The position numbers and the translations under genes are program-made. A stretch of DNA of 64,000 bases from Rhodovulum sp. ES.010 (GTDB lineage Bacteria > Pseudomonadota > Alphaproteobacteria > Rhodobacterales > Rhodobacteraceae). The stretch covers positions 1,002,001 to 1,066,000 of the forward strand of contig NZ_FSRS01000001.1 in assembly GCF_900142935.1 (NCBI RefSeq), in the 5' to 3' direction. Under the pieces are notes generated by a model that worked only from the letters and a program-made list of their open reading frames with translations, was not told where the DNA came from and searched no databases. Below are positions 1 to 64,000 of this stretch, piece by piece; the first letter of the stretch is position 1; each line of letters begins with the position of its first letter.

Positions 1-31
1 CACCGGCGAGACCGGCGAGGACGCTCTCTGA
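1..31 (+). CDS. glnB: PII signal protein GlnB, C-terminal tail only
   Basis: The first bases read in frame as TGETGEDAL followed by TGA at 29-31. This matches the remembered C-terminal end of alphaproteobacterial PII proteins (RIRTGETG-type ending). The rest of the gene lies left of the window. GlnB senses nitrogen and carbon status and, in this group, is normally co-transcribed with glnA, which follows here after 71 bases. The assignment rests on nine residues plus position, so it is good but not certain. Confidence 0.75.
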   Translation, partial: TGETGEDAL

Positions 32-48
32 GAAACAGCATGTGAACG

Positions 49-64
49 GCCGGCGCGCGCCGGC
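49..64. repeat. GC-rich palindrome between glnB and glnA
   Basis: GCCGGCGCGCGCCGGC is a perfect 16-bp palindrome in the short glnB-glnA gap. It has no T-tract, so it does not look like a full terminator. It may set relative glnB/glnA transcript levels by processing or attenuation, which is inference. Confidence 0.45.
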
Positions 65-102
65 ACCGACCATTACCTAAACGAGAGGGGAAGAAAGGTC
101 AC

Positions 103-1509
103 ATGAGCAAGGACAAGGTTCTCAAGACCATCAAGGACGAGGATGTCGAGTATGTCGATATCCGCTTCACTGACCCGCGCGGCAAGCTGCAGCACGTCAC
201 CGTGATGAGCCACCTCGTCGACGAGGATTTCCTCGACGAGGGCTTCATGTTCGACGGCTCGTCCATCGCCGGCTGGAAGTCGATCGAAGCCTCGGACATG
301 AAGCTGATGCCCGACACCGAAAGCGCCTATCTCGACCCGTTCTACGCCGAGAAGACGATGTGCATCCACTCGTCGGTCGTGGAACCCGATACGGGCGAAC
401 CCTACAACCGCGATCCGCGCGGCACAGCCGAGAAGGCCGAGGCCTACCTCAAATCGTCGGGCATCGGGGATGTGGCCTATTTCGGCCCCGAGGCGGAGTT
501 CTTCGTCTTCGACGACGTCCGCTACTCCACCTCGATGAACAAGGTGTCCTACGAGGTCGACGCGCTCGACGCGGCCTGGAACACCGACACCGAGTACGAG
601 ATGGGCAACACCGGCCACCGCCCGGGCGTCAAGGGCGGCTACTTCCCGGTCAACCCGGTCGACGACGGCATGGACCTGCGCTCCGAGATGCTGTCGACGA
701 TGAAGCGCATGGGCATGAACGTCGACAAGCACCACCACGAGGTGGCGTCCTGTCAGCACGAACTGGGCCTTATCTTCGGCAGCCTGACCCGTCAGGGCGA
801 CCACCTGCAGATGTACAAGTACGTCATCCACAACGTGGCCCAGGCCTACGGCAAGTCGGCGACCTTCATGCCCAAGCCGATCGCCGGCGACAACGGCACC
901 GGCATGCATGTCAACATGTCGATCTGGAAGGACGGCAAGCCGCTGTTCGCTGGCGACAAATACGCCGATCTCAGCCAGGAAGCGCTCTACTACATCGGCG
1001 GCATCCTCAAGCACGCCAAGACGCTGAACGCCTTCACCAACCCAGCGACGAACTCCTACAAGCGCCTGATCCCGGGCTTCGAGGCGCCGGTGCTGCGCGC
1101 CTATTCGGCGCGGAACCGCTCGGGCTGCGTGCGGATCCCGTGGACCGAAAGCCCGAAGGCCAAGCGCGTCGAGGCCCGCTTCCCCGACCCCTCGGCCAAC
1201 CCCTACCTGTGCTTCGCGGCGCTGCTGATGGCCGGTATCGACGGGATCAAGAACAAGATCGATCCCGGCGAGGCGATGGACAAGAACCTCTACGATCTGC
1301 CGCCCGAGGAACTGGAAGGCATCCCCACGGTCTGCGCGTCGCTGCGCGAAGCTCTGGAAAGCCTCGAGAAGGATCACGAGTTTCTTCTGGCCGGCGACGT
1401 GTTCACCAAGGACCAGATCGAAGGCTACATGGAGCTCAAGTGGGAGGAGGTCTACGCCTTCGAACACACGCCGCACCCGGTGGAGTTCAAGCTGTACTAC
1501 AGCTGCTGA
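103..1509 (+). CDS. glnA: Glutamine synthetase type I (GlnA)
   Basis: This 468-residue protein is the ATP-dependent enzyme that joins ammonia to glutamate, forming a cytosolic dodecamer. The length is typical of GSI-beta. Visible family features are the N-terminal beta-grasp region ([17 protein letters not shown]), the metal/ATP segment around [11 protein letters not shown], the [11 protein letters not shown] and [10 protein letters not shown] motifs, and near the C-terminus [10 protein letters not shown], which contains the tyrosine that is adenylylated in this subgroup. An AGAAAGG ribosome site precedes the ATG. It sits directly after the glnB tail, which supports an NtrC-type nitrogen-regulated glnBA operon, although the promoter is off-window. 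A 467-residue reading frame on the opposite strand is a high-GC shadow. Confidence 0.98.
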
Positions 1510-1534
1510 CGCGAGGCGGACGGTAGGACCTGAA

Positions 1535-1560
1535 GGGGCGCCATTTGGCGCCCCTTTTTC
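1535..1560 (+). terminator. Rho-independent terminator after glnA
   Basis: An 8-bp perfect stem GGGGCGCC / GGCGCCCC with an ATTT loop is followed by TTTTTC, 25 bases past the glnA stop. It ends the glnBA transcript and separates it from the convergent gene to the right. Confidence 0.9.
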
Positions 1561-1575
1561 GTTTCGCTGCAGCGC

Positions 1576-2401
1576 TCAGTCGGAAGCCGCCGGGCGCGCC
1601 GGGTCGAACCCGATGGGATGGGCCGCGAGCGCGGCCCGCTGCGCGGCGTCCAAGCTTTCTCGCGCGACCACGTAGGTGTGGATCGAGAACACCACCGCTT
1701 GCGTGCGCGGCAGGCGCGCCAGAACCTGTCGCTCGCTGCGCAGCCACGGCGCGGGTCCCTGCACCTTGGCGCGCGGCGCGGACTCCGGACGGGGCTGGAA
1801 CAACGCCGGATCCGCGTAGAAATGCGCGTTCGCCCGCCACAGCAGGCGCCCCGGCCGCAGGCCCGCGAAAAGCCGGTTCACCCGCGCGGCGAGCGCCGCA
1901 TCGTAGTGCGGCACCGGCCCATGGATCGCGTCGAGCAGCCGGCCCATCTTTTCGGCAAGCATCCAGCTTGCGGGAAAGCACAGGATCGCCCCGGTCAGCA
2001 CATGGGCGCCGCCCCGCCTCTCCATCAGGCAGAAATCCTCCTGCACGAGGCGCCCCAACGTCAGCAGCGGCGCGTCCCCGGTCAAGGGTCACCCGGACCC
2101 CGTCCGGGCGCGTTACGGCGCTGTCGGACAGCTCGAACCCGCCGAGTCCCGGCAACAGGGCCAGCACCGCCTCCAGCACTTCTGCCGCGGCGTCTGTCGC
2201 GCACGGCTCCAGCGCGTGCACGCGACCGCAGGCCGTCTCGATCAGCCGGTCACGCTCGGCCATCTGGGCGGCATAGGCGTCATCCACGACCAGCCAGTCG
2301 GCCATGTCGAGCGGCTGGATGCCCGGAAGCCGCCGCATCTGCGGCACAGCCCAGGGCGTGTAGGGCAAACGTCGTTGCAGGATCGGGCGCGGTGCGGCCA
2401 T
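1576..2401 (-). pseudogene. DUF3445 / heme-dependent oxidative N-demethylase-like gene, frameshifted
   Basis: Two minus-strand frames together give one protein of about 275 residues. The N-terminal part starts at an ATG at 2401 (MAAPRPILQRRLPY) and runs to GVRVTLDR. The C-terminal part reads DAPLLTLGRLVQEDFCLMER through CFPASWMLAEKMG, IHGPVP and RSERQVLARLP to the stop. These are the motifs I associate with the HODM alpha-subunit-like/DUF3445 family. The join fails by one base at a C-run on the plus strand (2076-2079). Removing one C restores LDRDAPLLTLG. Upstream it is divergent from, and overlaps the leader of, the hydrolase-OsmC gene. Family function is predicted oxidative demethylation of small amines. 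The break may be a true mutation or a homopolymer sequencing error. Confidence 0.75.
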
Positions 2402-2510
2402 GCCCAAGATCAAGGCCGATCCCGACCGTCCACGCAAGACCCGAGATGCACGCCCCTTGCCGCGCGGACCCGGCGGCCCCAAGGTGACGCCACATCCGAA
2501 AGGAGGCTCC

Positions 2511-3707
2511 ATGGAGAAAATCATCTTCGCAGGGCATGACGGCCACTCCCTCGCCGCCCGCCTCGACCGGCCCGCGGGCGCGGTGCGGGCGGCCGCGCTC
2601 TTTGCCCACTGCTTCACCTGCGGCAAGGACATCCACGCCGCGCGCCGCATCGCCGGGCGGCTGAACGCGCTGGGATTCGCGGTGCTGCGGTTCGACTTCA
2701 CCGGGCTCGGCCAATCCGACGGCGCGTTCGAGGACACGACCTTCACCTCGAACGTTACCGATATCGTGGCCGCCGCGCGCCACATGGACAGCATGGGGCT
2801 CGCGCCGGGCCTGCTGATCGGGCATTCGCTGGGCGGCGCGGCGGTGCTGAAGGCGGCGCGACAGATCGACTCGGTGCGGGCAGTGGCGACACTCGGCGCG
2901 CCGGCCCATCCCGAACACGTCACGAAGCACCTGCAAAGCGCGGAAGCGGGTCCGGACGGCGTGCGCGAGATCACGCTGGGCGGGCGGCGACTGCGGGTCG
3001 GGCCGGACTTCCTCGACGACGTCGCGACAGAAAGCCTGGAGGGCGCGATTCGCGATCTCAAGCGCGCGATCCTGGTGATGCACGCGCCGCGCGACGAGAT
3101 CGTCGGAATCGACAACGCAACCGAGATATTCACCCGCGCGAAACATCCCAAGAGCTTCGTCACGCTGGACAGCTCCGACCACCTGATTTCAAGCGCCGAA
3201 GACGCCGAGTACGCGGCGGGCGTCATCGCCGCCTGGGCACAGCGCTATCTCGACCTGCCCGCACCCGCCGCGCCGGCGGACGCCCCCGAAGGCGTGGTCC
3301 GCGTCACGGAGGCAGACCCGGAGGGCTTTCAGCAGGATGTGGTGTCTGGCCGCCACCACCTGACCGCAGACGAGCCCGCCGCCTTCGGCGGCACCGACCG
3401 CGGCCTTTCGCCCTATGGGCTTCTAGCCGCCGCGCTCGGGGCCTGCACCGCGATGACGGTTCGGATGTATGCCCGGCGCAAGCGCTGGCCACTAACCGAT
3501 ATCCGCGTGGACGTCGCCCATGACAAGCTGCATGCGCGGGACGCGGAGGCTGGCGCCGGGCAGAAGGTGGACCGGTTCCACAGGGCGGTCTGCCTGGCGG
3601 GGGAGCTCGATCAGGACCAGCGCGCGCGGTTGATGCAGGTCGCAGATCGCTGCCCGGTGCACCAGACGCTGGAACGGGCCTCCGAGATCGTGACCGAACG
3701 CGCCTGA
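2511..3707 (+). CDS. Bifunctional alpha/beta hydrolase-OsmC family protein
   Basis: The 398-residue protein has two domains. Residues 1-250 form an alpha/beta hydrolase with nucleophile motif GHSLGG, an upstream FDFTGLGQSDG strand and a late LDSSDHL histidine. Residues about 260-398 form an OsmC/Ohr-like domain (GLSPYGLLAAALGACTAMTVRMYARRK with its conserved Cys, and a second Cys in DRCPVHQTLE). OsmC proteins reduce organic hydroperoxides through such Cys pairs. The fused form is a recognised bacterial architecture with unsettled physiological substrate. I chose the ATG at 2511 because AAAGGAGG lies just upstream, although the frame is open about 110 bases further. It is probably a single-gene unit. 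Confidence 0.9.
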   Translation: MEKIIFAGHDGHSLAARLDRPAGAVRAAALFAHCFTCGKDIHAARRIAGRLNALGFAVLRFDFTGLGQSDGAFEDTTFTSNVTDIVAAARHMDSMGLAPGLLIGHSLGGAAVLKAARQIDSVRAVATLGAPAHPEHVTKHLQSAEAGPDGVREITLGGRRLRVGPDFLDDVATESLEGAIRDLKRAILVMHAPRDEIVGIDNATEIFTRAKHPKSFVTLDSSDHLISSAEDAEYAAGVIAAWAQRYLDLPAPAAPADAPEGVVRVTEADPEGFQQDVVSGRHHLTADEPAAFGGTDRGLSPYGLLAAALGACTAMTVRMYARRKRWPLTDIRVDVAHDKLHARDAEAGAGQKVDRFHRAVCLAGELDQDQRARLMQVADRCPVHQTLERASEIVTERA

Positions 3708-3796
3708 GCGGCACTCTCGGCCCGCGGCGCGGGCCGGGCGTCCGGCGGGGATATTTCGGGCCAGAAGAAGGCCCCGCTTCGCGACACAAACGATAC

Positions 3797-3821
3797 GGGC
3801 GCGCCCGTTGCGGGCGCGCCC
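3797..3821. terminator. Strong GC hairpin between convergent genes
   Basis: An 11-bp perfect inverted repeat (GGGCGCGCCCG arms) with a TTG loop lies between the hydrolase-OsmC gene and bioY, which converge. There is no long T-tract on either side, so bidirectional termination is likely but not proven. Confidence 0.55.
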
Positions 3822-3843
3822 GGAGGCCGCATTCGGAGCCGGA

Positions 3844-4443
3844 TCAGCCGCGGGCCCGGCCGACGAGTTTCCAGAGCGCGGGGATCAGCAGGGCGGCGAG
3901 GCCGAGCTTGAGCGCGTCGCCGATCAGGAACGGCGTCAGGCCCCAGGCCAGGATCGGCTGGTCCCAGCCGTAGAGCTGGCCGAGCCACAGCAGGCCGGGC
4001 ACGTAGATCAGTACGTTGCCTGCCAGCATCGCCAGCGCCATCCGCCCGGTCGAGCGGTCCCATCCGGCGCGGGCGGCGAGGCCGAGCGCGGCGACCGCCA
4101 GCACGTAGCCAAACAGGTAGCCGCCGGTGGATCCCATCATGTAGGTCAGCCCCGACGCCTCGGCGCTCGTGCCCACGAAGACGTCGTAGCCGAGCGCGCC
4201 GATCCCGAGATAACCGAGAATCGTCGCCAGCCCGAGCCGCGGCCCGTAGGCAGCGCCGATGGCGAGCACGGCGAAGGTGCCCATCGTGATCGGCACAGGC
4301 CACATCGGCACGCGAATCTTCGCCGCCACGGCGAGCACCGTGATACCCGCGACAACGAGGAGCGCCTGCTTTACACGCAGGGCCGCGCCGGAGCCGGGCA
4401 GCAGGGTTTCGGCAAGAACCTTGTCGGTCAGGGCCAGGGCCAT
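3844..4443 (-). CDS. bioY: Biotin transporter BioY
   Basis: The product is a roughly 199-residue integral membrane protein of the BioY family, the substrate-binding S component for biotin uptake. Hydrophobic helices alternate with the family pattern AAKIRVPMWPVPITMGTFAVL near the N-terminus, followed by YMMGSTGGYLFGYVLA, and DALKLGLAALLIPALWK at the end. No bioM or bioN energising genes are adjacent, so it may work alone, as solitary BioY proteins can, or with a shared module. Two ATGs compete: 4449 lies only one base from the GGGAGA ribosome site, while 4443 has seven-base spacing, so I prefer 4443. It lies 15 bases after the DUF6314 gene on the same strand. Confidence 0.92.
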   Translation of the reverse strand: MALALTDKVLAETLLPGSGAALRVKQALLVVAGITVLAVAAKIRVPMWPVPITMGTFAVLAIGAAYGPRLGLATILGYLGIGALGYDVFVGTSAEASGLTYMMGSTGGYLFGYVLAVAALGLAARAGWDRSTGRMALAMLAGNVLIYVPGLLWLGQLYGWDQPILAWGLTPFLIGDALKLGLAALLIPALWKLVGRARG

Positions 4444-4458
4444 CTCCATCTCTCCCGT

Positions 4459-4917
4459 TCAATCCAGTGACGCAACTTGTGCCCCAGGACCCGCCCCTTC
4501 GCAAGCCCCGTCCGGCGCGTAGCGCGAGACCATCACGTAATCCTTGCGCGGGCCGGTCACGCGCCAGCGGCTCGACCAAAGGGGCCAATGGGCGAAGTCG
4601 TAAGCGACGGCGTAGCGGTCCGGGGGGCAGTCGTGGCTGGCTTTGGGGGCGGTGCCGGGCCGGATCGCGTGGAAGAAGCGGCCGTCCTCGAAGAAGATGT
4701 CGATTCCGGCGGCGCCCGCGCGCCACAGGTAGCGCCGCGTGGCGGTGAACGCGGGCTGGCCCGGCAGGCGCAGCGCGCCGGTTTCGGCGTAGACCAGCCC
4801 GCCCGCGCCCTCGGACAGGCGCGCCTGGCCCTCGAACCGCGCCAAGTGGCCAGCCCGCGCATCCTCGATGATCCGCGAGAGCCGCCACAGCCCGATGAAG
4901 TCCGCCAGTTCCGGCAT
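4459..4917 (-). CDS. DUF6314 family protein
   Basis: This 152-residue soluble protein looks like the small DUF6314 family common in Rhodobacteraceae. Recognisable segments are IGLWRLSRIIED near the N-terminus, FEGQARLSE, RRYLWRAG, FFEDGRFFHAI, and the terminal RWRVTGPRKDYVMVSRYA, which suggest a beta-barrel, lipocalin-like fold. No signal peptide or catalytic motif is evident and the function is unknown. It is encoded just ahead of bioY, so the two may share a transcript. The family name is from memory. Confidence 0.75.
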   Translation of the reverse strand: MPELADFIGLWRLSRIIEDARAGHLARFEGQARLSEGAGGLVYAETGALRLPGQPAFTATRRYLWRAGAAGIDIFFEDGRFFHAIRPGTAPKASHDCPPDRYAVAYDFAHWPLWSSRWRVTGPRKDYVMVSRYAPDGACEGAGPGAQVASLD

Positions 4918-4993
4918 CCGCCGCCCGCCTTGCCGCGCCCTGCCCCAAGGGGTATCAGGCCGCCAAACCCCAGTCCAAGCCGAAGGCCCGCCA

Positions 4994-6304
<1,311 letters not shown>

Positions 6305-6386
6305 GTCGTGTTCTGACATCGCCGTGAGTTTGGAAAATACGCGGAGTGTGCTACTTTCTGTCTCACCTCATTAGGGAGATGCACCC

Positions 6387-6545
6387 ATGACCAAGACCAT
6401 CCTCTCGGCGGCCGTGCTTGCACTCGCCCCCACGCTGGCGGCCGCCGAGTGCGGCTGGAGCAAGAAGATGAACGCCAATCAGTGCGCCGACGGCCAGATC
6501 TTCGACGCGGCGTCGGGCACCTGCGTGGACCAGGCGACCAGCTGA
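6387..6545 (+). CDS. Small secreted cysteine-containing peptide
   Basis: This 52-residue ORF has a clear signal peptide (MTKTILSAAVLALAPTLAAA) and a mature segment of about 32 residues with three cysteines (ECGWSKK, NQCADGQ, GTCVD). The spacing recalls very small chitin-binding/peritrophin-like Cys modules, but this is too short to be sure. I recall similar 50-residue ORFs next to purB in other Rhodobacteraceae, which supports it being a real gene. A ribosome site (TTAGGGAG) precedes the ATG, and a strong terminator follows. The function is unknown. Confidence 0.7.
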   Translation: MTKTILSAAVLALAPTLAAAECGWSKKMNANQCADGQIFDAASGTCVDQATS

Positions 6546-6573
6546 GGCACTTAACGCCGGACACGAAAATTTA

Positions 6574-6602
6574 CGGCGCGGGCCCTGCCCGCGCCGTTTT
6601 TC
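6574..6602 (+). terminator. Rho-independent terminator after the small secreted peptide gene
   Basis: CGGCGCGGGC pairs with GCCCGCGCCG across a short loop and is followed by TTTTTCTC. It closes the purB/small-peptide region. Confidence 0.9.
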
Positions 6603-6690
6603 TCGCACGATTGCGGGATATTGCGCCGACGCTAACCTCGCCTTAAGGGGCCGGCGGCCATTCTCGCGCGGTTACAGTCGGAGTACCCGC

Positions 6691-7731
6691 TTGAACAGCC
6701 TCGCCCCCACCGCCCCGCAGGGCTACATCCGCGCGCCCGCGACTCTCAGCCAACGCCGCAAGGCGGCGATCATCGTGCGCCTAATGCTGAGCGAGGGGGT
6801 GACCCTGCCGCTGTCGGACCTGCCGCCCGCGCTTCAGGCCAACCTCGCCGACGAGCTTGCCAATCTCCGCTATATCGACGCGCCCACCCTCCAGGCGGTC
6901 GTGACGGAGTTTCTGGCCGAGCTCGAACAGGCGGGGCTGGCTTTCCCGGGCGGCGTGGACGGAGCGTTGGAGCTTTTGGGCGAACACCTCAGCCCCGAGG
7001 CGACCGCCGCCATCCAGGCCAAGACCACGGGCGACGTGCTGCCCGAGTCGTGGGTACTGCTGGCCGACCAGGAGCCCGGCAAGCTTGCGGGCCTTCTGCA
7101 GGCGGAGGCCCCCGAGGTCGCCGCCGTGGTTCTGGCCAAGCTGCCAAGCTTGGTCGCCGCCCAGACGCTTGGCAAGATGGCCGGGCCGCAGGCCCGCCGC
7201 ATCGCCTTCGCGATCACGCGGACGTCGCAGGTGCCGCCGGCGGCCGTCAACCGAATCGGCGACGCACTGGCCCGCCGTATCCTCGACACGCCCGCACCGG
7301 CCTTCGAGGCACCCCCGGAAAAGCGCGTGGGCGCGATCCTCGACGCAGCCCCGGCCACCACGCGCGACGACGTTCTCGAAGGGCTGGCGGAAACCGATGC
7401 CGAACTCGCCGAACGGGTGCGCCGCGCAGTGTTCACCTTCGCCGACATCCCAGAGCGGCTGGAACCGCTCGATATCCAGGCGCTGACCCGCACGATCGAG
7501 CAGGATGTTCTGGTCACCGCGCTGGCCGGGGCGGACGACAAGAACCAGGCCGCGGCGGACTTCATCCTGTCGAACATGTCGCAACGGCTCGCCGGGCAGT
7601 TGCGCGACGAAATCTCCGAGCGCGAGACGCCCGAGCCCGAGGCCGTGGAAACCGCGATGGCCGAGATCACCGCAGCGCTGCGCGGGCTGGAAGCGGCGGG
7701 CGAGATCAAGCTCAAGGCCGGCAAGAAATAG
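6691..7731 (+). CDS. fliG: Flagellar motor switch protein FliG-like
   Basis: The 346-residue product has the three-part FliG layout. The C-terminal third is the clearest: FTFADIPERLEPLDIQALTR matches the FliG torque-domain entry, and FILSNMSQRLAGQLRDEI matches the conserved C-terminal helix. The middle has the PEVAAVVLAKLP repeat. In the motor, FliG sits in the C ring and contacts MotA to generate torque. The start is TTG at 6691, with GGAG eight bases upstream. No other flagellar gene is in the window, so it is an isolated fliG. The ending (KLKAGKK) is Lys-rich. Confidence 0.85.
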   Translation: MNSLAPTAPQGYIRAPATLSQRRKAAIIVRLMLSEGVTLPLSDLPPALQANLADELANLRYIDAPTLQAVVTEFLAELEQAGLAFPGGVDGALELLGEHLSPEATAAIQAKTTGDVLPESWVLLADQEPGKLAGLLQAEAPEVAAVVLAKLPSLVAAQTLGKMAGPQARRIAFAITRTSQVPPAAVNRIGDALARRILDTPAPAFEAPPEKRVGAILDAAPATTRDDVLEGLAETDAELAERVRRAVFTFADIPERLEPLDIQALTRTIEQDVLVTALAGADDKNQAAADFILSNMSQRLAGQLRDEISERETPEPEAVETAMAEITAALRGLEAAGEIKLKAGKK

Positions 7732-7819
7732 GCGCTGTGGCGGCGGCCTGGGCATGCTTGTGATCCGGCCGGACGCGGCGTATTCCTGCGCGCCGAGAGC
7801 GGCAAGAGGCGACCGGCCG

Positions 7820-8722
7820 ATGGGCAAGCGACAGTCACGCGGAAGCGGGCCGGCCGACTGGCTGACCGACCGGGCAGTCCGGGGCCTAATTGCGCTCGCG
7901 CTTGCCCTGCCCTACGAAACGCGTGTGCGCTTTGCCGGCTGGGTCACGCGGCGCCTGGTGGCGCGGCCCGCGGGCTACCTTGCCCGCGCCGAGGCCAATC
8001 TCGCGCAGGTCTGGCCTGCCATGGACCGCAAGACATGCCGCCGCATTGCCCGAGCAGTGGCCGACAATGCCGGGCGCACCCTGATCGAAAACTACTCGAC
8101 CGGCGATTTCCTGCCACGGATGGCCGGAATCGAACCTCGGGGTCCCGGCCTCGCCGCACTGGAAGAGGCCCGGACCGCGGGTCGATCGGCGATCCTCGTG
8201 ACCGGGCATTTCGGCAATTACGAGGCCGCGCGCGCGTGCCTGGTTGCCCGCGGCTTCGAGATCGGCGGGCTCTACCGGCCGATGGCCAACCGGTTCTTCA
8301 ACGCGCATTACGTCCGCACGATGGAAGCTTTCGGCGGCCCGGTCTTCCCACAGGGCCGGCGCGGCACCGCCGGATTCGTACGTCACCTGAAATCGGGCGG
8401 ATTGCTGGTGCTTCTGATTGATCAGCACAATCGCCACGGCCCGGCGCTGGATTTCATGGGCCTTCCCGCGCGCACTGCCCTGTCTGCCGCAGAGCTTGCG
8501 CTGCGCTATGACGCGGCCCTGATCCCGTTCTACGCCACGCGGCAGCCCGATGGGCTGAGTTTCAAGGTGGACATCGAGGCGCCGGTTCCCCGGGACACGC
8601 CCGAGGCGATGACCCAGGCGCTGAACGACAGCCTCGCCGCGCGCGTGCGAACCCATCCCGAGCAGTGGTTCTGGGTCCATCGACGCTGGAAGACCGGCAA
8701 GGTCCCGCACGCCGCGAATTGA
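7820..8722 (+). CDS. Lysophospholipid/lipid A-type acyltransferase (LpxL/HtrB-like)
   Basis: The roughly 300-residue product belongs to the LPLAT family that moves acyl chains onto lipid A precursors or lysophospholipids at the inner membrane. The catalytic HX4D-like motif appears as GHFGNYEAA, followed by LYRPMANRFFN, LLIDQHNRHGPALDFMG and HPEQWFWVHRRWK, in the order seen in LpxL proteins. The N-terminus (ALALALPYETRVRFAGWVTRRL) is a membrane-associating helix. Possible starts are ATG 7754 and ATG 7820. I prefer 7820 because AAGAGG lies upstream and the shorter protein matches family length. The stop is followed 62 bases later by the radical SAM gene. Confidence 0.88.
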   Translation: MGKRQSRGSGPADWLTDRAVRGLIALALALPYETRVRFAGWVTRRLVARPAGYLARAEANLAQVWPAMDRKTCRRIARAVADNAGRTLIENYSTGDFLPRMAGIEPRGPGLAALEEARTAGRSAILVTGHFGNYEAARACLVARGFEIGGLYRPMANRFFNAHYVRTMEAFGGPVFPQGRRGTAGFVRHLKSGGLLVLLIDQHNRHGPALDFMGLPARTALSAAELALRYDAALIPFYATRQPDGLSFKVDIEAPVPRDTPEAMTQALNDSLAARVRTHPEQWFWVHRRWKTGKVPHAAN

Positions 8723-8784
8723 AGCGCGCCGCAGGGGTTGTTACCCTTGCGGAACGCACCCGGCCCTGCGCGAGGATCCCGCAA

Positions 8785-10182
8785 TTGACCGCCTCCCCGG
8801 ATCTGCTTGACCGGCTCAACGCCCTCGACCGCGCGTTCGACGCCGCCAATCGCCAGGCCGACGAGCCTGACGCGGCGGTTCGTCTGCTGGAGCGAGCGGC
8901 GGAGAACGTTCTGGGCAACCGGGTCGGGGCCGAGGACCATGAGGCGCTCGAACGGGCCTGCACCGACCGGCGTGCCGGCCCCGTGGCGCTGGCCCTCGCC
9001 GCGCGCGCTGCGCTCGCGGCGGGCGCGCGCGAGACCGCCGTCGCGTTGCTGCGCCGTGCCCAGGCGCGGGCGGCCAATCACCTGACGCTCCAGCGCATGC
9101 TGGCCGAGGCCGAGGAGCGGCCCGAGCGCGACGACGCCTTCGCCGACCGGTTCTGCGCCGCGCCCTTCGAGAACATCGAAACCCAGCCCGGAGGCGACGT
9201 GCATTTCTGTTGCCCGGCCTGGCTGCCCGTGCCGATCGGCAATCTCGGTGCGCAAAGCGCGGGGGAAATCTGGAACTCCCCCGCCGCCCAGACGATCCGC
9301 GCCTCGATCCATGACGGCTCCTATCGGTTCTGCAGCCGCACCCATTGCCCCAAGCTCTCGGGCGATACGCTGCCCCGTAACGAGGAATTGACCAAGGCCA
9401 GCCAGCGCCGTGTCGCGCAGGCGCGCGCGACCGCGATGGAGGACGGACCGCGCAAGATCGTGCTCTCGCATGACCGGTCCTGCAACCTGTCCTGCCCGTC
9501 CTGCCGGAAGGACCTGATCCTCGCCCGCCGGCCCGAGCAGGCGGCGATGAACAAGATGGCCGACGAGGTACTGTTTCCGCTGATGCGGGGCGCGGACCGG
9601 CTGCGCGTCACGGCAAGCGGCGACCCGTTCGGAAGCGCGCATTTCCAGTATGTGCTGCGCCATCTCGACCGGGCACACGCGCCGCACTTGAAGCTCGACC
9701 TGCAGACCAACGGCGTGCTGCTGACGCCCGCGCTCTGGGAGCGGCTAAAGCTGGAGGGCAAGGTCGGGATGCTACTGGTCTCGGCCGATGCCGCGCGCGC
9801 CGAAACCTATGCGGTGCTGCGCCGGGGTGGTCGCTGGGACGACCTGCGGCGCAATCTCGATTTCTTCGCCGAGTTGCGTGGTGCGGGCCGGATCGATCTC
9901 TTCCGGCTCGATTTCGTGGTCCAGTCCGCGAATTTCCGCGAGATGCCCGACTTCGTGCAACTCGCCCGCGCGGTGGGCTGCGACGGGGTCAAGTTCCAGA
10001 TGATCCGGAGTTGGGGCACCTATTCGCCCGAGGAGTTTGCAACGGTCGACATTTCCAACCCGGCCCACCCTGACCATGACGCGTTCCTCGGCGTTCTGCG
10101 CGACCCCGTCCTGCGCCCGCCCTTCGCCGAGTTTTGGGGCATGCAGCGGGCGCTGGCCGATGCGCGGTGCAACGCCGCATGA
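8785..10182 (+). CDS. Radical SAM protein with N-terminal SPASM-like Cys region
   Basis: With the TTG start at 8785 (GAGGAT eight bases upstream) the protein is 465 residues. Residues about 1-115 are Ala-rich helical repeats. Residues 124-190 are Cys-rich (C124, C142, C143, C183, C188), with IGNL and EIWNSPAAQTIRASIHDGSYRFC, which strongly resembles the SPASM accessory cluster that usually lies C-terminal. The radical SAM core begins at about 225 with CNLSCPSC (C233, C237, C240), followed by TASGDPFGS and LQTNGVLL. The enzyme should bind SAM on a 4Fe-4S cluster and make a 5'-deoxyadenosyl radical. The substrate is unknown and no precursor peptide is obvious nearby. A longer form could begin at TTG 8719, overlapping the upstream stop. 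Confidence 0.85.
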   Translation: MTASPDLLDRLNALDRAFDAANRQADEPDAAVRLLERAAENVLGNRVGAEDHEALERACTDRRAGPVALALAARAALAAGARETAVALLRRAQARAANHLTLQRMLAEAEERPERDDAFADRFCAAPFENIETQPGGDVHFCCPAWLPVPIGNLGAQSAGEIWNSPAAQTIRASIHDGSYRFCSRTHCPKLSGDTLPRNEELTKASQRRVAQARATAMEDGPRKIVLSHDRSCNLSCPSCRKDLILARRPEQAAMNKMADEVLFPLMRGADRLRVTASGDPFGSAHFQYVLRHLDRAHAPHLKLDLQTNGVLLTPALWERLKLEGKVGMLLVSADAARAETYAVLRRGGRWDDLRRNLDFFAELRGAGRIDLFRLDFVVQSANFREMPDFVQLARAVGCDGVKFQMIRSWGTYSPEEFATVDISNPAHPDHDAFLGVLRDPVLRPPFAEFWGMQRALADARCNAA

Positions 10183-10285
10183 ACGGTCGGCCCGCCGGCC
10201 CTTCGCGGCGCCCCCCTGTTTTCGAACATGCGTTTCTACGCGAAACAATAACTCGTATCTTCGTCGCTGGATTTAGCATCGAAGC

Positions 10286-10299
10286 TTGATCCAGATCAT
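10286..10299. promoter_or_regulatory. FNR/FnrL-type box upstream of cytochrome c peroxidase
   Basis: TTGATCCAGATCAT matches the FNR consensus TTGAT-N4-ATCAA at nine of ten fixed positions. It lies 68 bases before the peroxidase ATG, with a plausible -10 (TATTCT/TCTAAT) about 20 bases downstream. The box would therefore sit near -40, the classic activating position. Confidence 0.8.
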
Positions 10300-10366
10300 G
10301 TGACGACCTTGGACCTATTCTAATGTGAGCCCGACGCGTGAACCCCAGCGATGAAACGGTGCACCC

Positions 10367-11410
10367 ATGAAAGATCTTCTCACCACCGGCCTGCTGACAA
10401 CGGCGATGAGTCTTCCTGCCGCGGCCCAGGATCTTCGGCAGATCGCGCTCGACTATTTCGAGCCGCTGCCCTCGACCATTCCGCAGATGGAAGACAACCG
10501 GGTGACGCCTGAAAAGATCGAGCTCGGCAAGGCACTGTTCTTCGACCCGCGCCTGTCGGCGTCGGGCGTCTTTTCCTGCTATTCCTGCCACAACCTGACC
10601 ACCGGCGGCGATGACAACCTGGAAACATCCATCGGCCATGGCTGGCAAAAAGGGCCGCGCAACGCGCCCACGGTGCTGAACGCCGTTCTCAACATCGCGC
10701 AGTTCTGGGACGGCCGCGCCGAGGACCTGAAGGCCCAGGCCAAGGGGCCGGTGCAGGCCGGCGTCGAGATGGCCAACACGCCCGAGAACGTCGTCGCGAC
10801 GCTGAATTCGATGCAGCAATACAGGGACTGGTTCGCCGAGGCCTTCCCGGGCGAGGCCGACGCCGTCACTTTCGACAACATGGCCCGCGCGATCGAGGCG
10901 TTCGAGGCCACGCTGATCACCCCCGCCCCGTTTGACGCCTTCCTGAACGGCGACGACATGGCGCTGGACGACACCCAGAAGGAGGGGCTTCAGCTCTTCG
11001 TCGACAAGGGCTGCGTGAGCTGCCACAGCGGGGTCAACCTCGGCGGCAACGGCTACTACCCGTTCGGTCTGGTCGAGAAGCCCGGCGCCGACATCCTGCC
11101 CGAGGGTGACAAGGGCCGCTATGCGGTGACCGAGACGGCGATCGACGAGTACGTTTTCCGCGCCGCGCCACTGCGCAACATCGCGGTGACGGCACCCTAT
11201 TTCCACTCTGGCCAGGTCTGGGATCTGAAGACAGCAGTGCAGGTGATGGGCGTCGCGCAGTTGGGCCAGGAGGTCAGCGACGAGGAGGCCGACAAGATCG
11301 TGGCCTTCATGCACAGCCTGACCGGCGAGATGCCCGAGATCACCACGCCGGTCTTGCCGGCAGAAACGGCCTCGACGCCGCGGCCGACCGCCGAGCTGTT
11401 GCCGCAATAG
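10367..11410 (+). CDS. ccpA: Di-heme cytochrome c peroxidase
   Basis: This 347-residue periplasmic enzyme of the CCP/MauG family reduces hydrogen peroxide using electrons from small cytochromes. It has a signal peptide ending at AAA-QDL, and two CXXCH heme sites, CYSCH at 71-75 and CVSCH at 216-220. Other family marks are LGKALFFDPRLS, RNAPTVLNA, FWDGRAEDL, and the late LRNIAVTAPYFHSGQ segment. The C-terminal tail (TPVLPAETASTPRPT) is Pro/Thr-rich and probably disordered. An FNR box upstream suggests induction under low oxygen, as known for ccp genes in related organisms. The gene is monocistronic, and a bidirectional hairpin separates it from gdhA. Confidence 0.96.
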   Translation: MKDLLTTGLLTTAMSLPAAAQDLRQIALDYFEPLPSTIPQMEDNRVTPEKIELGKALFFDPRLSASGVFSCYSCHNLTTGGDDNLETSIGHGWQKGPRNAPTVLNAVLNIAQFWDGRAEDLKAQAKGPVQAGVEMANTPENVVATLNSMQQYRDWFAEAFPGEADAVTFDNMARAIEAFEATLITPAPFDAFLNGDDMALDDTQKEGLQLFVDKGCVSCHSGVNLGGNGYYPFGLVEKPGADILPEGDKGRYAVTETAIDEYVFRAAPLRNIAVTAPYFHSGQVWDLKTAVQVMGVAQLGQEVSDEEADKIVAFMHSLTGEMPEITTPVLPAETASTPRPTAELLPQ

Positions 11411-11443
11411 CGGACCGTCGCGCCTCACGGTCGCAGGCTGTGC

Positions 11444-11470
11444 GGGCCGGCCGTCGTGGCCGGCCCTCTT
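11444..11470. terminator. Bidirectional hairpin between ccpA and gdhA
   Basis: GGGCCGGCC and GGCCGGCCC form a 9-bp perfect stem with a GTCGT loop, followed by TCTT on the plus strand. It lies between convergent genes. Confidence 0.7.
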
Positions 11471-11485
11471 GCGTTGGTCCTGTGC

Positions 11486-12832
11486 TCAGAGCACGCCGTA
11501 GGCCGCGATCGCCGTTGCCACCTTACGATAGGCCGCGACGTTGGCGCCGCGGCGATAGTCGATCCGGTTGCCGTCGCGCCCCTCTTCGGCCGCGCGGTTG
11601 TGGATCTCGCCCATGATGCGGCGAAGCGCGCGATCGACGTCTTCGGGGTCGAGCGGCCGGATGCTCGAATTCTGGCTCATCTCCAGCCCCGAGATGGCGA
11701 CGCCGCCCGCATTGGTGGCCTTTCCGGGAGCGTAGCCCACGCCCGCCTCGCGCAGCGCCTCCATCGCATCGCGGGTGAGCGGCATGTTCGCCCCCTCGGC
11801 CAGCACCCGGAGCCCCGCGTCCATCGCCGACTTGGCCGCTTTCGCGTCGATCTCGTTCTGGGTCGCGCAGGGAAGGCCGATCTCGGCTTCGACCAGCCCC
11901 CATGGTGCGACGCCCTCACGAAAGGCGAGTCCAAGACCGCGGGGCGGGTCGGCAACATCCTGGCCTGCCTGCTTCCGCTCGCGTACCCAGTCGAGCGCAT
12001 CCTGGCCCATGCCGTCCTCAGCCACCAGCGTGCCAGACCGGTCCGACAGCGTGACGACCTTTGCGCCCTCGCAGATCGCCTTTTCCGCGGCATGGGCCGC
12101 CACATTGCCCTTGCCGGAGATCGCCACGCGGCGCCTGGCCAGTTCGCGCCCTTCTTCGGCCAGCATCGCCTCGACGAAATAGACGAGCCCGTAGCCCGTG
12201 GCTTCGACCCTCAGCGCGCTGCCGCCGAACGCCTCGCCCTTGCCGGTAAGTGCACCGTGAAACTGGCCCCTGAGGCGTTTGTAGGCGCCGAACAGATAGC
12301 CGATCTCGCGCGGGCCCACGTTTATGTCGCCCGCGGGAACATCCTCGTCGGGGCCGATATAGCGGGCGAGTTCGGTCATGAAGGCCTGGCAGAAGCGCAT
12401 GATCTCGGCCTCGCTGCGGCCGCGCGGGTCGAAATCCGCCCCGCCCTTGCCACCGCCGAGCGGCAGGCCTGTCAGCGCGTTCTTGAACACCTGCTCGAAG
12501 CCCAGAAACTTCAGTACCGATGGGCAGACCCCCGGTGAGAACCGAAGCCCGCCTTTGTAAGGCCCAATCGCGTTCGAGGTCTGAACGCGCCAGCCGGAAT
12601 TGATCTCGACCTCGCCATCGTCGTTCTCCCAGACCACGCGAAAGCCGATGATCCGGTCCGGCTCGGTCAGCCGTTCCAGCACGCGCGCACGCGCCCAGGC
12701 GGCGTGGGCCTTCTCGACGGTCAGAACGTCAAAGGCCACCTCCCCGACGGCTTGCAGGAATTCGTCCTGACCTGCATTGCGGGCGGCCACGCGGCCCATG
12801 AAAGATTGCAGTAGCTTCGCGCGATCGGTCAT
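11486..12832 (-). CDS. gdhA: Glutamate dehydrogenase, NADP-specific type
   Basis: This 448-residue enzyme interconverts 2-oxoglutarate plus ammonia and glutamate in the cytosol. It has the hexameric GDH layout. The substrate domain contains GWRVQTSNAIGPYKGGLRF and the catalytic lysine stretch LPLGGGKGGADFDPRGRS. VPAGDINVGPREIGYLFG follows, and a Rossmann domain comes after that (VAISGKGNVAAHAAEKA). The ending NRIDYRRGANVAAYRKVATAIAAYGVL is typical of the bacterial NADP form. It gives a low-affinity ammonia route complementing glnA. The start ATG at 12832 has no strong ribosome site but matches family length. Confidence 0.96.
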   Translation of the reverse strand: MTDRAKLLQSFMGRVAARNAGQDEFLQAVGEVAFDVLTVEKAHAAWARARVLERLTEPDRIIGFRVVWENDDGEVEINSGWRVQTSNAIGPYKGGLRFSPGVCPSVLKFLGFEQVFKNALTGLPLGGGKGGADFDPRGRSEAEIMRFCQAFMTELARYIGPDEDVPAGDINVGPREIGYLFGAYKRLRGQFHGALTGKGEAFGGSALRVEATGYGLVYFVEAMLAEEGRELARRRVAISGKGNVAAHAAEKAICEGAKVVTLSDRSGTLVAEDGMGQDALDWVRERKQAGQDVADPPRGLGLAFREGVAPWGLVEAEIGLPCATQNEIDAKAAKSAMDAGLRVLAEGANMPLTRDAMEALREAGVGYAPGKATNAGGVAISGLEMSQNSSIRPLDPEDVDRALRRIMGEIHNRAAEEGRDGNRIDYRRGANVAAYRKVATAIAAYGVL

Positions 12833-12923
12833 ATCGCCTCCTGCATAGTGGATTAGGGCCGACGCCGGCCGCGCACAGCACTGTCACGCGGGCGTGTCGC
12901 ATGCAGTTCGCGCGGTGCCCGGC

Positions 12924-14225
12924 CTACTCCTCGCGGAAGGCGCGTTCGAAATATACCGCGATGGGGCGAAGGAGGTAAGAGAGCGGGGTGCGGTCGCGGG
13001 TGCGCAGGAACGCCTCCGCCGGCATGCCGGGCAACAGTTCAACTCCGGGCATGTCCTCCAGCACCGAGGTGTCGGGCAGGATCACGGCCTCGTAATAGGT
13101 CTGCTTGGTCGCCTCGTCGGTGAGCGCGTCGGCCGAGATGCGCAGCACCTCGCCCGGCACTTCCGGGGTCGTGCGCGCGTCGAACGTTGTCAGCCGCAGG
13201 AAGACCGGCTGCCCCGGGAAGACCTGGTCGATATCGGTCGTCTCAATGCGCGCCGAGACCAGCAGCGCCTGCCCGCCGGGGACCACGTACATCATCGGCT
13301 CGGCCGGTTGGACCACCGCGCGCACCGCGAAAATCGACGAGCCGAACACCACGCCATCGCTAGGGCTGCGCACGTCCAGCCGCGACAGCTGCTCGATCAG
13401 GCTGAGGCGGCGCTCCTCCAATTCGATCTCGCTGTATTGAAGGTCGCGCAGCTGGGTGATCGCCTCTTCGCGCCGGCTTTCCGCCAGGCGCAGCGCCTGC
13501 ACGGACAGTTCCGAAATGCGCGCCCGGCTCTCGGCCACCTGCGAGGTCAGCCGCCCGATATCGCCCTCGAGCCCCGCCTCGTCGCGCTGCAGCGCGAGAA
13601 CCTGGCCCACGGGTACGAGGTTCTGGGCGAAGAGCGTCTCCTTGTCGGTCAGTTCGCGTTCGACAAGGCCGAGCTGTTTTTCCAGCGCCGCGATCTGGGC
13701 CTTGGACCCCTCGATCTGGTTCTCGATCTGGGTCTTCTGCTCGTCGATTTGCTCCAGTTCCTGGGCAAGCGCGGCGCGGCGCGCGACGAACAGGCTTTTC
13801 TGCCCCTCGATCTGGCCGCGTATCCAGTCCGGGTCGAGATTGTCGAAGCCCGACACCTCGCCGATATCCAGCGTCTCGACCCCGTCGCGCTCGGCCATCA
13901 GCCGCGCCTTGCGCACCTCAATCTCGAAAAGCTGTCTCTCGACGATGGCCAATTCCGAGCGCAGGAAGGTACCGTCGAGGCGCAGCAGCACGTCGCCCGC
14001 CTTCACCTCGTCGCCATCCTTGGCCAGGATCTCGCCCACCACGCCGCCGTCGGGATGCTGCACCACCTGACGCTCGCTCTCGACCTTGACAGTCCCGGTT
14101 GCGACGACGGCGCCGGCGATGTTGGTCGCGATGCTCCAGACGCCGAGCCCGCCGACCAGCAGCAGGATCGCGACCGCGCCGACAACGAGCGGCAGGCGCG
14201 CTGAAGGAAGCGTCGGACGGCTCAT
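12924..14225 (-). CDS. Type I secretion membrane fusion protein (HlyD/PrtE family)
   Basis: This 433-residue periplasmic adaptor has one N-terminal transmembrane helix (LPLVVGAVAILLLVGGLGVW). A lipoyl-like half (VVATGTVKVESERQVVQHPDGGVVGEI...GDEVKAGDVLLRLD), a long coiled-coil region of about 200 residues rich in Glu/Gln/Leu, a second lipoyl half and a C-terminal beta domain ending YLLRPIAVYFERAFREE follow. It would connect the inner-membrane ABC exporter to a TolC-like outer-membrane channel. Its ATG overlaps the stop of the ABC transporter gene by four bases, so the two are translationally coupled. No TolC homologue or RTX-type substrate is in the window. Confidence 0.93.
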   Translation of the reverse strand: MSRPTLPSARLPLVVGAVAILLLVGGLGVWSIATNIAGAVVATGTVKVESERQVVQHPDGGVVGEILAKDGDEVKAGDVLLRLDGTFLRSELAIVERQLFEIEVRKARLMAERDGVETLDIGEVSGFDNLDPDWIRGQIEGQKSLFVARRAALAQELEQIDEQKTQIENQIEGSKAQIAALEKQLGLVERELTDKETLFAQNLVPVGQVLALQRDEAGLEGDIGRLTSQVAESRARISELSVQALRLAESRREEAITQLRDLQYSEIELEERRLSLIEQLSRLDVRSPSDGVVFGSSIFAVRAVVQPAEPMMYVVPGGQALLVSARIETTDIDQVFPGQPVFLRLTTFDARTTPEVPGEVLRISADALTDEATKQTYYEAVILPDTSVLEDMPGVELLPGMPAEAFLRTRDRTPLSYLLRPIAVYFERAFREE

Positions 14226-15991
14226 TCGCCAACCTCCTGTCGCGCTGCGGCCGGAGCCGCGGCCCCAGCCCCCCGAGCGCCGTCCATCGCGCGCTGCACG
14301 TTGCCGGCGTTCTTCATCAGCGAGCGCACGATCTCGTCGCGCGGGCCAAGGGCCTTCTGCATGCCGCCATCGATCACGAGCAGCCGGTCGCAGACCGCGA
14401 TGGCCGAGGGCCGATGTGTCATGATGAGCACCGATTTCCCGGCCTTCTTCATGTCGCTGACCACGGCATTGAGGGCCTCGGAGCCTTCGGCGTCGAGGGC
14501 CGAGTTCGGCTCGTCCAGCACCAGAAGCACGGGGTCGTGATAGAGCGCACGCGCAAGGGCCAGGCGCTGGCGTTGGCCGCCCGACAACAGCACACTGCCC
14601 TCCACAACGGGCGTATCGTACCCATTGGGAAGGCGCAGCACGATCTCGTGCACTCGGGCCAGCTTGGCGGCTTCGACAACGCGCCCGGCATCGGGCTCCA
14701 GCGCCATGTGGGCGATGTTCTCGGCGACCGTGCCATCGAAAAAGCGCACGTCCTGCGGCAGGCAGCCGATGTGACGGCCCAGCCGCTCGGGCCCGTACTG
14801 GTCGAGCGTGGCGCCCGCGAGCCGGACCTCGCCCGCGGTGGGCGTTACCAGCCCCTGTATAACGCGCGCAAGACTGGTCTTGCCCGCCCCGCTCTTGCCG
14901 ATCACGCCAAGCGCCTCGCCCGGCTCGAGTTCGAAACTGATGCCGTAGAGGATCGGCGGCGTGCTGGCGGAGCTTCTCAGCGCCACATTGCTCAGCGACA
15001 GGCGCGCCTCCGGCGGGGGCAGCTCGGTCGGGGCGCGGCGCGCGGGAATGCCCTTAAGGAAGTCCGCGAGGCTGGTCCAGCCGCTGCGCGCCCGCTGGAT
15101 CGCCGGCCACTGGCCGAGCACCTGATCGACTGGCGCCAGCGCGCGCCCCAGGAGGATCGAGGCCGCGATCATCGCACCCGGCGTCAACTGCTGCTCCAGC
15201 ACGAGCCACGCGCCAAGCGCCAGCATTGCCGACTGCAGGAAGAAGCGGAAGGCGCGCGAAAAGGACGAGAACGTGCCGGTGAGGTCGTTGGCACCCAGCC
15301 CCTTGGTACCGGCCTCGTCCAGCAGCCGCGCCCAGCGTTCCGCCATCACCGGCGCCATTCCCTGCGACCAGATCAGCGCGCCGCCCTCTTCCGACTGGCG
15401 GGCGATCCGCTGTGCCTGGTGGGATATGCCCTGCGACTTCTCAAGCGCCTTGCGGGTGACCAGGCGGTTGATCAGCGTCACGGCGATCAGTAACCCCCCG
15501 CCGGCAATGGCGAGCCAGCCGAGCAACGGATGAAAGATGAAGATCGCGGCCAAGAAGATCGGCGTCCAAGGCAGGTCGAACAGCGCCATAAGCACGGGCG
15601 AGCCAAAGATGTTACGCACCGCGTCGAGGTCGTAAAGGGCTGTCGCGCCTGGCCCCTGCCCGCCGCGGATCGCCGCCCGCTCGATCACCGCCGCGAACAC
15701 GCGCCGCCCGAATACCGCCTGAAGCCGCGCACCGATCCGCGCCATCACCCGGCCGCGCGCGAAATCGAGCAGCCAGTAAAAGAAGTAGAGCGCCGCGACC
15801 AGGATGAAGAGCGCGACCAGCGTCTCCTCGGACCGCGATCCCAGAACCCGATCGTAGACTTGCAGCATGAAAAGCGGGCCGGTCAGCATCAGCAGGTTGG
15901 TGAACACGCTGAACACCAGCACCGCAAGGAAAAGGCCGCGGCTTCGGGCGCGGGCCAGACTGAACGCATCGCCGTCCTCGGGCCGGCTCAT
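14222..15991 (-). CDS. Type I secretion ABC transporter (permease-ATPase, PrtD/LapB-like)
   Basis: The protein is 589 residues from the ATG at 15991 (MSRPEDGDAF); the frame is open further upstream but lacks family-like sequence. An N-terminal membrane domain contains FTNLLMLTGPLFMLQVYDRVL and further helices. A C-terminal nucleotide-binding domain has Walker A GKSGAGKTS, Q-loop region LPQDVRFFDGTVAENIA, signature LLSGGQRQR and Walker B VLLVLDEPNSALD, then H in THRPSAIAVCD. It lacks a C39 peptidase domain, so substrates would keep a C-terminal secretion signal. It powers export of an unknown protein together with the adjacent adaptor. The 283-base gap to fdsR holds divergent promoters, and I see no other gene there. 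Confidence 0.93.
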   Translation of the reverse strand: MSRPEDGDAFSLARARSRGLFLAVLVFSVFTNLLMLTGPLFMLQVYDRVLGSRSEETLVALFILVAALYFFYWLLDFARGRVMARIGARLQAVFGRRVFAAVIERAAIRGGQGPGATALYDLDAVRNIFGSPVLMALFDLPWTPIFLAAIFIFHPLLGWLAIAGGGLLIAVTLINRLVTRKALEKSQGISHQAQRIARQSEEGGALIWSQGMAPVMAERWARLLDEAGTKGLGANDLTGTFSSFSRAFRFFLQSAMLALGAWLVLEQQLTPGAMIAASILLGRALAPVDQVLGQWPAIQRARSGWTSLADFLKGIPARRAPTELPPPEARLSLSNVALRSSASTPPILYGISFELEPGEALGVIGKSGAGKTSLARVIQGLVTPTAGEVRLAGATLDQYGPERLGRHIGCLPQDVRFFDGTVAENIAHMALEPDAGRVVEAAKLARVHEIVLRLPNGYDTPVVEGSVLLSGGQRQRLALARALYHDPVLLVLDEPNSALDAEGSEALNAVVSDMKKAGKSVLIMTHRPSAIAVCDRLLVIDGGMQKALGPRDEIVRSLMKNAGNVQRAMDGARGAGAAAPAAARQEVGE

Positions 15992-16274
15992 GAACGCGGG
16001 CTCCGGGCGGGGTGCGGCGCGCGGGCGACGGCCGATCGCGGCAGCGGGAAACGGGTGCTGGGCCTCATCGGTCTTCCTTGTGTCCGGACACGGGACGAGC
16101 GCAGGATGCCGGCGCGCACGGGCCTCGCGAGTCACGAAGCGACACAAAGCGCGTTCGGCGCGAAATTTCAAGCACGGGCTTGGTCAAGACCGCGAGAACG
16201 TCGGCGATCGGCAAGAAACGGCGTTGCCCGCCTCCGGCGCCGGTGCGATCCTCCGCCGCGAGGGAGACCGGGCC

Positions 16275-17159
16275 ATGATCGACAAGCTGGAGATGTTCAT
16301 CGCGCTGGCGCGCGAGCAGCATTTCGGCCGCGCGGCCGAGGCCTGCGGGGTGACCCAGCCGACCCTTTCGGCCGCGATCAAGCAGCTCGAAGAGCAGCTC
16401 GGCGTGATGCTGGTCTGGCGCGGCTCGCGCTATGGCGGGCTAACGCCCGAGGGCGCGCGGGTTCTGGAACGTGCGCGCACCATCGTCGCCGATACCCGCG
16501 CGCTGCGCGAGGAGATGCGGGCGGTCAAGAAGGGGCTTTCGGGCGATCTCAGGATCGCGGCGATTCCCACCGCGCTCGCCGCGGTCAGCGCGCTGACCGA
16601 CCCGCTCACCGCGCGCCATCCCAACATCCGCATCACGGTGCTGTCGCGCACGTCCATGGAGATTCTCAAGATGCTGGACGATCTGCAGATCGATGCCGGG
16701 ATCACCTATCTCGACAACGAGCCGCTCGGCCGGGTCACCACGCTGCCGCTGTATGCCGAGCACTACAATCTGGTGGTCTCCGGCAGCAGCCCTCTGGCCG
16801 AGCGTGCCTCGATGACCTGGGCCGAGGCGGCGGAGTCGCCGCTCTGCCTGCTGACGCCAGACATGCAGAACCGCCGCATCGTCGACCGCCACATGGCCGA
16901 GGGTGGCGCGTCGGCGCAGCCGCGGCTCGAATCGAACTCGGTGATCACGCTGATCGCCCATGTGCAGTCGGGCGGCTGGGCGACGATCCTGCCCCGGCGC
17001 AGCGCGGCGCCCTTCCTCGATGGCGGCACGCTGGTCGCGATCCCGCTGACCGACCCCGAGGCCGAACACGAGGTGGGCCTCGTCGCGCCCCATCGCGAGC
17101 CCCACACGCCGGTGCTGGCTGCGCTAATCGACGCGGCGCGGCGAGCCGCCAGTCGATAG
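16275..17159 (+). CDS. LysR-family regulator of the formate dehydrogenase operon
   Basis: This 294-residue LysR-type regulator has the N-terminal winged helix (FIALAREQHFGRAAEACGVTQPTLSAAIKQLEEQLGVMLV) and a C-terminal effector domain. It lies 87 bases upstream of fdsG on the same strand, the usual place for the fds operon's LysR gene, so formate-responsive control is likely. The ATG at 16275 follows AGGGAG. A perfect inverted repeat with T-N11-A geometry covers its stop codon and the start of the gap to fdsG, a likely binding site. The effector is inferred rather than visible. It could also be called OxyR-like by sequence, but the context argues for the formate role. Confidence 0.88.
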   Translation: MIDKLEMFIALAREQHFGRAAEACGVTQPTLSAAIKQLEEQLGVMLVWRGSRYGGLTPEGARVLERARTIVADTRALREEMRAVKKGLSGDLRIAAIPTALAAVSALTDPLTARHPNIRITVLSRTSMEILKMLDDLQIDAGITYLDNEPLGRVTTLPLYAEHYNLVVSGSSPLAERASMTWAEAAESPLCLLTPDMQNRRIVDRHMAEGGASAQPRLESNSVITLIAHVQSGGWATILPRRSAAPFLDGGTLVAIPLTDPEAEHEVGLVAPHREPHTPVLAALIDAARRAASR

Positions 17160-17174
17160 AGAACTTCTATCGAC
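17152..17174. promoter_or_regulatory. Probable LysR operator for the fds operon
   Basis: GTCGATAG-N7-CTATCGAC is a perfect 8-bp inverted repeat. It contains ATAG-N7-CTAT, which is T-N11-A, the LysR box geometry. It spans the regulator's stop codon and lies about 73 bases before fdsG. It could alternatively act as a weak transcription stop, but there is no T-tract. Confidence 0.65.
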
Positions 17175-17246
17175 CCACGAATCGCCGGCATTGATCGGGT
17201 CGGGCGCGTTTTGGCACACTGTGGCATGCAAAGCAGGGAGCGCGCG

Positions 17247-17723
17247 ATGACCGAGGCCGGCAGGTCGACACTCGAATTGCGGGTGCGAGAGATCGCGGCC
17301 GCGCATACTCGGATCGACGGACCGCTCCTGCCCGTCCTGCACGAGGTGCAGCACGCGCTGGGATACATCCCGCGCGAGGCGTTCGCCCCGATCGCCGAGG
17401 AACTCGACCTCAGCCTGGCCGAGATCCACGGCGTGGTCTCCTTCTACCCCGATTTCCGCACCGAACCGGCCGGGCGCCGCACGGTCAGGGTCTGCCGCGC
17501 CGAGGCCTGCCAGGCGGTGGGCGCAGCGCGACTGGGCGCCGATCTGCGCGCGCGGCTCGGCGTCGACTGGCACGAAACCACCGCCGACGGCGCGGTGACG
17601 CTGGAGCCCGTCTATTGCCTCGGTCTCTGCGCCTGCGGCCCCGCGGCGCTGGTGGACGACACGCCGGTGGCGCGCGCGACAGCCGAGGACCTGGAACGCC
17701 GCGCCCGCGAGGTGGTGGGATGA
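17247..17723 (+). CDS. fdsG: NAD-dependent formate dehydrogenase gamma subunit (FdsG, NuoE-like)
   Basis: This 158-residue thioredoxin-fold 2Fe-2S protein resembles NuoE of complex I. Cluster ligands are C83 and C88 (VCRAEACQAVGA) and C124 and C128 (YCLGLCACGPA). The N-terminal half has LLPVLHEVQHALGYIP and the LAEIHGVVSFYPDF segment typical of NuoE. It passes electrons toward the FMN of FdsB. The ATG at 17247 follows GCAGGGAG, whereas the in-frame ATG at 17211 lacks one. The stop overlaps the fdsB ATG (ATGA), so it is the first gene of a coupled fdsGBA-fdhD-fdsD operon. Confidence 0.96.
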   Translation: MTEAGRSTLELRVREIAAAHTRIDGPLLPVLHEVQHALGYIPREAFAPIAEELDLSLAEIHGVVSFYPDFRTEPAGRRTVRVCRAEACQAVGAARLGADLRARLGVDWHETTADGAVTLEPVYCLGLCACGPAALVDDTPVARATAEDLERRAREVVG

Positions 17724-19234
17724 GCCTGACTCTCTATCTGCCGAAGGATGCCGCCGCCCTGGCGCTCGGCGCGGACGACGTGGCCGCGGCGCTGAAGGAC
17801 GAGGCCGCGGCGCGCGGGATCGATCTGACGCTGGTGCGCTCGGGCTCGCGCGGGATGGTCTGGCTGGAACCGCTGCTGGAGATCGAACGCGACCGTGTCC
17901 GCTACGGCTTCGGGCCGCTGGAAGTTTCCGACGTAACCTCTATTTTCGACAGCGATTTCTCCGATCACGCCAAGGCGCTTGGCCCGGTCGAGGAGATCCC
18001 GTTCTTCGCTCGCCAGACGCGGCTGACCTTCGCCCGCTGCGGCGTGATCGACCCGCTGGATCTCGACGCCTACCGCGCCAATGGCGGGCTGAAGGGGCTC
18101 GACCGCGCGCGCGAAATGGCGCCAGACCAGATCGTGGCCGAGGTGACCGCCTCGGGCCTGCGCGGCCGGGGCGGCGCTGGCTTCCCGACCGGCATCAAAT
18201 GGAAGACCGTGCTCGAGGCCGAGGGCACGCAGAAATACATCGTCTGCAATGCCGATGAGGGCGACAGCGGCACCTTCGCCGACCGGATGCTGATGGAGGG
18301 CGATCCGTTCTGCCTGATCGAGGGCATGGCGATTGCCGGGCGCGCAGTGGGCGCGAGTCGCGGCTATGTCTACCTTCGCTCGGAATATCCCCACGCGATC
18401 AAGACCTTCGGCGCCGCTCTGGATGTAGCACGCCGGGCCGACCTGCTGGGTGCCGTATTCGATATCGAGCTGCGCATCGGCGCGGGGTCCTATGTGTGCG
18501 GCGAAGAAACCGCGCTGCTGAACTCGATGGAGGGCAAGCGCGGCGTGGTGCGCGCCAAGCCGCCGCTGCCGGCGCACAAGGGCTTCATGGCGCGGCCGAC
18601 GGTCGTCAACAACGTGATCAGCCTCGCCTCGGTGCCGGTGATACTGGCCGAGGGGGCGGAGAACTACAAATCCTACGGCCTCGGCCGCTCGCTCGGCACC
18701 GTGCCGTTGCAGGTGGCGGGCAACGTGCGCCGCGGCGGGCTGTTCGAGGCCGCCTTCGGCATGACGATTCGCGAGCTGGTCGAGGAGGTCTGCGGCGGCA
18801 CCGCTTCCGGTCGCCCGGTCAAGGCAGTGCAGATCGGCGGCCCGCTCGGCGCCTATTTCCCGGCGCATCTGTTCGACACGCCGCTCGGCTACGAGGAATG
18901 CGACGCCGCCGGCGGGCTGATCGGCCATGCCGGGATCGTGGTCTTCGACGATACCGCCGACATGGGAAAGATGGCGCGCTTCGCGATGGAGTTCTGCGCC
19001 GTCGAAAGCTGCGGCACCTGCACGCCCTGCCGGATCGGCGCGGTCCGCGGCATGGAGACCATCGACCGCATCCTCGCCGGCGACCCCGAGGCGCCCGCGA
19101 TCCTTGCGGACCTGTGCGAGACGATGCGCGACGGCTCGCTCTGCGCGCTGGGGGGCTTTACCCCCTACCCCGTCGAGAGCGCGCTGAAATACTTCCCCGA
19201 GGACTTCACGCGCCACAAGGAGGCCGCGGAATGA
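17720..19234 (+). CDS. fdsB: NAD-dependent formate dehydrogenase beta subunit (FdsB, NuoF-like)
   Basis: This 504-residue flavoprotein delivers formate-derived electrons to NAD. It has an N-terminal thioredoxin-like extension of about 120 residues, then the NuoF core. FMN/NADH motifs are GLRGRGGAGFPTGIKWKTV and CNADEGDSGTFADR, followed by GAGSYVCGEETALLNSMEG. The 4Fe-4S ligands are in ESCGTCTPCRIG plus a Cys in GSLCALGG. It is coupled on both sides, overlapping fdsG and fdsA by four bases each. The related gene at 32676 carries only the C-terminal Fe-S portion of this fold, which makes an instructive comparison. Confidence 0.97.
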   Translation: MSLTLYLPKDAAALALGADDVAAALKDEAAARGIDLTLVRSGSRGMVWLEPLLEIERDRVRYGFGPLEVSDVTSIFDSDFSDHAKALGPVEEIPFFARQTRLTFARCGVIDPLDLDAYRANGGLKGLDRAREMAPDQIVAEVTASGLRGRGGAGFPTGIKWKTVLEAEGTQKYIVCNADEGDSGTFADRMLMEGDPFCLIEGMAIAGRAVGASRGYVYLRSEYPHAIKTFGAALDVARRADLLGAVFDIELRIGAGSYVCGEETALLNSMEGKRGVVRAKPPLPAHKGFMARPTVVNNVISLASVPVILAEGAENYKSYGLGRSLGTVPLQVAGNVRRGGLFEAAFGMTIRELVEEVCGGTASGRPVKAVQIGGPLGAYFPAHLFDTPLGYEECDAAGGLIGHAGIVVFDDTADMGKMARFAMEFCAVESCGTCTPCRIGAVRGMETIDRILAGDPEAPAILADLCETMRDGSLCALGGFTPYPVESALKYFPEDFTRHKEAAE

Positions 19235-22101
19235 AAGACTTCATCCTCCCCGACCCCGATTTCGGCACGCCTGCCCATGCGTCCGACACCATCGTGACGC
19301 TGACCATCGACGGGTTCGAGGTGACGGTGCCCGAGGGCACGTCGGTTATGCGCGCCGCCGCCGAGCTCGGCATCGAGATCCCCAAGCTCTGCGCCACCGA
19401 CAGCGTGGAGCCCATCGGCTCCTGCCGGCTGTGCCTCGTGGAAATCGAGGGCCGCCGGGGGACGCCCGCTTCCTGCACCACGCCGGTGGCGGACGGCATG
19501 CAGGTCCACACCCAGACGCCCAAGGTCGCCAAGCTGCGCCGGGGCGTGATGGAGCTTTACATATCGGATCACCCGCTCGACTGCCTGACCTGTGCCGCCA
19601 ACGGCGATTGCCAGTTGCAGGACATGGCCGGCGCCGTGGGCCTGCGCGACGTGCGCTACGAATCCGGCGCCAACCATTTCGAGACCCGCCAGAACGGTGA
19701 GGCGAACCCGCGTTACGAGGCCAAGGACACATCCAACCCCTATTTCGACTACGACCCGTCGAAATGCATCGCCTGCTATCGCTGCGTGCGGGCCTGCGAA
19801 GAGGTGCAGGGGACCTTTGCGCTGACCGCTGAGGGCCGCGGCTTCGAGGCGCGGATCTCCACCGGCCATGACGACTTCCTGGGCTCCGACTGCGTGAGCT
19901 GCGGCGCCTGCGTGCAGGCCTGCCCGACCGCCACGCTGCAGGAGAAATCCGTGGTCGAGATGGGCACGCCCGACCGCGCCGTGGTCACCACCTGTGCCTA
20001 TTGCGGCGTGGGCTGCTCCTTCCGCGCCGAGATGAAGGGCGACCAGCTCGTGCGCATGGTCCCCTCCAAGGACGGCAAGGCGAACCGAGGGCATAGCTGC
20101 GTCAAGGGCCGCTTCGCCTATGGCTATGCGACCCATCCCGACCGCATCCTGAACCCTATGATCCGCGACTCGATCGATGAGCCGTGGCGCGAGGTGACGT
20201 GGGACGAGGCGTTCGAATTCACCGCGAAGAAGTTCCGCGGCATCCAGGAAAAGCACGGGGTCGCCGCCATCGGCGGCATCACCTCGTCGCGCTGCACCAA
20301 CGAGGAAACCTTCCTGGTGCAGAAGCTGATCCGCCAGGTCTTCGGCAACAACAACGTCGATACCTGTGCGCGGGTCTGCCATTCGCCCACCGGCTACGGC
20401 CTGAAAACCACCTTCGGCACCTCGGCTGGCACCCAGGATTTCGATAGTGTCGAACATGCCGATGTGGTGCTGATCATCGGCGCCAACCCCACCGACGGGC
20501 ACCCGGTGTTCGCTAGCCGCCTGAAGAAGCGGCTCCGGCAGGGTGCCAAGCTGATCGTCGCCGACCCGCGCCGGATCGACCTGGTGCGCGGCCCCCATGT
20601 GCGCGCCGCCCATCACCTGCCGCTGCGCCCCGGCACGAATGTCGCGCTCCTCACCGCCATGGCGCATGTGATCGTCACCGAGGGGCTGGTGGACGAAGCC
20701 TATGTGCAAGAGCGTTGCGAGGTCGAGGCCTTCCGCGACTGGGCTGCATTCGTGTCGGAGGAGCGCCACAGTCCTGAGGCCACCGAGCCGCTCACCGGCG
20801 TGCCTGCAGACGACTTGCGCGCCGCCGCCCGGCTCTATGCCACCGGCGGTAACGCGGCGATCTACTACGGACTCGGCGTGACCGAGCATTCCCAGGGCTC
20901 GACCACCGTCATGGCGATCGCCAACCTCGCCATGGCGACCGGCAACGTCGGCCGTCCTGGCGTGGGCGTGAACCCGCTGCGCGGCCAGAACAACGTGCAG
21001 GGCGCCTGCGACATGGGCAGCTTCCCGCACGAGTTGCCGGGCTATCGCCACGTCCATGACGACACCACGCGCAAGACCTTCGAAAAGCTCTGGAACGTCG
21101 CGATCTCGGACGAGCCGGGGCTGCGCATCCCGAACATGCTGGATGCTGCCGTCCACGGCACATTCAAGGGCATCTACATCCAGGGCGAGGACATCCTGCA
21201 ATCGGACCCCGACACGAAACACGTGGCGGCCGGCCTCGCGGCGATGGACTGCGTCGTGGTCCATGACCTGTTCCTGAACGAAACCGCGAACTACGCGCAC
21301 GTCTTCCTGCCGGGTTCGACCTTCCTGGAAAAGGACGGGACGTTCACCAATGCCGAACGCCGGATAAACCGCGTCCGCCGCGTGATGACGCCGCTGAATG
21401 GGCTGGCCGACTGGGAGGTAACGCATCGCCTGGCGAACGCCATGGGCGCCGGCTGGACCTATGCCCACCCCTCCGAAATCATGGCCGAGATCGCCGCAAC
21501 AACGCCCAGCTTTGCCGGCGTCAGCTACGATCTGTTGGAGCGCGAGGGGTCCGTCCAGTGGCCCTGCAACGAGAGCGCACCGAAGGGCACCCCGGTCATG
21601 CACATGGAGGGCTTTGTCCGAGGCCGGGGCCTGTTCTTGATTACCGACTACGTGCCCACCGACGAACGCACCGGCCCGCGCTTCCCGCTCTTGCTGACCA
21701 CGGGGCGCATTCTGTCGCAATACAACGTCGGCGCCCAAACGCGGCGGACCGGCAACGCGGTCTGGCACGAAGAGGATGTGCTGGAAATCCATCCCCACGA
21801 TGCGGAAACCCGCGGCATCGCCGAGGGCGACTGGGTGCGGCTGGCCTCGCGGTCAGGCGAAACGACACTGAAGGCGACGCTGAGCGACCGGGTCAGCCCG
21901 GGCGTGGTCTACACCACCTTCCACCATCCCGAGACCCAGGCCAATGTCGTGACCTCTGACTTTTCCGACTGGGCGACGAACTGCCCCGAATACAAGGTCA
22001 CGGCGGTACAGGTGGCGCTGACCAACGGCCCGTCGGACTGGCAACGCACCTATGCCGAACGCGCCCGCGCCGCGCGCCGTATCCTGCCGGCGGCGGAATG
22101 A
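19231..22101 (+). CDS. fdsA: NAD-dependent formate dehydrogenase alpha (catalytic, Mo) subunit
   Basis: This 956-residue cytosolic molybdoenzyme oxidises formate to CO2. An N-terminal NuoG-like part carries a 2Fe-2S site (CATDSVEPIGSCRLC...CTTP), a His-type 4Fe-4S site (HPLDCLTCAANGDC) and two ferredoxin-like sites (CIACYRCVRAC and CVSCGACVQACP). Then the bis-MGD domain starts with its own cluster, CAYCGVGCSF. The active-site pair is C383-H384 in CARVCHSPTGYG, so the Mo ligand is Cys rather than selenocysteine. RBS CAAGGAGG precedes the ATG, which overlaps the fdsB stop. The C-terminal domain ends NCPEYKVTAVQV, as in MGD enzymes. An 877-residue antisense frame is a shadow. Confidence 0.98.
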   Translation: MKDFILPDPDFGTPAHASDTIVTLTIDGFEVTVPEGTSVMRAAAELGIEIPKLCATDSVEPIGSCRLCLVEIEGRRGTPASCTTPVADGMQVHTQTPKVAKLRRGVMELYISDHPLDCLTCAANGDCQLQDMAGAVGLRDVRYESGANHFETRQNGEANPRYEAKDTSNPYFDYDPSKCIACYRCVRACEEVQGTFALTAEGRGFEARISTGHDDFLGSDCVSCGACVQACPTATLQEKSVVEMGTPDRAVVTTCAYCGVGCSFRAEMKGDQLVRMVPSKDGKANRGHSCVKGRFAYGYATHPDRILNPMIRDSIDEPWREVTWDEAFEFTAKKFRGIQEKHGVAAIGGITSSRCTNEETFLVQKLIRQVFGNNNVDTCARVCHSPTGYGLKTTFGTSAGTQDFDSVEHADVVLIIGANPTDGHPVFASRLKKRLRQGAKLIVADPRRIDLVRGPHVRAAHHLPLRPGTNVALLTAMAHVIVTEGLVDEAYVQERCEVEAFRDWAAFVSEERHSPEATEPLTGVPADDLRAAARLYATGGNAAIYYGLGVTEHSQGSTTVMAIANLAMATGNVGRPGVGVNPLRGQNNVQGACDMGSFPHELPGYRHVHDDTTRKTFEKLWNVAISDEPGLRIPNMLDAAVHGTFKGIYIQGEDILQSDPDTKHVAAGLAAMDCVVVHDLFLNETANYAHVFLPGSTFLEKDGTFTNAERRINRVRRVMTPLNGLADWEVTHRLANAMGAGWTYAHPSEIMAEIAATTPSFAGVSYDLLEREGSVQWPCNESAPKGTPVMHMEGFVRGRGLFLITDYVPTDERTGPRFPLLLTTGRILSQYNVGAQTRRTGNAVWHEEDVLEIHPHDAETRGIAEGDWVRLASRSGETTLKATLSDRVSPGVVYTTFHHPETQANVVTSDFSDWATNCPEYKVTAVQVALTNGPSDWQRTYAERARAARRILPAAE

Positions 22102-22919
22102 ACCCCGGCATCGCCCGATCCTCTGCGCTGGCCGTCGGGCATGACGGGCCCCGGCGCGTGCCGCGGCAACTGCCCGAAGAGGTTCCGGCGGCGCTGTCCT
22201 ACGATGGCACGACCCATGCGGTGATGCTGGCCAGCCCCACCGACCTCGAGGATTTCGCGCTAGGCTTCTCGCTGAGCGAGGAGATCGTCGAGTCCCCCGG
22301 GCAGATCGCCCGGATCGAGCGGATCGACCACGCCGATGGCATCGAGATGCGCATGTGGCTGGACGCAGGCCTCGGCGCGCGGCTGGTCGAACGGCGCCGC
22401 GCCTTTGCCGGGCCAGTGGGTTGCGGGCTATGCGGCATCGACAGCCTGAAGGCGGCGACCCGTCCCCTGCCCCGTCTGCCCGAGGGCGGGCTGCGCCTTG
22501 CCGCCCGCGACGTGGGCCAAGCGATGGCAGCACTCTCAGAGGCGCAACGCCTGCACAACGCCACCCGCGCCGTCCATGCCGCGGGGTTCTGGACCGAGGC
22601 CGAAGGGCTGGTAATCGCGCGCGAAGACGTGGGCCGGCACAACGCCCTCGACAAGCTGATCGGCGCGCTGGCCCGCCGGGGGCGCGACGCTTCGGGCGGG
22701 CTCATCGCGATAACCTCGCGCGTGTCCATTGAGCTTGTCGAGAAGGCCGTTCTGGCCCGCGCGCCTGTGCTCGTCGCCGTCTCCGCCCCCACCGACCGCG
22801 CCGTCGCCGCGGCCGACGCGGCCGGTCTTACGCTCATCGCGCGCGCACGCGGCGCAAGCTTCGACATTCACACCCATCCCGACCGGATCGCTTTCAAGGA
22901 GGTTCCCCATGGCGCCTGA
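22098..22919 (+). CDS. fdhD: Formate dehydrogenase accessory sulfurtransferase FdhD (FdsC)
   Basis: This 273-residue protein transfers sulfur to the Mo cofactor before insertion into FdsA. It carries the CGLCG motif with C109 and C112, the cysteines that accept sulfur from IscS in the family, then VIAREDVGRHNALDKLIG and ITSRVSIELVEKA, both hallmark segments. It overlaps the fdsA stop by four bases and fdsD by 11 bases. Because it is inside the operon, maturation scales with enzyme synthesis. Confidence 0.96.
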   Translation: MNPGIARSSALAVGHDGPRRVPRQLPEEVPAALSYDGTTHAVMLASPTDLEDFALGFSLSEEIVESPGQIARIERIDHADGIEMRMWLDAGLGARLVERRRAFAGPVGCGLCGIDSLKAATRPLPRLPEGGLRLAARDVGQAMAALSEAQRLHNATRAVHAAGFWTEAEGLVIAREDVGRHNALDKLIGALARRGRDASGGLIAITSRVSIELVEKAVLARAPVLVAVSAPTDRAVAAADAAGLTLIARARGASFDIHTHPDRIAFKEVPHGA

Positions 22920-23130
22920 GAAACTCGTCTACATGGCCAACCAGATCGCGCGGGCCTTCGCCCACCTGCCCAACGATCAGGCCGCCAAGTCCGTCGCCGC
23001 CCATATCGACGCGTTCTGGGACCCCAGGATGCGCGCGATGCTGCTGGAGCGGGTGGAAGCCCGCGACCCCGAGATCGACCCCCGCGTGCGCCGCGCCGCC
23101 GAGCAGGTGCGCCCGCCCCAGACCGCCTAA
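22909..23130 (+). CDS. fdsD: Formate dehydrogenase delta subunit (FdsD)
   Basis: This 73-residue protein begins MAPEKLVYMANQIARAF and contains AKSVAAHIDAFWDPRMRAMLLE, the conserved core of FdsD-type proteins. In Rhodobacter-type enzymes FdsD is needed for an active complex and acts in assembly. CAAGGAGG lies just ahead of the ATG at 22909, inside the end of fdhD. It is the last gene of the operon, and only 13 bases separate its stop from that of the convergent tonB gene, with no clear terminator between. Confidence 0.92.
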   Translation: MAPEKLVYMANQIARAFAHLPNDQAAKSVAAHIDAFWDPRMRAMLLERVEARDPEIDPRVRRAAEQVRPPQTA

Positions 23131-23143
23131 GACGGGCAGGCGC

Positions 23144-24061
23144 CTAACGCCGCCCCGCGAAGGTCAGCGGCAGCGTGAAACTGTAACGCGCCTTCTGAAG
23201 TCCCCCGGGCGCGGACGGAAAACGGCCTGCCCCGCGGACTGTAGCCAACGCAGCGCGGTCGAGCACGGGGTCGCCAGCGCTTTGCCTCAGCCGCACCGAG
23301 ACCAACCGTCCGTCGCGGCCCACCACGAGGTCAACCATCGCCCGCCCTGTCGCGCGCGTGCCCCGCGGATAGCGATGAACGCGCGCGAGCCGCGCGAGGA
23401 TCTGCGCGCCCCATTCCGCGCGCAGCGCCCGTGTGCGTGCCGGCGACACCGCCGGGGCGGCACGCGTTAGCTCCGCCTGCCCGGCCGCGCCCTTGCGCTC
23501 GGCCCCGCGGGCCGTCTGGGCCGCTGAGGGCGGCGGCACCGACGGGCGCGGGGCGGCCGCGGTCACCTCGGGCGGCCGGTCGCGGGCCGCGCGCTCGGGG
23601 GCTCGGGGGCCGGGCCTCGGCCGCGGGCGGGTCAACTCGGCCGGGACATCGACGCGACCGGGTGCGGGCGGCTCGAAAAGTCGCCGTACCTCGGCCAACG
23701 CGGGGCGCACCGGGCCCGGCGGCGCCAGCTTATGGGTCGGCATATCGGCCTTCGGCTTACCGAGCGGCGGCACCGCCGGCGCCCGGGCAAGTCTATCGGC
23801 CTCAGGCGACGGCCCGCGGGACACGGTAGCTTTCGGCGGGTCGACACGCGGCGCGTCCACTTGAGCCTGCGGCGCGGCTTGCCAGTCCTCGGCGAGACGC
23901 GACAGCAACGGCGGCGCCGCGGCCAGCGTAACGGTCGCCTCACCGCCATCGCCCGCGCCCCCGGCCGCGCCGCCTTGCGGCCCCGACGCAAGGCCGAAGG
24001 CCGCAACGTGCAGCCCCGCCGCCAGCGGCAGGAACAGCGATATCTCGGCAAGCCGCCTCAT
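23144..24061 (-). CDS. tonB: TonB-family energy transducer
   Basis: This 305-residue protein has an N-terminal anchor (ISLFLPLAAGLHVAAFGLA) and a long Pro/Arg/Ala-rich middle of about 170 residues that would span the periplasm. The C-terminal TonB domain includes ILARLARVHRYPRGTRATGRAMVDLVVGRDG, LDRAALATVRGAGRFP and YSFTLPLTF. It transmits proton-motive force from ExbB/ExbD to an outer-membrane receptor. It is the last gene of the riboswitch-controlled operon, and its ATG overlaps the exbD stop by four bases. Placement says it is dedicated to cobalamin uptake. No TonB-dependent receptor is encoded in the window. Confidence 0.9.
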   Translation of the reverse strand: MRRLAEISLFLPLAAGLHVAAFGLASGPQGGAAGGAGDGGEATVTLAAAPPLLSRLAEDWQAAPQAQVDAPRVDPPKATVSRGPSPEADRLARAPAVPPLGKPKADMPTHKLAPPGPVRPALAEVRRLFEPPAPGRVDVPAELTRPRPRPGPRAPERAARDRPPEVTAAAPRPSVPPPSAAQTARGAERKGAAGQAELTRAAPAVSPARTRALRAEWGAQILARLARVHRYPRGTRATGRAMVDLVVGRDGRLVSVRLRQSAGDPVLDRAALATVRGAGRFPSAPGGLQKARYSFTLPLTFAGRR

Positions 24062-24438
24062 CGCGCCAACGTCTGCAAGCGCAACCGGGTCTGCCCCGCC
24101 GTTGCAAGGCGCTGCGCAAGGCGGGCCAGGTCAGTCGCCTCGGCCCCAGCATCGGCGCGGATCACCAGCGGCGCGGCGGCATCGCGCCCGGCCAGCGCCG
24201 CGAACACCGCCTCGCCCCGTGCCGCACCATAGGCAAGCCGGCCATCGGCGCCGAGATACAGTACATCGCCCGCCACCGGCGTGCCGCCTTGCGCCTTGGG
24301 CGGCTCCGTCTTGAAGGGTTCGGGCGGGGCGAGCCGTGCGCTTATCACGAAGAAGATCAGCAGCAGGAAGACGACATTTATCATCGGGACGACACTCTCG
24401 CCCCGTGTCCGCCGCGTCTGGGTGCCGAAATCGAACAT
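24058..24438 (-). CDS. exbD: ExbD/TolR family biopolymer transporter, second copy
   Basis: This 126-residue protein has a single N-terminal transmembrane helix with the proton-pathway Asp position replaced in context: SVVPMINVVFLLLIFFVISARL has Asn where ExbD usually has Asp (PxxDxxFxLLxFF). The rest is a periplasmic domain ending ATAGQTRLRLQTLAR. The first exbD copy next door keeps the Asp (PMIDVVFLLL). The two probably form a heteromeric ExbD pair with ExbB. It starts four bases past the first copy's stop. Confidence 0.88.
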   Translation of the reverse strand: MFDFGTQTRRTRGESVVPMINVVFLLLIFFVISARLAPPEPFKTEPPKAQGGTPVAGDVLYLGADGRLAYGAARGEAVFAALAGRDAAAPLVIRADAGAEATDLARLAQRLATAGQTRLRLQTLAR

Positions 24439-24441
24439 CGC

Positions 24442-24822
24442 CTACTCCACCAGCACGAGCCCCGAGAACCCGGCCGCGCCAAGCCTCTCCATCGCGTCGA
24501 CCAGCGCCTGCAGGTCGGCACCCGCGCGAGGGCGAACCAGGATCGGGTCGGCGAGGCTATCGGTCAGCCCGCCGAGGTCGTCGATCAGCGCAGCCGGTGC
24601 CGTCGGCACGCCGTTCAGCCGCAGTCCGTCCGGCCCGACCTCGACAAGCCGCGGCGGCCCCTGCCAGTCGGCCGCGCCTCCCTGCGCAGGCGCGATCTCG
24701 ATGCCCGCTTGCGGCCCGAAGCGGGCGGCGATCATGAAGAACACCAGCAACAGGAAGACCACGTCGATCATCGGGGTGAGGCTCGGTCGGCGCGCGGGGC
24801 GCGGAGCATCGAAGGCGAACAT
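24442..24822 (-). CDS. exbD: ExbD/TolR family biopolymer transporter, first copy
   Basis: This 126-residue protein starts MFAFDAPRPARRPS. Its helix TPMIDVVFLLLVFFMIAARF carries the membrane Asp used for proton flow in ExbD/TolR. The periplasmic part includes LRLNGVPTAPAALIDDL and ILVRPRAGADLQALVDAM. Its ATG overlaps the exbB stop by one base (TGATG), which indicates coupled translation. It acts with ExbB and TonB in the inner membrane. Confidence 0.9.
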   Translation of the reverse strand: MFAFDAPRPARRPSLTPMIDVVFLLLVFFMIAARFGPQAGIEIAPAQGGAADWQGPPRLVEVGPDGLRLNGVPTAPAALIDDLGGLTDSLADPILVRPRAGADLQALVDAMERLGAAGFSGLVLVE

Positions 24823-25442
24823 CACCCGCCCTCCCCGGCCAGGAACAACCGCGTCGCCAGATCCTCCATGTCGGCGCGCGCACTGTCGGCCACCGCCTCG
24901 AACCAGGTCAGCGCCATCGCGGCCGGAATCGCCACACTCATGCCGGCCGCCGTGGTCAGCAACGCCTCCCAGATGCCGCCCGCAAGGTCCGAGGGATCGG
25001 CCGCCGCCCCCGACGCCTCGAGCGCCTGGAACGCGTCGATCATGCCCAGCACGGTGCCGAGCAGCCCCAACAGCGGCGCGATCACCGCGATCAGTTCCAG
25101 CGCGCGCAGCCCCTCGCGCGCCTCGGACAGCAGGCGCCGGGCGATACGGGTGGTCTCCTCGCGCGCCATGGCCTCGGGCCAGCCGGCGCCCAACGCCTCG
25201 ATCGCCGCGCGCACCAGGCGCGCGCGCAAACCAACCCGGCCCGCGACGGCCGCCGCGGCCTCGTCGCGTGCACCGCCCTGCCAGAGCGTGACCGCGCGCT
25301 CGGCGCGGCGCCCCGCGAAGGCGCCGAGCGCGACCAGCCGCCAGAGCTTCCACAGGATCAGCGCGAGCGTCGCCACAGACAGCGCCGCGATTGCCCAGAT
25401 CGCCGGGCCGCCCCGCAACAGGAATACCGTCAACGCCTCCAT
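24822..25442 (-). CDS. exbB: ExbB/TolQ/MotA-family proton channel protein
   Basis: This 206-residue protein has three transmembrane helices: PAIWAIAALSVATLALILWKLW near the N-terminus, then LELIAVIAPLLGLLGTVLGMIDAFQAL, and GIWEALLTTAAGMSVAIPAAMALTWF. The last two hold the ExbB/TolQ signature. It forms the proton-driven motor with the two ExbD proteins. Its start codon overlaps the btuF stop by one base. In this operon it most likely energises cobalamin import rather than serving the Tol system. Confidence 0.93.
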   Translation of the reverse strand: MEALTVFLLRGGPAIWAIAALSVATLALILWKLWRLVALGAFAGRRAERAVTLWQGGARDEAAAAVAGRVGLRARLVRAAIEALGAGWPEAMAREETTRIARRLLSEAREGLRALELIAVIAPLLGLLGTVLGMIDAFQALEASGAAADPSDLAGGIWEALLTTAAGMSVAIPAAMALTWFEAVADSARADMEDLATRLFLAGEGG

Positions 25443-26230
25443 CACGCCCCCCCGTTCCACAGCGCCGCCGCGATCGCGTCCAGCCCCTCGGTCAGCGCGG
25501 CGGGGCCCGGCGACAGGATCAGCGGCGACTTGATCTCGTGTATCCGGCCCGCGGCGACCGCCGGCACCGCGTCCCAGCCGGGCCGGGCCGCGATCCGCTC
25601 GGGCCGCACCTTCTTGCCGCACCAGGACGCGAGGATCACCTCGGGCGCGGCGGCGATCACGTCGGCATCGGCCACCACGCGGTCCTCCGCGGCCTGCCGG
25701 GCGGCCAGGTGGCGGAACACGTCGCGCCCGCCCGCCGCCTCGATGAGGTCCGACACCCAGCCGATGCTCGACAGGCGCGGCTCGTCCCATTCCTCGAAAT
25801 AGACGGCCGGGCGGTATGCGCGGGGGGTGGCGCGCAATGCCGACAGCCGCGCCTCGTAGCCAGCCGCCAGCGCCTCGGCCAGCTCCGGCACGCCGGTCAG
25901 CACGCCGAGGAAGCGGATCATCGCGAGGATTCCGCCGACATCGCGCTGATTGAAGGCATGGACAGCCACGCCCGCGCGGATCAGTTCGGCCGCAATCTGA
26001 TGCTGGATGTCGGAGAACGTCAGAACCAGATCCGGGTCGAGGGCGAGGATTTTCGGCACATCCGCGGAACTGAAAGCCCCCACCCGCGGCTTTTCGCGCC
26101 GTACGCGGGCGGGCCGCACCGCATAGCCGGTGACGCCGACGATCCGGTGCTCCTGGCCAAGGAGGTAGAGCGTCTCGACCGCCTCTTCGGTCAGGCAGAC
26201 GATGCGGTCGGGCGGGAAACGTCGAGTCAT
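25442..26230 (-). CDS. btuF: Cobalamin-type ABC substrate-binding protein (BtuF-like), no visible signal peptide
   Basis: This 262-residue protein belongs to the BtuF/FhuD class III binding proteins. It has IVCLTEEAVETLYLLGQEHRIVGVTGYAVRP, the VGAFSSADVPKILALDPDLVLTFSDIQ segment, and the late AVPAVAAGRIHEIKSPLILSPGPAALTEGLDAI. It should bind cobalamin and deliver it to BtuCD. From the ATG at 26230 the N-terminus is MTRRFPPDRIVCL, with no signal sequence. No upstream in-frame extension encodes one either, because the start overlaps btuD. It may be exported in another way, or act inside the cell. The substrate is inferred from the riboswitch. Confidence 0.85.
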   Translation of the reverse strand: MTRRFPPDRIVCLTEEAVETLYLLGQEHRIVGVTGYAVRPARVRREKPRVGAFSSADVPKILALDPDLVLTFSDIQHQIAAELIRAGVAVHAFNQRDVGGILAMIRFLGVLTGVPELAEALAAGYEARLSALRATPRAYRPAVYFEEWDEPRLSSIGWVSDLIEAAGGRDVFRHLAARQAAEDRVVADADVIAAAPEVILASWCGKKVRPERIAARPGWDAVPAVAAGRIHEIKSPLILSPGPAALTEGLDAIAAALWNGGA

Positions 26231-26985
26231 GCCACGACCTCCACCGGCTGAACGACCGGCCCGTCCGCCGTATCGGAGATATAGGCGCGCAGGCCGAAGA
26301 CACGGGCCAACAAGTCTTCGGTCAGCACCTCCCGCGGCGGGCCATCGGCCTCCAGCCGGCCACGGTGCAGCACCAGAAGGCGTGTGCAGTAGCGCGCCGC
26401 AAGGCCGAGATCGTGGAGCGCGGCGAGCACCAGCCGTCCCTCGGCCGCGAGCCGGGCGAAAAGCCGCATCGTGGTGATCTGGTGGGCGGGGTCGAGCCCG
26501 GCGATGGGTTCGTCGGCCATCAGGATCGGCGCCTCCTGCGCCAGTGCGCGAGCGATGAGAACCCGCGCTTGCTCGCCGCCCGACAGCGCGGTGGCACGGC
26601 GGTCGGCGAAGGCCGCGAGGTCCATCCGCGCGAGCGCCGCGGCGATGGCGCGGCGGTCGGCGTGGCCGACCCGACCGCCGCGGCCCAAATGCGGCGTTCG
26701 GCCAAGACCCACAAGCGTTTGAACGCTGACCGGCCATGCGATCTCGCGCATCTGCGGCAGCCAGGCCGCGGTACGGGCGCGTTCACCGGCCGAAAGCCGC
26801 GCCAGGCTTGATTGCCCCGCATGCGCCGACAGGCCGAGCGCCGCGCGCATCAGCGTTGTCTTGCCCGCGCCGTTCGGTCCCAGCAGCCCGACGAACGCGC
26901 CCGAACGCAACTCGGCGCTGACATCGTCCACCACCGGGCAGGGACCGCGCCGGACGGTCAGGTGCGACAGCGTCAGGCCGGTCAT
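26227..26985 (-). CDS. btuD: Cobalamin-type ABC transporter ATPase (BtuD-like)
   Basis: This 252-residue ATPase has Walker A GPNGAGKTT, Q-loop AWLPQ, signature LSGGEQAR, Walker B ILMADEP (IAGLD) and switch His in ALHDLGLAARY. These are standard for FecE/BtuD-type class II importers. It pairs with the permease, whose stop overlaps this ATG by four bases, and its stop overlaps btuF. Cobalamin rather than iron or heme is inferred from the upstream riboswitch. Confidence 0.92.
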   Translation of the reverse strand: MTGLTLSHLTVRRGPCPVVDDVSAELRSGAFVGLLGPNGAGKTTLMRAALGLSAHAGQSSLARLSAGERARTAAWLPQMREIAWPVSVQTLVGLGRTPHLGRGGRVGHADRRAIAAALARMDLAAFADRRATALSGGEQARVLIARALAQEAPILMADEPIAGLDPAHQITTMRLFARLAAEGRLVLAALHDLGLAARYCTRLLVLHRGRLEADGPPREVLTEDLLARVFGLRAYISDTADGPVVQPVEVVA

Positions 26986-27974
26986 GCGCCCACCTCCCGC
27001 CGGGTCTTGTAGATCAGGTGGAAGAAGAGCGGCGCCCCCACGATGGCTGTCAGCACCCCGAGCTTGAGATCACGCTCGGGCACCAGCAGCCGCACGGCCA
27101 GGTCCGAGGCCAGTAGCAACGCCGCGCCCCCCAGCGCCGAGGCGAAGAGCAGACGGCCGGGCCGCGCCCCGACCAGCGGGCGCAACAGGTGCGGCACCAC
27201 CAGGCCGACGAAGCCAATGGCACCCGCCACCGCCACGCCCGCCCCCACGCAGGCCGCCACTCCAAGCACCAGCGCGAGGCGCAACCGCGCCAGCCGCACG
27301 CCAAGCGCCTCGGCCGCGTCCTCGCCCAGCGTCAGCGCGTCGAGCCCGCGCCCCAGCCCCGCCAGCAGCGCCCACCCGGCGAGCGTCAGCGGCAGTGCGA
27401 GCCAGACATGCGTGAAAGACCGGTCGGCGAGCGAGCCCATCATCCAGAACACGATATCGGCAGCGGCATACGGGTTGGGCGACAGGTTCAGCACCAGCGA
27501 CGTGAGCGCCGCGGCCAGCGCCGACAGGGCGATCCCCGCCAGGATCAGGGTGAACGCGCCGCCGCGCGGCCCCGCGAGCAGCAGCAAGAGCCCCACCGCG
27601 ATCAGCGCGCCCAGCAGCGCCGCGCCCGGCAGCGCCAGTGCATGGGCCGCCGCAAGCCCGGTCTGCAAGGCGAGCACCGCGCCTAGCGCTGCACTCGAAG
27701 ACACGCCGATAAGTCCCGGCTCTGCCAAGGGGTTTCGAAGATACCCCTGGAGCGCGGCACCCGACAGACCGAGGCTTGCCCCGACCAGCACCGCGAGGAT
27801 CGCCCGCGGCAGCCGGATCTCGCGCATCACCAAGGCGGCCGCGTCACCCCGGCCGGTGACGAGCGCGGCAAGACTTTCACCTGGCGCAAGTCCTGCAGGG
27901 CCAACCAGAAGAGAGCCGACGAACAGCGCCGCAACCAGTGCTGCAAGCGCGCCTATCAGCAGCCGATACCTCAC
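26982..27974 (-). CDS. btuC: Cobalamin-type ABC transporter permease (BtuC/FecCD family)
   Basis: This 330-residue permease has about ten hydrophobic helices. Family marks are LRLPRAILAVLVGASLGLSGAALQGYLRNPLAEPGLIGVSSSAALGAV near the N-terminus and GAIGFVGLVVPHLLRPLVGARPGRLL later. This is the first gene after the cobalamin riboswitch on the minus strand, about 187 bases downstream of the B12 box. It is the membrane channel of the importer with btuD and btuF. Confidence 0.93.
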   Translation of the reverse strand: MRYRLLIGALAALVAALFVGSLLVGPAGLAPGESLAALVTGRGDAAALVMREIRLPRAILAVLVGASLGLSGAALQGYLRNPLAEPGLIGVSSSAALGAVLALQTGLAAAHALALPGAALLGALIAVGLLLLLAGPRGGAFTLILAGIALSALAAALTSLVLNLSPNPYAAADIVFWMMGSLADRSFTHVWLALPLTLAGWALLAGLGRGLDALTLGEDAAEALGVRLARLRLALVLGVAACVGAGVAVAGAIGFVGLVVPHLLRPLVGARPGRLLFASALGGAALLLASDLAVRLLVPERDLKLGVLTAIVGAPLFFHLIYKTRREVGA

Positions 27975-28160
27975 CGGCCGCCTCCGGGGGCTGGCACGAT
28001 CGCGCAGGGCTGGCGCAGTGGTGTCATCGGTTCGGTCCCCTCGCCCATCCTGTCCCAGTCCGGGCGGGCGCTGGGGCCTGCCGCAGACGGTGCCTCGTCA
28101 CCTCTGCGGTCTGGCCGCCTCCGGTTCGCGCCCCGCGCCCGGAAAGGGTGATCTCGCCTC

Positions 28161-28345
28161 GGCAGGTCTCCTGGCTTGCGGGTCGTCGCTTGGCTGGCCT
28201 TCCCGGGGCATTGCGCCCAGTGGCACCTCTCAGCCGCGCTCTCCGCCTACAGTTGCGGGGGCAGCCGCGGACTTGCCCCGTTGCCGGGGCGCACCGCGTT
28301 CCCTTTTCATCCGTCCCTTTCGGAGCGGAACCGAAGTGGCCTTTT
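28161..28345 (-). promoter_or_regulatory. Cobalamin riboswitch
   Basis: Read on the minus strand this leader contains the ordered landmarks of the B12 aptamer: GATGAAAAGGGAA, then GCTGCCCCCGCAACTGTA, then GGTGCCACTG, CCGGGAAGGC and finally the B12 box AGCCAGGAGACCTGCC (plus-strand 28161-28176). These are nearly textbook matches. It controls the downstream btuCDF-exbB-exbD-exbD-tonB operon, which should be shut off by adenosyl- or other cobalamins. I see no convincing intrinsic terminator in the 187 bases before btuC, so control may act on translation initiation. Confidence 0.95.
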
Positions 28346-28568
28346 GCCTAGCGTATCGGGCGCGCATGTCAAATCCGAATCGATCTGTCCGCAGGCAATC
28401 GCGCATACCGCTGGGCGCGGTTGAAACAGCGGCGTGCCTGACACCTTCCTGCATGGCGCCCTGGCCCGCCCCCTGGTCCCGCGGCCGTGATCTGCGCCCG
28501 CTCGCGACCGCCTTCGCAAGGTCCGCCGCATGGCGTAGGCTTGCGTTGGCCAAGCACAGGAGGTTGCC

Positions 28569-30362
28569 ATGCACAAATGCGTTCTCGCGCTGCTCGTCGC
28601 CCTGATGCTGGGCTTGCCCGCCGTGGCCCAGCAGGCGGCCGACACCGTCGCGCCGGAGGCCGCCGCCGAGACGCCGGCGGCATTCGCCGGTCTGTCGCCC
28701 GACGCCGCGTCGGCATGGGAGGCGAAGCAGTCAGGCCGCCCCACGCAGGCACGGGACTGGATGGTCGCGGCGGCCAACCCCCTTGCCGTCGAGGCCGGGG
28801 CACGCGTCCTGCGCGCCGGCGGCAGCGCGGCCGATGCCATGGTGGCGGTGCAGGCCGTCCTGGGGCTTGTGGAGCCGCAATCCTCGGGTCTGGGCGGCGG
28901 GGCATTTCTCGTCTGGTACGACGCCCAAACCGGCACCGTCACCACGCTGGACGGCCGCGAAACCGCCCCGCTCGCGGCGACCCCGCGCCTGTTCCAGACC
29001 GCGGACGGGGAGCCGCTGGCCTTCTTCGACGCCGTGGTAGGCGGGCGCTCGGTCGGCACCCCGGGCACGCCGATGCTGCTGGAGGAGGCGCATCGCCGCT
29101 GGGGGCGGGCCAACTGGGCGGGGCTTTTCGACGACGCCATCCGACTGGCCGAGGCCGGGTTCAAGGTCTCGCCCAGGCTGGCCGATCTCGTCGCCGCCGA
29201 CGCCGACCGGCTGCGCCTGTTCCCGGCGACCGAGTCATATTTCTTTCCAGACGGCGGGCCCCCCACCGCGGGCGAAACACTGACCAACCCCGCCTATGCA
29301 GACACCCTGCGCCGCCTCGCTCAAGATGGCAGCCGGGCCGTCTATACCGGTGCCGTGGCCGAAGACATCGTCGCCGCCGTGCGCGGGGCAGAGGGCAATC
29401 CCGGCGTGCTGTCGACCATCGACCTCGCACTCTATCGGGTGAAGGAGCGCCCCGCGGTCTGCGTGGAATATCGCGCCCATGACGTCTGCGGAATGGGCCC
29501 GCCCTCCTCCGGCGGGCTGACGGTCGGTCAGATCCTAGGCTTGCTGGAACAATACGACCTTTCCGCGCTGGGGCCGGATAACCCTGAAAGCTGGCGTCTG
29601 GTCGGCGATGCGGCGCGGCTCGCCTTCGCAGACCGGGGTCGCTACATGGCCGACAGCGATTTCGTGCCGGTCCCGGTCGAGGGACTCGTGGACCCGGCCT
29701 ACCTTGCCTCGCGCGCCCGGCTTCTGGCCGGCGACGACGCCCTGCCCGAGGTCGCGCCGGGCACACCGGAGTGGGACCATGCGCGGGCTTGGGCCGACGA
29801 CGCCTCGATCGAGTTTCCGTCCACCTCGCATATCTCGATCGTCGATGCGGACGGCAACGCGCTTTCGATGACCACGACCATCGAGAACGGTTTCGGGTCG
29901 CGACTGTTCGTACGAGGCTTCCTGCTGAACAACGAACTGACGGATTTCTCCTTCCGGTCCCATGCCGACGGCCTGCCCATCGCCAACCGGGTCGCGCCAG
30001 GCAAGCGGCCGCGCTCGTCGATGGCACCGACCATCGTGCTGCGCGACGGCGCGCCGGTGCTGGTGATCGGCAGCCCTGGCGGCAGCCGGATCATCGGTTA
30101 CGTGGCCCAGGCGATCATCGCCCATCTCGACTGGGACATGAACTTGCAAGAGGCCGTGGCGATGCCGCATCTCGTGAACCGCTTCGGCACTTACGACCTT
30201 GAGGCGGGCACCACCGCTTCCAACCTTGCACCCGCGCTAGCGCGGCTGGGCTACGAAACCCACCTGCGCGACCTGAACTCGGGCCTCCACGCGATCGCCG
30301 TCGGGTCAATCCTGCAGGGTGGCGCCGATCCTAGGCGGGAGGGGATCGCCCTCGGCGATTGA
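28569..30362 (+). CDS. ggt: Gamma-glutamyltransferase (Ggt)
   Basis: This 597-residue periplasmic Ntn-hydrolase cleaves gamma-glutamyl bonds, for example in glutathione. It has a signal peptide (MHKCVLALLVALMLGLPAVA). The family start MVAAANPLAVEAGARVLRAGGSAADAMVAVQ, and DGRETAP follow. The precursor is expected to self-cleave before T419 in PSTSHISIVDADGNALSMTTTIE, where Thr is the nucleophile. RPRSSMAPTIV and GSPGGSRIIGYV complete the active-site set. It stands alone, with AGGAGG ahead of its ATG, and probably salvages glutathione sulfur and amino acids. Confidence 0.96.
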   Translation: MHKCVLALLVALMLGLPAVAQQAADTVAPEAAAETPAAFAGLSPDAASAWEAKQSGRPTQARDWMVAAANPLAVEAGARVLRAGGSAADAMVAVQAVLGLVEPQSSGLGGGAFLVWYDAQTGTVTTLDGRETAPLAATPRLFQTADGEPLAFFDAVVGGRSVGTPGTPMLLEEAHRRWGRANWAGLFDDAIRLAEAGFKVSPRLADLVAADADRLRLFPATESYFFPDGGPPTAGETLTNPAYADTLRRLAQDGSRAVYTGAVAEDIVAAVRGAEGNPGVLSTIDLALYRVKERPAVCVEYRAHDVCGMGPPSSGGLTVGQILGLLEQYDLSALGPDNPESWRLVGDAARLAFADRGRYMADSDFVPVPVEGLVDPAYLASRARLLAGDDALPEVAPGTPEWDHARAWADDASIEFPSTSHISIVDADGNALSMTTTIENGFGSRLFVRGFLLNNELTDFSFRSHADGLPIANRVAPGKRPRSSMAPTIVLRDGAPVLVIGSPGGSRIIGYVAQAIIAHLDWDMNLQEAVAMPHLVNRFGTYDLEAGTTASNLAPALARLGYETHLRDLNSGLHAIAVGSILQGGADPRREGIALGD

Positions 30363-30471
30363 CCGGAGCCCTCCGCTAGGTGCCTGTTGCATTGATCTGC
30401 AACAATGCGGCATCGCAGCAAACCGCTAGGCTGCGAGGCAACGTCAACCGGGCATCGGTATGGAGGGTGGC

Positions 30472-31593
30472 ATGCGAAGCTTTGGACCGGCTGCGATCAT
30501 CTTATTTCTGGCTGCGACGCCGCTTGCGGCGCAGGAGGAGCAGGAGGCCCTCGATTTCGGGGACGACAGCTTCCGCGCCGGGGGCACCGTCGTCTTCGAA
30601 GCCACCGGCACCGACGATCTGTTCATGGCGGGCGAAACACTGCGCGCGCAGGCTGACATCTCTGGCTCGGCCCATCTTGCCGGTCGCCGGGTGACGATGG
30701 CGGGCGACGTGGGCCAGGACGCCTACCTCGCCGGCATGGATGTCGTGCTGGAGGGCGAGGTCGCGGGCGACGCCACGCTGGCGGGCTACGATGTCCGCGT
30801 CGGCCCCGTGGGGGGCGATCTGCGGGTGTCGGGCTCCAAGCTGTCGCTGGAGGGGGCGGTTGCGGGCTACGCGCTGGTGGCCGGCGAAAAGGTGCGCATC
30901 GACTCGGTCCTGAACGGCGATGTGGGGCTCTCGGCGCGGGAGCTGGAGTTCGGTGAGGGCGCACGGATCGAGGGAAGGTTGATCCTCTACGAGGAAAGCC
31001 AAGGAACCCTCGAGATACCCGAAACCGTGGTGCCGGCGGAGCGGGTCGAGCGGCGCGACATGTCGGCGTGGCATGACGCGGCGGGCGAACGCAGGGGAAT
31101 CGGGTGGGCCGCCGCAATCGGCAGCTTCGTGACCGGCGTGCTGGTGGTTTCGGCATTGGCCGCGCTGATCGCGGCGATCATTCCCCAGACGCTGGCCGAC
31201 ATGCGCCGCGACCTGCTCGCGCGTCCGTTCCGCAATCTCGGCATCGGGTTCGTCACGCAATCGGCGCTGGTCGGCTCGGCGGTCCTCTTCGCCTTGACCA
31301 TCATCGGCATCTTTCTCAGCCCGGCGGCCGTGCTGGTCGCGTTGCTCGCCGGGTTCGCAGGTTATGTCGTCGGGGTCTATGCGTTCGGTGTCGGGCTCCT
31401 ACTAGCGTTCGGGCGGCCCGAACCCGGCAGCATCGGCCAGCGCGCGGTCGCCGGCGGGATCGGCGCGCTGGTCGCCGGGCTGATCGCGCTCATCCCGCTG
31501 CTGGGATGGCTCTTCGTGCTCGCGCTTGTGCTGGCCGGGATCGGCGCGATCATGACCCGACTCCTGCATCGCGAAAATGCCCCGGCGGCCTGA
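30472..31593 (+). CDS. Membrane protein with bactofilin-like beta-repeat domain
   Basis: The 373-residue product starts at ATG 30472, preceded by GGAGGGTGGC; an in-frame ATG at 30460 lacks spacing. A signal peptide ends at LAAQEE. Residues about 30-190 are short repeats rich in Gly/Asp/Val (AGGTVVFEATGTDDLFMAG, GDVGQDAYLAGMDVVLEGEVAGDATLAGYDV), which resemble polymer-forming beta-helix sequences such as bactofilins. Residues about 215-365 hold four or five hydrophobic helices (GVLVVSALAALIAAIIP and others). The repeat part would be periplasmic. Function is unknown, and a scaffold or envelope-stress role is only a guess. Confidence 0.75.
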   Translation: MRSFGPAAIILFLAATPLAAQEEQEALDFGDDSFRAGGTVVFEATGTDDLFMAGETLRAQADISGSAHLAGRRVTMAGDVGQDAYLAGMDVVLEGEVAGDATLAGYDVRVGPVGGDLRVSGSKLSLEGAVAGYALVAGEKVRIDSVLNGDVGLSARELEFGEGARIEGRLILYEESQGTLEIPETVVPAERVERRDMSAWHDAAGERRGIGWAAAIGSFVTGVLVVSALAALIAAIIPQTLADMRRDLLARPFRNLGIGFVTQSALVGSAVLFALTIIGIFLSPAAVLVALLAGFAGYVVGVYAFGVGLLLAFGRPEPGSIGQRAVAGGIGALVAGLIALIPLLGWLFVLALVLAGIGAIMTRLLHRENAPAA

Positions 31594-31681
31594 GCCCGGG
31601 CGCCATCACCCCGACCGGAGCGCGCGGGCCATGCACGCGATGTGATTGGACGCGGCGCGGTTACGCGTGCATCCTTTCGCC

Positions 31682-32476
31682 ATGCAGCGCGTCCTTGCCT
31701 GGATCACCGCCGCGGCCCTGGCCGCGCCGGCGGCCGCCGACGGCATCGAGGTAGACCTCGAACTGGTCCTAATGGTCGATGTCTCGCGGTCGATGACGCC
31801 GCGCGAGCTCGACATCCAGCGTCGCGGCTATGCCGCCGCATTGCGCTCGGACGCGGTCCATGCCGCGGTCCGGTCGGGACTGCTGCAACGCATCGCCGTC
31901 AGTTACGTGGAATGGTCGGGCACGCAGGAGGTGATCGTGCCTTGGCGCCTGCTCGAAACCCGCGCGGATCTCGACGCCTTCGCCGGCGCGCTTGCGACCG
32001 AGTTCCACTCGGCCCTCCGCAGGACATCGATTTCAGAGGCACTTATCTTCGGCGCGGCCTGGATAGAAGCGAACGGCTATAGCGGTCTTCGACGCGTGAT
32101 CGACGTGTCCGGCGACGGGCCGAACAATCAGGGCCGGCCGGTGACGGAAGCCCGCGACAGGGTGCTGGCCGAAGGGATCGTTATCAACGGCCTGCCGCTG
32201 ATGACGCGCGACGGCATGGGCAGCCGCTGGCACCTGGATGATCTCGACATCTATTACGAAACCTGCGTGATCGGTGGCCCCGGCGCATTCGCTGTGCCGG
32301 TGCGGCAGTGGGAGGATTTTCCAGAGGCGGTGCGGCGCAAGCTGGTTCTCGAGATCGCCGGGACCGCTGCACGACCCGACATGGTACCGGCGCAGGGCGT
32401 CCCCCGCGCCCCGCGCGACTGCATGATCGGCGAAAAGCTCTGGCGCGACCGGCGCGGCGATTGGGACATGCCGTAG
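31682..32476 (+). CDS. DUF1194 family secreted protein (VWA-like)
   Basis: This 264-residue protein has a signal peptide (MQRVLAWITAAALAAPAAA). A von-Willebrand-factor-A-like beginning follows: LVLMVDVSRSMTPRELDIQRRGYAAALR contains the DxSxS metal-ion motif. Later SGDGPNNQGRPV and GLPLMTRDGMGSRWHLDDLDIYYETCVIGGPGAF match what I recall of DUF1194. The likely role is periplasmic protein binding, but no substrate is known. The 80-plus bases before it carry no strong ribosome site. Confidence 0.8.
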   Translation: MQRVLAWITAAALAAPAAADGIEVDLELVLMVDVSRSMTPRELDIQRRGYAAALRSDAVHAAVRSGLLQRIAVSYVEWSGTQEVIVPWRLLETRADLDAFAGALATEFHSALRRTSISEALIFGAAWIEANGYSGLRRVIDVSGDGPNNQGRPVTEARDRVLAEGIVINGLPLMTRDGMGSRWHLDDLDIYYETCVIGGPGAFAVPVRQWEDFPEAVRRKLVLEIAGTAARPDMVPAQGVPRAPRDCMIGEKLWRDRRGDWDMP

Positions 32477-32675
32477 ACCCGGCCCCGACCATGGCAGACC
32501 CGTGCGCCGGGCCATGCCGGGCGAGGCCTCCCGAACTTGCGCTGGATCATTGCCCGGCCCGGCCCCGGGGGGCGAAGGTTGCACCAGCTAGGACTCGGGG
32601 CGCGGCGAGAAGCGCCGGACCGGCCGGGACTGATCTGGTGCCCCCGCTCTGCGCCCCGGAATGAACGAGGCCGGG

Positions 32676-34667
32676 ATGACGCATGTGGCATACGGGGTCT
32701 GGGACGGGGTTGTCTATAACGGGCGCACGCCCGGCATGCAGGCTCCCGATGACCTGCTGCGAAACTTCCACGAGTTCGACGACGGCAACAGGATCCGCGC
32801 CTTTTTCGGGGACCGGGGTTTTTTCGTGTTCGACGAGTCCGTGAGCCTCGTGGACGCGCTCTACCGCTACATGGCCAAGGCGGCCGCGCAATCGTGCGGC
32901 GTCTGCACGCCGTGCCGGATGGGCACGGTGCTGGTGCGCGACGCGCTGGACGACATGCGGCGCGGGCTGGACCCCACGCTTGGCTTGGACGAGATAGAGA
33001 CGCTGGCCACGCAGATGCGCGAGACCTCGCTATGCGGCCTGGGGCAGACCTGCGCCGTAGCGCTTCTGGACGCGGTGCGAAGCTTTGGTCCCCGGCTAAA
33101 GGAGGAAACCGCGCCGCACCGGCCGATCAAGGCCCAACATGGCATGACCTATGTCACGGCGCCCTGCATCGAGGCCTGCCCGTCGAAGATCAACGTGCCG
33201 CGCTACATCGATTACGTGCGCGACGGCAAGCCGGAGAACTCGCTGGGCGTTCTGCTTCAGAAATACCCGATGGCGGCCACCTGTGGCCGGGTCTGCGTGC
33301 GCTATTGCGAACAGGCCTGCCGGCGCAAGTTCGTGGACGAGGCGGTCGGCATCAAGACGCTGAAACGCTACGTCGCCGACCAGCAATCGGGCCCGCACGC
33401 GCTGAAATTCACCCGCGACATGATCCGCAAGCCGTTGGACCCCGACATGCGCGTGGCGGTGGTCGGCGCGGGGCCTGCGGGCATTTCCTGCGCCTATCAC
33501 CTGCTCTTGCGCGGCTACCATGTCGACGTGTTCGAGAAATCCGACCAGGCCGGCGGCATGGCGCAGATCGGCATCCCCAGCTACCGGCTGCCCAAGGACA
33601 CGCTGGCGATGGAAACCGATATCATTGTCGATCTCGGAGGGCGGTTCCTGTTCGGCCAGCAGCTGGGCCGGGACTTCTCGATCGCCGAGTTGTTCACGCG
33701 CGGCTACAAGGCGGTGTTCCTCGGGCTCGGCTGCCAGGCGGGCTCGCAGCTGGGCGTCGCGGGCGAGGACGTCGCGCGAGCGGGCTATTTCAGCGGCATC
33801 GACTTCCTGCTGAAGGTGCACGACCATGTCGACGGCACCCAGCCGCTCGCGCTCTCGGGCGAGGTGGTGGTGGTCGGCGGCGGCAATGTCGCGATGGATT
33901 GCGTCCGCTCCGCGATCCGGCTGGGGGCCGAGAAGGTGCATGTCGTCTACCGCCGCACGCTCGAGGACATGCCCGCCGACCCGAAGGAAATCGAGGATGC
34001 CGAGGAAGAGGGCGTGGTGTTCCACACCCTGACCAACCCGACCCGCATCCTGACCGAGAACGGCCGCGTTACCGGCGTCGTGGTCGCGCGCATGGAACAG
34101 ACCGAGCCCGACGAAAGCGGCCGGCGCAAGGTGCGCCCCGTCCCGGGCAGCGAGGTCATGATGCCCTGCGAGGCGATCATCGCCGCGATCGGCCAGCAGG
34201 TCGAGGACGGCTCGGTGATCGAGGAGGACGGCGTCGCGCTCGACCGCTGGCGCTGCGTGGCCGCCGACACCGCGCTGGCGACCTCGCGGCTCGGCGTCTT
34301 TGCCGGCGGCGACTGCGTGACCGGGCCCTCGACGCTGATCTGGGCGATGGCCGACGGGCTGAAGGCCGCGCGAAATATCGACGACTGGGTGCAGCGCGGC
34401 TCGGTCCGGTTCTACAAGCGCGCGCGGATGCGCAGGCTGATCGCCGACAACGAGTTCCTCGCCAACGACGTGGTCGAGACGCCGGTCCGGAACGCCTATC
34501 GTGTGCACAACCCCGAGCTCGACCCAGACCTGCGCAAGCACATGTTCGAGGAGGTCGAACAGACGATCAGCGCCAAGGCGGCCTACGCCGAGGCGCAGCG
34601 CTGCATGCGCTGCTACCGCGTCTATACGGTCGTCACCCGGCACCCGATCCCGGAAGGAGCAATCTGA
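32676..34667 (+). CDS. NuoF C-terminal Fe-S domain fused to GltD-like FAD/NAD(P)H oxidoreductase
   Basis: The 663-residue protein has two parts. Residues 1-145 match only the C-terminal 4Fe-4S part of NuoF (C74, C77, C80 in SCGVCTPCRMG, and C120 in SLCGLGQ) and lack the FMN/NADH domain. Residues 160-663 resemble the glutamate-synthase small subunit: Cys-rich APCIEACPSKINVP and CGRVCVRYCEQACRR, FAD site VAVVGAGPAGISCAY, NAD(P) site VVVVGGGNVAMDC, and GVFAGGDCVTGPSTLIWA. I chose ATG 32676 because GAGG lies nearby; ATG 32661 is possible. Only three bases separate it from the [FeFe] hydrogenase gene. It is probably the electron-input partner of that hydrogenase using NAD(P)H. Confidence 0.88.
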   Translation: MTHVAYGVWDGVVYNGRTPGMQAPDDLLRNFHEFDDGNRIRAFFGDRGFFVFDESVSLVDALYRYMAKAAAQSCGVCTPCRMGTVLVRDALDDMRRGLDPTLGLDEIETLATQMRETSLCGLGQTCAVALLDAVRSFGPRLKEETAPHRPIKAQHGMTYVTAPCIEACPSKINVPRYIDYVRDGKPENSLGVLLQKYPMAATCGRVCVRYCEQACRRKFVDEAVGIKTLKRYVADQQSGPHALKFTRDMIRKPLDPDMRVAVVGAGPAGISCAYHLLLRGYHVDVFEKSDQAGGMAQIGIPSYRLPKDTLAMETDIIVDLGGRFLFGQQLGRDFSIAELFTRGYKAVFLGLGCQAGSQLGVAGEDVARAGYFSGIDFLLKVHDHVDGTQPLALSGEVVVVGGGNVAMDCVRSAIRLGAEKVHVVYRRTLEDMPADPKEIEDAEEEGVVFHTLTNPTRILTENGRVTGVVVARMEQTEPDESGRRKVRPVPGSEVMMPCEAIIAAIGQQVEDGSVIEEDGVALDRWRCVAADTALATSRLGVFAGGDCVTGPSTLIWAMADGLKAARNIDDWVQRGSVRFYKRARMRRLIADNEFLANDVVETPVRNAYRVHNPELDPDLRKHMFEEVEQTISAKAAYAEAQRCMRCYRVYTVVTRHPIPEGAI

Positions 34668-34670
34668 ACC

Positions 34671-36521
34671 ATGTGTCCGTCCGACCACCCGATCCGCGAC
34701 CCTGCCGAGGCGACCGTGTCGCTCTCGATCAACGGCACCGCCTGCATGGGCTTCCCGAACGAGACGATCCTGGCCTGTGCGCGGCGTCACGACATCTACG
34801 TGCCGACGCTGTGCGAACTCGACGACATCGACCACATTCCGGGCACCTGCCGGGTCTGCGTGGTGGAGATCCTGCAAGAGGGCCGCGACGCCCCGCAGAT
34901 CGTCACCGCCTGCAACACCCCCGTGCGCGAGGGGCTGGAGGTGCAGACGCGCTCGAAGCGCGCGCGCGACATGCAGCGGCTGCAGGTGGAACTGCTGATG
35001 GCCGACCACCTGCAGGACTGTGCCACCTGCATCCGCCACGGCGATTGCGAGTTGCAGGACCTGGCGCAATTCGTCGGGCTCAGGGAGAACCGCTTCTTCG
35101 ACCGCGCCCGGACCGAGGCCCGGCCCATCGACCTGTCGTCGCCCGCGATGGTCCGCGACATGACCCGCTGCGTGCGCTGCCAGCGCTGCGTCGCGATCTG
35201 CCGTCACCACCAGGAGGTCGACGCGCTGGTGATGGAGGGTACCGGGCTCGACCGGGTGGTGGCGCTGCGCGATGCCGACGATTACGCCGATTCGATCTGC
35301 GTCTCCTGCGGGCAATGCGTGCTGGTCTGCCCCACCGGCGCGCTGGGCGAGCGGGACGAGACCGACCGCGCGCTCGACATGATCTGCGACCCGGACCTCG
35401 TGACCGTGGTCCAGTTCGCCCCCGCCGTCCGCGTTGCCTTCGGCGAGGAATTCGGCATGGCGCCCGGCACCAATGTCGAGGGGCAGATCGTCGCCGCCTG
35501 CCGCAAGATCGGCATCGACGTGGTGCTGGACACGAATTTCGCCGCAGATGTCGTCATCATGGAGGAAGGCACCGAGCTTCTGACACGGCTCAAGGAGGGG
35601 CGGCGGCCGATCTTCACCTCCTGCTGCCCGGGCTGGATCAACTTCGCGGAAATCCACTTCCCCGAAATCCTGCCGCTGTTGTCCTCGACCAAGTCGCCGC
35701 AGCAGGTGCTCTCGACCGTGGCCAAGACCTGGCTGCCCGAAAAGCTGCGGGTCGACCCCGAGCGCCTTCGCGTGATCTCGATCATGCCCTGCGTCGCCAA
35801 GAAGGACGAGGCGGTGCGCCCGCAACTGACCCATGACGGGGTGCCCGAGACCGATGTCGTGCTGACCACACGCGAATTCGCGCGGCTGTTGCGCCGCGAG
35901 GGGATCGACCTGAAGGACCTGGAACCCTCCGGCTTCGACAGCCCCTGGATGAGCGAGTATTCCGGCGCGGGGGCAATCTTCGGCACCACCGGCGGCGTGA
36001 TGGAGGCGGCGGTGCGCACCATCTACGCCATCGTCAACGGCCGCGAGCTGGACCGGATCGAGCTGACGCAGCTTCGCGGGTTCGAGGGCATCCGCGAGGC
36101 GCGCGTCGATCTGGGCGGCGCGGTCGGCGAGGTGAAGGTGGCGATGGTCCACGGGCTCGGCGACACGCGCAAGCTGGTCGAGAAGGTGCTGGCGGGTGAG
36201 GCCGATTACGATTTCATCGAGGTCATGGCCTGCCCCGGCGGCTGCGTCGACGGGGGCGGCTCGCTGCGCTCGAAGAAAGCCTACCTACCGCTCGCGCAGA
36301 AGCGGCGCGAGACGATCTACGCCGTCGACCGCAACGCCAGGGTCCGCCAGTCGCACAACAACCCACAGGTCCAGGCGCTCTACCGCGAGTTCCTGGGCGC
36401 GCCGAATTCCGAACTGGCGCACCGCCTGCTGCACACCAGCTACGAGGACCGGCGGCGCGAACTGACGCATACCGTAAAGAAAATCTGGGACGACATCACC
36501 ATGAGCACGATGGTGTACTAG
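34671..36521 (+). CDS. [FeFe] hydrogenase catalytic subunit (HydA-like)
   Basis: The 616-residue protein has the modular Fe-S chain of group A enzymes: a 2Fe-2S site (C48, C60, C63, C81), a His-ligated 4Fe-4S site (H113, C117, C120, C126), and two ferredoxin clusters (C167/170/173/177 and C210/213/216/220). All three H-cluster motifs are intact: TSCCPGW at 316-322, MPCVAKKDE at 372-380 and EVMACPGGCVDGGG at 517-530. The usual Gln-Pro after GGG is Ser-Leu here. About 80 residues follow. It should reversibly reduce protons with NAD(P)H electrons from the adjacent fusion protein. The maturases HydE, HydF and HydG are not in the window and are essential for activity. Confidence 0.9.
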   Translation: MCPSDHPIRDPAEATVSLSINGTACMGFPNETILACARRHDIYVPTLCELDDIDHIPGTCRVCVVEILQEGRDAPQIVTACNTPVREGLEVQTRSKRARDMQRLQVELLMADHLQDCATCIRHGDCELQDLAQFVGLRENRFFDRARTEARPIDLSSPAMVRDMTRCVRCQRCVAICRHHQEVDALVMEGTGLDRVVALRDADDYADSICVSCGQCVLVCPTGALGERDETDRALDMICDPDLVTVVQFAPAVRVAFGEEFGMAPGTNVEGQIVAACRKIGIDVVLDTNFAADVVIMEEGTELLTRLKEGRRPIFTSCCPGWINFAEIHFPEILPLLSSTKSPQQVLSTVAKTWLPEKLRVDPERLRVISIMPCVAKKDEAVRPQLTHDGVPETDVVLTTREFARLLRREGIDLKDLEPSGFDSPWMSEYSGAGAIFGTTGGVMEAAVRTIYAIVNGRELDRIELTQLRGFEGIREARVDLGGAVGEVKVAMVHGLGDTRKLVEKVLAGEADYDFIEVMACPGGCVDGGGSLRSKKAYLPLAQKRRETIYAVDRNARVRQSHNNPQVQALYREFLGAPNSELAHRLLHTSYEDRRRELTHTVKKIWDDITMSTMVY

Positions 36522-36555
36522 GGCACCGAACCGCCGCGATGCCAAGGACGCACCG

Positions 36556-37563
36556 ATGAGCCTGCCTTACGCCCCCCTGCCCCACCGGCGCGAAGTTCTG
36601 CACGGTCTCGCGGCGCTGTCGGTCTGCGGTCTCGCCCCGGCCCTGGCCCGGACCGCAGCGCAGGCGAAATCGCTGACGCTATGGGGGATCCCGGCCTCGC
36701 CCTCTGCGGTCTTCGCCCGCGCCGCCGCGTCGGACAGGCTGCAGGCCGTCTCTCCCGGAGCACGGTTCGACATCTGGACAAGCACCGACCAGATGCGCGC
36801 CGGCGTGGCCTCCGGCGACTTCGCGCTGTTCGCCGCGTCGACCTACGCGGCAGCGAACTTTTACAACCGCGGCGCGGGCACGCGCATGATCAATGTCGTC
36901 ACGTGGGGCCTGCTCTACGTGATGGCGCGGGACGACAACGTCCGCACCATCGGCGACCTCGCCGGCAAAACGGTCCTGCTGTCGAACCGGCACGAGGCGC
37001 CCGACCTGGTGTTCCGGATGGTCCTGATCTGGGCGGGGCTGGACCCCGACCGGGACGTCAGGCTCGACTATGTCGGCTCTCCAGGGGAGGCCGCGCCGCT
37101 TTTCCTGGCCGGGCGCGGCGACGTCGCGCTTCTGCACGAGCCGGCGGCCACCGCTGCGTTGATGCGGGCCGAGGCAGAGGGCGTGCCCATCGTCCGCGCC
37201 ATCGATCTGGCCGAGGTCTATGGCCGCCATACTGGCCGCGGACCGCGAATTCCGCAGGTGGGGCTCGCGGCGAGCGCGCGCCTCTGCGCGGAGGCGCCCG
37301 AACTGGTGAACGCGGCGCATGCGGCCTGCGTCGAGGCCGGCGCCTGGGTGCGCGCCCATCCCGAAGCGGCGGCGGCGGCGACCGCTCCGCTGCTGGGCCT
37401 ACCCGCCGCCGCCGTCGCGAACTCGCTGCGCTTCGTTCGGCTCGAGGTCACGGCGGCCCGCGCGGTGCGCGACGATATCGACGTGTATTTCGGCAATCTC
37501 CTCGCGCTCGTGCCTGGCATCTTAGGCCACCGCCTGCCCGACGCGCGTTTCTACTGGGGGTGA
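36556..37563 (+). CDS. ABC transporter substrate-binding protein (NitT/TauT-type)
   Basis: This 335-residue protein has a twin-arginine-like leader (PHRREVLHGLAALSVCGLAPALA) and the periplasmic binding fold of the SsuA/NMT1 type. Marks are LWGIPASPSAVFARAAAS, FALFAASTYAAANFYN and DNVRTIGDLAGKTVLLSNRHEAPDLVFRMVL. It has no obvious lipobox. The ligand is unknown: relatives bind nitrate, sulfonates or thiamine precursors. It follows the hydrogenase by 34 bases and is followed by its permease after seven bases, so the five genes look like one operon. Confidence 0.85.
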   Translation: MSLPYAPLPHRREVLHGLAALSVCGLAPALARTAAQAKSLTLWGIPASPSAVFARAAASDRLQAVSPGARFDIWTSTDQMRAGVASGDFALFAASTYAAANFYNRGAGTRMINVVTWGLLYVMARDDNVRTIGDLAGKTVLLSNRHEAPDLVFRMVLIWAGLDPDRDVRLDYVGSPGEAAPLFLAGRGDVALLHEPAATAALMRAEAEGVPIVRAIDLAEVYGRHTGRGPRIPQVGLAASARLCAEAPELVNAAHAACVEAGAWVRAHPEAAAAATAPLLGLPAAAVANSLRFVRLEVTAARAVRDDIDVYFGNLLALVPGILGHRLPDARFYWG

Positions 37564-37570
37564 GCGCGTG

Positions 37571-38347
37571 ATGGCCGGCAAACCATCACGAACATCGCGC
37601 CTTTGGGGCTTGGCGGGGCTAATGGTTCTTCTGGCGCTATGGGAGTGGGGTCACCGAGCCTACGGGCCGCTGGTGCTGCCCGGTCTTGACGACACGGCAC
37701 TGGCGCTCCTGCGTCTGGTCGAGGACGGACGCGTCGGCCCGGCCTTGGCCGAAACCGCCGGGAATGCCGGCGTGGGCTGGGCCGCCGGCGCCCTCGCGGG
37801 TCTGGCGGCGGGCACGCTTGCCGGCCTGCGTGACGCGGTCCAGCGCGCGTTGCAGCCGGTGGCGGTCGTCTTCCTCGGCATCCCCGCGATCGCCTGGGTG
37901 GTTATGGCGCTGTTGTGGTTCGGCGGGCGCTGGGCGGTAGTCTTCACCGTCGCTGTCGCGACCGGGCCGCTGGTCTTCGCCGCCGCAGTCGAGGGCGTGC
38001 GCAGCCTCGACGGCGCGCTTTTGCGCATGGCGCGCGCGTTCCGCGTGCCCGTGACGGCCCAACTGGTCCACCTTCATGCGCCCCACATGCTGAGCCACCT
38101 GTTCCCCGCCTTCGCGACCACGCTCGCAATGTCGTGGAAGGTCTCGGTCATGGCCGAACTTCTCGCCGGGGCGGGCGGCATCGGCGACGGCCTGGCGCGG
38201 GCGCGGGCGCATGTCGACACCGCCGAGATCATGGCCTGGGTCGTCGTCGTGGTGGGCGTTCTGGTGGTTGTCGATCTCGCCCTGCTCCAACCCTTGCAGC
38301 GGCGGATGTGGTTCTGGCGTGACGACGGGCGGAGCGTCGGGCGATGA
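37571..38347 (+). CDS. ABC transporter permease (SsuC/TauC-like)
   Basis: This 258-residue membrane protein has about six helices (LMVLLALWEWGHRAYGP, GWAAGALAGLAAGTLAG, VVFLGIPAIAWVVMALLWFGGRW, and others). The EAA-like loop LVHLHAPHMLSHLFPAFATTLAMSWKVSVMAELLAGAGGIGDGLA is typical of the NitT/TauT permeases. Either GTG 37568 or ATG 37571 can start it. The stop overlaps the ATPase ATG by four bases. It forms the channel for the unidentified substrate of the binding protein. Confidence 0.9.
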   Translation: MAGKPSRTSRLWGLAGLMVLLALWEWGHRAYGPLVLPGLDDTALALLRLVEDGRVGPALAETAGNAGVGWAAGALAGLAAGTLAGLRDAVQRALQPVAVVFLGIPAIAWVVMALLWFGGRWAVVFTVAVATGPLVFAAAVEGVRSLDGALLRMARAFRVPVTAQLVHLHAPHMLSHLFPAFATTLAMSWKVSVMAELLAGAGGIGDGLARARAHVDTAEIMAWVVVVVGVLVVVDLALLQPLQRRMWFWRDDGRSVGR

Positions 38348-39033
38348 CTGGCATCCTGCTGCGTCTCGAAGGCGTGGAGTTCGCCTATGATGGCGCGCCG
38401 GTGCTCTCGGGAATCGATCTGGCTCTGCCTGCGGGGCAGTTCACAGGGGTCATCGGGCCGTCCGGGTGTGGCAAGAGCACGCTGGTCGCGCTCGCTGCGG
38501 GTCTCATTGCGCCCGACGCGGGACGGGTGCTGCGCCACGACCGGCGGCTTGGGATCGTGTTCCAGGACCCCGCGCTTTTGCCCTGGCGGACGGCGCTCGG
38601 CAATGTCGCCTTCCCTCTGCTCGGCCAGGGACTGACGCGGTCCGCGCACCACGCCCGGGCCGTGCGCGCGCTGGACCAGGTGGGTCTGGCGCCGGAGGAT
38701 GCCCGGAAGTACCCGCGCCAGCTTTCGGGCGGCATGCGGCAGCGCGTGGCGCTTGCCCGTGCCCTGGCGGTCGCGCCCGACCTGCTGCTCTGCGACGAAC
38801 CCTTCGGCGCGCTCGACAACCGCGTGCGGCGCGAGTTGAGAGCCCGGTTGCGCGCAATCCACGACCGGACGGGCCTGACAACCCTATTCGTGACCCACGA
38901 CCAAGACGAGGCGATGGAGATTGCCGATCTCGTCGTCGTAATGTCGACGGGCCAGATCGAACAGGTGGCGCCACCCGCCGAGCTTCGCGCTCACCCCGCC
39001 AACGCCTTCGTCTGCGCCTTTACCGCTGCCTGA
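38344..39033 (+). CDS. ABC transporter ATPase (SsuB/TauB-like)
   Basis: This 229-residue ATPase has Walker A GPSGCGKST, Q-loop GIVFQDPALLPWRT, signature LSGGMRQR, Walker B LLLCDEPFGALD and switch His in FVTHDQDEAME. The LPWRT sequence after the Q-loop is characteristic of nitrate/taurine-type importers. It completes the importer encoded next to the hydrogenase. A 71-base gap follows, and then IS copy 1. Confidence 0.93.
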   Translation: MTGILLRLEGVEFAYDGAPVLSGIDLALPAGQFTGVIGPSGCGKSTLVALAAGLIAPDAGRVLRHDRRLGIVFQDPALLPWRTALGNVAFPLLGQGLTRSAHHARAVRALDQVGLAPEDARKYPRQLSGGMRQRVALARALAVAPDLLLCDEPFGALDNRVRRELRARLRAIHDRTGLTTLFVTHDQDEAMEIADLVVVMSTGQIEQVAPPAELRAHPANAFVCAFTAA

Positions 39034-39122
39034 GCCGTTCGATGGCTGCGGCCACAGGCGGTTCGGCAGTGCTTTCTCCTCCCGGCCGCTAACCGGAGGC
39101 GGTATGACCTGCCACTGATCTT

Positions 39123-40052
39123 TCATCCAGCCGCGACCGGAGCCCGGTTGGTGTTTACGCCAAATGGCGCGGGTTGAGCAATCGCCCGACGCGCGGAGCT
39201 CTCATCTCGCGCAGCGGGTCGGGCGATTGCGGTGGTCAGGGTCTGCGCGTAGTCAGCCGGGGTCTGATAGCCCAAGGCCGAATGGGGGCGCTCGGTGTTG
39301 TAGTCGGCGACCCAGGCGGCGATCAGGTCGCGGGCATGGGCGAGGTTACGAAACAGCGTCTCGTTCAAGAACTCGTCCCGCATCCGGCCGTTGAAGCTCT
39401 CGACAAAGCCATTCTGCATCGGCTTGCCCGGCGCGATGTAGTGCCATTCGATCCGGTTCTCGGCGCACCACTTCAGGATCGCGTTCGAGGTCAGTTCCGT
39501 CCCGTTGTCCGACACGATCATTCCCGGCTTGCCGCGACGTTCGATCAGCGCCGTCAGCTCCCGCGCGACGCGCCGGCCGGAGATCGACGTGTCCGGGATC
39601 GCGGCGAGGCATTCGCGCGTGACGTCATCGACGATGTTCAGCACCCGGAACCGCCGCCCGCACGCGAACTGGTCATGGACGAAATCCAGTGACCAACGGG
39701 CATTTGCGCGCGCCTCGACCAGGATCGGGGCGCGGGTGCCGATGGCCTTGCGCCGCGCGCGCCGCTTGCGGACGGTCAGCCCTTCCTCGCGGTAAAGCCG
39801 GTAGATACGGTTGATCCCCGAGGGCTCGCCCTCCCGCCGGAGCAGGACGAAGAGCCGCCGGTAGCCGAACCGCCGACGCTCGTTGGCAAGCTCCCGCAAT
39901 CGGCCGCGCAGTTCCGTGTCGGGTGCGCGTTGCGACCGGTAGCGGATCGTCTTCCGATCCGCGCCGGCAATCTGGCACGCCCGTCGTTCCGACAGCCCGA
40001 ACCGGGCCTTCAGATGCGCGACCGCCTCGCGCTTCACGACGGGCGTCACCAC
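39123..40052 (-). CDS. IS3-family transposase OrfB (copy 1)
   Basis: This is a DDE integrase-type transposase of about 310 residues. Acidic residues are in [16 protein letters not shown] and [13 protein letters not shown], with an HTH-like N-terminus ([18 protein letters not shown]). It is expressed as a fusion with OrfA by -1 frameshifting at A AAA AAG. Confidence 0.93.
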
Positions 40053-40312
40053 TTTTTTGAAACCAGCTCGCGCATCGCGGCCAGATCCAGCATCTGCTCC
40101 GCCAGCAGCTTCTTCAACTTGGCGTTCTCGTCCTCGAGCGCCTTCAGCCGTTTGGCCTCTGACACCGTCATGCCGCCGTATTTGGCTTTCCAGTTGTAGA
40201 ACGTCCCCTCCGACATGCCGTGCTTGCGGCACAGATCGGCACACTTCGCCCCGGCCTCATGCTCGGCCAGGATGCCGATAATCTGCTCTTCGCTGTATCT
40301 CGTTCGCTTCAT
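40046..40312 (-). CDS. IS3-family transposase OrfA (copy 1)
   Basis: The 88-residue DNA-binding protein has an HTH ([39 protein letters not shown]) and a leucine-zipper-like tail ([19 protein letters not shown]). The slippery heptamer lies at plus-strand 40052-40058, just before its stop. Confidence 0.95.
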
Positions 40313-40375
40313 TGTCCGTCCCCTCCTTGGGTCGGACTCTAATCGCAGGTGGAGGAAAAATCCCGTGGCAGGTCA

Positions 40376-40421
40376 TTGCCTGTCCAACTCTTAAGTCTTT
40401 GATATAGAGAGAAATGGCGGA
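40376..40421. repeat. Left attachment repeat (attL)
   Basis: It matches 52456-52501 at 42 of 46 bases, including a 22-bp identical core and the terminal GAAATGGCGGA that contains the tRNA CCA end. Beyond it the sequence ACTTGGATCGAAC still resembles the T-arm of a tRNA (complement GTTCGATCC), so this side keeps a diverged tRNA 3' remnant. Confidence 0.85.
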
Positions 40422-40528
40422 CGGGATGGGACTTGGATCGAACGTTCTCCAGTTGGACGCCTCCGGAAACCTATCGCTTTGCGTCTCACGTCATGATTCA
40501 CTCCTGCCGAGGCGGCGGGAGATGATCG

Positions 40529-40911
40529 ATGGCGAAGCAGGCTGGGTTTTGGAGCGTTGAGGATCGGCTGGTGGAGATCTCGGACCGGGGCGATCCGCTG
40601 GAGACGCTGGACGCGACCGTGGACCTTGAGATGTTCCGGCCGATCCTGGAGCGGGCTGCCAGGAAAAGCGCTCGCCGAAGGGAGGGCGGCCTGCGATGGA
40701 CGTGGTGCTCAAGTTCCGGATGCTGGTCTTGCAGAGTCTGCACGGGCTGAGCCTCAAGGCGACGGAACGCATGGTCCGGGACCGGCTCAGCTGGATGCGG
40801 TTCTGCAGGCTCGGCATCGCCGACCCGGTGCCGGACGCGAACACGCTCTGGAATTCGGGGAGGCGCTGATCCGCGCTGAGGTGCTGCCCCGAAACCGCAC
40901 CAGCCTGCGCA
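40529..40911 (+). pseudogene. Remnant IS5-family transposase
   Basis: It begins MAKQAGFWSVEDRLVEISDRGDPLE and continues to RPILERAARK, the usual N-terminus of an IS5-type transposase. It then changes frame near 40680 (MDVVLKFRMLVLQSLHGLSL, RMVRDRLSWMRFC, DANTLW) and again near 40855 (EALIRAEVL). The catalytic DDE region is missing. It is a decayed insertion sequence. The 635 bases from attL to alr hold this remnant and the alr promoter region, and I see nothing else there. Confidence 0.88.
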
Positions 40912-41028
40912 CCTGTCCGCCAAAACCCCCACCGCCAGGCGAAATTGACAGGTTCTCGGAGGTGTCCGGTTGATCACCCACGAAAATCAAGTACCCACTA
41001 AGTTATCCTTATGCGTAAGAGGTCATTG

Positions 41029-42087
41029 ATGCGCCCAATTCTCAGAGTAGACACGTCAATCGTTGTCAACAATTGGAAAACGCTAAATCGGCTAGTAGGC
41101 TCGACAGTTTCATGCGTTCCCGTCGTAAAGGCAAACGCGTACGGCCTTGGAGTCGAGCAAGTTTCCTTAGCCTTGACTAAGGCTGGCGTGGCTTCTTTCT
41201 TCGTAGCGGATGCGACCGAGGGAAGTGAGCTTCGCAAGATAGTCGGCGGCGCTCCTGAAATCTATATTCTGGGAGGATACATTGAATTCTATTCAAAGAA
41301 TTATGCCCAAGATATTCTCGTCCCCCTGCTGAATTCGAGCGAAAGCGCCATAAAATTTCTCAGAGATTTCCCCCACCTCGACTATGGGGTCCAGATAGAA
41401 ACTGGACTCAATAGATTGGGACTGAGCGCCTCAGAGCTCGATCGTCTCCACACCAAGTTAACACCTCGCCCACCCAAGCTGATAATCAGTCACTTGGCTT
41501 GCGCCGATGACCCCAAAGCCAACATGAACACCAGACAACTATTAAAAACGATTGAAATCGCCTCGACCCTCCCCAGAACTCCCAACACAAAAGTCTCCAT
41601 AGCTGGATCAGACGCTTTACTAATTGACGATCGCTTCCACATGGACATGGTTCGCCCCGGCGTTTCTCTTTACTGCGGTGGTTTTCTCCCAAAACTGCAA
41701 GATCCCATTAGCATTACCGCGAGGGCAATAAAGAGCCAAATAATTCAGAGGGGCGAAACGGTTGGTTATGGAGCCACATGGACTGCGTCGAAACCTACGC
41801 GTATAACAACATTGTCAGCAGGCTACGCAGATGGGATACCCCGAAATTTTAATGGCGACCTCAGCTTCTTTGCCGACGGAGTTAGTTGCCCCACCGTGGG
41901 GAGGATATCAATGGATCTTGTGACCATCGATACCACTCATCTTGATGATGTGCCAACCCATTTTGAGTTGATTGGCGATCATCAAACTTTGAAAGAATTT
42001 GCGAACTCTATTGGAGAAATTCCGAATAGTCTATTGACCAGCTTTGGCGCCTGCATGAGACATCATTATACAACAGAGACAAGTTGA
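41029..42087 (+). CDS. alr: Alanine racemase (PLP-dependent)
   Basis: This 352-residue cytosolic enzyme interconverts L- and D-alanine. The PLP lysine is in PVVKANAYGLG, the catalytic tyrosine in GETVGYGATW, and GRISMDLVTID carries the later active-site residues. LDYGVQIETGLNRLG and HLACADD also match the family. It starts at ATG 41029, since AAGAGG precedes it; ATG 41011 is the alternative. The gene is AT-rich compared with the chromosome. It faces the interrupted two-TM gene tail to tail with a 14-base gap. It lies on an island with a D-Ala-D-Ala-type ligase and Mur ligase, so it probably supplies D-Ala to them. Serine racemase activity cannot be excluded. Confidence 0.93.
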   Translation: MRPILRVDTSIVVNNWKTLNRLVGSTVSCVPVVKANAYGLGVEQVSLALTKAGVASFFVADATEGSELRKIVGGAPEIYILGGYIEFYSKNYAQDILVPLLNSSESAIKFLRDFPHLDYGVQIETGLNRLGLSASELDRLHTKLTPRPPKLIISHLACADDPKANMNTRQLLKTIEIASTLPRTPNTKVSIAGSDALLIDDRFHMDMVRPGVSLYCGGFLPKLQDPISITARAIKSQIIQRGETVGYGATWTASKPTRITTLSAGYADGIPRNFNGDLSFFADGVSCPTVGRISMDLVTIDTTHLDDVPTHFELIGDHQTLKEFANSIGEIPNSLLTSFGACMRHHYTTETS

Positions 42088-42483
42088 CGGGTCGTATGAC
42101 ATCAAGCTTTGAATATTTCGAAACCCTCCCGCCGCAAGGCGTCCTTGACCATCTCGATGAATTCTGAAGGGCTCGAGGCTGCGGGTCCAAATTCTTGTTC
42201 CACCCGCTGCATGATAGCGTCCAGCTCCTCCTTTCCCGTGCCCTCACCCTTCCAATTGGCATAGATCCGAAACATCGCTCCGGAGTGAGTGAAGTTGAGA
42301 ATGTGCCGTTCCATCTTTTCCTCCTCGCTTTCCGCTTGACGGTTTTTCCAAGTGAATGTTACGCCACTTGTTGGAAACAACCATCCGTCTAATGACACTT
42401 TTACCATCCGGTTGGGTCTGTCTTCATTGATCATCTCAGGGTTGCTTGGAGTTATATAGTAAATCTGACCTGCCACTGATCTT

Positions 42484-43413
42484 TCATCCAGCCGCGACCG
42501 GAGCCCGGTTGGTGTTTACGCCAAATGGCGCGGGTTGAGCAATCGCCCGACGCGCGGAGCTCTCATCTCGCGCAGCGGGTCGGGCGATTGCGGTGGTCAG
42601 GGTCTGCGCGTAGTCAGCCGGGGTCTGATAGCCCAAGGCCGAATGGGGGCGCTCGGTGTTGTAGTCGGCGACCCAGGCGGCGATCAGGTCGCGGGCATGG
42701 GCGAGGTTACGAAACAGCGTCTCGTTCAAGAACTCGTCCCGCATCCGGCCGTTGAAGCTCTCGACAAAGCCATTCTGCATCGGCTTGCCCGGCGCGATGT
42801 AGTGCCATTCGATCCGGTTCTCGGCGCACCACTTCAGGATCGCGTTCGAGGTCAGTTCCGTCCCGTTGTCCGACACGATCATTCCCGGCTTGCCGCGACG
42901 TTCGATCAGCGCCGTCAGCTCCCGCGCGACGCGCCGGCCGGAGATCGACGTGTCCGGGATCGCGGCGAGGCATTCGCGCGTGACGTCATCGACGATGTTC
43001 AGCACCCGGAACCGCCGCCCGCACGCGAACTGGTCATGGACGAAATCCAGTGACCAACGGGCATTTGCGCGCGCCTCGACCAGGATCGGGGCGCGGGTGC
43101 CGATGGCCTTGCGCCGCGCGCGCCGCTTGCGGACGGTCAGCCCTTCCTCGCGGTAAAGCCGGTAGATACGGTTGATCCCCGAGGGCTCGCCCTCCCGCCG
43201 GAGCAGGACGAAGAGCCGCCGGTAGCCGAACCGCCGACGCTCGTTGGCAAGCTCCCGCAATCGGCCGCGCAGTTCCGTGTCGGGTGCGCGTTGCGACCGG
43301 TAGCGGATCGTCTTCCGATCCGCGCCGGCAATCTGGCACGCCCGTCGTTCCGACAGCCCGAACCGGGCCTTCAGATGCGCGACCGCCTCGCGCTTCACGA
43401 CGGGCGTCACCAC
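42484..43413 (-). CDS. IS3-family transposase OrfB (copy 2)
   Basis: The translated sequence matches copy 1: DDE residues in [16 protein letters not shown] and FVESFNGR. It is read by -1 frameshift from OrfA. Confidence 0.93.
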
Positions 43414-43673
43414 TTTTTTGAAACCAGCTCGCGCATCGCGGCCAGATCCAGCATCTGCTCCGCCAGCAGCTTCTTCAACTTGGCGTTCTCGTCCTCGAGC
43501 GCCTTCAGCCGTTTGGCCTCTGACACCGTCATGCCGCCGTATTTGGCTTTCCAGTTGTAGAACGTCCCCTCCGACATGCCGTGCTTGCGGCACAGATCGG
43601 CACACTTCGCCCCGGCCTCATGCTCGGCCAGGATGCCGATAATCTGCTCTTCGCTGTATCTCGTTCGCTTCAT
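43407..43673 (-). CDS. IS3-family transposase OrfA (copy 2)
   Basis: This 88-residue HTH protein matches the other copies. The slippery run lies at plus-strand 43413-43419. Confidence 0.95.
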
Positions 43674-44862
43674 TGTCCGTCCCCTCCTTGGGTCGGACTC
43701 TAATCGCAGGTGGAGGAAAAATCCCGTGGCAGGTCAAATCGGCTCCAGCCTCCTAACGTCTGATGAGCCCAGAACGCTGAAACTTGCACCTTGGCTAGGC
43801 TGTGGTAGTGTTATCGTCACGTCTGTTACCTCACGGTGGTGCGGATACCGATGCTTGACTACAAGCTTGTTCTTAGCTACATCTTTGATTCGATCCACGG
43901 TTAGGGCTATGACTGGGTGCTTGCGGCCAGACGTGTCGACCGCTCCTTCCCGCTCAATCTCGATAGAAACGGGCAGTTCGGTGCGCCCAATGCTCTCAAG
44001 AGCTCGGAAGTTCATCACGTCCAATACAAACTGTTTGATCGCCTCATCCCCCTTTGTAAAAAACCTTTCACGCGTGTCTGCATCAAGCTCGACCATGGAC
44101 CGAAAATAGATGTCGTGTCTTTCAAAGGCCGCAGGCAACGTGCCCTTGTCAAATAGCATTAATATCGTGAAGGGGCCCCGATGCACATACTCCGACCTTG
44201 GATCAAAGCTCTCGTAGCCAATATTTTCTTCTACCCAGCGGTATTTTCTGATATCAAAAATATCTGCGAATTCACCCAATGCACGCTGACTGGGAAACTC
44301 CGTCTCATCGAGTAATACGATGTCGTAATTGTAGTTACGGCGAAAACGGTTTCCCGTTTCCATAAGAGGATGCACAACAGAACTGAAGACTGCACTGCCT
44401 GTTTCATCACCCAAAGTCGAACGCAGTGAATTTCGCACGAAAAGTTCTTTGACGATATCACTGAAGCTGTCGAGTAGCCGCTTGTTCCCAAGTATTATCC
44501 GCGTTAACCCCGCCTCAATCTGGCTTGTTGTATTTGAGCGGAGTGCGACATCCAAGATAACTCCGAGAAGTACAAACGTGGCGAGCGCGCCGGCCACGGC
44601 TGTCCTGGCTTCAACGAGCACGCCCTTTATCGTAGTGTTCGTAAAGAATGCGAGCCAATCGGGTTCTGGGACGTTTGGGTCTGAAGAAGAAAGCGGCAGG
44701 AAAAAAGTCAGCGCCAAGTAGAGCACAATGCACGCAAGCCAGGTCCAAGTAACCTTTAGAGCATTCGTAAGCCGCTCGTTGCGGTCCTCTATCTCACTTA
44801 GCTTTTCGTTAATGTCATTCACTTGCCTACCTCGGCCCACTTGGATCGTCGCCGACACTACC

Positions 44863-46014
44863 TTATCTCGGCAGCAATCGGGTACCCTCGGGAACGGAAT
44901 CGTCGAAGTACTTCACTGAAAGCTGAAGAGCCTCGTCTACCAAATGCGAAACTAACTCTGGGAAAAGCAAAGGTTCGTCTGCTGCTTCCCACAAGAAAAA
45001 TCCATACGATCCAGGAATCGGATTAATTTCATTGAACCATAGTTCTCCTGTATTGGTATTATAAAGAAAATCAATTCTTGGAGCACCGCGACAGCCAAGC
45101 GCAACGAACGATTTGCAAGCGAAATCCCGAATTTGATTATGTAGATCTTCAGAGATTTCCGGGTTAATGTCTCTCGTCAAGGAGAGCATACCCTCACTCG
45201 GGAGAAAGTCGCCCTTTCTTCCCCCGCCAGAAGACAAATACTTCTCTTTAAAATCTAGTAACTCTGCGGAAGTCTTGGGACGTTCAATGGCGGAAAGCTT
45301 CGCGCTCCCATTTCTCCAAATAATTGCGACGTTGAACTCGATAAGATTCTGAACCTGGGGCTCTATGAGGACCATGGTGTCTTCTCGCAAGACCTTCTCG
45401 ACAGTAGACGTTAGCTGCTCGCGATCCTTTACTAGGCCAACGCCAATACTTGACCCAAGATGTACTGGCTTCACTATAAGTGGAAGTCCGAGCCTCTCGA
45501 TAATATCCAGGGGGTCGAAGTCGCCGCTCCGGAGTTGCCTTCTCGAAACAACGCTTCCGTCGACAACAGCTACTCCTGCATCTTTCACTATTGACTTAGT
45601 TACATCCTTCCGCATCGCCATCGCTGAGCTGGCAGCATCGAACCCTGTGACCGGAAAACCTAAAAGTTCAAAAAAGGCTTGGATCCGACCATCTTCGCCG
45701 AACGGGCCATGGAAAACCGGCAATACACAATCAACAAGCGCAATCCGCGACCCGTCCAGCCTACAAAGTTCGGGCCCTTCATTCGCCCATCGAAAGGTCA
45801 CCTCCTCAAGGGCAGGCGGGCGTGGGCGATAGTTTCTAAGGTCTCGAAGCTGGCTACCGAAAAAGAACTTGTTCTCAAATCCGACATAGATCGGAATTAC
45901 ATTCAAACTCTCGACATCCGCAGCATCCATCAACTGATGGGCGCTGACAACGCTAACGTCATGCTCCTGGCTTGCCCCACCAAAAAGTACGGCAACATTC
46001 AGCTTTTCTTTCAT
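44863..46014 (-). CDS. ddl: D-alanine-D-alanine ligase-type ATP-grasp enzyme
   Basis: With the ATG at 46014 the protein is 383 residues. Ddl landmarks are FGGASQEHDVS (E17), FHGPFGEDGRIQ (102-112), VKPVHLGSSIGVG (181-193), LDFKEKY with Tyr259 in the omega-loop, RIDFLYN (313-319) and NEINPIPGS (328-336). The omega-loop continues SSGGGRKGDFLPSEGM and the end has GFFLWE, features I associate with Firmicutes-type Ddl proteins rather than proteobacterial DdlA/B. It joins two D-amino acids, normally D-Ala, using ATP. The Tyr suggests dipeptide rather than depsipeptide formation. It is divergent from the hydrolase gene (104-base gap) and leads an operon with the interrupted two-TM gene. The usual housekeeping ddl within the mur cluster is not here. 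Confidence 0.9.
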   Translation of the reverse strand: MKEKLNVAVLFGGASQEHDVSVVSAHQLMDAADVESLNVIPIYVGFENKFFFGSQLRDLRNYRPRPPALEEVTFRWANEGPELCRLDGSRIALVDCVLPVFHGPFGEDGRIQAFFELLGFPVTGFDAASSAMAMRKDVTKSIVKDAGVAVVDGSVVSRRQLRSGDFDPLDIIERLGLPLIVKPVHLGSSIGVGLVKDREQLTSTVEKVLREDTMVLIEPQVQNLIEFNVAIIWRNGSAKLSAIERPKTSAELLDFKEKYLSSGGGRKGDFLPSEGMLSLTRDINPEISEDLHNQIRDFACKSFVALGCRGAPRIDFLYNTNTGELWFNEINPIPGSYGFFLWEAADEPLLFPELVSHLVDEALQLSVKYFDDSVPEGTRLLPR

Positions 46015-46118
46015 CCTGCAGCCTGTCTTCTCGGTCTCCTGCGCTGAGCACCGGTACACTACCGACCCGAGCGATACCATATCTTGCTTCTAGGCTCGTG
46101 GCCTGCCACAAGAGAGCC

Positions 46119-46877
46119 ATGACATCAATATGCTACACCAGAATCGGTGCTCTGGGCGCGCCGCCGGTAGTCTTCTTGCATGGATGGGGGAGAACCGGAA
46201 GGGATTTCATACCTGTAGCCGAGGCGCTTTCGAGGGTTGCTGACTGCTACCTGTTGGACCTGCCCGGCTTCGGCAGAAGCCCACGGCCGGAGGCGGCATG
46301 GTCGACCGTCGACTATGCCCATAACGTCGTGTCATTCTGCAGTTCAGAGCTTGGCATTCGCTCAGCTATCTGGGTTGGACACTCCTTCGGCGCACGGATC
46401 GGTCTAAGAGCCGCTGCCAACACTCCCGAAAACGTTAGCTCTCTAGTTGTTGTTGCGGGGGCCGGCATCAAAAGAAAGGTGTCCTTTTATCAAAAAGTTC
46501 GAAGTGGATTTCGCTCCCGCCAATTCAAATTCCTTAGAAACCGAGCTGGCACTGAGGAGGAACTTTTGGCCCTCGAAGGGCGTTATGGTAGCCCCGATTA
46601 TGTTGCCAGTCGAACCTTGGGGCTTCGGGATATCTTTTTAAAGACAATCTCGGAGGACCAAACACCACACCTCGCAAAGATAAAATGCCCAACAGTTCTA
46701 TTATACGGAGGAAGGGACACTGAGACTCCACCTGAAATTGGCAAGCGTATCTCGGCGGCCGTACCCAAATCCAGGTACGTTGAATGCCCAGAGTACGATC
46801 ACATATCAATTTTAGACCGAGGGAGGCACCAGATTGCACTCACAATCAAACGCAAACTGAAGAATTTGGAGTGCTGA
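46119..46877 (+). CDS. Alpha/beta hydrolase of the island module
   Basis: The 252-residue protein from ATG 46119 has oxyanion strand VVFLHGWGRTGRDF, nucleophile elbow VGHSFGARIG with the catalytic Ser, the acid in YGGRDTETP, and His in YDHISIL, so the full triad is present. There is no signal peptide, which points to a cytosolic enzyme. Only four bases separate it from the Mur ligase gene, so both are transcribed together. The substrate is unknown. It might hydrolyse or transfer an ester or thioester-linked D-Ala product, but this is conjecture. AT-rich composition matches its neighbours. Confidence 0.85.
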   Translation: MTSICYTRIGALGAPPVVFLHGWGRTGRDFIPVAEALSRVADCYLLDLPGFGRSPRPEAAWSTVDYAHNVVSFCSSELGIRSAIWVGHSFGARIGLRAAANTPENVSSLVVVAGAGIKRKVSFYQKVRSGFRSRQFKFLRNRAGTEEELLALEGRYGSPDYVASRTLGLRDIFLKTISEDQTPHLAKIKCPTVLLYGGRDTETPPEIGKRISAAVPKSRYVECPEYDHISILDRGRHQIALTIKRKLKNLEC

Positions 46878-46881
46878 TGCC

Positions 46882-48474
46882 ATGTTGAGTCCATCTCTTT
46901 TAGTCCTAGTCGCGTCTGTCGCGGTCCTCTGCTTCGTCCGCCTCAGGACTTTGCTGACATATTTTCAGCAAGAAGAATATGACTCGTTTCGGTTTATCAA
47001 CTCTGTTGTGAAAATTCGACTCTTCGACGTTAGAGCCACTATCGCGCTCGTTACAGCCTTTTTGATCGCGCAAACAGAACATTCGTATATTTCATTAATT
47101 GCGAACTTGGCTTCAGCAGCGTCAATAGCCTTTATCGCAATTAGCGAGTATAGGTATAAGTTTAAGAAGCCGCTTGTATTGACAGAAAGAGCTAGGAGAA
47201 TCTTTTTCCTGTCTCTGGTCGTTTCAGCGGCCTCTCTATTGGGGGCACTCTGGGGACATCTCGGCTTAATTTTGGCGATCCATAGCTGGCCCGTGACGCT
47301 TGTACTTGCAAACGCGTTGCTGGGGCCACTTCAGCGCTCAATTAACGAGGCATTTATCCGAAGCGCCAAGGAAAAACTCCAAAGAATGGATCCGGTTAGA
47401 ATCGGTATAACGGGATCGTTTGGTAAGACGACCACAAAATATTTTCTCGCAGACATACTTGAATCTATCGATCCGGTCTTCGTCAGTCGAGGCAGCGTAA
47501 ATACAAAGCTTGGATTGACTCGGCATATTCGCGAACGACTTCAGTGGTCACATCGCTTCTTTATCGCTGAGATGGGCGCCTATGGAGTTGGGTCCATCAA
47601 ATCTCTTTGCCGTTTTGTTGAGCCTTCCTTTGGTATCGTAACTGCGATTGGGGATGCTCATATTGAACGATTTGGGAGCGTTGAGAACATTGCGAAAGCG
47701 AAAGCGGAGCTTCCGGATTATATATGCGCTCGTGGCGGTGTCGTCGTGGCAAGCGCGGAAGTCTTGAAGTATGAGCCATTTCGAGCCCTTAAGGCGCGAT
47801 ATCCGGAAAAATTTCTAACGGTAGGTGAGGATGAGGTATCAGACGTTAAGATCGAAGAGGCTCATCTGAGTGGCCTTGTTTGGCAAATTCGACTGAGGTC
47901 GGATGTCGGTGGAGCACCATTCAATATTGAGTTTGAAAACCCCGTTCTCGGCAAACACAATATTTTTAACTCGGCGCTTGCGGTGACTCTTTCTGCAGTC
48001 ATTAACACTGAATCTCTAGACAGAGTTCCTTTCGTCACAAGGGATTTTGAGCAGATACCACATCGTCTTCAGAGACGCGAAACGGAGGGTCAATCCCTTA
48101 TTTTGGATGACTCCTTTAACTCCAACGAGTCTGGCTTCCGAAATGCGGTCTCCATACTTGTCGAACTCGCAAGAAGCCGAGGCGGGAAGGCTATACTGGT
48201 TACCCCTGGAATCGCAGAACTTGGGGTGGAGCACGCTCGCGTGCACAGCAGACTTGGAGAGTACTGTGCCAAGAATTGCGACCTTGTACTCGTTATAAAC
48301 CCTGAGAGAATTCCTTCATTTGTTGAGGAGCTGAACTCGTCGAATGCTGCCTGGGAAGGTTTTGAAACACTTTCTAGGGCTAGAGATAAATTGGCCAGAA
48401 TCTCCGCTCCTGAAGATGTTATACTTTACGAGAACGACCTCCCCGATCTGCTCGAGGTGAAGAGACTTCTTTGA
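46882..48474 (+). CDS. Membrane-anchored Mur ligase family protein (MurF-like)
   Basis: The 530-residue protein has about 160 N-terminal residues with roughly four transmembrane helices (LLVLVASVAVLCFVR; ATIALVTAFLIA; IFFLSLVVSAASLLGALWG; WPVTLVLANALL). A Mur ligase body follows: P-loop IGITGSFGKTTTK (174-186), EMGAYGVGSI, TAIGDAHIERFGSVENIAKAKAEL with the carbamylated-Lys-like K274 region, then LDDSFNSNESGF. These fit MurF, which adds D-Ala-D-Ala to a carboxyl group. The membrane part is not found in housekeeping MurF. It could attach the dipeptide made by the neighbouring ligase to a lipid-linked or membrane acceptor. It overlaps nothing and ends four bases before a foreign fragment. Confidence 0.88.
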   Translation: MLSPSLLVLVASVAVLCFVRLRTLLTYFQQEEYDSFRFINSVVKIRLFDVRATIALVTAFLIAQTEHSYISLIANLASAASIAFIAISEYRYKFKKPLVLTERARRIFFLSLVVSAASLLGALWGHLGLILAIHSWPVTLVLANALLGPLQRSINEAFIRSAKEKLQRMDPVRIGITGSFGKTTTKYFLADILESIDPVFVSRGSVNTKLGLTRHIRERLQWSHRFFIAEMGAYGVGSIKSLCRFVEPSFGIVTAIGDAHIERFGSVENIAKAKAELPDYICARGGVVVASAEVLKYEPFRALKARYPEKFLTVGEDEVSDVKIEEAHLSGLVWQIRLRSDVGGAPFNIEFENPVLGKHNIFNSALAVTLSAVINTESLDRVPFVTRDFEQIPHRLQRRETEGQSLILDDSFNSNESGFRNAVSILVELARSRGGKAILVTPGIAELGVEHARVHSRLGEYCAKNCDLVLVINPERIPSFVEELNSSNAAWEGFETLSRARDKLARISAPEDVILYENDLPDLLEVKRLL

Positions 48475-48477
48475 TTT

Positions 48478-48613
48478 TCACCAGTCGATCAAATCGAGCG
48501 GGTAGGCCCGGTCATAGATCGCGGGCCAGCCCTCCTGCGCATCGAGATGCTCGAACCCGTCGCGCCAGTCGGAGAGCGGCATGTAGTTGTCGATCCCGAC
48601 GAAATCGACGTTG
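48478..48613 (-). pseudogene. Fragment of a GTA/phage tail host-specificity (TIM-barrel) gene
   Basis: On the minus strand the fragment reads VDFVGIDNYMPLSDWRDGFEHL and DAQEGWPAIYDRAY, then a short run to a stop. This strongly resembles the glycoside-hydrolase-like TIM barrel of the large tail protein encoded in Rhodobacter-type gene transfer agents. Only about 40 residues remain, cut on the right by IS copy 3 and on the left near 48509 by a junction with island DNA. It is GC-rich, unlike the Mur ligase gene four bases away. Confidence 0.75.
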
Positions 48614-48676
48614 TGACCTGCCACGGGATTTTTCCTCCACCTGCGATTAGAGTCCGACCCAAGGAGGGGACGGACA

Positions 48677-48943
48677 ATGAAGCGAACGAGATACAGCGAA
48701 GAGCAGATTATCGGCATCCTGGCCGAGCATGAGGCCGGGGCGAAGTGTGCCGATCTGTGCCGCAAGCACGGCATGTCGGAGGGGACGTTCTACAACTGGA
48801 AAGCCAAATACGGCGGCATGACGGTGTCAGAGGCCAAACGGCTGAAGGCGCTCGAGGACGAGAACGCCAAGTTGAAGAAGCTGCTGGCGGAGCAGATGCT
48901 GGATCTGGCCGCGATGCGCGAGCTGGTTTCAAAAAAGTGGTGA
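48677..48943 (+). CDS. IS3-family transposase OrfA (copy 3)
   Basis: This 88-residue HTH/zipper protein matches the other copies. The slippery A AAA AAG is at 48931-48937. Confidence 0.95.
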
Positions 48944-49866
48944 CGCCCGTCGTGAAGCGCGAGGCGGTCGCGCATCTGAAGGCCCGGTTCGGGCTGTCGG
49001 AACGACGGGCGTGCCAGATTGCCGGCGCGGATCGGAAGACGATCCGCTACCGGTCGCAACGCGCACCCGACACGGAACTGCGCGGCCGATTGCGGGAGCT
49101 TGCCAACGAGCGTCGGCGGTTCGGCTACCGGCGGCTCTTCGTCCTGCTCCGGCGGGAGGGCGAGCCCTCGGGGATCAACCGTATCTACCGGCTTTACCGC
49201 GAGGAAGGGCTGACCGTCCGCAAGCGGCGCGCGCGGCGCAAGGCCATCGGCACCCGCGCCCCGATCCTGGTCGAGGCGCGCGCAAATGCCCGTTGGTCAC
49301 TGGATTTCGTCCATGACCAGTTCGCGTGCGGGCGGCGGTTCCGGGTGCTGAACATCGTCGATGACGTCACGCGCGAATGCCTCGCCGCGATCCCGGACAC
49401 GTCGATCTCCGGCCGGCGCGTCGCGCGGGAGCTGACGGCGCTGATCGAACGTCGCGGCAAGCCGGGAATGATCGTGTCGGACAACGGGACGGAACTGACC
49501 TCGAACGCGATCCTGAAGTGGTGCGCCGAGAACCGGATCGAATGGCACTACATCGCGCCGGGCAAGCCGATGCAGAATGGCTTTGTCGAGAGCTTCAACG
49601 GCCGGATGCGGGACGAGTTCTTGAACGAGACGCTGTTTCGTAACCTCGCCCATGCCCGCGACCTGATCGCCGCCTGGGTCGCCGACTACAACACCGAGCG
49701 CCCCCATTCGGCCTTGGGCTATCAGACCCCGGCTGACTACGCGCAGACCCTGACCACCGCAATCGCCCGACCCGCTGCGCGAGATGAGAGCTCCGCGCGT
49801 CGGGCGATTGCTCAACCCGCGCCATTTGGCGTAAACACCAACCGGGCTCCGGTCGCGGCTGGATGA
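48937..49866 (+). CDS. IS3-family transposase OrfB (copy 3)
   Basis: This DDE transposase is about 310 residues, with the same sequence as in copies 1 and 2, produced by -1 frameshift from OrfA. Confidence 0.93.
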
Positions 49867-49884
49867 AAGATCAGTGGCAGGTCA

Positions 49885-49961
49885 AAGCCTGCCTCGCCCC
49901 GCTTCTCGATGAGGTAGCGGACAAGAGCATCATGCCTATGATCTCCAAGAGTTTTAGGCAT
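49885..49961 (-). pseudogene. N-terminal fragment of a small XRE/HTH-type regulator, cut by IS copy 3
   Basis: From an ATG at 49961 the minus strand reads MPKTLGDHRHDALVRYLIEK then RGEAG, reaching the IS end. This resembles the opening of short HTH regulators (MxKTL..RH.AL...L.E.R...AGLTQ), as I remember them. The next codon would start TT, compatible with Leu. The remainder is lost. The assignment is tentative because only 25 residues survive. Confidence 0.5.
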
Positions 49962-50098
49962 GGACGCCCTATGCTGCTGCACTGGGCGCGTTGACTATAT
50001 CTCAAAACTAGGTATCTAAAATCTGGATATTGAGCGTCTTTGCTGTCCAGTTCAGCGCTGTGCCGGGGCGCATGTCAGTCTCACCATCGGAGCGCCCC

Positions 50099-50827
50099 AT
50101 GACCCTCAACAACAAGTCACCAGACCACCACATCGCCTACGGTGCTGCGACCGAAGGTGTGGCGGCTGCAAGTGCCAGCCTTGGTGTGATCGGGCGATAT
50201 TGGTGGAACCTGCAAATGCAACTCTTGGTCGCCACCGGCACCATGCGGTTATTCCGGGCTTATTGGTGGCTGTTTCTCGTTGCCGGTTTCTTGCTCTTGG
50301 CTTTTGTCATGCCCCTGGGCGTTGCTTTCGTGGTGAGCGCCTTTTGCGCGGGCGCAATGAACCCGAAAGCGGAAGACAACTTCATTGTGCCGCTCAGGCG
50401 CGAAGATAACGAGCCTATGGGTGAGCCTGCCGCAAATGAACCCGATGTAGCGTCTCAGTCTGACGATTTGGGGCATGTTCAAGATGCGGCGGCTATTCAC
50501 CACCTTGGGTATCTCAATGCAATAAAGCGCGAAGTGGACGACAGAGAGTTTGCAGCCTCCGCGCTTGGTGCATTCGACGGAACGCTGCAAGCATGTCGCC
50601 TTCGGCTATCTGACCTTGATATGCACACCAACGGCGCTGCGTTCATCCTCGCCCAACTGACCAATCTTGAGCGCATTGACATTGACAGTGTTGATCCTGA
50701 CTGGATTGCAGAAGTTACTGACGAAGCGATGACTTCCAGTGCACTTGAAGCGATCCGCGACGAAGCTGGCCGTTTTGCCTACAAGGCGGAAGGGGCCATG
50801 CGGTTTGGCCCCACTCCTTCATCCTGA
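50099..50827 (+). CDS. Hypothetical island membrane protein
   Basis: The product is 242 residues from ATG 50099, with GGAGCG just upstream; an earlier in-frame ATG at 50072 is possible. Residues 55-85 form one or two hydrophobic helices (AYWWLFLVAGFLLLAFVMPLGVAFVVSAFCAGAM). The remainder is acidic and soluble, with DLGHVQDAAAIHHLGYLNAIKREVDDREFAASALG and a helical C-terminus. I do not recognise it. It sits between IS copy 3 and the convergent integrase, so it is probably island cargo. The 137 bases before it hold no feature I can name. Confidence 0.65.
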   Translation: MTLNNKSPDHHIAYGAATEGVAAASASLGVIGRYWWNLQMQLLVATGTMRLFRAYWWLFLVAGFLLLAFVMPLGVAFVVSAFCAGAMNPKAEDNFIVPLRREDNEPMGEPAANEPDVASQSDDLGHVQDAAAIHHLGYLNAIKREVDDREFAASALGAFDGTLQACRLRLSDLDMHTNGAAFILAQLTNLERIDIDSVDPDWIAEVTDEAMTSSALEAIRDEAGRFAYKAEGAMRFGPTPSS

Positions 50828-50855
50828 TCCTTTGCATGTGATTTATGCTGTACGG

Positions 50856-52427
50856 CTACCGTGCGGTGATTCTCTCAATCGCGTCCTTCTTCTGGGCCAG
50901 CGTGTAGCCCTCGCCAAAGTACCCATCGGTCACGGTGTCACGTTCATGCCCAACGATCTCTTGCACAAGTGACAACTCGACACTGGCTTGCCGCATCCGG
51001 GTAATGGCTGTGTGGCGCAGGCTGTGGAAGACAAGGCCGTCTTCCTTCATTTTCAGTCCGGGCAGAAAGGTGTTATTGAACCAGCGGCCCAGATTGCGGC
51101 CATAGCCTTCCTTGTCGTTGTGCGAAAACGACATGAACAGGCGCGGTTGCTTTGCGGAGCCTTCGACCCATTCGAGGAAGCCAAGCCGGATCAACTCCGA
51201 ATGGACGGGCACCCGGCGTTTGGCGGCAGGCGATTTCAGGCTTTTCTTCTCACCGTCTGCGTTGATGTCGATGTACCAGATGCCGCCTTCATTCCGAATG
51301 TCAGACGGTACCAGTTGCGCGACTTCCCGCAACCGTGCCCCGGTGAACATCGCCAGAAGTGTTCCCCACTTGTGATCGTCTTTCTTGACCAGTCCGAAGC
51401 GGTTTTCCGTCAACTCGACATAGAGGCGTGAAAGCTGTTCCTTGCGGTACGCCTTGCGCTTCTCTGCGGCTTGCTTGGCCTTCGCAACCTTCATGCCGTC
51501 GAACAGCTTGTGGGGCGCGCGCCCGTGGCGTTCTGCCCAGTCCCAGAAGCGGCGGAACATGTCGATGTAACTGTTGACGGTCTTCACGCCCATCTTGGGC
51601 AAGCCGGGAACGGCGATGGCGTCCTGCAAACTCAGGTCGCGGGTTTCGGGCTTGGTCTTGCGGTTGGCGGGCAGGGCTTGCACCAGCTTCTTCATGTCAG
51701 CGGCGTCTTGGCGGCTGATCTGGTCCATCGGGCGGTCAGGTCCGAAATGCCCCACCAGCAGGGCAAGATAGGCATCCGCCTTGTTCCGCATCTCCTGCGA
51801 CCATTGCGGCCCATGCTCGGCTTTGAAATCCGCGATGGCCGCGCTCAGAGACGCGGAGCGGGCCTGTGACGGCTTCGGCAGGGTCTGGGCATGTTCGGTG
51901 AAGGAATAGCCCTCAAGGCTCTCGGCGCGGCTCAGAAGCTCTCTGATCTGGTCACGTCGGGCCTTGCGCATCTCGTGGCGCAAGGACGGGGCATTCTCGG
52001 CCCATTGCGCGTCTGTGAGGCCCGCTGAGGCTCGGAAGGCGTCCGGGTCAAGGAACATGTCCGACAGATCGTCATGGCCCTCTGCGGCGTCCTCATGGGC
52101 AGCGAGTTCTTGACGCAGAGCGTCAAGGGACCGATCCGGCAGGCCGGTATCGTTCAGCTTCTCAACATACGCATCCAGCGAAGCCGCGAAGTAGCTTCGC
52201 ACCATCTCGCGCATCTCGTCTTGCCTGAGCCTCGCCAATGCCTTGTTATCCCGAACCAATCTCCCGCATGATGCAAGATGGCGGGCCAGATCGCCAGCCC
52301 GATCTGGGCACTTGGTGCGAAGGGAAATCCTGACGGTGCGGCGGCTTTGGCGGTCTGGGGAAGGCAAGGGCCAGCGGAAATAGTAGACCCCGTGGCGCGA
52401 TGGCGAAAGGAAGGCGGACAGTTTCAT
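50856..52427 (-). CDS. int: Tyrosine recombinase integrase of the island
   Basis: This 523-residue phage-type integrase has a variable N-terminal half (binding domains, starts MKLSAFLSPSRHGVYYFRWPLP) and a catalytic half. Catalytic residues are R in TGARLREVAQL, K in the KSPAAKRRVPVH region, H-x-x-R in HSLRHTAITRM, H in VGHERD and the nucleophile Tyr in TVTDGYFGEGYTL. It lies 28 bases from attR and 67 bases from the tRNA-Ser 3' end, the standard arrangement for tRNA-targeting islands. It catalyses integration and, with an excisionase, excision. No excisionase gene is evident. Confidence 0.95.
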   Translation of the reverse strand: MKLSAFLSPSRHGVYYFRWPLPSPDRQSRRTVRISLRTKCPDRAGDLARHLASCGRLVRDNKALARLRQDEMREMVRSYFAASLDAYVEKLNDTGLPDRSLDALRQELAAHEDAAEGHDDLSDMFLDPDAFRASAGLTDAQWAENAPSLRHEMRKARRDQIRELLSRAESLEGYSFTEHAQTLPKPSQARSASLSAAIADFKAEHGPQWSQEMRNKADAYLALLVGHFGPDRPMDQISRQDAADMKKLVQALPANRKTKPETRDLSLQDAIAVPGLPKMGVKTVNSYIDMFRRFWDWAERHGRAPHKLFDGMKVAKAKQAAEKRKAYRKEQLSRLYVELTENRFGLVKKDDHKWGTLLAMFTGARLREVAQLVPSDIRNEGGIWYIDINADGEKKSLKSPAAKRRVPVHSELIRLGFLEWVEGSAKQPRLFMSFSHNDKEGYGRNLGRWFNNTFLPGLKMKEDGLVFHSLRHTAITRMRQASVELSLVQEIVGHERDTVTDGYFGEGYTLAQKKDAIERITAR

Positions 52428-52455
52428 GGGCGTGGTGCTCCACTTTGTGTCGCAC

Positions 52456-52501
52456 TTGCCTGTCCAACTCTTAAGTCATTGATCTATATAGAAATGGCGG
52501 A
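52456..52501. repeat. Right attachment repeat (attR), overlapping the tRNA-Ser 3' end
   Basis: It repeats 40376-40421 with four mismatches. Its right end covers the CCA and the first acceptor-stem bases of tRNA-Ser, so integration restores an intact tRNA. Confidence 0.85.
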
Positions 52502-52584
52502 GAGACAGGGATTCGAACCCTGGAGACGGTTTCCCGCCTACACGCGTTCCAAGCGTGCGCCTTCGACCACTCGGCCACCTCTCC
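52495..52584 (-). tRNA. tRNA-Ser (anticodon GGA)
   Basis: The 90-nt class II tRNA is read on the minus strand. The acceptor GGAGAGG pairs with CTCTCC, followed by discriminator G and encoded CCA. The D-arm is GGCCGAGTGGTCGAAGGC. The anticodon stem-loop is CACGCTTGGAACGCGTG with GGA. A long variable arm (GCGGGAAACCGTC region) and T-arm AGGGTTCGAATCCCT complete it. It is the integration target of the adjacent island. Confidence 0.97.
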
Positions 52585-52648
52585 GTGCACGGTTTCCTAC
52601 CCTCGGCCGGTGTCCCGATGCAAGAGCGGTTTTTTCTAACGCGCCGGC

Positions 52649-53368
52649 CTAGCCCCCGACGAGCAACGAGACGCGCCGGTTCTGTTTGCCCTTCTTCTCA
52701 ATCTTGCCAAGCGTCACCGTGCCGATCTCGCCGATGCGGCGCACATGTGTCCCGCCGCAGGGCTGCAGGTCGACCTGCGTTTCTTCCTCACCGATCCGGA
52801 TGAGCCGCACCCGTCCGGTTCCCATTGGCGGGGTCACGGACATGGTCTTGACGAGGCCCGGATTGGCTTGGAGTTCCTCGTCCGTGATCCAGTCTTCGGT
52901 CACGGGCAGGTCGCGGGCCACGAGATCGTTCAGCGCCGCTTCCAACGCGGCCTTGTCCTCGGGCGCGTCGGGCATATCGAAGTCCAGCCGCCCCTTCCCC
53001 GCTCCGATCGCCCCACCCGTGACGGGCAAGGGGATAACGACCGACAGCAGGTGGAGCGCGGTATGCACACGCATGTACCGGTAGCGGCGCTCCCAGTCGA
53101 GCACCTGGGTGACCGGTGTTCCAACGTCCGGCCGCGGCGCAGCCTCCGCCGGCAGCAGCACAATTGCCTCGCCGTCGCCCTTGCGGGTGTCCGTCACCTC
53201 CATCTCTCCATCGAGCCAGACAAGCCGGCCGGTATCGCCCGGCTGGCCGCCGCCCTGGGGGTAGAACAGCGAGGCCGAGAGCACCACGCCGCCGTCAGGC
53301 GTGAGCCCGGTGACGATCCCTGGCGCCTCGCGCAGATAGGGGTCGGATCGGTAGAGCGTTGCCGTCAT
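52649..53368 (-). CDS. Alanyl-tRNA editing protein (AlaX family)
   Basis: This 239-residue trans-editing factor removes serine or glycine wrongly attached to tRNA-Ala. Zinc-binding motifs are HTALHLL (HxxxH) and CGGTHVRRIGEIG (CxxxH). The start region LFYPQGGGQPGDTG matches the AlaRS editing domain. Its ATG overlaps the stop of the mechanosensitive channel gene by four bases. It is a freestanding protein without the GlyRich tail of AlaRS. The 64 bases to tRNA-Ser hold only the tRNA promoter region. Confidence 0.92.
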   Translation of the reverse strand: MTATLYRSDPYLREAPGIVTGLTPDGGVVLSASLFYPQGGGQPGDTGRLVWLDGEMEVTDTRKGDGEAIVLLPAEAAPRPDVGTPVTQVLDWERRYRYMRVHTALHLLSVVIPLPVTGGAIGAGKGRLDFDMPDAPEDKAALEAALNDLVARDLPVTEDWITDEELQANPGLVKTMSVTPPMGTGRVRLIRIGEEETQVDLQPCGGTHVRRIGEIGTVTLGKIEKKGKQNRRVSLLVGG

Positions 53369-55842
53369 CGTCCATCTCCTCCTTCGCCGCCGCCATCGCT
53401 GTCGCCGTCCCCCTGCCCGAAGTCGTCTTCGGTCAGGTGCGCCGCGCCCGACGCCTGCGCGACCGGAGCAGCATTCCCGCCCCGCCGAAGGGTCTCGGGG
53501 TTGCGCAGCCAGATATCGCGCTGCGCGAACGGAATCTCCAACCCCTCCTCGACGAAGCGGCGGGCCATCTCGTGATACAGATCGTTCTGGACACCAAGTA
53601 TCTGGTTCACATCGCGCAGGATAACGCGCAGCTCGAACTCCAGTGCGTCCGCACCGAACCCCTGGAACACGACCATCGGCGGCGGGTTGATGATGACCAG
53701 CGGATGCGCCTCTCCGATCTCCAGCAGAATCTTCTCCACCAACCGGGTATCCGTGCCGTAGGCGACGCCGACCTTCACGATCAGTCGCCCCGTCAGGTTC
53801 TGCTTGGTCCAGTTGGTCACCGTGCCCGAAATCAGGTCGGCATTGGGCACGATGACATCGGTGCGGTCGAAGGTCTGGATGCGGGTCGAGCGCACCGAGA
53901 TGTCCTGCACGGTGCCCATCGTGCCGCCGACCTCGATCCAGTCGCCCTGGCTGATCGGGCGTTCGATCAGAAGGATGATGCCCGAGATGAAATTCGACAC
54001 GATGTTCTGCAGGCCGAAGCCGATCCCGACCGAGAGGGCGCCGGCGACGATGGCCAGCGACGAGAGGTCGATGCCGGCGGTGGTCACCGCGATTACAAGC
54101 GCAAGGAAGATGCCGACATAGCCCAGCATCGACACCAGTGCCGTCTGCCCACCGGGGGCGATCCTGGTCTTGGGCAGGACGGTGGAGCGAAGGGTGCCCT
54201 GCACCAGCCGGGTCAGCGCATAACCGATCGCGAAAATCACAACGAATGTGAGGAAATCGCTGGGCGAGATCCGCTTGCTGCCCAGCATGAAGCCTTCGGT
54301 GAAACGCGCCCAGATCTCGGTGAGGTCGGCAACCCGGGCACCCCAGATCAGTGCCAGGAACGGCAGCGCGACCACCGCGAGCGCCATGCCGATCAGCACC
54401 GGGAGCAGTGCATCTGCGGAGGCCTCGTCGTCGCCTTGGCCGGCGAGGAAGTTGTAGACATCTCCAACGAAGCGCTGCAGCACCAGCAACAGGCCAAGCA
54501 GCGCCAGCGTGAGGATCGGCGGATAGGTCAAGAAATCGGCCGCATCCTTGTAGCCAATCGCGCCCAGCACCGGCCCGAGCACGCCGAACACAACCGAGGC
54601 GCGCCCGACAAGCCCGACGATGCGACTGCGATAGGGCCGCTCCTGTCCGTCGGGCCGCGGCACCCGGCTTTGCGCGATCAGGAGTTGTCCCACGCGAAGA
54701 AGCAGGAGCCCGCCCGCCACGACCAGCGGGAAGCCGAGCACTGCCTGGGCTTCGTCGTCGAACCCGCCGAACTCTCCCAGCGCGGCGAGCGTTCCCGCCA
54801 GCACCACGACGACCCCCATGCCGCTGGCGTGAAACCGCGCCTCGGCCATCCGATCGGAGGGCAGGTCGAACAACGGATGGCTGACGCCATGGTCGGCGAA
54901 GACGCGGCCACCCAGCCAGCGGGCCGCGAAGAAGGTGAAGCCGAGGACAGGCAGGACGACCAGCACTTGCATGCCACGCTCGCCCGCAAGCCCGGTGCTG
55001 GCAAGGGCGGCCGTCAGCAGGAGAATACCCAGAGCGGGCACCGCGATCTGCCCGAGCGAGACCAGCGAGCCGTAGACGGCCCGGCCACGGCCCCGCCCCT
55101 TTTCGACCAGGCGCGCGGTGAGCATCATCACCCAACGCCGGCCGCGCGCGAGCAAGACCCCGGCCATGACGAGGAACAGCAACGTCACCGGCAGGTCCTC
55201 GCGCAGGCTCGCCCGGCGCGATGGCGTGTTCCAGCCCGTCGCCAGCTCGCCCATGATCTGGGTTCCGGTATCTTGCAACGCGGCCAGTGCGTCGGGCCAA
55301 TGCGACGGGTTTAGAGGCGACGGCCCGAGTTCCAGCAGACGGCTGGCCTGCCGCTCGCGAATGACCGAGTCGATCTCGCGGATCAACCCGTCGGCACGGC
55401 TATGCGCCTCAACCGCCTTCAGCCCCGGCGCCTGCAACTCGGCAAGTTGGGCGTTCAACGCGGCCCGACGCTCGGCGATCTCCGTGGGTTCGGTCTCTCC
55501 CTCGGCCGGCGGTGGCCCAAGCGCCGATATCTGGTCGCGTAGGGTCTTGATGCGCGCGCTGTTGATGTCCTGTGCCGAGAGGAACCGGGTGCGCCACTCG
55601 ACCAATTGGGCGCGTAACGCCTCCAGCGCCTGGTTCGAGGCGCGACCGGCTTCCAGTACCTCCTCCGCCCGGGTCGCGACTTGTTCCCAGACCTGGTAAT
55701 CGGGCGTGCCCTCGTCCGTCCGCGGCGTCGCCGCCGCGGTCGAACCGTTTTCGGCCTGCGCGGGCAGCGGCTGGGCGAGCGGGCCGAGGCTCGCTGCGGC
55801 CAGCAGCAGGATGACGGCAAAGTGGCGCAGGATATGGGTCAT
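53365..55842 (-). CDS. MscS-family mechanosensitive channel with DUF3772 domain
   Basis: This 825-residue inner-membrane channel has a signal peptide (MTHILRHFAVILLLAAASLGPLA). A periplasmic helical region of about 180 residues follows, resembling DUF3772 (ALRAQLVEWRTRFLSAQDINSARI). About ten transmembrane helices come next, and the MscS core is ALSVGIGFGLQNIVSNFISGIILLIERPISQGDWIEVGGTMGTV with the usual Gly/Ala-rich pore helix. The C-terminus is Gly/Asp-rich (DGDSDGGGEGGDG). It should release solutes during osmotic downshift. ATG 55842 is preferred, since an open frame further upstream runs into cysK. It is coupled to both neighbours by overlaps. Confidence 0.9.
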   Translation of the reverse strand: MTHILRHFAVILLLAAASLGPLAQPLPAQAENGSTAAATPRTDEGTPDYQVWEQVATRAEEVLEAGRASNQALEALRAQLVEWRTRFLSAQDINSARIKTLRDQISALGPPPAEGETEPTEIAERRAALNAQLAELQAPGLKAVEAHSRADGLIREIDSVIRERQASRLLELGPSPLNPSHWPDALAALQDTGTQIMGELATGWNTPSRRASLREDLPVTLLFLVMAGVLLARGRRWVMMLTARLVEKGRGRGRAVYGSLVSLGQIAVPALGILLLTAALASTGLAGERGMQVLVVLPVLGFTFFAARWLGGRVFADHGVSHPLFDLPSDRMAEARFHASGMGVVVVLAGTLAALGEFGGFDDEAQAVLGFPLVVAGGLLLLRVGQLLIAQSRVPRPDGQERPYRSRIVGLVGRASVVFGVLGPVLGAIGYKDAADFLTYPPILTLALLGLLLVLQRFVGDVYNFLAGQGDDEASADALLPVLIGMALAVVALPFLALIWGARVADLTEIWARFTEGFMLGSKRISPSDFLTFVVIFAIGYALTRLVQGTLRSTVLPKTRIAPGGQTALVSMLGYVGIFLALVIAVTTAGIDLSSLAIVAGALSVGIGFGLQNIVSNFISGIILLIERPISQGDWIEVGGTMGTVQDISVRSTRIQTFDRTDVIVPNADLISGTVTNWTKQNLTGRLIVKVGVAYGTDTRLVEKILLEIGEAHPLVIINPPPMVVFQGFGADALEFELRVILRDVNQILGVQNDLYHEMARRFVEEGLEIPFAQRDIWLRNPETLRRGGNAAPVAQASGAAHLTEDDFGQGDGDSDGGGEGGDGR

Positions 55843-56867
55843 TCGAAGACCTCCGGAAGGGCACGTGGCGGGACCGATAGGCGGTCGGGCACCGGCAATC
55901 CCTTCTCGCGCAGAAAGTCGGCATTGAAGAGGCGTGACTGGTAGCGCGTGCCGTAGTCGCAAAGCACCGTGACGATGGTGTACCCGGGACCCATCTCGCG
56001 CGCCATGCGCATGGCCCCGGCGACGTTGATGCCAGACGACCCGCCAAGGCAGAGTCCTTCACGATCGAGCAGGTCGAAGACGATCGGCAACGCCTCGTCA
56101 TCCGGCACGCGGCAGCAGAAATCCGGGCTAAGCCCTTCGAGATTTGCGGTGATCCGGCCCTGTCCGATGCCCTCCATGATCGAGGAACCCTCCGCCTTAA
56201 GCTCGCCAATGGTGTAATAGCTGTAAAGCGCCGCGCCCTCTGGATCGGCGAGGCCGATCTTCACGCCCTTGGGCTGCAGGGCCATCGCGACGCCCGCGAG
56301 CGTGCCGCCCGACCCCACGGCGCAGATGAAGCCGTCCACCCTGCCCCCGGTTTGCTCCCAGATCTCGCGCGCCGTCGTCTCGACATGCGCCTGGCGGTTC
56401 GCCGTGTTGTCGAACTGGTTCGCCCAGACCGCGCCCGCGGGGTTGCTCTCGGCCAGCCGCTTGGCGAGGCGTTCGGAGTAGCGCACGAAGTTGTTGGAGT
56501 CGCGATAGGGTTTGGCCGGCACCTCGACCAGCTCAGCCCCGGCCAGGCGCAGCATGTCCTTCTTTTCCCGGCTCTGGGTCTCGGGGATCACGATCACGCT
56601 GCGGAAGCCCTTAGAGGCCCCCACCAGCGAAAGCCCGATGCCGGTATTGCCTGCGGTGCCCTCGACGATGGTGCCGCCGGGTTTCAGCGCGCCCCTTGCC
56701 ACAGCGTCGCGGATGATCCAGAGCGCGGCGCGATCCTTGACCGACTGGCCGGGATTCATGAACTCGCACTTGCCGAGGATCTCGCAGCCCGTCGCCTCGG
56801 ACGGCCCCGCAAGCCGCACGAGCGGCGTGTTGCCAACCAAGGCCGATAGATCGTGCCGGATGTCCAT
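55839..56867 (-). CDS. cysK: Cysteine synthase A (CysK)
   Basis: This 342-residue PLP enzyme makes L-cysteine from O-acetylserine and sulfide. The PLP lysine lies in NPGQSVKDRAALWII, the asparagine/phosphate loop is GTAGNTGIGL, and GSGGTLAGVAMAL and GLCLGGSSGINVAGA complete the binding site. In R. sphaeroides a cysK gene next to trgAB contributes to tellurite tolerance, and the same neighbours are here. The start is ATG 56867. It overlaps the channel gene. Confidence 0.95.
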   Translation of the reverse strand: MDIRHDLSALVGNTPLVRLAGPSEATGCEILGKCEFMNPGQSVKDRAALWIIRDAVARGALKPGGTIVEGTAGNTGIGLSLVGASKGFRSVIVIPETQSREKKDMLRLAGAELVEVPAKPYRDSNNFVRYSERLAKRLAESNPAGAVWANQFDNTANRQAHVETTAREIWEQTGGRVDGFICAVGSGGTLAGVAMALQPKGVKIGLADPEGAALYSYYTIGELKAEGSSIMEGIGQGRITANLEGLSPDFCCRVPDDEALPIVFDLLDREGLCLGGSSGINVAGAMRMAREMGPGYTIVTVLCDYGTRYQSRLFNADFLREKGLPVPDRLSVPPRALPEVFE

Positions 56868-56917
56868 ACTGCACTGCCTCCCGTTTGAAATAGTGCTACG
56901 GGGGCAGGCGCTGGAAC

Positions 56918-58048
56918 TCAACCCGACGTGCGCAGCCGCTCGCGGTTCCGTGCGAGCCAGAGAAGCGTCAGGATCAGCGGCGCGTTGCCGATCTCGCCGG
57001 TCTCGACCAGGTCCATCGCGCGGTCGAACGGCACGACATGGGCGCGGATATCCTCGCCCTCGGCGGCGAGCCCCCCCAGTCCGCCCGCATCGTCGGGCAG
57101 GTTCGCTTCGCCGACGAAGGAATAGATGAACTCGGTCTTGGCGCCTGGCGATGGGTAGTAGCCATAGACCGGATGCAGCCGGCCGACCTCGATGCCGGCC
57201 TCCTCCACCGCCTCGCGGCGAACGGTGCTCTCGGGTGTCTCGCCCGGGTCGACCAGTCCCGCGATGGCCTCGACAGACCAGCATTCGCTATCGCCGCGCC
57301 CGTACGGTCCGGCGCGGAACTGCTCGATCAGCAGCACCCGGTCGCGCGGCGAGTCATAGGGCAGCACCGTAGCGGCGTCGGCCGTGAAGAAGGCCGCGCG
57401 GTTCAGCGTCGGGCTCCAGGAGCCGTCGAAGCGGCGGTGGCGGAAACCATATTCCTCGACGGCAAAGAAATTGGCATAGGGCTGCGTGCGGCGGAACTCC
57501 TCGACATCGTTCGGCCGCGTGGGCCGGCGCAGCGTCGTGGGGGACGGGGCGCGCGCCCGGACGCGGGCACCGGCGCGGGCGAGGATCATCCGGTAGCGGC
57601 GGCGATTCACCTCCGGCTCGCGGTCCGGAAAGCCCAGCATCACCTCGTCAGCGGCGAGTGTCGCGATATCGCCCCAGCGCGCGGCCCACTCGCCAAGATC
57701 CCAAGGCGCCCCGGGCCGCAAGCCGGCATCCCGCCCGTGCAGATAGGCATGCGCCTCGTACGGACCATCCGTGGTCTCGACCGTCACTCGCCCCAAGGTG
57801 AACCCGTAGCACCCCTCGTAGTAGTCGAGGCGCGCCTGCGCCGCGGGCGTCACGCCGTCAAGCACGATGCCGTCGGCCACCGCCTCTGCTGCTTCGCGCA
57901 ACATCGGAAAGTTGTCGCCTTCGGCCCAGTGGGCGGCGTGCCCGTGCAGCCGCGCCGGCCGCGGGCTTAACGCCGTTTGCGAAACGCCCAGCACGCGGGC
58001 GAGCAGCGGCACATGGCGAAGCGTGCCGTAGAAGAACAGCCGGTCCAA
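56918..58048 (-). CDS. trgB: TrgB-like protein: gamma-glutamylcyclotransferase-like domain fused to NUDIX hydrolase
   Basis: The 376-residue fusion begins with a GGCT-like domain (FFYGTLRHVPLLARVL; later LDYYEGCYGF, with Glu in the usual acid position). Residues about 180-376 hold an ADP-ribose-pyrophosphatase-type NUDIX domain with box GLVDPGETPESTVRREAVEEAGIE, that is GX5EX7REUXEEXGU. The start is TTG 58048 with AAGGGGGG upstream. It follows trgA by nine bases and precedes cysK. The substrates are presumably nucleoside diphosphate sugars, and its role in tellurite resistance is unresolved. Confidence 0.88.
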   Translation of the reverse strand: MDRLFFYGTLRHVPLLARVLGVSQTALSPRPARLHGHAAHWAEGDNFPMLREAAEAVADGIVLDGVTPAAQARLDYYEGCYGFTLGRVTVETTDGPYEAHAYLHGRDAGLRPGAPWDLGEWAARWGDIATLAADEVMLGFPDREPEVNRRRYRMILARAGARVRARAPSPTTLRRPTRPNDVEEFRRTQPYANFFAVEEYGFRHRRFDGSWSPTLNRAAFFTADAATVLPYDSPRDRVLLIEQFRAGPYGRGDSECWSVEAIAGLVDPGETPESTVRREAVEEAGIEVGRLHPVYGYYPSPGAKTEFIYSFVGEANLPDDAGGLGGLAAEGEDIRAHVVPFDRAMDLVETGEIGNAPLILTLLWLARNRERLRTSG

Positions 58049-58057
58049 GCGCCCCCC

Positions 58058-58501
58058 TTAGTTCCAGCGATGCGACGCCCATTCCACGGCCATCGCCGCA
58101 ACCACCCCGCCGACCAGCAGGATGCCCATGACCGCGGGCTCGGTTACGACCATCAGCCCGTATTCCCCTATCAGTTCCATCATGCCGGTCAGCGCGTCCA
58201 TCGTGTCGTCGTAGCGCAGGTCGGTGGCGCGCTGAAGCATCTCGTAGATCGCGTGGAAAAGCAGCGCATAGACCAGGAAGACGGCCGACGTCCGCAGCCC
58301 CGCGGTGACCGCTACCCCATACCCCTCCCCCGCAAGCCGGCCCATGACGAACCAGCCCGCGAGCCCCCCGATCGCCGTGTTGACCTCTGCGAAGTAGCCC
58401 AGATCGGCGCCTTCGGGGAACAACGGCACCGCCGCGTCAGACGCAAACCACGCCACTGCGGCATAGCACAGGAACGCGACAAGCTTGGCGGCTGTGGGCA
58501 T
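58058..58501 (-). CDS. trgA: TrgA-like membrane protein (tellurite resistance)
   Basis: This 147-residue protein has about four hydrophobic helices: LVAFLCYAAVAWFASDAAVP, TAIGGLAGWFVMGRLAG, GLRTSAVFLVYALLFHAIYEML and a C-terminal VMGILLVGGVVAAMAVEW. The length, topology and linkage to trgB and cysK match the R. sphaeroides trgAB locus. It starts three bases after cfa ends. The mechanism is unknown. Confidence 0.85.
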   Translation of the reverse strand: MPTAAKLVAFLCYAAVAWFASDAAVPLFPEGADLGYFAEVNTAIGGLAGWFVMGRLAGEGYGVAVTAGLRTSAVFLVYALLFHAIYEMLQRATDLRYDDTMDALTGMMELIGEYGLMVVTEPAVMGILLVGGVVAAMAVEWASHRWN

Positions 58502-58504
58502 GGA

Positions 58505-59716
58505 TCAGGCGGGTCTCGTCACGGTGAACTGTGTCACGTCGCAGTTTCCGCTGTGGAAGGTCGCCGCGCAAGAGGTGAGGTACATGTTCCACATGCGCCG
58601 GAACCGCGCATCGAAGCCGAGGTCGGCGATCTCGTGCCAGCGCGCGTTGAACGTCTGGTGCCAGCGGCGCAGGGTCTGGGAATAGCTCTCTCCGAACTCG
58701 ACGGACCGCGTCACCTCCAGGTCTGCGGCGCGGGCCAAGTCGCCAAGTATGGTGTGGCTGGGCAGCATGCCGCCCGGAAAGATGTATTTCTGGATGAAAT
58801 CCACGCCCTTGCGGTAGATCTCGAAGCGCCGTTCCTGAACGGTGATAATCTGCAGGGTCGCGCGGCGTCCGGGCTTGAGGCAGGCGCGGAGCGTGCCGAA
58901 ATAGGTGGGCCAGTACTTTTCCCCCACCGCCTCGAACATCTCGATCGACGCGATGCCGTCATAGCGGCCGGTTTCGTCGCGGTAGTCCTGGAGCTTGATC
59001 TCGACGCGGTCCTGCAAGCCCGCGCGCCGGATCCGCTCCACCGCGTAGTCGTGCTGTTCCCGGCTGATGGTCAGGCCAGTGACCTTCAGCCCGCGCTGAC
59101 CCGCGGCATACTCGGCGAAGCCCCCCCAGCCGCAGCCGATCTCCAGCACATGGTCGCCGGGGCCGACGCCCATCTCGTCGACCATCGAGGAATATTTCAG
59201 CTCCTGCGCGGCTTCGAGGCTTTCCTGCCCGCTGCGGAACAGCGCCGAGGAATAGGTCATGCTCTCGTCGAGCCAGAGCGCGTAGAAGTCGTTTCCGAGG
59301 TCGTAATGCGCGGCGATGTTGCGCCGGGCCTGCCGCTTGGTGTTGCGCTGCAGCCAGAACCGGAACTTCTCGAAGGCGCGCACCAGCCCCTGGCCCGGGA
59401 ATCCGTCGTAGATCTCGTCATTGTCGGCATGGACGAGATCCATGAAGGCCATCAGGTCGGGCGTCGACCAGGCCTCGTCGAGATAGGCTTCGCAGAAGCC
59501 CAGATCGCCCTCGCGGATCAGCCGGGCGAAGACCTCGTCGTCATGGATGTCGAGTTCCGCCACCGGCCCCGGCCCCCGGCCCTCGGCCCGGAACCGCCGC
59601 CCGTCGGGCAGCACGAAATCGAGCCGGCCGTGGGCCATGTTGCAGGCCACGTCGAACACCTGCGCGAAATAGCGTGGCAGGTCGGCCTGCCCCTTGGTAC
59701 TTGTCAGGATTGTCAT
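58505..59716 (-). CDS. cfa: Cyclopropane-fatty-acyl-phospholipid synthase-type methyltransferase
   Basis: This 403-residue SAM-dependent enzyme adds a methylene across acyl-chain double bonds in membrane phospholipids. The SAM site is VLEIGCGWGGFAEYAA. NIAAHYDLGNDFYALWLDESMTYSSALF is the conserved substrate region, and IEMFEAVGEKYWPTYF and IQKYIFPGGMLPS are CFA-family marks. The start is ATG 59716, with GAGGGAG upstream; an in-frame ATG at MNIDRN is further left. It heads the run cfa-trgA-trgB-cysK-mscS-alaX and may protect membranes under the same stress. Confidence 0.93.
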   Translation of the reverse strand: MTILTSTKGQADLPRYFAQVFDVACNMAHGRLDFVLPDGRRFRAEGRGPGPVAELDIHDDEVFARLIREGDLGFCEAYLDEAWSTPDLMAFMDLVHADNDEIYDGFPGQGLVRAFEKFRFWLQRNTKRQARRNIAAHYDLGNDFYALWLDESMTYSSALFRSGQESLEAAQELKYSSMVDEMGVGPGDHVLEIGCGWGGFAEYAAGQRGLKVTGLTISREQHDYAVERIRRAGLQDRVEIKLQDYRDETGRYDGIASIEMFEAVGEKYWPTYFGTLRACLKPGRRATLQIITVQERRFEIYRKGVDFIQKYIFPGGMLPSHTILGDLARAADLEVTRSVEFGESYSQTLRRWHQTFNARWHEIADLGFDARFRRMWNMYLTSCAATFHSGNCDVTQFTVTRPA

Positions 59717-59775
59717 CCTGGCTCCCTCGTTCCTGTCGATATTCATGGCAAGACCCGCAGGGCGGCGCAATGCCC

Positions 59776-61197
59776 TCACGCGGGCCGCGTCTCGTAGGCG
59801 GCCAGCGCACGCTTGCGCCCTGCATCGACCGCCACGACCGGTGCGGGATAGGGCGCGTCCGGCGACAGCCCCCAACAGGCCGGCACAGCCTCGAAATAGG
59901 ACAGCGCCGTTTCGGTGGGCCGGTCCCTGCCTTCGGCGATCCAGGCGCGTCGGTAGGCGCCGTCAGGGTCGAACTTTTCGGCCTGGGTTTCCGGGTTGAA
60001 GATACGGAAATAGGGCGCGGCGTCGGGGCCCGAGCCCGCCACCCATTGCCAGCCCATCGCGTTCGAAGCCGCATCCCAGTCGATCAGGTGATCTTCGAAC
60101 CATTTCATCCCGATCTTCCAGTGGGTCATCAGGTGCTTGGTGAGGTAGGAGGCCACGATCATCCGGGCGCGGTTGTGCATCGTGCCCGTGACGTACATCT
60201 GGCGCATGCCGGCATCGACAAGGGGAATACCCGTGCGCCCGCGTTTCCAGGCGGTGGCCTCGGGGCTGGCGCCATCTTGCGACCAGGGAAAGGCGTCCCA
60301 ACCCTCGCGCCAGTTACGGGTCGCGATATACGGGCTGTGCCACATAAGATGCCAGGCGAATTCGCGCCAGACCAGTTCCTTGAGAAAGTGTTCGGCGCCG
60401 GGCTTGCCCTCGTCCATCGCGCGCAGCCCTGCATGCCAGCAGGCGCGGGCCGAGATCTCGCCATAGGTTAGGTTTTCGGACAGGCCAGAGGTGGCATAGG
60501 CCGCCGGAAAGTCGCGCCGGTCCTTGTAGTCGGCGATCCTGTGGGCGGCGAAGGCCCCAAGCCGGCCCTGGGCCGCCTCCTCTCCGATCACGGCATGGCG
60601 CGCCACCACCGCCGCGCCCCGGCGCATCGCGGCGCCCATGCGCAAACGGCCGATCTCGTCGCTGTCAGGCCAATGATCGGGACGCGGGATCATGCCCGGG
60701 GCCGGGGTGGGTTCGGGCACGTTCCGGGTGCGCACCGTCTTCCAGAAAGGCGTGTAGACCTTGTAGAACTCGCCCTGGCCGGTCTCCACCGTCCAGGGTT
60801 CGAACAGGAGGAAGCCCGGCACCGAGCGGACTTCAATGCCGTCCGCCTTCAGCGCCGCCTTCACTGCCTTGTCGCGCGCGACGCCGTCGGGGTCATAGGC
60901 GCGGGTCCAGACGACCGCGCCCGCGCCCGTCTCGGTGATCAGCTTGCGCAGAACTTCCAGCGCCTCGCCCCGGCGCAGGATCAGACGGGAGTTGCGCGCC
61001 GACAGCGCCCGGCCGAACGCCTCGATCCCCTGCCCCATCCGCCACTTGGACGCCGCGCCGAGGCTGGCGATCTGCGCGTCGTGGATGAAGACAGGGATCA
61101 CCGGGCGGCCCGAACCGCACGCCACGCCCAGCGCGGGGTTATCGCTCAGCCGCAGATCGCGGCGCACCCACCACAGGACTGGCGAGGCATCGGACAT
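59776..61197 (-). CDS. phr: Deoxyribodipyrimidine photolyase
   Basis: This 473-residue light-driven repair enzyme splits cyclobutane pyrimidine dimers. The N-terminal alpha/beta domain starts LWWVRRDLRLSDNPAL. The FAD domain has RELVWREFAWHLMWH-type sequence (KELVWREFAWHLMW), GIPLVDAGMRQMYVTGTMHNRARMIVASYLTKHLM, and WQWVAGSGPDAAPYFRIFNP. All are diagnostic for class I photolyases. It is followed by cfa on the same strand after 59 bases, and preceded by the desulfurase-like gene by 15 bases. Confidence 0.96.
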   Translation of the reverse strand: MSDASPVLWWVRRDLRLSDNPALGVACGSGRPVIPVFIHDAQIASLGAASKWRMGQGIEAFGRALSARNSRLILRRGEALEVLRKLITETGAGAVVWTRAYDPDGVARDKAVKAALKADGIEVRSVPGFLLFEPWTVETGQGEFYKVYTPFWKTVRTRNVPEPTPAPGMIPRPDHWPDSDEIGRLRMGAAMRRGAAVVARHAVIGEEAAQGRLGAFAAHRIADYKDRRDFPAAYATSGLSENLTYGEISARACWHAGLRAMDEGKPGAEHFLKELVWREFAWHLMWHSPYIATRNWREGWDAFPWSQDGASPEATAWKRGRTGIPLVDAGMRQMYVTGTMHNRARMIVASYLTKHLMTHWKIGMKWFEDHLIDWDAASNAMGWQWVAGSGPDAAPYFRIFNPETQAEKFDPDGAYRRAWIAEGRDRPTETALSYFEAVPACWGLSPDAPYPAPVVAVDAGRKRALAAYETRPA

Positions 61198-61212
61198 GGA
61201 CCGCTTTCTCCT

Positions 61213-62445
61213 TCAAAGCTCGCTATCTAGCGCGGAGATCAGGCGGTCAACCTCTTCGGGTAGCGTGTAGTGCACGAGGCTCAGGCGCAGGACGCCGCGC
61301 GCCGGCTCCACCCCCATCGCCTTCAATAGCCGCCCGGCGTAGAAATCGCCCCCACCCGCGAGAATGCCATACCGCGCCAGCCGCGCCGCCGCCTGCCGCC
61401 CGGGTTCCGACAGCGCGATCGAGACCGTGGGCAACCGCTCGGCCTTCACTCCGCGGGGACCAAGCACCCTCAGCGCCGGCCGACCCGCAAGGTAGTCCAT
61501 CAAAGGTGCGAGCAGCGTCCGCTCCTGCGCTCGGATCAGTTCGGAGACCTTGTCCGACCGGCCCCGTGCATCGCGCCCGCCCAGGTAATGGCGCTCGTAC
61601 AGCGCGTCGATATAATCCGAGATGCCGGCACAGGCCGCCACCTGCGCATGGTCCGGGCCCGCCGGGTTGAACCGCTTGATCGTGTCCTCGCCGTTGAAGC
61701 AATGGCCCTGGTTGGGCAACTGGTGTGCCAGTTCGCGCCGCATCACCATCACGCCCTGGTGGGGGCCGTAGGTCTTGTAAGTCGAGAACAGGTAGATGTC
61801 GGGCCCGAGCCTGCGCATGTATGGCAACCCGTGCGGTGCGTAGCTGACCCCATCGACGCAGGTCAGCGCACCCACGTCCCTCGCCATCCGGCAGATCGCG
61901 GGAACGTCGTTGATCTCGCCGAGGATGTTCGAGGCGTGCGGAAAGCACACCAGTGACACCTTCTCGTCCAGCAGGGGCGCAAGGGCCTCCGGGTCGAGAC
62001 GTCCACAGGAAGGGTCGACCGCCCATTCCCGCAGGTCCAGCCCGCGTGCCTCGGCTATCCGCCGCCAGGGGCCGGAATTCGCCTCGTGATCCTGGTTCGT
62101 CACAACGATCGCCGCGCCGTCGGGAAGCCAGTCTCCGAAGGCGCGGGCCAAAACATAGGCGTTCGCGGTGGTGGACGGGCCGAAATGCACCTCGTCCCGC
62201 GCCACGCCAAGGTGTCCGGCCAGACGCATGCGCGCCTCGTCCATCTCCTCGCCGGCCAGTTGCGAAGTGGCGAAGGCGCCGTAGGGTTGAACCTTGCGTT
62301 CGTTGTAGAAGCGGTGCAGCCGCCAGATCACGTAGCGGCAGGTGTACGACCCGCCGGCATTCTCGCAGAACACCTTGTCCCGCAGGTCCTTGTGCCGGAA
62401 GGCCGGAAACTGATTGCGGACAAATTCGGCATCGAACGCAACCAT
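61213..62445 (-). CDS. Cysteine desulfurase-like class V aminotransferase
   Basis: This 410-residue PLP enzyme belongs to the SufS/CsdA-like class. Motifs are HFGPSTTANAYVLARAF, VTNQDHEAN (aromatic-stacking His), VDGVSYAPHGLP with the PLP Asp, and STYKTYGPHQG with the PLP lysine. The region where SufS carries its nucleophilic Cys is not clearly conserved, so desulfurase activity is uncertain. The start is ATG 62445 with CGGAG upstream; an in-frame ATG at 62463 exists. Roles could include sulfur transfer or another lyase reaction. Confidence 0.85.
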   Translation of the reverse strand: MVAFDAEFVRNQFPAFRHKDLRDKVFCENAGGSYTCRYVIWRLHRFYNERKVQPYGAFATSQLAGEEMDEARMRLAGHLGVARDEVHFGPSTTANAYVLARAFGDWLPDGAAIVVTNQDHEANSGPWRRIAEARGLDLREWAVDPSCGRLDPEALAPLLDEKVSLVCFPHASNILGEINDVPAICRMARDVGALTCVDGVSYAPHGLPYMRRLGPDIYLFSTYKTYGPHQGVMVMRRELAHQLPNQGHCFNGEDTIKRFNPAGPDHAQVAACAGISDYIDALYERHYLGGRDARGRSDKVSELIRAQERTLLAPLMDYLAGRPALRVLGPRGVKAERLPTVSIALSEPGRQAAARLARYGILAGGGDFYAGRLLKAMGVEPARGVLRLSLVHYTLPEEVDRLISALDSEL

Positions 62446-62490
62446 CTGGGCTCCGGCGGGCAATCTGCGAGTAGCGATCCCTCTTTAGAC

Positions 62491-62547
62491 GGGGCGCGAT
62501 CCGATTGCAAAGCCTTGAAAGGCAAGGCAATCGCGCTATCGCGCCCC
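62491..62547. terminator. Long nested hairpin downstream of the BCCT transporter
   Basis: The outer arms GGGGCGCGAT/ATCGCGCCCC enclose inner arms CGATTGC/GCAATCG and a small GCCTT/AAGGC tip, forming an almost continuous 57-base stem. It follows the transporter stop by 20 bases on the minus strand. There is no clear T-tract, so termination is likely rather than proven. Confidence 0.6.
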
Positions 62548-62566
62548 GCTTCGTGCCGCGCCGGGC

Positions 62567-64000
62567 TCAGCGCTCTTCTGACCGGAGCCCCATGTAGATC
62601 GCCCAGCACATGAGCAGTAGCACGATGGTGAACGGCAGACCCGTCGAGATCACCATCGCCTGCAGAGCCGAAAGCCCGCCGCCAATCAGCAGCACGATGG
62701 CCACCGCCCCCTCGAAGGTGCACCAGAACACCCGCTGCGGCACCGGCGCGTCGATCTTGCCGCCCGCGGTGATCGTATCGATGACCAGCGAGCCGGAGTC
62801 CGACGAGGTCACGAAGAACACGATCACCAGCACGATCGCGATGACAGAGGTGATCGCGGCCAGCGGCAGCCCCTCGAGCATCGCGAAGAGCGACATCGGC
62901 GGGTTGTAGGCGTCGATCACCTGCGCCTTGACCGTGCTTGCATCCGGGTTGCTCAGCACCTGCTCGATCGCGGTTCCGCCGAAGACCGCCATCCACAGCA
63001 CGCAGACGAGGCTCGGGATCAACAGCACGCAGATGATGAACTCGCGCACCGTGCGGCCGCGGCTGACGCGCGCGATAAACATGCCGACGAAGGGCGACCA
63101 CGAGATCCACCAGGCCCAGTAGAACGTCGTCCAGCCGTGCATGTAGCCGGTATCTTCACGCCCGAACGGGTTGGACAGCGCCGGCAAGTCCTTGCCATAG
63201 GCCACGAGGCCCGCGGCGAAGTCGGTGAAGATCACCAGCGTCGGACCGACCAGGAGCACGAACAGCAGCAACAGCGCGGCCACGGTCATGTTGATCTCCG
63301 ACAGCACCTTGACGCCGCCATCAAGGCCGCGCAGGACCGAAACCAGCGCCACCGCAGTGATCGCGGTGATCAGGATGACCTGCACGGTAACGTTTTCGGG
63401 AATCCCGAAGACGTGGCTCAGACCGGCATTCGCCTGCTGCGCCCCGAAGCCCAGCGAGGTGGCCAGGCCGAACAGCGTGGCGAAAACCGCGATCGTGTCG
63501 ATGATGTGGCCCCACCAGCCCCAGACACGCTCGCCCAGGATCGGATAGAAGGCCGAACGGATCGTCAGCGGCAGACCTTTGTTATAGGTGAAGAGCGCCA
63601 GCGCCAGAGCCACCACCGCGTAGATCGCCCAAGGATGCAGTCCCCAGTGATAGATGGTGGCCGCCAGGCCCATTTCGCGCGCGGCCGCGACGTTTTCGGC
63701 GATCAGTTGCCCGTCCTCGTTAAAGGGCGAGGGCACGCCCAGCGGTGCCGAAACCGCCATGTGGTAGACCGGTTCAAGCACGCCGAAGAACATCAGCCCG
63801 ATGCCCATGCCGGCCGCGAACAGCATCGCGAACCAGCCTGCGTAACTGTAGTCGGGCCGGGCGTCGCGCCCACCGAGCCGGACGCCGCCCACTGGCAGCA
63901 CGATCAGCGCGAGGCAAAACAGCACGAACAGGTTCGCCGCGCCCATGAAGAACCAGTCGAAGGTCGACGTCAGGAACGGCCTCAGCCAGCCGAAGATGTC
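62567..64000 (-). CDS. BCCT-family betaine/choline/carnitine transporter, partial
   Basis: At least 478 C-terminal residues are present. The frame stays open to the right edge (DIFGWLRPFLTSTFDWF...), so the start lies outside. Family marks are FAAGMGIGLMFFGVLEPVYHM, NKGLPLTIRSAFYPILG, and the signature tryptophan segment WAWWISWSPFVGMFIARVSRGRTVREF. DSGSLVIDTITAGG follows near helix 10. It is a sodium- or proton-coupled importer of osmoprotectant amines. The C-terminus is short (YMGLRSEER), lacking the long regulatory tail of BetP. Confidence 0.93.
   Translation of the reverse strand, partial: DIFGWLRPFLTSTFDWFFMGAANLFVLFCLALIVLPVGGVRLGGRDARPDYSYAGWFAMLFAAGMGIGLMFFGVLEPVYHMAVSAPLGVPSPFNEDGQLIAENVAAAREMGLAATIYHWGLHPWAIYAVVALALALFTYNKGLPLTIRSAFYPILGERVWGWWGHIIDTIAVFATLFGLATSLGFGAQQANAGLSHVFGIPENVTVQVILITAITAVALVSVLRGLDGGVKVLSEINMTVAALLLLFVLLVGPTLVIFTDFAAGLVAYGKDLPALSNPFGREDTGYMHGWTTFYWAWWISWSPFVGMFIARVSRGRTVREFIICVLLIPSLVCVLWMAVFGGTAIEQVLSNPDASTVKAQVIDAYNPPMSLFAMLEGLPLAAITSVIAIVLVIVFFVTSSDSGSLVIDTITAGGKIDAPVPQRVFWCTFEGAVAIVLLIGGGLSALQAMVISTGLPFTIVLLLMCWAIYMGLRSEER

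Follow-up and report, generated by a model that had tools for sequence, protein, structure and literature searches.

A membrane-anchored MurF-like ligase with Ddl-type and hydrolase partners: a possible alternative ending of the peptidoglycan-precursor pathway

Cell-wall synthesis is generally described with MurF and Ddl as soluble, nearly universal enzymes, and both are regarded as drug targets. MurT/GatD, which is responsible for lipid II amidation, is a Mur-type ligase working with a partner enzyme on a lipid-linked precursor, and the poly-gamma-glutamate ligase CapB/PgsB is a Mur-type ligase tied to the membrane. In these respects both can be likened to the ligase described here, TM-Mur, which is encoded in the window (the whole 64,000-nucleotide stretch of Rhodovulum sp. 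ES.010 DNA that was analysed) together with a Ddl-type ligase and an alpha/beta hydrolase (ABH). We consider it probable, at roughly 0.6, that with these three genes the host acquired a copy of an alternative route for completing the peptidoglycan precursor, with a lipid-linked acceptor likely.

The genes lie in an island of about 12 kb that adjoins tRNA-Ser and is framed by this tRNA gene, an integrase gene and a 22-bp direct repeat (Table 1). GC content is 0.476-0.524 in five IS-free 1-kb intervals (41001-42000 and 44001-48000), compared with 0.61-0.77 in the DNA to the left, so that the tRNA-integrated, AT-rich island proposed in an earlier note on this DNA is borne out. The insertion sequence listed in Table 1, which we take to be of the IS3 type, has identical copies at 39105-40375 and, inverted, at 48614-49884, three in all. 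A known anti-phage defence system was rejected, there being no PADLOC match at E 0.01 among eight island proteins.

Table 1. Features of the island, in order of position in the window
Feature	Position	Strand	Remarks
Left island end repeat	40376..40397		22 bp exact; weaker similarity on to ~40440
Alanine racemase (Alr)	41011 or 41029..42087	+	TIGR00492
124-aa ORF, probable far part of IS-split two-TM gene	42102..42476	-	weak match
Insertion sequence	42466..43736	-	flanked by 4-bp repeat AATC
Two-TM ORF, no known family	43734..44858	-	ends inside IS copy
Module Ddl-type ATP-grasp ligase	44863..46014	-	PF01820 + PF07478
Module alpha/beta hydrolase (ABH)	46119..46877	+	catalytic triad
TM-Mur, MurF-like ligase	46882..48474	+	membrane domain, then Mur middle + C-terminal domains
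265-aa ORF, no family match	50030..50827	+	
Tyrosine integrase	50856..52427	-	
Right island end repeat	52456..52477		adjoins tRNA 3' end
tRNA-Ser (GGA), integration site	52495..52584	-	

The earlier note had grouped five genes, the three named above, an alanine racemase and a two-TM unknown. The first three are conserved as a module. Both partners, Ddl and ABH, occur within 3.5 kb of TM-Mur at 78 of 100 other TM-Mur loci, drawn from several phyla, and Ddl, ABH and TM-Mur are thus a widely conserved three-gene module; the concern that homologues might never cluster elsewhere is thereby answered. TM-Mur is found in 20 of 289 genomes of the window's class (Alphaproteobacteria), in 30 of 196 genomes of a Clostridia class, and in some Bacilli. 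One further carrier, G348, is of the host's family. The module-type Ddl is present in 19 of the 20 class carriers, and canonical Ddl was seen in two. No description of the module was found in the literature, bioRxiv and most subscription papers being outside the scope of the search. A plasmid or phage gene was rejected for TM-Mur: among 72,556 records of plasmids and 50,697 of phages, no place covered 80% of it.

The other two genes do not appear to belong to the module at the other loci examined, and a five-gene unit was rejected. Alr is a genuine alanine racemase gene, as previously called, exceeding the TIGR00492 cut-off (177.3 bits vs 168) and carrying the KANAYG (PLP-lysine-like) and GYAD motifs. 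Its homologue was flagged at none of 19 class loci and none of 80 named loci carrying the module, and Alr is island cargo outside the conserved set. For the two-TM protein, 288 other genomes of the class yielded no relative, and a single weak one lies near another module. The ORF called earlier is present but probably represents a piece interrupted by the IS: because it ends in the IS copy and the 124-aa ORF beyond weakly matches the profile of the two-TM protein (13.4 bits), the two are probably one split gene. Further copies of alr, ddl and murF are present in the host genome, so that displaced housekeeping genes, the explanation that the earlier note had set against its own, are ruled out in this host, and the host's module is an acquired extra copy.

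TM-Mur has the Mur domains PF08245 and PF02875, with a GSxGKT ATP-binding loop that is invariant in 42 TM-Mur sequences. The UDP-substrate domain, PF01225, is present in both of two control MurFs and absent from TM-Mur, where membrane helices take its place. A membrane-anchored MurF-like ligase had been expected, with about four helices; the N-terminal membrane domain is there, but hydropathy and a model suggest about five helices, in residues 4 to ~148. Against the MurF model TIGR01143 the protein scores 183.6 bits, below the curated cut-off of 288.6, over positions 58-402 of 418. In the tree, a check that had been suggested beforehand, TM-Mur forms its own clade, sister to MurF (support 99/98), and the nearest solved folds are those of MurF. 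A search of viral folds gave no convincing match.

The presence of a D-Ala-D-Ala-type ligase is confirmed by its two Pfam domains, PF01820 and PF07478. It scores 227.7 bits with TIGR01205, below the curated cut-off of 245.65, which two of its relatives exceed (G031 and L096). In the island protein PGSYGFFLW replaces the canonical PG..xxS[LMV].P, and the canonical second-substrate loop, PG....S[LMV].P, is missing from all 37 aligned module Ddl rows and present in the host Ddl. The hydrolase is triad-complete, as had been noted: S89, D200 and H228, assigned by position, are invariant in 15 aligned sequences. Its matches are to generic hydrolases only.

Canonical MurF exceeds its cut-off in 3 of 20 class carriers vs 240 of 269 non-carriers (Fisher p 1.2e-12, uncorrected for relatedness), in a comparison where many carriers are MAGs and 29 of the 269 non-carriers likewise lack a MurF over the cut-off. 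With good genomes only, the figures are 3/12 and 214/223. In ten carrier dcw clusters only mraY was found between murE and murD, murF being absent; in six clusters that have murF, it directly follows murE. One of the murF-less clusters comes from an isolate, Gracilibacillus massiliensis (L139). Blastochloris sulfoviridis, like this isolate, is a cultured carrier that gives no MurF match. MAG incompleteness is unlikely to be the whole cause of the missing murF, because murE, mraY and murD are neighbours with no murF in the ten clusters and the contrast persists among the good genomes. Not every carrier depends on the module alone: four of the 20 class carriers have a full-length MurF as well (G000, G115, G198 and G219, the last divergent), and in G166 there is a MurE-MurF-like fusion that contains a GKT loop. 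Among the 37 named carriers, 13 also show a MurF match, complete or partial. The MurE of four carriers has, fused behind it, a MurF-like remnant that has no recognisable ATP-binding (GKT) loop and retains the N-terminal, substrate-side part; judging from these sequences, UDP-tripeptide could still be presented in such lineages.

On the observed gene content, linkage and phylogeny, and given that murF is seen to be absent or degenerate in most carriers, the following pathway can be proposed. The Ddl-type ligase would make a D-alanyl dipeptide, either D-Ala-D-Ala itself or something closely analogous, and TM-Mur would join it to residue 3 of the stem peptide, the same step as that of MurF but carried out at the membrane. 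The acceptor would most likely be a tripeptide precursor on a lipid carrier (lipid I or lipid II), since the membrane domain replaces the UDP-binding domain; such a precursor would arise when MraY accepts UDP-MurNAc-tripeptide. ABH would be a dedicated serine hydrolase that may edit or supply the dipeptide. The module would have taken over from MurF and Ddl in many bacteria, and in the present host it would have arrived on the tRNA-Ser island with the alanine racemase, beside the canonical enzymes, the island copy presumably being active. The earlier proposal that a D-dipeptide is attached at the membrane fits this evidence; its suggestion of a special metabolite or decoration gives way to the ordinary peptidoglycan pathway, because elsewhere the module is mostly found where canonical MurF, and usually Ddl, is not. 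A fuller version can be offered only tentatively: MraY and MurG would act on the tripeptide, and the membrane MurF, aided by the hydrolase, would complete the peptide by adding its two final residues on the carrier lipid. The second of these may differ from D-Ala, given the remodelled second-substrate loop common to the module Ddl proteins. Spread of the module would be horizontal, with decay of canonical murF and ddl to follow, the window catching an early state with both sets.

It is rather unlikely that TM-Mur replaces MurF and still uses soluble UDP-MurNAc-tripeptide, its helices only placing it by MraY for channelling. MraY is present and scores above its cut-off in all ten of the carrier clusters checked, and the MurE-fused N-terminal remnants survive, as this would have it, but TM-Mur has no PF01225 domain, and five residues of its membrane domain (Q29, Y33, K95, T101 and R103) are invariant in the 42 sequences, more polar conservation than an anchor needs. 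That the D-dipeptide is put on another lipid or metabolite, and not on a wall precursor, is improbable: some carriers, the window's host included, retain canonical MurF and Ddl, but most carriers show no other MurF and most class carriers no other Ddl, while MurE and MraY are nonetheless present in the clusters checked. Least credible is an inert passenger, idle in this host and working elsewhere, as the three IS copies, the probably split two-TM gene and the absence of TM-Mur from all 15 congeners might suggest, since alr and the three module genes have open reading frames in which the conserved residues are retained.

If the membrane version stands in for MurF and Ddl, the textbook pathway is wrong for carrier bacteria in Alphaproteobacteria, Clostridia and Bacilli. 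Annotation would then mis-name a key step in them, inhibitors directed at MurF or Ddl may leave them unaffected, and the termini of their wall precursors may differ. On the island the module is seen in a host whose canonical genes are still present, so that the order of events can be put to the test.

Like the island, van glycopeptide-resistance operons combine, on mobile DNA, a Ddl-type ligase with a second enzyme of that branch. They have VanH and VanX, whereas none of the eight island proteins scanned matches either, as had been claimed, and a van-type operon was rejected. Ddl (TIGR01205) and the module Ddl have the whole ATP-grasp architecture and the KY motif in common; the module protein differs in its PGS....L[WF] loop and a longer, variable omega-loop region. 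With the TM-Mur profile, MurT scores 41.5 bits vs 180.8 for MurF, and the partner in MurT/GatD is an amidotransferase, of which there is none among the eight island proteins, whereas that of TM-Mur is an alpha/beta hydrolase. PMC11915815 puts CapB closer to FPGS than to MurCDEF, whereas TM-Mur is sister to MurF, in a tree that does not include CapB. MurF is nearest by profile, fold and tree, and shares with TM-Mur the middle and C-terminal domains and the GKT loop; unlike MurF, TM-Mur has its helices where PF01225 would be, and obligate-looking neighbours in ABH and Ddl.

The Ddl-type ligase, the alpha/beta hydrolase (ABH) and the MurF-like ligase with N-terminal membrane helices (TM-Mur) recur together as a three-gene module, in which TM-Mur, on comparative sequence grounds, appears to stand in for MurF. 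Of 289 class genomes, 20 encode TM-Mur (E <= 1e-40). At 35-41% identity, 18 of the 19 other class matches start within the first 15 residues and thus include the membrane domain. GTDB species contigs, scanned with an alignment of 18 rows, yielded at least 568 relatives. The titles of the best 80, which were fetched, cover Alphaproteobacteria, Bacteroidales, Clostridia, Bacilli, Spirochaetes, Poribacteria, Acidobacteria and Melainabacteria, many being MAGs with possibly wrong titles. In the class of G312, the genome of a locus titled Lachnospiraceae (L093), TM-Mur is present in 30 of 196 genomes (E <= 1e-90). No full-length relative was seen among the plasmid or phage records searched. An unannotated 22.8-kb faecal phage record (MT835658.1:4887-6035) matches TM-Mur residues 135-522 at 34% identity; wrong binning of a bacterial contig may explain the record.

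Linkage was surveyed in six frames at 100 loci (the 19 from the class, the fetched 80 and L160), which fall into 97 groups when clustered at 90% identity. Both Ddl and ABH are present within 3.5 kb of TM-Mur at 78 loci, ABH alone at 11, Ddl alone at 5 and neither at 6. Of the 22 incomplete loci, 12 have TM-Mur no more than 1.5 kb from where the available sequence stops. In each of the 78 complete loci ABH precedes TM-Mur in the same orientation; Ddl comes after TM-Mur in 58 and on the other side in 20 (12 divergent, as in the window). No fourth partner stands out: 810 further ORFs lie up to 5 kb from module genes, and the most frequent cluster formed by them occurs in 10 loci.

Of the Mur domains, TM-Mur contains the middle and C-terminal ones. 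The N-terminal UDP-substrate domain, PF01225, found in two control MurFs, is absent from it, and the MurF family model TIGR01143 matches only from position 58 onward with 183.6 bits (cut-off 288.6). An AF2 model built with 42 sequences (pLDDT 93.3, pTM 0.88) has helices to residue 169 and then a Mur fold, and the nearest solved structures by Foldseek are MurF (4qf5, TM-score 0.67 by target length). In a maximum-likelihood tree of 62 rows, 41 TM-Mur sequences form one clade (99/98) beside 12 MurF (100/98) and apart from MurE and MurD. Five of the MurF rows are long branches, and a TM-Mur row and the two MurC rows, which lack the trimming motif, were left out. The TM-Mur of the window clusters with those of loci L044 and L045 (100/100), with L026 next.

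By hydropathy, TM-Mur has about five membrane segments. Of its loops, 25-52 and 91-107 would lie on the cytoplasmic side, the second of them holding seven K/R; these two contain Q29, Y33, K95, T101 and R103, all invariant across the 42 sequences, along with the almost invariant K96 and R106. What the compared sequences show is the gene set and how it is linked, the exchange of one domain for another, and that murF has been lost. Because a membrane domain with invariant residues replaces the UDP-substrate domain, the acceptor of TM-Mur would be a lipid-linked tripeptide; a tethered enzyme still working on soluble UDP-MurNAc-tripeptide, with helices that just place it beside MraY, is a less likely alternative.

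The replacement of MurF by TM-Mur is suggested by the gene content of carriers. MurF over the TIGR01143 cut-off occurs in 243 of the 289 class genomes: 3 of the 20 carriers (the host, G115 and G198) versus 240 of 269 non-carriers, a contrast with a Fisher p of 1.2e-12 when relatedness is ignored. When only genomes with a completeness of 90% or more and a contamination of 5% or less are counted, a MurF match (E <= 1e-75) is found in 3 of 12 carriers versus 214 of 223 others. However, an over-cut-off MurF is also missing in 29 non-carriers, one carrier (G219) has a divergent, full-length MurF and another (G166) a MurE-MurF-like fusion that retains the GKT loop, all of which tell against a simple rule. 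In the genomes of 37 of the 80 named loci, MurF is over the cut-off in 3, full length and below it in 6, partial in 4 and otherwise unmatched in 24. The six lie in frames of 790-1074 aa, one of which (L171) also matches Alr and resembles a MurF-Alr fusion. The 24 include the isolates Gracilibacillus massiliensis, Aquibacillus kalidii and Blastochloris sulfoviridis; 8 of them have a second, weaker match, which is MurE in the two checked (G313, G316).

The dcw clusters bear traces of this loss. In 8 of 19 fetched regions (L125-L130, L139, L143) a gap of 1.0-1.7 kb without murF separates murE from murD. Among the other eleven, three have murE but no recognisable murD, two turned out to be module loci and not dcw clusters, four have MurE with a remnant, one (L137) has the fusion and one (L138) MurF. 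The genomes of L044 and L045, the closest relatives of the window, add two more gapped clusters, L161 and L163; in L163, murE is truncated where the contig stops. MraY, over its cut-off, is the longest ORF in all 10 gaps. Where MurF is canonical, murF directly follows murE (six clusters: L164, L166-L169, L172; three from carriers). In G021, G153 and G251, all of one family, and in G050, MurE has an extension of about 270-315 aa resembling the N-terminal half of MurF (17-80 bits), with no recognisable GKT loop. Decay of murF after its replacement would be expected to look like this; the retained part may still be of use, because it is kept in three genomes of one family.

Module-type Ddl is present in 19 of the 20 class carriers, on a separate contig from TM-Mur in three (G117, G222, G237); matches in the exception, G069, and additional ones in G050 are weak and unclassified. 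Canonical Ddl is found among class carriers only in the host and G237. All 37 aligned module rows have PGS..[FYH][YF]L[WF], versus PGMTPTSLAP in host Ddl and PGFSPHSVFP in the canonical Ddl of G237; the solved canonical Ddl proteins, compared in another alignment, keep the longer loop. The serine of the canonical loop holds the second D-Ala. The Ddl of G219, one of the 19 carriers, scores with the module profile but lacks this motif, and that of L110, outside the class, is one residue off the motif. G115 (L164) and G198 (L165) have canonical MurF alongside a module Ddl, their sole Ddl as far as seen. This pairing argues that the product of module Ddl suits MurF. It also looks as if Ddl had been replaced first. 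ABH keeps its triad, plus a GSxDY segment (SSxDY-like in one row).

The host genome (3.83 Mb, two contigs; the window is G000:C1:1002001-1066000) has a MurF of 365.8 bits and a Ddl of 257.0 bits outside the island, both above the family cut-offs. The AT-rich stretch is bounded by a tyrosine integrase beside tRNA-Ser(GGA) and by a 22-bp direct repeat. Its genes are alr, the two-TM gene, apparently split by an IS, ddl, ABH and TM-Mur, plus a 265-aa ORF that matches no family. Of the three IS copies, only the middle one has a flanking repeat (AATC); the outer two may therefore have undergone recombination or shifted the island edges. Fifteen other genomes of the genus lack TM-Mur, and of 21 others in the family one has it (G348); in the class search, three further family genomes had no TM-Mur match. 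The island is therefore an acquisition. The 99-kb second contig (L190) has patchy plasmid matches, mainly transposases, most often from Paracoccus (11 of 56 records). The 374-aa two-TM ORF matches no family, and a search of the 288 other class genomes (E <= 1e-4) turned up no relative. Its sole relative found is a 385-aa two-TM protein near the A. kalidii module (34 bits; L112:13675-14832). A 240-aa ORF accompanies the latter beside that module (L112:12942-14832).

Coordinates of features in the window, elsewhere in the host and in compared regions
Feature	Position	Strand	Remark
Direct repeat of island, 22 bp	40376-40397 and 52456-52477		weaker similarity extends into tRNA 3' end
IS copies, three identical, 1271 bp	39105-40375, 42466-43736, 48614-49884		inside island or at edge
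265-aa ORF	50030-50827	+	beside integrase; one hydrophobic stretch; no family match
Other alr of host	C1:260592		36% identity
Other ddl of host	C1:1271118		within dcw cluster
Other murF of host	C1:1285055		within dcw cluster
MurE with C-terminal MurF remnant	L133:400-2733, L134:5362-7641, L135:3971-6283, L136:11157-13565		four genomes, two families

A literature search found no account of such a module. The Mur-domain families named in passages of one paper are MurCDEF, CapB, CphA and FPGS, with no membrane MurF among them (PMC11915815).
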